A stretch of DNA of 13,766 nucleotides, taken from contig DAOWHM010000022.1 of assembly GCA_030641425.1 (NCBI GenBank), positions 1 through 13,766 of the forward strand, written 5' to 3'. The position numbers were made by a program, and so were the translations under genes. Under the pieces are notes generated by a model. It saw only the letters and a program-made list of their open reading frames with translations, was not told the DNA's origin and did not search any database. The DNA is from Candidatus Bathyarchaeota archaeon. Its GTDB lineage: Archaea; Thermoproteota; Bathyarchaeia; Bathyarchaeales; SOJC01. This document shows positions 1 to 13,766 of the stretch, piece by piece (the stretch's first letter is position 1; the number at the start of each line of letters is the position of its first letter).

Positions 1-20
1 CGAGCGTCCAAAGGTGAGAA

Positions 21-1067
21 TTAGTTTCGAGGAGAGTTCTTCCGCTTCTTCTTTGAAAGCTTCGTCAACAGACTTCTAGCAAAAGGCTCTTCGTTCACTC
101 CTCTGACCTTTAGAGCCCCATCTTCTAACGCTTGATTAAAGATCGACTCGCCTTTCTCAGTTCGCAATATAACAAAGGTCCAACCGTTTAACCCCAGGCC
201 TCCCGCTGAGATGTCTGCCAGTTCAGCGCTAAAATCGCTGCAAAGGTGACAACTGTCTCTGACATATTGCTTTGTTTCTGACAAGGGTACACTCGTCGCT
301 TCCCCGGACTTGAGAGAGATAATTATCTTCCCTTTGATGTTCATCTTCTCAATTTCGTTCAAGCTAAGACCTAGTTTGCCTTTGAGGTGCTCTACAAAAA
401 ATCCATCATATGTGAAGCTTTCTGTGCACATCAACCCAATTGTGAAACGTAGCGGGCTCGTGAATTTCTTAAGTGGGAACATTTCGATCTTCCGAATTGC
501 TTGGATTTGACATGGAGTACCTACAAAAGCCAAGCTTTTCTTATCCTCCTTAACTCCCTCACGTAATGCTAGCAGATTAGGCGAATAGCAGTAGCGTGTT
601 CCAGCCCCTTCTAAAATCGCCTCAGGAGTTGTGGCCAATTTGGGAACTGGATAGAAGGGCTTATCCTCTGCGATTCCAGATATGGCTGCACCTTCAATGA
701 CACCTTTCTGCAGGGCATACGATAAGAGAGCAGTGACAAACCCGCCATCTTGGCTTCTACTCAAGATTTTCCCATCAGTTGCTTGGGCTAGAAGAAGACG
801 CTTGTGGATTCCGAAGTCCTCATCTGCTTTTTGTGCCCGTCCAAACACAAATTCTTCAACGTGGGGCCACGACCAATCGTATTTGGGGCAAACTTTAGGG
901 CAGATACCACAGCTCGTGCATTCTTTGACAAGTTTAGGTTGCCCGTGGTGATACTCCAAGCATTTGAGGGGACATACAACCACGCATGTGGCGCAACCTA
1001 CACATCGGTTAGTTAGAACTACATCTTTTTCCAGGGATTCTTCAAAGCCCAACTTGCGACTTTCCAT
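21..1067 (-). CDS. FrhB/FpoF-like coenzyme F420 oxidoreductase beta subunit with two [4Fe-4S] sites
   Basis: Probable cytoplasmic F420H2-oxidising (or F420-reducing) flavo-iron-sulfur protein of the FrhB/FpoF/FdhB family. Using the 350-residue reading from the upstream TTG, the N-terminus holds two ferredoxin motifs: C24-x2-C27-x2-C30-x3-C34 and C52-x2-C55-x2-C58-x3-C62. The FrhB domain follows, with SQDGGFVTALL near 107, FVGTPCQIQAI near 183, GLMCTESF near 213 and CHLCSDFSAELADIS near 275. The tail is lysine/arginine-rich. Start choice: TTG at 1073 abuts the GAGGG Shine-Dalgarno with no spacer, whereas ATG at 1067 sits six bases from it, so I prefer the ATG (348 aa). It lies 85 bp downstream of the GltD-MvhD fusion on the same strand and probably shares its pathway. 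The family assignment is firm. Which partner it serves is inference; it could equally be the F420 module of another complex. Confidence 0.85.
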   Translation of the reverse strand: MESRKLGFEESLEKDVVLTNRCVGCATCVVVCPLKCLEYHHGQPKLVKECTSCGICPKVCPKYDWSWPHVEEFVFGRAQKADEDFGIHKRLLLAQATDGKILSRSQDGGFVTALLSYALQKGVIEGAAISGIAEDKPFYPVPKLATTPEAILEGAGTRYCYSPNLLALREGVKEDKKSLAFVGTPCQIQAIRKIEMFPLKKFTSPLRFTIGLMCTESFTYDGFFVEHLKGKLGLSLNEIEKMNIKGKIIISLKSGEATSVPLSETKQYVRDSCHLCSDFSAELADISAGGLGLNGWTFVILRTEKGESIFNQALEDGALKVRGVNEEPFARSLLTKLSKKKRKNSPRN

Positions 1068-1069
1068 GA

Positions 1070-1087
1070 TCAACCCTCAAAAAGCAT
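1070..1087 (-). other. five-codon leader mini-ORF before the FrhB-like gene
   Basis: On the minus strand AGGAG (1092-1096) is followed at five bases by ATG CTT TTT GAG GGT TGA (peptide MLFEG). Its stop ends two bases before the ATG at 1067, and its GAG-GGT codons form the Shine-Dalgarno of the main gene. This could be a translational-coupling leader or chance. No regulatory codon bias is visible. Confidence 0.2.
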
Positions 1088-1102
1088 TGTATCTCCTCTA
1101 GT

Positions 1103-1113
1103 TATACATAAAT
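1103..1113 (-). promoter_or_regulatory. TATA-like box for the FrhB-like gene
   Basis: The minus strand reads ATTTATGTATA, matching an archaeal TATA box. A start of transcription about 25 bases further on (near 1083) would give a leader of roughly 16 bases before ATG 1067. It suggests the gene can be transcribed apart from the upstream flavoprotein gene. A start near 1083 would exclude the mini-ORF start at 1087, so the two readings compete. Confidence 0.35.
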
Positions 1114-1152
1114 TGTCCGGGTAACTCTGAAACTCTTGGGAAGTTAGCTTCC

Positions 1153-3258
1153 TCACCTGTTGCTGAAGGATATAGGGCCAATGTTACCAAGTTTGACTGT
1201 GAAGCCCTTGATGGCTTTGTTAAGGTCATGTTCTCTACCTGGGGACGAGTGTTCAGTTTGTAGCCGTTCAGGGTTTATTCCTGTTGCTTGAAGCCATCCT
1301 TTAATATCTTTGGCACGCCTCTCTGCAATGGAGCCACCGAAAACATAATGGCAGTCCTTAGGATCGCACCCGATAATTAAGACTCCGTCAGCTCCAAACA
1401 TGAGGGCTCTGAGGACGTGAAGGGGATCAACTCTTCCACTACATTTGACCGAGACTATTTTAGTATTCACTGGCCATTCCGACGCCATTGCATCTCCGTT
1501 AAAAGACCATGTGCAAGCGAAAGCAAGGATACGAGGGTCATTTGTGGACGCCCAGGAAGGTGCGAGATCTTTTATCTGGGTCATTATTGATTCATCCGAG
1601 AAGTTTTGCATGGTTATTGCTTCTGCTGGGCATTCCACAACGCATGTTCCACATCCTTTACAGAGGAGAGGGTCGACTTTTGCAACGGCTTTCTTAACTC
1701 GGATAGCTCCGTATTCGCATATTTTTTCGCAGTTTGCGCAGGCAATGCATCTATCTTCGTCGACAATTGGATCGTCCGCTTCGCAGAGATCTTCTTTCTC
1801 TAAACATTCTGAACAGGGACCGCAAAAGAGACATCTATGGGATTCGAGTATTCCAGCTTCTGATGGAAGTCCGAGCTCAACCTCTTTGAAGCTCCTCAGT
1901 CGTTCTGTTAGCTCAAGGCAGGGCATCGTTTGTCTGGGTTTCTCCTTTAAAGCCTCTACGTCAACAACCCACGCCATCTCAGGTACTTCCTTTGTTCTTT
2001 CCACGTTAAGATCAAGACCTCTCAGGTACCTGTCGATTGAGGTTGCTGCCTTCTTGCCAGCTGCAATGGCTTCAATTACTGAGGCGGATCCGGATACAAC
2101 GTCACCTCCAGCGAATATACCTGGCATCTTAGTTTCAAGTGTAACCTCATCCACTACTACTCTGTTGCCTTTGCCGACCTCGACATCTCTTGGCAAAAAA
2201 GAAACGTCAGGGAGCATACCAATAGCCAACAGCACTGAATTAGCTTGAACTATGAATTCGGATCCTTCAATAGGTATGGGGCGGCGTCGTCCGCTTTCAT
2301 CTGGGGGACCTAACTTCGTCTTGATGCATTCTATCCCCACTGCTTTGTCGTCTTTCCCTAGAATCCTCTTTGGGGTCGTGAGAAATTGGAATTCTACCCC
2401 TTCAAGCTCTGCATCTTTAACCTCTTGTGGATGCGCAGGCATCTCCTGCTGTGACCTTCTATAAATCACTGTTACTCTTGTTGAACCTAGCCGTTTAGCT
2501 GTACGAGCAGCGTCTATGGCAACATTTCCTCCGCCCACAACTACAACTTTGTCTCCAAGCCTAGCATGTGCCCTCGAGGAGGCTTCTTTTAAAAACTCCA
2601 GTGAAAGATATACGCCCTGCAGTTCTTCTCCCTCTATGTTTAGGCTGACACAGCGGTGGGCGCCTGTGGCTACGAGGATCCCATTGAATCCTTGAGTTTT
2701 CAATTCTTCAAAGCTCAAATCCTTACCGATGGAGGTGTTGGTGTAGATTTCCACTCCGGTCTGTCTGATGTAGTCAATCTCTCTGTCTAGCACCTCTTGA
2801 GGTAGTCGATATTCAGGAATGCAATATCTTAAGCAACCACCAGGCTTAGATAAACGTTCAAAAACTGTCACTGGGTAACCTATTTTCGCCAGTTCAAAGG
2901 CAGCTGTTAGACCTGCTGGTCCAGAGCCTATAATCGCAATCTTCTCCTCGTGGGTTTTTGGAGTTGCTTCCAGCTTTTTAATTCCAGAAGAGACTTCGTA
3001 GTCAGCCACGAGCCTTTTCAGAGAACGGATGCTAAGGGGTTCATCAACATCTTTTCGGGTACAAGCGTCTTCACAAGGGCTGAAACAGACTCTTCCACAG
3101 ACAGAGGGAAAAGGGATGGATTGTCGGATGATCTCCAGTGCTTCTTCAAATTTCTTTTGGGCAACAAGTGCAATGTACGCCTGCACATTTATTCCACCAG
3201 GACAAGCCTTCCTGCAAGGAGGATACTTCGCTTTAAGATCTGTAAAAGTGCTAGCCAT
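1153..3258 (-). CDS. GltD/NfnB-like NAD(P)-FAD oxidoreductase fused to ferredoxin and MvhD domains
   Basis: Soluble electron-transfer flavoprotein of 701 aa. Domains in order: an N-terminal GltD-type helical Fe-S domain (C15, C19, then C54-x3-C58-x3-C62-x3-C66); an FAD-binding Rossmann fold with GSGPAG at 111-116 and GG at 140-141; an NAD(P)-binding Rossmann fold with GGGNVAIDAAR at 242-252 and YRRSQQEMPA at 266-275; the second FAD motif GIFAGGD at 380-386; a CxxCxxCxxC stretch (C476-C485); a two-cluster ferredoxin (C504/507/510/514 and C533/536/539/543); and an MvhD-type domain from about 576 to 690 with KCSGRVDP and GCDPKDCHY. The arginine pair in YRR hints at NADP(H). MvhD normally links hydrogenase or F420 modules to heterodisulfide reductase. 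Here it is fused to an NfnB-like core, divergent from metVF and upstream of an FrhB-like gene, which suggests it relays electrons between NAD(P)H, F420 and MetVF (inference). ATG 3258 follows a GAGGACGAG ribosome site. Confidence 0.88.
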   Translation of the reverse strand: MASTFTDLKAKYPPCRKACPGGINVQAYIALVAQKKFEEALEIIRQSIPFPSVCGRVCFSPCEDACTRKDVDEPLSIRSLKRLVADYEVSSGIKKLEATPKTHEEKIAIIGSGPAGLTAAFELAKIGYPVTVFERLSKPGGCLRYCIPEYRLPQEVLDREIDYIRQTGVEIYTNTSIGKDLSFEELKTQGFNGILVATGAHRCVSLNIEGEELQGVYLSLEFLKEASSRAHARLGDKVVVVGGGNVAIDAARTAKRLGSTRVTVIYRRSQQEMPAHPQEVKDAELEGVEFQFLTTPKRILGKDDKAVGIECIKTKLGPPDESGRRRPIPIEGSEFIVQANSVLLAIGMLPDVSFLPRDVEVGKGNRVVVDEVTLETKMPGIFAGGDVVSGSASVIEAIAAGKKAATSIDRYLRGLDLNVERTKEVPEMAWVVDVEALKEKPRQTMPCLELTERLRSFKEVELGLPSEAGILESHRCLFCGPCSECLEKEDLCEADDPIVDEDRCIACANCEKICEYGAIRVKKAVAKVDPLLCKGCGTCVVECPAEAITMQNFSDESIMTQIKDLAPSWASTNDPRILAFACTWSFNGDAMASEWPVNTKIVSVKCSGRVDPLHVLRALMFGADGVLIIGCDPKDCHYVFGGSIAERRAKDIKGWLQATGINPERLQTEHSSPGREHDLNKAIKGFTVKLGNIGPISFSNR

Positions 3259-3325
3259 TATCTCGTCCTCATTTAACGTTTAGAGCATGATTTTCAAGGG
3301 AGAATCCTAAAAGGAAAGGAAACAA

Positions 3326-3335
3326 CCATATTAAA
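3326..3335 (-). promoter_or_regulatory. TATA-like box for the GltD-MvhD gene
   Basis: The minus strand reads TTTAATATGG about 68 bases before the ATG at 3258, which predicts a leader of roughly 45 bases. It lies in the 176-bp divergent region (3259-3434) shared with metV, so both transcripts could be controlled together. Confidence 0.35.
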
Positions 3336-3383
3336 CTTGCGCAGAAAGCCCAAAATGTAACCTTGGCAGGTGCTGACAGAAAT

Positions 3384-3393
3384 TTTATATTAT
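3384..3393 (+). promoter_or_regulatory. TATA-like box for metVF
   Basis: TTTATATTAT preceded by GAAAT matches a BRE-TATA arrangement. Transcription would begin near 3413, leaving a leader of about 22 bases that contains the GGAGTGA ribosome site (3422-3428) before the TTG start at 3435. Confidence 0.5.
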
Positions 3394-3434
3394 AGATTCA
3401 GCTTTCACTGACTTTCTTTGCGGAGTGACCCCTG

Positions 3435-4121
3435 TTGATAATAGTCAAGCAGAAGCCCCTAGAGGAGATTTTTGAGATGACGAAGAACGCAAAGAACTTT
3501 TTAATTGTGGGATGCGACGGATGTGCATCCATAATTCAGGTAGGTGGCGAGAGACAAGCTGAGATTCTGAAGACCTTGCTGGAGATGAAGAGCAGAGTGA
3601 AGGGAGAAGATGGACCAGCATCCCAAGCGATCTCAATCTTGCGTCAATGTGACCGACAGATTGTTGTCTCGTCCCTTAACCCGGTAATAGGAGATTACGA
3701 CACCCTTGTCTCTTTGGGATGTGGCGTAGGGGTTCAAACGCTTGCGGATCTCTACAGAGATAAGCTGATTATTCCTGCTAACGACACTGAATTCATTGGA
3801 ATGCATGACACTAAAGCAGATAAGTTCTACGAGATGTGCAGAGCATGTGGTGACTGTATTCTCTTCGAGACAGGTGGCGTGTGCCCCATAACGAGATGTG
3901 CGAAGAGCCTACTTAATGGTCCCTGTGGAGGACAATCTAATGGGAAATGTGAGGTGGGTGGATGGAAAAAAGAATGCGCGTGGGTTCAAATCTACGAGCG
4001 TTTGAAGGCTCGAGACCGTCTAGACTTGTTCACGAAGTTTAGGCCTCCAAAGGACTATAGAGTTTCAGGACATCCCAGGGAACTTGGCAACGAGATCTTA
4101 GGAGAGGACGCTGCGACTTGA
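3435..4121 (+). CDS. metV: MetV-like methylenetetrahydrofolate reductase accessory subunit
   Basis: Partner subunit of MetF in the acetogen-type MetVF reductase, thought to bring electrons to the MetF flavin through its cysteine-bound metal centres. The 228-residue protein is rich in cysteine. The N-terminal part has GCDGC (C27, C30), C72 and LGCGVGVQ (C96). The C-terminal part is the MTHFR_C-type domain with C135-x2-C138-x2-C141, C150, C155, the signature NGPCGG (C164), C172 and C181. The TTG start is supported by GGAGTGA six bases upstream. Its stop overlaps the start of metF by 4 bp, so the two are almost certainly translationally coupled. The family is confidently recognised. The identity of the C1 carrier (H4F or H4MPT) cannot be read from the sequence. 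In Moorella MetVF is encoded with HdrABC and MvhD; here a divergent MvhD-fusion protein takes that place. Confidence 0.88.
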   Translation: MIIVKQKPLEEIFEMTKNAKNFLIVGCDGCASIIQVGGERQAEILKTLLEMKSRVKGEDGPASQAISILRQCDRQIVVSSLNPVIGDYDTLVSLGCGVGVQTLADLYRDKLIIPANDTEFIGMHDTKADKFYEMCRACGDCILFETGGVCPITRCAKSLLNGPCGGQSNGKCEVGGWKKECAWVQIYERLKARDRLDLFTKFRPPKDYRVSGHPRELGNEILGEDAAT

Positions 4122-5032
4122 CTAAAGAAGCTTACAGCGAACTGATGAAACAGATAAACGCTGGCAAATTCGTATTCACTGGAGAACTTGAACCGGTTAA
4201 GACTACTAGGCTCGATGAGGTTATTGAAGGAGCCAAAACCCTAAAGGAACACGTTGTAGCCATCAACATCACTGACAACCCTACTGCCTTCGGCTACATG
4301 AACGCCCTAGTCCCTGCCTATATGATTCAAAAAGAGGCTGGAGTAGAAGCTGTTTACCAGATGACCACGAGAGACCGTAACCGCCTAGCCTTAATCTCAG
4401 ATGTACTCGCAGCAGGAGCGTTAGGTATAAAGAACATACTAGCGTTGACGGGTGACCACACAACTATAGGAGATACTCCACAGGCGAAACCCGTCTTCGA
4501 CTTGGATTCAGCCACATTCGTTTATATGCTGAAAAAAATGATGGATGAAGGAGTAGATCTCAACAACAATGAGATTGAAGATCCTCCAAAATTCAACATT
4601 GGAATTGCAGCCGCCCCAAACGCAAACCCTTTAGAACCAGAGCTTTTGAAGATCGAACGAAAGGTCAAACTCGGAGCAGACTTCGTTCAAACACAATGCG
4701 TATACAGCGTCGAACAAGCAAAAAACTTCTTAGACGCAGCAGCATATTTGAACATTCCAATACTTGTAGGTGTCGCTCCATTCAAATCACTCTCCATGAT
4801 GAAATGGATGGTCAAGTTTGTACCAGGCATAAAGGTACCTGAAGAGATTCAAGAATCTCTACGTAAGGCCAAGAAGACTGGTGGGAAAGAGGCTGTGTAT
4901 GAAATAAACATCGAAATTTTTGGGGAACTACTGCGAGAAATTCGGAAAACGACTAATGCTGCAGGTATCCACACCATGGCAATAGGTTTCGAGTGGATCG
5001 TGCCAAAAATAATTGAAAGAGCCGGATTCTAG
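4118..5032 (+). CDS. metF: Methylenetetrahydrofolate reductase (MetF family)
   Basis: Reduces the methylene group on the pterin carrier to methyl, as an FAD-bearing TIM barrel acting in the cytoplasm together with MetV. The length (304 aa) is normal for short bacterial/archaeal MetF. Visible motifs are TGELEP with the probable catalytic glutamate E23, ITDNP near 51, TTRDRNR at 83-89 (flavin-site region), ILALTGDH at 107-114 and DFVQTQCVYS at 188-197. The start is TTG inside the TTGA overlap with the metV stop; GGAGAGG lies about ten bases upstream, inside metV. In archaea MetF homologues may act on H4MPT derivatives instead of folate. A true Mer is encoded 2.1 kb downstream, so this organism appears to have two enzymes for the methylene-to-methyl step. 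Confidence 0.9.
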   Translation: MTKEAYSELMKQINAGKFVFTGELEPVKTTRLDEVIEGAKTLKEHVVAINITDNPTAFGYMNALVPAYMIQKEAGVEAVYQMTTRDRNRLALISDVLAAGALGIKNILALTGDHTTIGDTPQAKPVFDLDSATFVYMLKKMMDEGVDLNNNEIEDPPKFNIGIAAAPNANPLEPELLKIERKVKLGADFVQTQCVYSVEQAKNFLDAAAYLNIPILVGVAPFKSLSMMKWMVKFVPGIKVPEEIQESLRKAKKTGGKEAVYEINIEIFGELLREIRKTTNAAGIHTMAIGFEWIVPKIIERAGF

Positions 5033-5152
5033 TCCCAAGTATAAACTCTTCTGAAAAGAAAGACAAATGAAATGTTGTGATCTGCCTAGAATGAACCCGT
5101 CCAGAAGCATACGTTTTAATTCTCAAACAATTATTCAAACATAGGCGATTCA
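5033..5152. other. intergenic region with promoter for the zinc-ribbon gene
   Basis: This 120-bp gap after metF contains no recognisable gene. A TATA-like TTTTAATT at 5113-5120 and an AGGCGAT ribosome site at 5143-5149 serve the next gene. No clear terminator hairpin or long T-run follows metF. Confidence 0.35.
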
Positions 5153-5464
5153 ATGCAGGGCGGAATCACTAATCGAGATGTAAAGCTTCAAATAGCCAAA
5201 TATTTTCCATGGTGTCCATTTTGTTGCTCTGAAAAATTGGAAATCGACGTTGAACCCGATCGAGCTCATGATTATATTATCTGCGACAACTGTGAAGCTA
5301 AATGGGAGGTAAAGATAAAAGAGAAAATTAGATCCATAAAACTTGTCTCAGCAAGTGTCGGTTGGAAAGGCAAAGAGCTTCTAGAGAAGGAAATTGAGCC
5401 CAAGTTTTGGCAAAATAAAGCGTGGCTATGCATCTTGACGAGGAGAAACCCACATAAAAGCTAA
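5153..5464 (+). CDS. Zinc-ribbon protein of unknown function
   Basis: A 103-residue soluble protein that I do not recognise as a named family. Residues 21-47 form a zinc ribbon of the CPFC...CDNC type (C21-x2-C24, with an extra C25, and C44-x2-C47). The remainder is basic and mixed alpha/beta, with tryptophans at 71, 86 and 91 and no membrane segment. Such ribbons occur in archaeal RNA-polymerase-associated, ribosomal and small regulatory proteins, so nucleic-acid or protein binding is possible but unproven. It has its own TATA-like box and ribosome site, so it is probably monocistronic. The ATG start is the first in frame and well placed relative to AGGCGAT. Confidence 0.7.
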   Translation: MQGGITNRDVKLQIAKYFPWCPFCCSEKLEIDVEPDRAHDYIICDNCEAKWEVKIKEKIRSIKLVSASVGWKGKELLEKEIEPKFWQNKAWLCILTRRNPHKS

Positions 5465-5493
5465 TGAGCACGTAATAATAGGTCCACTTAGAA

Positions 5494-5506
5494 AGAATAT
5501 TTAAGT
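5494..5506 (+). promoter_or_regulatory. TATA-like box for the RHH-domain gene
   Basis: GAATATTTAAGTT predicts transcription from about 5526, giving a leader near 20 bases before the ATG at 5547. Confidence 0.4.
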
Positions 5507-5546
5507 TTTCGGAATCCAATTCTTGCGCGAACAAGCGTGAGATGGG

Positions 5547-6089
5547 ATGAGAGAAGTAACCTTCAAGATACAGGAAGATCTATACCGATATTTGGACTTT
5601 CTTGAGAAGTCTCGCTTCATCAGAAGTAAAGAGGAAGCACTGAGTACAGCCTTAGAATTCTACCGAATGCTATCGATGCACGACTGGTTACCCTTCATCT
5701 ATCGGATGGGGGGTGGACGCGTCCTGCTCATGGACACAACAATGGTTCTGGATTTCTTTCACCTCATGACCAATCAAGAGATTTTCGGTGCTGCCAGAAC
5801 TTCTGCATTAAAACGTAAGGTGACCAATCCTTTCTTTGAAGGTGTCGACTTCTCGAATCCACGGAACTGGCCCATAGTGCTGAGAGAGATGGAGCTTATG
5901 GGTTGGGGTGAGTTCAAGCGCTTGGGAGATTGTATTGAAGTTAAGAGCTGCACCTTTCCAGCACCATATTTGCAGGGTTATTTTGAAGGGATGTTTGGGT
6001 TGCGATTCAAAATAAGGTCTTCGAGAACTGCCAATATTATGAGTTTTGTTGGTCAGAGGAAGGATAGTCCCAAAAGGAGTGCCTTATAG
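5547..6089 (+). CDS. Ribbon-helix-helix protein with C-terminal V4R-like region
   Basis: A 180-aa probable transcription regulator or sensor. Residues 2-42 look like a ribbon-helix-helix DNA-binding fold: a short strand (EVTFKI), helix (EDLYRYLDFLEKS), turn (RFIRSKEE) and second helix (ALSTALEFYRML). The C-terminal portion (roughly 60-170) is not a family I can name with certainty. The stretch around 138-150 (FPAPYLQGYFEGMFG) resembles the closing motif of V4R (4-vinyl reductase/hydrocarbon-binding) sensor domains, but the usual cysteine pair is not evident, so this is only a resemblance. It converges on the Lrp/AsnC gene with a 6-bp overlap of the stop regions, meaning the two transcripts are antisense at their 3' ends. 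Confidence 0.7.
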   Translation: MREVTFKIQEDLYRYLDFLEKSRFIRSKEEALSTALEFYRMLSMHDWLPFIYRMGGGRVLLMDTTMVLDFFHLMTNQEIFGAARTSALKRKVTNPFFEGVDFSNPRNWPIVLREMELMGWGEFKRLGDCIEVKSCTFPAPYLQGYFEGMFGLRFKIRSSRTANIMSFVGQRKDSPKRSAL

Positions 6090-6533
6090 CCCTGTCCATG
6101 GACATCTCTTGTAAGGACCAATCACAATTGTGACAATTGTTCCCACGATGCCATCCAAGTTTAATTCTTGTTCAAGGAAGATGTTCAAGTCTTCCATCTT
6201 TTCGAAGATTACTTCAGTTACTATGTCCGTATCACCGCTTGTTCGATATACAACCTGTGTGTCAGGGTGTTTGGTAAGGTGTTCAGCTATTACTCTGAGC
6301 TTTGCTGGTTCGACTCGCAATCCAATGAAGGCTTTAATTACTCTTCCTAATTTGTGGTAGTCTAGCACTACGGTAAATCGTTCGATGATCCCGTCTCTTA
6401 GCAGCTTGTCTATTCGTCTCCTAACGGTGGCTTCGCTGGCGTTTACTTCTTTAGCGATATGGACTATTGGTTTTCTTGCGTCTCCCTGTAATGTTCTAAT
6501 AATCTTCATATCTAACGCATCGATAACAGACAT
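6084..6533 (-). CDS. Lrp/AsnC family transcriptional regulator
   Basis: Feast/famine-type regulator of 149 aa that binds DNA as dimers or higher oligomers and senses small metabolites. The N-terminal winged HTH covers about residues 5-55 (LDMKIIRTLQGDARKP, then IAKEVNASEATVRRRIDKL as recognition region and wing). The C-terminal RAM ligand-binding domain runs from about 66 to 140, with KAFIGLRVEP and SGDTDIVTEVIF. Length and layout are typical of the family. The start ATG at 6533 follows AGGAAGTGA at an ordinary spacing. It is divergent from the 92-aa gene and the mer-mtd cluster, across a region carrying a perfect inverted repeat. Two further stand-alone RAM proteins are encoded in that cluster, so control of C1 genes by this regulator is an attractive inference. 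Confidence 0.9.
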   Translation of the reverse strand: MSVIDALDMKIIRTLQGDARKPIVHIAKEVNASEATVRRRIDKLLRDGIIERFTVVLDYHKLGRVIKAFIGLRVEPAKLRVIAEHLTKHPDTQVVYRTSGDTDIVTEVIFEKMEDLNIFLEQELNLDGIVGTIVTIVIGPYKRCPWTGL

Positions 6534-6576
6534 TTTGCATCACTTCCTGTCCAGATAACTGCTATTGGATATTCTG

Positions 6577-6585
6577 ATTTATACA
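6577..6585 (-). promoter_or_regulatory. TATA-like box for the Lrp/AsnC gene
   Basis: The minus strand reads TGTATAAATC around this position. A transcription start about 26 bases on, near 6555, gives a leader of about 21 bases ending in AGGAAGTGA and the ATG at 6533. Confidence 0.5.
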
Positions 6586-6644
6586 GTTTTCGCAATCTTT
6601 TACATAATAAAGTATTATATCTATAAGCTCAAATGATCGAAAAG

Positions 6645-6660
6645 CGTAGATGAATCTACG
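6645..6660. promoter_or_regulatory. perfect inverted repeat, candidate operator
   Basis: CGTAGAT-GA-ATCTACG is a perfect dyad with 7-bp arms and a two-base spacer. It lies about 110 bp upstream of the lrp-like start and 140 bp upstream of the 92-aa gene. Size and symmetry suit a dimeric HTH regulator such as the adjacent Lrp/AsnC protein. A hairpin role is less likely because the loop is only two bases. Confidence 0.5.
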
Positions 6661-6799
6661 ATAGTTGCATATCTTCGATACGTTTAATGGTTGGTTTATT
6701 GTGAAAAACGACATCATTTCGACGAATCTCGTCACCGGAAAGCTTATTTCTGATAATCACATATAGTATTCCATGTAATAAACTAGGGGGAAAACTAGT

Positions 6800-7078
6800 A
6801 TGACCTTCAAAGATATCGTCAGCAAAATACCATCTTCGACTTGGGAAGTCACATCAGAAAGGCTCATCGATATCGTTCTCAACTCAAAGAATGCCAAAAA
6901 GATGCCCAGTGGATTAGCAAAGACAATTCTATATTACTGGCAGAGAGATCAACTTGCATCAGAAATCGGGCTGCAACGGCTTCTTGAAGCATCTATGCAT
7001 ATAGACCCAGATAAAACTGCTGAAACCTTGAAGGATTTAGGTCTTCAAGAACTCACAGTTTTGCTTGAAAGCCAATAG
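6800..7078 (+). CDS. Small helical protein of unknown function upstream of mer
   Basis: A 92-aa soluble protein that I do not recognise. It is predicted to be largely alpha-helical, has no cysteines and no membrane segment, and contains the helix-rich stretches SSTWEVTSERLIDIVLNS and LASEIGLQRLLEASM. The ATG at 6800 is preceded at about nine bases by a strong AGGGGG ribosome site. It lies 73 bp before mer on the same strand and may share its transcript. Its position in a C1 gene cluster, facing an Lrp-type regulator, suggests an accessory or regulatory role, but nothing in the sequence shows this. Confidence 0.7.
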   Translation: MTFKDIVSKIPSSTWEVTSERLIDIVLNSKNAKKMPSGLAKTILYYWQRDQLASEIGLQRLLEASMHIDPDKTAETLKDLGLQELTVLLESQ

Positions 7079-7151
7079 AGAGCCACTTTAAACCACCCAA
7101 AATACAATAGAGAAGGATTCCAGTAGAATAGGTTACGAAGAGGAAAACTAA

Positions 7152-8168
7152 ATGACTGACTTCGGCATTGAGTTTGTACCTCGAGACCTTTACTGGAAAA
7201 CAACCTTCTACGCCATACAAGCTGAAAAAACAGGGTTCAACACTCTGTGGATAACAGATCACTTCAACAATAGAAATGTCTACGTATCATTAGCCATAGT
7301 CTCAGCCTACACAGACAAGATAAAATTCGGACCAGGGGTAACGAATCCATATCTGATTCATCCGATAGTCACGGGTCAAGCCATTTCAACACTTAACGAA
7401 ATAGCACCAGGCAGAGTTGTTTGTGGAATAGGTGCAGGAGATAGAACAACACTACAATTGGTCAATGTGAAGCCTACAAGACCTTTGTCAACAATAAGGG
7501 AAGCTGTTGAGATAATTCGAGGAATCTCTTCTGGAAGAAAGGTGAAGATGGAAGGTCGAGCTTTCACAGTTTTGGGGGGTAAATTGAACTTCAAAGTAGA
7601 AAGCAAAGTCCCCATCTTCATCGGAGCTCAAGGACCTAAGATGCTAGCATTAGCAGCAGAAATTGGAGATGGTGTTTTAATCAATGCTTCTCACCCTGAA
7701 GACGTAGCAAGAGCTATGGAATTTATCAAGAATGGGATCATCAAGGCAGGAAAGACTAAGGAAGATTTGACTATAGCGACATATACGTCCTTATCTGTAG
7801 CGAACAAAGCTGAAAAGGCAAAAAAGGCAGCCATTCCTGTGGTTGCCTACATTGTAGCTGGCTGCCCTGAATCAATCCTTAGCAAGCATGGTATATCAAT
7901 GGAGACTGCCACTGCAATCCGTCACGCAATAGTTCAAGGCAGATGGAAAGAGGCTTTCTCAAATATAACCGAAGAAATGATAGGAGCTTTCTCCATATGT
8001 GGAACACCTGAAACCGTTGTTGAGAAGATTAGCAGGTTAGTTAGTATAGGGACAACCCAAATCGTGGTCGGGTCACCGATTGGACCAGACATACGTAAAT
8101 CTATTAACATGATTGCAGCAGAGGTATTTCCACATTTTAAGACAAAGGAGGAATTTGTAGGTGATTGA
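7152..8168 (+). CDS. mer: F420-dependent methylenetetrahydromethanopterin reductase
   Basis: Catalyses methylene-H4MPT + F420H2 to methyl-H4MPT, or the reverse, as a cytoplasmic enzyme of the luciferase-like TIM-barrel superfamily. The 338-residue sequence follows methanogen Mer closely in motif order: DFGIEFVPRD at the N-terminus, WITDHFNNRNVY at 33-44, FGPGVTNPY at 59-67 (the region of the non-prolyl cis peptide in the family), GIGAGD at 92-97, IGAQGPKMLALAAEIGDG at 157-174, LINAS at 176-180, AFSICGTPE at 279-287 and VVGSPIGPD at 305-313. These distinguish it from generic F420-dependent luciferase-like oxidoreductases. The ATG follows AGAGGA at eight bases. The stop overlaps the GTG start of the RAM gene by 8 bp, so the two are coupled. 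It duplicates the step assigned to MetVF. Confidence 0.93.
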   Translation: MTDFGIEFVPRDLYWKTTFYAIQAEKTGFNTLWITDHFNNRNVYVSLAIVSAYTDKIKFGPGVTNPYLIHPIVTGQAISTLNEIAPGRVVCGIGAGDRTTLQLVNVKPTRPLSTIREAVEIIRGISSGRKVKMEGRAFTVLGGKLNFKVESKVPIFIGAQGPKMLALAAEIGDGVLINASHPEDVARAMEFIKNGIIKAGKTKEDLTIATYTSLSVANKAEKAKKAAIPVVAYIVAGCPESILSKHGISMETATAIRHAIVQGRWKEAFSNITEEMIGAFSICGTPETVVEKISRLVSIGTTQIVVGSPIGPDIRKSINMIAAEVFPHFKTKEEFVGD

Positions 8169-8409
8169 AGCCTATGTGTTGCTAAGGATTAAGCCAGGTC
8201 AAGACAGATCAGTCTTTGGAAAAGTGAAGAAGTTGAAACAAGTTACAGAGATGGATACAGTTTATGGCGCATATGATTTACTTGCTAAGGTTCAAGTTGA
8301 AACTATGGAGGATTTGGACTCTTTCATCTTTGACACTATCAGAACGATTAAAGGAGTAGAGAGAAGCACAACCCTAATAACGATAGAACCTCCGGCTGAA
8401 GGAAGATGA
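8161..8409 (+). CDS. Stand-alone RAM (Lrp/AsnC ligand-binding) domain protein 1
   Basis: An 82-aa protein consisting only of the RAM/AsnC-type effector-binding alpha/beta fold, without a DNA-binding HTH. It begins AYVLLRIKPG, has the central VYGAYDLLAKVQVE (about 39-52), then the helix MEDLDSFIFDTIRTI and the last strand ERSTTLITIEPP. The GTG start overlaps the end of mer by 8 bp, placing it firmly in the same transcript and suggesting coupled synthesis. Family members are thought to form oligomers that bind amino acids or other small molecules, or to modulate Lrp partners. A role as an allosteric or regulatory companion of the C1 enzymes is inference. It is clearly related to the second RAM protein downstream. 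Confidence 0.85.
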   Translation: MIEAYVLLRIKPGQDRSVFGKVKKLKQVTEMDTVYGAYDLLAKVQVETMEDLDSFIFDTIRTIKGVERSTTLITIEPPAEGR

Positions 8410-8444
8410 ATTGAAAAGAAGCTCTCTTAATTGTGGAAAGTGTT

Positions 8445-8537
8445 ATGGCCACTCCTGAATTTATCATGAGTCAGAATCGATCTGTTCAGTTCTTGAAGCA
8501 GTCCCGCCTGCGCGCGAATATGGAGATGAACAGGTGA
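8445..8537 (+). CDS. possible 30-aa small protein coupled to the second RAM gene
   Basis: An ATG at 8445 with a GGAAAG ribosome-site-like sequence upstream (8435-8440) opens a 30-codon frame. Its TGA overlaps the GTG start of the next gene in a 4-bp GTGA junction. The peptide begins MATPEFIMSQ and ends LRANMEMNR; it is polar and net basic, with no recognised motif. The overlap is the classic coupling geometry, but a frame this short may arise by chance, and the region may be only a spacer between two duplicated RAM genes. Confidence 0.3.
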   Translation: MATPEFIMSQNRSVQFLKQSRLRANMEMNR

Positions 8538-8779
8538 TAATAGCCTATACACTTGCTAAAGTCTCTCCCAATGAGAGCATGGTGGTCAACAAAATGATAG
8601 AGAAACTCCCTCCAATGTTAGAGGTGGTCTTAGTCTATGGTGAATACGATATTCTCATGAAAACGAAGACTAAAAGCATAAAGGAACTGAATGGTTTCAT
8701 CTATGATATCTTGAGAAGGATACCCCACATTGTTATGACTACAACTATGATTGTAGCGAACATCCCAAAGAAAGGATAG
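8534..8779 (+). CDS. Stand-alone RAM (Lrp/AsnC ligand-binding) domain protein 2
   Basis: An 81-aa RAM-only protein, paralogous to the one 125 bp upstream. Both share the AY-L-K/R opening, the VYG-YD-L-K core (VYGEYDILMKTKT here) and the helix with F-IYDI/FDTIR, followed by TTTMIV. There is no HTH. The GTG start is set by GGAG nine bases upstream (8522-8525); an ATG at 8526 is out of frame. The tandem pair probably arose by duplication and has diverged considerably, so the two may bind different ligands or form a hetero-oligomer (inference). The next gene, mtd, has its own promoter, so this is probably the last gene of the mer transcript. Confidence 0.85.
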   Translation: MIIAYTLAKVSPNESMVVNKMIEKLPPMLEVVLVYGEYDILMKTKTKSIKELNGFIYDILRRIPHIVMTTTMIVANIPKKG

Positions 8780-8810
8780 AAGGTCAACCCTTATTCTGCA
8801 GGACGGAACA

Positions 8811-8821
8811 GATTATATATT
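8811..8821 (+). promoter_or_regulatory. TATA-like box for mtd
   Basis: GATTATATATT lies about 35-44 bases before the TTG start at 8855. The predicted transcription start is near 8841, giving a leader of about 14 bases. Confidence 0.5.
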
Positions 8822-8854
8822 CTATGTAATAACTGTCAATGTGTTGGGGTTCCC

Positions 8855-9697
8855 TTGATAGTTAAAGTTGGAGTTTTCAAATGCGGCAATATCGGAACTG
8901 CGCCAATATTGGAGCTGCTCCTTGATGAATTGGCTGATCGCAAGGATCTGACTGTGCGAACTGTATCAACAGGGTCTAAAATGGATGTTGAAGCGGTTGA
9001 GGAAACTGTTGAGAAGATTTTTGAGTTCTCGCCGGATCTTCTGCTTTTCATCTCACCAAACACATCTGCCCCTGGACCTGCAAAAGCAAGGGAAGTATTC
9101 TCGAGAAAAAAAGTGCCCACGGTTATATTCACAGATGGACCAGGCAAACGAGTAAAGGATGAGATTGAAAGACAGGGCTTAGGCTATGTAATAATCATGG
9201 GTGATCCCTTGATTGGAGCACGAAAGGAATTTCTTGATCCCCTAGAGATGGCAATCTTCAACGCTAATGTGATAAAGGTCCTGGCTTGCACAGGAGTCTT
9301 AAGAAGGATATTTCGTGAAGTCGACAAATTGATCCTTGCTATTAAAAGCGGAGCCAGTCTGTCTCTACCAAAGTTAAAAATCGACACGGACGATATTCTG
9401 GACGCCGGAGACTTCAAGAACCCTTACGCCATGGTGAAGGCAATGGCAGCCTACGAACTGCTAAAGAAGGTAGCTGAAATTAATGTGCGAGCTTGCTTCA
9501 TCGAGAAAGATAAGAAGAAGTACGTTCCCTTCGTCGCTTGCGCACACGAAATAGTGCAAAAGAGCGCTCTTCTTGCTGAAGAAGCAAGGGAGATTGAGAA
9601 ATATGGAGACACCCTTCTGCGAACTCCTCATGCTAAAGATGGCAGGCTCAAAACTAAAGACAAGTTATTGTTTCCGCCAAAGACATCAGACCAGTAG
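8855..9697 (+). CDS. mtd: F420-dependent methylenetetrahydromethanopterin dehydrogenase
   Basis: Interconverts methenyl-H4MPT+ and methylene-H4MPT with F420H2/F420; a soluble cytoplasmic enzyme known only with F420 and tetrahydropterin substrates. The length (280 aa) matches the family, which is about 276 aa in methanogens. Recognised motifs are GVFKCGNIGTAP at 6-17, SPNTSAPGPAKARE at 67-80, GDPLIGARKEFLDP at 116-129, NPYAMVKAMAAYE at 189-201 and RTPHAKDG at 256-263. The start is TTG, since no ATG or GTG precedes the conserved N-terminus; the ribosome site (TGGGGT, 8845-8850) is weak and a short leader is predicted. Its product is the substrate of Mer, encoded just upstream with the RAM genes, so the two form consecutive F420-linked steps. 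Confidence 0.94.
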   Translation: MIVKVGVFKCGNIGTAPILELLLDELADRKDLTVRTVSTGSKMDVEAVEETVEKIFEFSPDLLLFISPNTSAPGPAKAREVFSRKKVPTVIFTDGPGKRVKDEIERQGLGYVIIMGDPLIGARKEFLDPLEMAIFNANVIKVLACTGVLRRIFREVDKLILAIKSGASLSLPKLKIDTDDILDAGDFKNPYAMVKAMAAYELLKKVAEINVRACFIEKDKKKYVPFVACAHEIVQKSALLAEEAREIEKYGDTLLRTPHAKDGRLKTKDKLLFPPKTSDQ

Positions 9698-9846
9698 AAT
9701 GAATGTTAAACGGAGCATTTGGCCTCCTGTGAAAGATCAGTTGTAACCAATAGGCTTAATATTTCATTGGACTCAGGGGATTTTATTAATACGTGATGGC
9801 TCATTTAACCTGACGAACAATATTATTGTAGGAGCGCTTCTTCAGG
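9698..9846. promoter_or_regulatory. mtd-acd intergenic region with acd promoter
   Basis: A 149-bp gap without a gene. TATA-like candidates are CTTAATATTT near 9754-9763 and TTTTATTAAT at 9781-9790; the second predicts a start near 9811. GGAG at 9831-9834 lies 12 bases before the TTG start of the synthetase gene. A weak GGAG...CTCC dyad after mtd (9713-9727) is too poor to call a terminator. Confidence 0.35.
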
Positions 9847-12519
9847 TTGGGTCTCGAGAAACTCGATAGGCTGTTCAATCCAAGAAGAATAGCAGTTGTG
9901 GGAGCTAGTGACAGAGAGGGATCCGTTGGCGCGAAACTGCTTCGAAACTTAGTTGGTGTAGGATATAAAGGCGTAGTATATCCAGTTAACCCATTCAGGC
10001 CTACAGTTCAGGGTATTACTGCTTACCCAGCAATGAAGAGGGTACCTCGCCAGGTAGACTTGGCAATCATCGCAACACCAGCCCATACGGTTCCCCAGGT
10101 TGTCGAGGAATGTGGTAAAGCAGGAGTTTCAGGGTTGGTGATTATTTCTGCGGGCTTTAGAGAGAGTGGTGCTGAAGGTAAAGACCTTGAAAAGAGAATT
10201 CTTGAACTGAAGAACCGCTTCGACATGAGGATAATTGGACCCAACTGTCTTGGCTTAATGCGACCAAGCGTTAAGTTAAACGCTACATTCGCCAATAAAA
10301 CAGCTGATCCTGGGAAGATTGCGTTCATCTCTCAAAGTGCTGCACTGTGCGCTTCAGTTCTAGATTGGGCTTCTGAAGCTCATGTGGGATTCAGCGCTGT
10401 TGTATCTGTAGGTTCCATGTTGGATGTGGACTTTGGGGATTTAATTGACTATTTTGGAACCGATCCTCAAACGAAGAGTATTGTTCTTTATATCGAGTCT
10501 ATTAAGAACGCACGGAAATTTCTAAGTGCTGCACGAGGATTTGCGAGGGCGAAACCAATTGTAGTTGTGAAAGCTGGAAAATTCCCTGAGAGTGCTGAAG
10601 CTGCAATTTGCCACACTGGAGCGTTATGTGGAGAAGATGCTGTATATGATGCAGCTTTCAGACGTGCTGGGATTGTTCGTGTAGAAGCAATAAGTGATCT
10701 CTTTAGCTGTGCTGAAACCTTAGCTATGCAGCCCAATCCCAGAGGCGCTAATCTCACGATAATCACTAACGCAGGGGGTCTAGGGGTGATGGCGACAGAT
10801 ACTCTGATTGCTAAAGGAGGAAAACTCTCACCACTAGGCGATGAAACTATTCAAGCCTTGGATGGCAAATTACCTTCCTACTGCAGTACTCAGAACCCCA
10901 TTGACATCCTTGAAGAGGCGACTACCGAGAGATTCCGAGAGGTTATGAAGATATGTTTCAAGGATCCTGCAAGTAACGGTTTTCTGATTATCTACACTCC
11001 TCAAGGAGCTTCAGACCCTGTTGATACAGCAAAAGCAATTGTAGAACTCGCCAGAGAAACTTCAAAACCTGTTCTCACGTCTGTTATGGGCGAAGATGAC
11101 TGCTGGAGAGCACGGCAGATTCTTCGCAAGAATGGTATTCCTGCCTTCACTACCCCGGAGCAAGCAGTCTCCACTTTCATGTACATGTGGGGCTACGCGC
11201 AAAACCTAGAACTCCTCTATGAAACCCCTGAAGAACTCGCCATTGAACTGTCAATCCCAGTGTTTCTCAGGGAAGTATTGAGAGCGGCCTTGGACGAAGG
11301 ACGTCAAGTCTTGACAGAGCCTGAATCAAAACAATTTCTAAATGCATACGGAATTCCAACGATAAAATCCGTGGTTGCTGTAACTCCCAAAGAAGCTGTC
11401 AAGGTAGCGTCTGGAATTGGATATCCCGTCGTGATGAAAGCCCTCTCTCCCCAAATAACTCATAAATCCCAAGTTGGAGGGGTGATCCTCGATGTGCGCT
11501 CAGAAAAAGAAGTTGCGGAATCTTTCAAGGATATAGTTGACAGAGTCAAAAAACATAGACCTGAAGCTGAATTCAAAGGCGTTATACTTCAACCAATGAT
11601 TAAAAGAAAAGGGTATGAACTACTAGTTGGCTCCAAGAAAGACCCCCAGTTTGGCGCAGTAATCCTGTTCGGGATGGGCGGGGTAGCAACTGAGTTGATG
11701 AAGGACGTGAGTATTGGCCTTCCTCCTCTAAATCAAGTGTTAGCGAGAAGGTTGATGGAGAGAACCGCTATCTATCAGCTTTTCTCCAGCTCGGACAGAA
11801 GCCGAGTGAACTTTAAACTCCTCGAAGAAATTTTAGTTAAGTTTTCGCAACTCGTAATAGATTTCCCCGAGATTAAGGAGATGGATATTAACCCTCTCAT
11901 CGTGGATGAAGATGAAGCCGTTGCTGTGGACGCTCGAATCGTTGTTGAATCACAAAGCATCCCGACTGAACCTAAACCTCATAGACATCTCGTCATTACC
12001 CCTTACCCAAAGAAGTATATTGATCAGTGGAAGTTGAAGGATGGGACACCGATTCTCTTTCGTCCCATAAGACCTGAAGATGAAACTCTCCTCTACAACT
12101 TGTTCAAGTCCTTCTCTGAGGAAACAATGCGTTTCCGTTTCTTCCAGATAATCAGGGAAATGTCTCACGAAACGTTAACCAGATACTGCAACATAGACTA
12201 CAATCGAGAGATCGCCATAATTGCAGAGAAAGGAAAGAACGAGAAGAGGAAGATCATCGGAGTAGCTCGTGTGATAGTGCAACCAGACCAAAAAAACGGA
12301 GAATTCGCAGTTGCAGTGGGAGACGAGTGGCAAGGACAAGGATTAGGATCTAAGTTAGTGGACATTATAATCAAGATAGGGAGAGACTTGGAGCTGGAAA
12401 ATATCTATGGCGACGTTCTCTCAAACAACTTTAAGATGTTCCAGTTATGCAAAAGAAAGAGCTTTAAGATAGAAACAGTGGACGAAGAAACTTCGAAAGC
12501 TATACTAAACTTGACCTAA
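9847..12519 (+). CDS. acd: ADP-forming acetyl-CoA synthetase (alpha-beta fusion) with C-terminal GNAT domain
   Basis: Converts acetyl-CoA (or another acyl-CoA), ADP and phosphate into the acid, ATP and CoA. The 890-aa order is: CoA-binding Rossmann domain (about 7-130, with VVGASDREGSVG), succinyl-CoA-synthetase-like alpha domains (about 150-460, including GPNCLG at 131-136 and ISQSAAL at 161-167), ATP-grasp beta domain (about 480-705, with SPQITHKSQVGGV near 534), and a GNAT acetyltransferase domain (about 735-885, acetyl-CoA motif DEWQGQGLGSKL at 826-837). H256 in CHTGAL and H539 in THKS match the two histidines of the phosphoryl relay in active enzymes. This argues against a Pat-type acetyltransferase with a dead synthetase part, which has the same architecture. 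The TTG start fits GGAG at 9831 and the conserved LFNPRRIAVVGAS start. Downstream of mtd it could give the ATP-yielding step of acetate formation. Confidence 0.9.
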   Translation: MGLEKLDRLFNPRRIAVVGASDREGSVGAKLLRNLVGVGYKGVVYPVNPFRPTVQGITAYPAMKRVPRQVDLAIIATPAHTVPQVVEECGKAGVSGLVIISAGFRESGAEGKDLEKRILELKNRFDMRIIGPNCLGLMRPSVKLNATFANKTADPGKIAFISQSAALCASVLDWASEAHVGFSAVVSVGSMLDVDFGDLIDYFGTDPQTKSIVLYIESIKNARKFLSAARGFARAKPIVVVKAGKFPESAEAAICHTGALCGEDAVYDAAFRRAGIVRVEAISDLFSCAETLAMQPNPRGANLTIITNAGGLGVMATDTLIAKGGKLSPLGDETIQALDGKLPSYCSTQNPIDILEEATTERFREVMKICFKDPASNGFLIIYTPQGASDPVDTAKAIVELARETSKPVLTSVMGEDDCWRARQILRKNGIPAFTTPEQAVSTFMYMWGYAQNLELLYETPEELAIELSIPVFLREVLRAALDEGRQVLTEPESKQFLNAYGIPTIKSVVAVTPKEAVKVASGIGYPVVMKALSPQITHKSQVGGVILDVRSEKEVAESFKDIVDRVKKHRPEAEFKGVILQPMIKRKGYELLVGSKKDPQFGAVILFGMGGVATELMKDVSIGLPPLNQVLARRLMERTAIYQLFSSSDRSRVNFKLLEEILVKFSQLVIDFPEIKEMDINPLIVDEDEAVAVDARIVVESQSIPTEPKPHRHLVITPYPKKYIDQWKLKDGTPILFRPIRPEDETLLYNLFKSFSEETMRFRFFQIIREMSHETLTRYCNIDYNREIAIIAEKGKNEKRKIIGVARVIVQPDQKNGEFAVAVGDEWQGQGLGSKLVDIIIKIGRDLELENIYGDVLSNNFKMFQLCKRKSFKIETVDEETSKAILNLT

Positions 12520-12526
12520 GGTTGGT

Positions 12527-12643
12527 TTAGCTCCTCTGCTTCTGCAATCTAGTCAGTTTCCTCTTCTTTTTCTTCTCTTTCCTCTCCTTCTTCGTCAAGG
12601 GTTTAGGCTTTTTCCCCTGCGAGTCACCTCTCATGCCACTCAT
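12527..12643 (-). CDS. very small lysine-rich protein (38 aa)
   Basis: A minus-strand frame from ATG 12643 to TAA 12527 encodes a 38-residue, extremely basic peptide. It begins MSGMRGDSQG, then has a KKPKPLTKKE segment and a run dominated by lysine and arginine, ending in TRLQKQRS. About half the residues are K or R, as in ribosomal or nucleic-acid-binding miniproteins such as eL41. That is a composition likeness only; I see no alignable homology. Support for a real gene: a good minus-strand TATA-like box about 35 bases upstream, a leader of roughly nine bases with GGA, and a stop just 7 bp beyond the convergent acd stop. Against: its length, and the lysine-rich AAG/AAA coding could be a chance reading of a purine-rich strand. 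Confidence 0.5.
   Translation of the reverse strand: MSGMRGDSQGKKPKPLTKKERKEKKKKRKLTRLQKQRS
12562..12616 (+). terminator. pyrimidine-rich tract after acd, possible terminator
   Basis: The plus strand is almost entirely C and T, with T-runs (TTTTT near 12567 and near 12609), 40-100 bases after the acd stop. Archaeal polymerase stops at such U-rich stretches without a hairpin. The same tract is the coding complement of a lysine-rich small gene on the other strand, so base composition alone could explain it. Confidence 0.35.
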
Positions 12644-12673
12644 AAAGTTCCGATTAGATAATTTGCTGGAGAC

Positions 12674-12684
12674 TATTTAAGTAT
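12674..12684 (-). promoter_or_regulatory. TATA-like box for the 38-aa basic protein gene
   Basis: The minus strand reads ATACTTAAATA. With its centre near 12678, transcription would begin near 12652, about nine bases before the ATG at 12643. The fit in spacing is the main reason to take the small gene seriously. Confidence 0.4.
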
Positions 12685-12756
12685 AGACTCAAATGCACGT
12701 ATGGCGACCTAGTCATTCCACGTTAAGATCAATGTTGGATTGTTCACCTTAAGTAA

Positions 12757-13203
12757 TTAATCGCTACGATTAAATTTTCTTTCTAGTTTTGAGCTTAAAG
12801 TTCCTATAATTGCGCTTGCAGCTCCAATCCAAGGTCCAAGTAAGAGGCTGACTTTCGTACTTTCAGTAAAAAGCGTGACTACTATTACCATTACAGAGAT
12901 GAAGAAGGCGATTGCCGACATAAGTGTCACAAGCTGTATGCCAAGATCGTATCCAGCAATATGAATGACACCCCCGAATACAGTCATAATTGATAGCACA
13001 ATTAAAATCATAGGGATAGCCACAGCTGCCTGATCTTGAGGATTCAATAATCCAGAAATTGCAGATGACTCCCCAGACAACCAAGGGAAAAACAGTACCG
13101 CAAAATAGACGACTCCAGCGAAGATTGCCACTCCTCCCTGCACACGAACGTCAGGATTCCGTCTTTCTCCTGTTTCAGTCAACCAAAACACTTCATCTAA
13201 CAA
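12757..13203 (-). CDS. Membrane protein with four predicted transmembrane helices
   Basis: A 148-aa integral membrane protein not recognised as a named family. Hydrophobic segments lie at about 22-42, 60-82, 89-111 and 117-137, with a polar N-terminus (ETGERRNPDVR) and a basic C-terminus (KLERKFNRSD). There is no signal peptide and no catalytic motif. Start: TTG at 13203 has no visible ribosome site, while GTG at 13191 lies about 30 bases from the TATA-like box centred near 13221 and would suit a leaderless message; either is possible and only four residues differ. It is divergent from the Nudix gene. A small-molecule transport, membrane-stress or accessory role cannot be chosen from the sequence. 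Confidence 0.7.
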   Translation of the reverse strand: MLDEVFWLTETGERRNPDVRVQGGVAIFAGVVYFAVLFFPWLSGESSAISGLLNPQDQAAVAIPMILIVLSIMTVFGGVIHIAGYDLGIQLVTLMSAIAFFISVMVIVVTLFTESTKVSLLLGPWIGAASAIIGTLSSKLERKFNRSD

Positions 13204-13215
13204 GATGGCGCAGTG

Positions 13216-13226
13216 ACTTTATATTT
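13216..13226 (-). promoter_or_regulatory. TATA-like box for the membrane protein gene
   Basis: The minus strand reads AAATATAAAGT after a run of seven A. A transcription start near 13195 would fall inside the frame beginning at TTG 13203, favouring a leaderless start at GTG 13191. Confidence 0.4.
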
Positions 13227-13331
13227 TTTTGTTCGAAGCTGATCTTTGAGGAGCAAGAGCGTTCAACATATCTAACTCTTAAGTGTGACTTTGATGTTAT
13301 TCGTTTCAGTAAGGGTAGGAGACTTTGATCC

Positions 13332-13715
13332 TTGGGAGAAGTTGATGTCGTAGTTGGAATAATATTGAAGCGGAACAAATTCCTCGTTGAGCATCGAAGC
13401 CCAGATGAAGATATTGATCCCGACATCATTTGTCTGCCAGGAGGCCACGTTAAACCTAATGAAAGTAAGGAGGAAGCCTTGAAGAGAGAGATGTATGAAG
13501 AGTTGGGCATCGATGTTGAAGGCTTAAAGTTTATCTGCCAAAATTTTTATGTCGCAAGCAACGGAGAAAGACAAAATGCATATTGCTACCTCGTCACCCG
13601 CTACAAAGGAGACCCCGTTGGTAGATCAGCAGAAGCGATTTTTTGGGAAGATAACATCGAAAATCTAAGCCTAGAAGTTGACAGAAAGACAATACGCAAG
13701 TTAAGAGTGCTCTAA
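13332..13715 (+). CDS. Nudix family hydrolase
   Basis: A Mg-dependent hydrolase of a nucleoside-diphosphate-linked substrate, probably cytoplasmic, 127 aa. The Nudix box is complete at residues 38-60: G38, E44, R52-E53, M54, E56-E57, G59, I60, with the metal-binding REMYEE core. The preceding LPGGHV and the N-terminal VDVVVGIILKRNKFLVEHR strand-turn-strand are typical. Substrate cannot be assigned; sequences of this kind include ADP-ribose, (d)NTP and diadenosine polyphosphate hydrolases. The TTG start is placed ten bases after AGGAG (13317-13321). It is divergent from the membrane protein gene with a 128-bp gap. A 15-base palindrome lies just beyond its stop. Confidence 0.9.
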   Translation: MGEVDVVVGIILKRNKFLVEHRSPDEDIDPDIICLPGGHVKPNESKEEALKREMYEELGIDVEGLKFICQNFYVASNGERQNAYCYLVTRYKGDPVGRSAEAIFWEDNIENLSLEVDRKTIRKLRVL

Positions 13716-13723
13716 AGGTTCCG

Positions 13724-13738
13724 TGCATGCTGCATGCA
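13724..13738. repeat. perfect 15-base palindrome after the Nudix gene
   Basis: TGCATGC-T-GCATGCA is a perfect dyad with 7-base arms around a single base, nine bases after the stop at 13715. Read another way it is a direct repeat of GCATGC. It could be a protein-binding site for a gene beyond the window. The one-base centre rules out a simple tight hairpin of full arm length. Confidence 0.45.
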
Positions 13739-13766
13739 TAGGCATTTCTTGACTTTCATCTACACA

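Follow-up and report, generated by a model that had tools for sequence, protein, structure and literature searches.

How does MetVF, the enzyme that forms the methyl group in the acetyl-CoA pathway of CO2 fixation, receive its electrons in uncultured Bathyarchaeia, where its wiring appears unusual? The question is raised by a stretch of 13,766 nucleotides from a Bathyarchaeia MAG, the whole of which is called the window here. Work on acetogenesis in Bathyarchaeia published in 2021 did not clarify where their F420H2 comes from or what their orphan FrhB does (PMC7886697), and another paper treats the electron exchange of archaeal MetF/MetV as still open (PMC9012536). Next to metV-metF the window encodes a fusion of a GltD-type core, a ferredoxin and an MvhD domain. 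We consider it rather probable that this fusion feeds electrons into MetVF as its input subunit, driven by NAD(P)H via its GltD and MvhD parts and serving the reduction of methylene-H4MPT.

Gene content and architecture of the fusion

The sequence-only reading of this DNA had described four genes, encoding an FrhB-like protein, the fusion and a divergent MetV-MetF pair. The ORF listing placed all four at the coordinates first claimed, and Pfam domains confirmed the arrangement (Table 1). The metV and metF genes are adjacent with a 4-base overlap, and the gap between metV and the fusion gene measures 176 bases. Genes for Mer and Mtd, which that reading had not mentioned, lie in the same cluster and scored above curated cut-offs. 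The Mer hit is an equivalog match to a separate gene distinct from MetVF, so the window genome has two candidate methylene reductases.

Table 1. Features of the window and the evidence for them.
Feature	Position	Strand	Evidence
FrhB-like F420 oxidoreductase, 350 aa, N-terminal dicluster ferredoxin-like stretch	21..1073	-	FrhB_FdhB_N/_C
GltD-ferredoxin-MvhD fusion, 701 aa	1153..3258	-	Pfam, alignment, fold model
MvhD/FlpD domain of the fusion, residues 577-694, four invariant Cys	1177..1530	-	Pfam, alignment, trees
Two-cluster [4Fe-4S] ferredoxin domain, residues 497-556	1591..1770	-	Pfam
Cys motif C476/C479/C482/C485/C492	1783..1833	-	invariant in 32 relatives
GltD/NfnL-type core, residues 10-415: N-terminal FeS sites, FAD, NAD(P) site	2014..3231	-	
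Divergent intergenic region between fusion and metV; candidate AT-rich TATA-like stretch near 3383	3259..3434	.	by eye
MetV, FeS subunit of methylene-tetrahydropterin reductase, 228 aa	3435..4121	+	Pfam PF12225
MetF, flavin-containing catalytic subunit, 304 aa	4118..5032	+	Pfam PF02219
Mer, F420-dependent methylene-H4MPT reductase	7152..8168	+	TIGR03555, 396.6 bits, cut-off 348.7
Mtd, F420-dependent methylene-H4MPT dehydrogenase	8855..9697	+	NF002162, 375.8 bits, cut-off 297

Pfam matches of the fusion comprised Fer4_20, Pyr_redox_2 (129 bits), Fer4 domains and FlpD/MvhD (102 bits, cut-off 22.3). No HdrA core was found by Pfam: the GltD part starts near residue 10, with the ferredoxin and MvhD behind it. 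Its NAD(P) site carries the motifs GxGxxA (242-247) and YRR (266-268). The first part of the cysteine motif resembles the N-terminal RCLxC stretch of NfnL (fusion residues 442-479 against NfnL 8-45), and all 32 aligned relatives keep the MvhD cysteines 582, 606, 631 and 636. Among 11 proteins compared, the ferredoxin was closest to that of HdrA-MvhD proteins from MetVF loci, with 41 of 57 positions identical to L143. The fusion is one real gene and no run-on, because the same architecture recurs in many further protein-database clusters, all domains align in the 32 relatives, which are full-length or lack the first residues only, and a single-chain model reached a pLDDT of 80.5 and a pTM of 0.74.

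Conservation and origin of the fusion

The fusion occurred in 15 of 256 Bathyarchaeia genomes (13 whole, two cut by contig ends). A close MetF was present in all 15, against 73 of 256 genomes with any MetF match; the Fisher p of 2e-9 is indicative only because the genomes are related. Fusion and metV-metF were divergent neighbours in each of the 14 testable genomes; in G500, contig ends cut off both genes. Co-presence and neighbourhood together strongly support a link between the fusion and MetVF. The family of the window, without G106, has both in 10 genomes and neither in two. G106 itself was rejected as a genome lacking them: its FrhB gene stops 57 bp short of a contig end and Mer begins 1,895 bp into another contig, so that fusion and MetVF probably sit in an assembly gap. 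HdrB/C-like genes were found at none of 18 fusion loci (sequence stretches around the fusion, 13 genomes). The earlier idea that the fusion goes with MetVF and without HdrABC is supported by these counts, and co-conservation, whose lack was to have spoken against that idea, holds. No description of the fusion turned up in the open PMC papers searched, a collection that excludes preprints.

Among the findings that had been named as speaking against this link was a canonical HdrABC-MvhD at another place in the genome. Such a set does exist: contig C45 carries HdrA-MvhD, CCG (HdrB-like), HdrC-like and NiFe-hydrogenase genes, and contig C15 an MvhD with an MvhG-like gene. These sets adjoin hydrogenase genes, however, not MetVF, and the tail of the genome's own HdrA-MvhD clusters with tails of hydrogenase loci and apart from the MetVF-locus tails. 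It is thus very unlikely that MetVF relies on this machinery and that the fusion has another task.

The search yielded 86 MetF places, 69 of them within the 65 MetVF loci examined and 17 outside (10 of the latter 24-30% identical). An MvhD-ended protein lay within 500 bp in 25 of the 65 loci, which include near relatives and are non-independent; 12 were of the GltD, four of the HdrA and nine of the tandem Fd-MvhD type. No gene for MvhD lay that close in the remaining 40, some of them cut by contig ends; MetVF is thus able to accept electrons from donors of another kind. HdrB/C-like genes were seen at the HdrA-type loci L149, L181 and L252 and not in the short or cut stretches of L138, L143 and L192. 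The best 120 MetVF relatives included no natural MvhD-MetV fusion. On the Actinomycetota contig L078, ACS- and CdhD-type genes precede a gene for a GltD-Fd-MvhD protein (689 aa), which has the domain order of the fusion and stands immediately ahead of metV and metF on one strand. Its GltD falls outside the starred bathyarchaeal GltD clade; since a single origin of its tail with the fusion tails is compatible with the data (p 0.14) and L078 is a long branch, we regard it as a probable independent second case.

Trees were built after duplicate loci and long rows (L148, L119) had been removed and large groups thinned. The fusion GltD was sister to the GltD of Hdr-hydrogenase loci (100/98, starred), and the Fd-MvhD tail was nested among HdrA-MvhD tails with moderate, unstarred support (92/81). 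The nested group holds eight HdrA tails, most from MetVF loci and two without demonstrated MetVF adjacency. A single clade of the fusion MvhD and the GltD-linked MvhD of hydrogenase loci was rejected (p 0.021), and the hydrogenase-locus GltD rows L053, L062 and L069 grouped with their own kind, not with the fusion. The AU test also rejected a narrower 17-row tail grouping, inside which three more HdrA tails nest. Bacterial HdrA-GltD proteins were ruled out as the source of the fusion GltD, lying outside the starred bathyarchaeal clade. The different sister groups of GltD and tail suggest that the fusion arose by a domain swap between a hydrogenase-locus-like GltD and an HdrA-type Fd-MvhD tail. 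If right, this would make MvhD the adaptor of MetVF, with consequences for the wiring of MetVF in acetogens.

Proposed electron route and possible role of the FrhB-like protein

Neither FTHFS nor FolD above cut-off was found in eight fusion genomes, which makes methylene-H4MPT, not methylene-H4F, the likely substrate of MetVF here. Mch occurred in nine of 14 fusion genomes; it was not found in the incomplete window genome (G000). The fused flavoprotein probably draws its electrons from NADPH. In the route that we propose, the GltD core would oxidize NAD(P)H, more likely NADPH, at one FAD, and electrons would pass over the [4Fe-4S] clusters to the [2Fe-2S] cluster of the MvhD tail. The tail is predicted to dock on MetVF, where MetF would reduce methylene-H4MPT to methyl-H4MPT, or possibly catalyse the reverse step during methyl oxidation.

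We prefer one unbranched chain to the flavin-based bifurcation that the sequence-only reading had allowed for. The GltD core is nearest in fold to NfnABC, StnABC and NfnL (a comparison good for residues 11-446 only), and Hdr-type MetVF has been proposed to bifurcate (PMC8760232). By analogy with the proposal for Moorella, the GltD flavin could split NADPH electrons between MetVF and ferredoxin. This is quite improbable, as the nine window proteins scanned include no NfnS/PyrK-type subunit, the HdrA flavin is absent and no H4F enzymes were found. The methylene/methyl-H4MPT couple lies at about -320 mV, and with H4MPT as the likely carrier there would be little driving force; bifurcation gained no support here.

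The FrhB-like protein matched FrhB_FdhB_N and _C, and its N-terminal dicluster-ferredoxin matches were weaker and below cut-offs. Its best solved relative was 8riu_B, the zeta subunit of F420-reducing CODH (E 1e-55, residues 13-346). FrhA and FrhG partners are absent from the window, which ends 20 bases past FrhB. In the window's family, FrhB lies directly downstream of the fusion in all 10 genomes that carry the fusion (one copy broken, one cut), but never directly after it outside this family where visible: in G301 and G492 it is elsewhere and in G501 it was not found, with MetVF still beside the fusion. The FrhB part of the earlier reading is more weakly supported than the fusion-MetVF link. 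FrhB (E 1e-60) was present in 14 of 15 fusion genomes and also in 110 of 241 without the fusion, frequently close to genes for Mtd, F420 synthesis or CODH, which excludes a protein specific to the fusion-MetVF machine.

The chance that FrhB acts outside the MetVF machine, as an independent F420 reductase serving partners such as CODH or ferredoxin, falls just short of even. Its closest solved full-length relatives are the CODH zeta subunit and FwdI (PMC11493965). Among 40 FrhB loci lacking an adjacent fusion, 16 hold Mtd in the surrounding stretch retrieved and others CofD, CofE, CODH, Mch or genes that we take to be FwdA-like (one example of each neighbour family checked). Against this stands the position behind the fusion in the family; FrhB-type subunits also contact MvhD in HdrABC-FdhAB complexes, and chains of 7bkb and 8rvu were among the structural-database matches. 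In the window's family, FrhB probably gives the fusion-MetVF wire an F420 port, through which F420 electrons would enter the same chain. The Mer gene in the same cluster makes an F420H2-driven MetVF look redundant. Mer is present in 12 of 15 fusion genomes; G368, whose listed completeness is 100%, encodes the fusion, MetVF and FrhB but gave no Mer match at 1e-60.

The tight fusion-FrhB pair of the family, and the higher frequency of FrhB in fusion genomes, would also fit a soluble oxidoreductase that evens out carrier pools between NADPH and F420 (or ferredoxin), with MetVF merely co-regulated and fed by free ferredoxin. The MetVF of Clostridium ljungdahlii and S. ovata takes reduced ferredoxin (PMC8515935, PMC9430772). 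NpdG (F420:NADP reductase, TIGR01915) did not exceed the cut-off in any of 17 genomes, with weak matches in four, so an NADPH:F420 link would fill a gap. We nevertheless find this unlikely, since outside the family MetVF, not FrhB, stays with the fusion, the fusion tail groups with MetVF loci, and G305 and G517 have FrhB but lack fusion, MetF and NpdG. For the preferred input-subunit reading, the four-gene set, with relatives having or lacking each part, makes an in vitro test possible.

Comparison with known systems

The locus is most readily compared with the Hdr-type (type IV) HdrCBA-MvhD-MetVF of Moorella thermoacetica and Sporomusa ovata, which likewise combines MetVF with MvhD as adaptor and a flavoprotein that reacts with NAD(P)H; in S. 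ovata, MvhD pulls down MetF (PMC9430772). As there, metV and metF are adjacent and MvhD is encoded alongside. In contrast, GltD replaces the HdrA core and carries MvhD fused to it, HdrB/HdrC are absent from the fusion loci, H4MPT is the likely carrier instead of tetrahydrofolate (judged indirectly from FTHFS/FolD), and FrhB is added in one family. The description of MetVF-HdrABC-MvhD as purified was overstated, the Moorella complex having been enriched (PMC8760232) or not purifiable (PMC9430772).

Bacterial GltD-inserted HdrA proteins (~1,470 aa; e.g. L086, L087, L088, L093, L097) near MvhD and/or metVF also bring GltD, MvhD and MetVF together, but there a complete HdrA encloses the GltD, MvhD has a gene of its own and the GltD falls outside the bathyarchaeal clade. 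Type III HdrA (ANME-1, Bathyarchaeota) and HdrA/NfnB fusions (PMC12054007, PMC9012536) similarly wire GltD to ferredoxin and Hdr-type carriers; our fusion has no HdrA core around its GltD, unlike L087, ends in MvhD and has MetVF as partner. NfnL, NfnABC and StnABC transhydrogenases share the GltD/NfnL flavoprotein, which is here fused to ferredoxin and MvhD with no NfnS/PyrK partner in the window. The F420H2-dependent HdrA2 of Methanosarcina acetivorans has MvhD behind flavoprotein and ferredoxin, but its flavoprotein is HdrA and its partner HdrB2C2 (PMC5296606). The ACDS zeta subunit and FwdI of Ca. Ethanoperedens match the FrhB-like protein in N-terminal ferredoxin and FrhB domain (residues 13-346; PMC11493965); here fusion and MetVF are the neighbours and putative partners instead of CODH or Fwd. 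In MetVF-RnfC2 (type III) a third subunit also links MetVF to a pyridine nucleotide (PMC8760232), yet RnfC2 is another kind of protein.

Tentatively, and with considerable doubt, the locus could be read as a fifth class of MetVF reductase, HdrABC-free and H4MPT-specific, in which NADPH (GltD) and F420H2 (FrhB) meet on one MvhD wire that would also provide the NADP-F420 link apparently missing from these genomes and an alternative to Mer. In the same doubtful reading the Fd-MvhD tail would be a widespread plug for MetVF, with GltD, HdrA and tandem-ferredoxin units as the sockets exchanged on it. The wiring of MetVF in Bathyarchaeia appears to be a part swap of that known from acetogenic bacteria.

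Gene cluster and conservation of the fusion

The window is the entire contig C117 of a 1.0 Mb MAG (79.5% complete) of the class Bathyarchaeia. The four genes recognized in the sequence-only reading, encoding an FrhB-like F420 protein (FrhB), the GltD-ferredoxin-MvhD fusion, MetV and MetF, were confirmed by ORF calls and Pfam domains. Beyond metF lie genes for a weakly Elf1-like protein, two unknown proteins, an AsnC/Lrp-type regulator and Mer, followed by two small AsnC-domain proteins, Mtd and an acyl-CoA ligase. In relatives, CODH/ACS genes occur nearby (loci L134, L142, L144, L036-L038, L141 and the L045 set), and the window cluster is an acetyl-CoA pathway locus.

Features of the window
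Feature	Position	Strand	Remarks
FrhB-like F420 protein	21-1073	-	
GltD-ferredoxin-MvhD fusion	1153-3258	-	701 aa
metV	3435-4121	+	
metF	4118-5032	+	
Mer	7152-8168		
Mtd	8855-9697		
ADP-forming acyl-CoA ligase	9847-12519		890 aa, alpha and beta joined, C-terminal GNAT acetyltransferase domain (Pfam)

Of 256 Bathyarchaeia genomes, 13 carry the whole fusion and two a copy truncated at a contig end. All 15 contained MetF at no less than 77% identity (in G519 judged from an 85% identical piece), and any MetF match at 1e-15 was found in 73 of the 256. In every one of the 14 testable genomes the fusion and MetVF lie next to each other in divergent orientation; G519 was counted via locus L050, matched by position, and G500, where both run off contigs, is outside the 14. 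In the window's family (f2) ten genomes have both and two (G305 and G517) have neither, while G106 was not assignable. MetV and MetF form one chain in all five fusion genomes outside this family. Such single-chain proteins occur in several lineages (L038, L141-L146, L154, L158, L159), and the best 120 MetVF relatives, of 492-576 aa, all carry both Pfam domains.

All 10 fusion genomes of the family have FrhB directly downstream of the fusion, in G515 as a broken copy and in G521 as a cut one. Elsewhere it is 17 kb away (G301), across MetVF (G492) or on another contig (G490 and G500, where the gene after the fusion is outside the sequence examined), and it was not found in G501. FrhB was more common with the fusion (14/15 genomes) than without it, although 110 of 241 genomes lacking the fusion also have FrhB. 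The proposal that FrhB is part of the complex is plausible for one family only. In G515 two partial FrhB pieces lie about 111 kb apart on contig C1 (near 198794 and 87258), one in a 632-aa frame, reflecting either a rearrangement or an assembly fault.

Origin of the fusion

In a comparison of 11 proteins the GltD part of the fusion was closest to Bathyarchaeia FDH-like (223/401) and hydrogenase-locus proteins (209/404), and the ferredoxin (41/57) and MvhD (55/121) parts to HdrA-MvhD proteins of MetVF loci (L143). In the GltD tree the fusion groups with hydrogenase-locus GltD (100/98, well supported), and in a tail tree with a wide sample its ferredoxin-MvhD tail nests within a grouping of HdrA tails (92/81, below our mark for good support), as in thinner trees (99/96, well supported; 94/66; 89/79). 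This grouping contains eight HdrA tails, of which five are no more than 500 bp from MetVF and one is 3.6 kb away; for L250 and L251 adjacency was not established. At L149, L181 and L252 HdrA is followed by HdrC-like and HdrB-like (CCG) genes; none were seen in the examined stretches of the HdrA-type loci L138, L143 and L192 or of the fusion loci (18, from 13 genomes). Both types occur beside fused MetVF within genus g28, the HdrA type in G502 and the GltD type in G501. Taken together, the trees, the HdrB/C distribution and the g28 contrast lead us to read the fusion as the product of a swap in which GltD took the place of HdrA on a MetVF-docking tail and HdrBC was lost.

Bathyarchaeia hydrogenase loci (L055, L066, L070 and similar ones among L053-L076) encode, in one row, GltD-ferredoxin (ca. 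570 aa), MvhD with a helix-turn-helix (ca. 250 aa), a two-part HdrA (ca. 1000 aa), MvhD, HdrC-like, HdrB-like (CCG) and MvhG-like proteins and NiFe-hydrogenase, a gene content that marks an unfused GltD/MvhD pair on an Hdr-hydrogenase. A clade uniting the fusion MvhD with the MvhD that is linked to GltD at the hydrogenase locus was rejected (p 0.021). Another GltD-Hdr layout occurs at L247, L248 and L249, where the second of two HdrA-like proteins (712-717 aa) ends in MvhD and a separate GltD gene follows shortly downstream.

MvhD-ended proteins at MetVF loci

An MvhD-ended protein lies within 500 bp of MetVF at 25 of 65 loci (12 GltD-ferredoxin-MvhD, four HdrA-ferredoxin-MvhD and nine tandem ferredoxin-MvhD-like units), and a cut or broken fusion or HdrA adjoins MetVF at four more (L136, L142, L150, L183). 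MvhD would thus be a recurring adaptor. At the other 36 no MvhD-ended protein was found within this distance, though L138, L148 and L184 have one 2.2-5.8 kb away; since many of the 36, most of the f16 loci that adjoin CdhA among them, have both flanks complete, their gene content indicates that several electron donors serve MetVF.

The tandem proteins (318-404 aa; L147, L154, L158, L159, L180, L186-L189) are encoded directly upstream of metVF, some overlapping it, and no flavin domain was found in them. They may represent another MetVF input module, of which the literature searched gave no description. In family f16 (L170-L179) the metF-metV order is reversed, in most cases divergent from cdhA, and no MvhD was found nearby; this MetVF is possibly ferredoxin- or CODH-linked.

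Carrier, electron path and known systems

In eight fusion genomes profile searches, with positive controls giving matches, detected neither FTHFS nor a FolD match above the cut-off (one sub-threshold match, in G520). Nine of 14 fusion genomes have Mch, as do all three other genomes checked; it was not found in the window's own genome (G000), G515, G243, G490 and G501. Because FTHFS and FolD went undetected in the eight genomes and Mch is present in most fusion genomes, the carrier is probably H4MPT, as likewise argued for ANME-1 (PMC9012536). Mer was found at 1e-60 in 12 of 15 fusion genomes and not in G368, G519 and G500. In G368, listed as 100% complete, Mtd is directly joined to metF, and in this one MAG the fusion and MetVF look like the sole methylene reductase. 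The same genome gave five Mch-family matches over cut-off (contigs C13, C2 with three, and C26). NpdG gave no match over cut-off in 17 genomes (weak matches in four), suggesting that these lack an NADP-F420 link; G106, G305 and G517 are equally without NpdG, so the gap is not specific to the fusion.

From the genes, their domains and their conservation we infer a path in which NADPH would reduce the FAD of the fusion and electrons would pass through the FeS chain to MvhD, MetV and MetF, with FrhB as a putative side port onto this wire. The bifurcation considered earlier is unneeded and, given the potential of the methylene/methyl couple with H4MPT, poorly motivated.

A single case outside the archaea, Actinomycetota contig L078, carries ACS- and CdhD-type genes and then a 689-aa GltD-ferredoxin-MvhD gene directly upstream of metV-metF; an intein-like LAGLIDADG insert interrupts its ACS beta-type gene (3-1913). 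The arrangement was probably built twice, since the L078 GltD falls outside the well-supported bathyarchaeal clade. The branch of L078 is long, however, and a single origin shared by its tail and the fusion tails was not rejected (p 0.14). Its layout differs from the hdrA-mvhD-metVF-hdrCB order described for Actinobacteria (PMC7325909). At several bacterial loci (e.g. L087, L088) GltD also lies near MetVF, though there it is an insert within a full HdrA and MvhD is a separate gene.

The key precedent is Sporomusa ovata, whose MvhD pulls down MetF, HdrA and HdrB; its HdrBCA-MvhD did not co-purify with MetVF (PMC9430772). In the literature searched (open PMC papers, no preprints) we found no GltD-MvhD fusion with MetVF and without HdrABC, in line with the sequence-only reading, in which no described complex of this make-up was known. 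Earlier work had already described type III HdrA, fusions of HdrA with NfnB and, among methylene-H4F reductases, the types through IV (PMC8760232).
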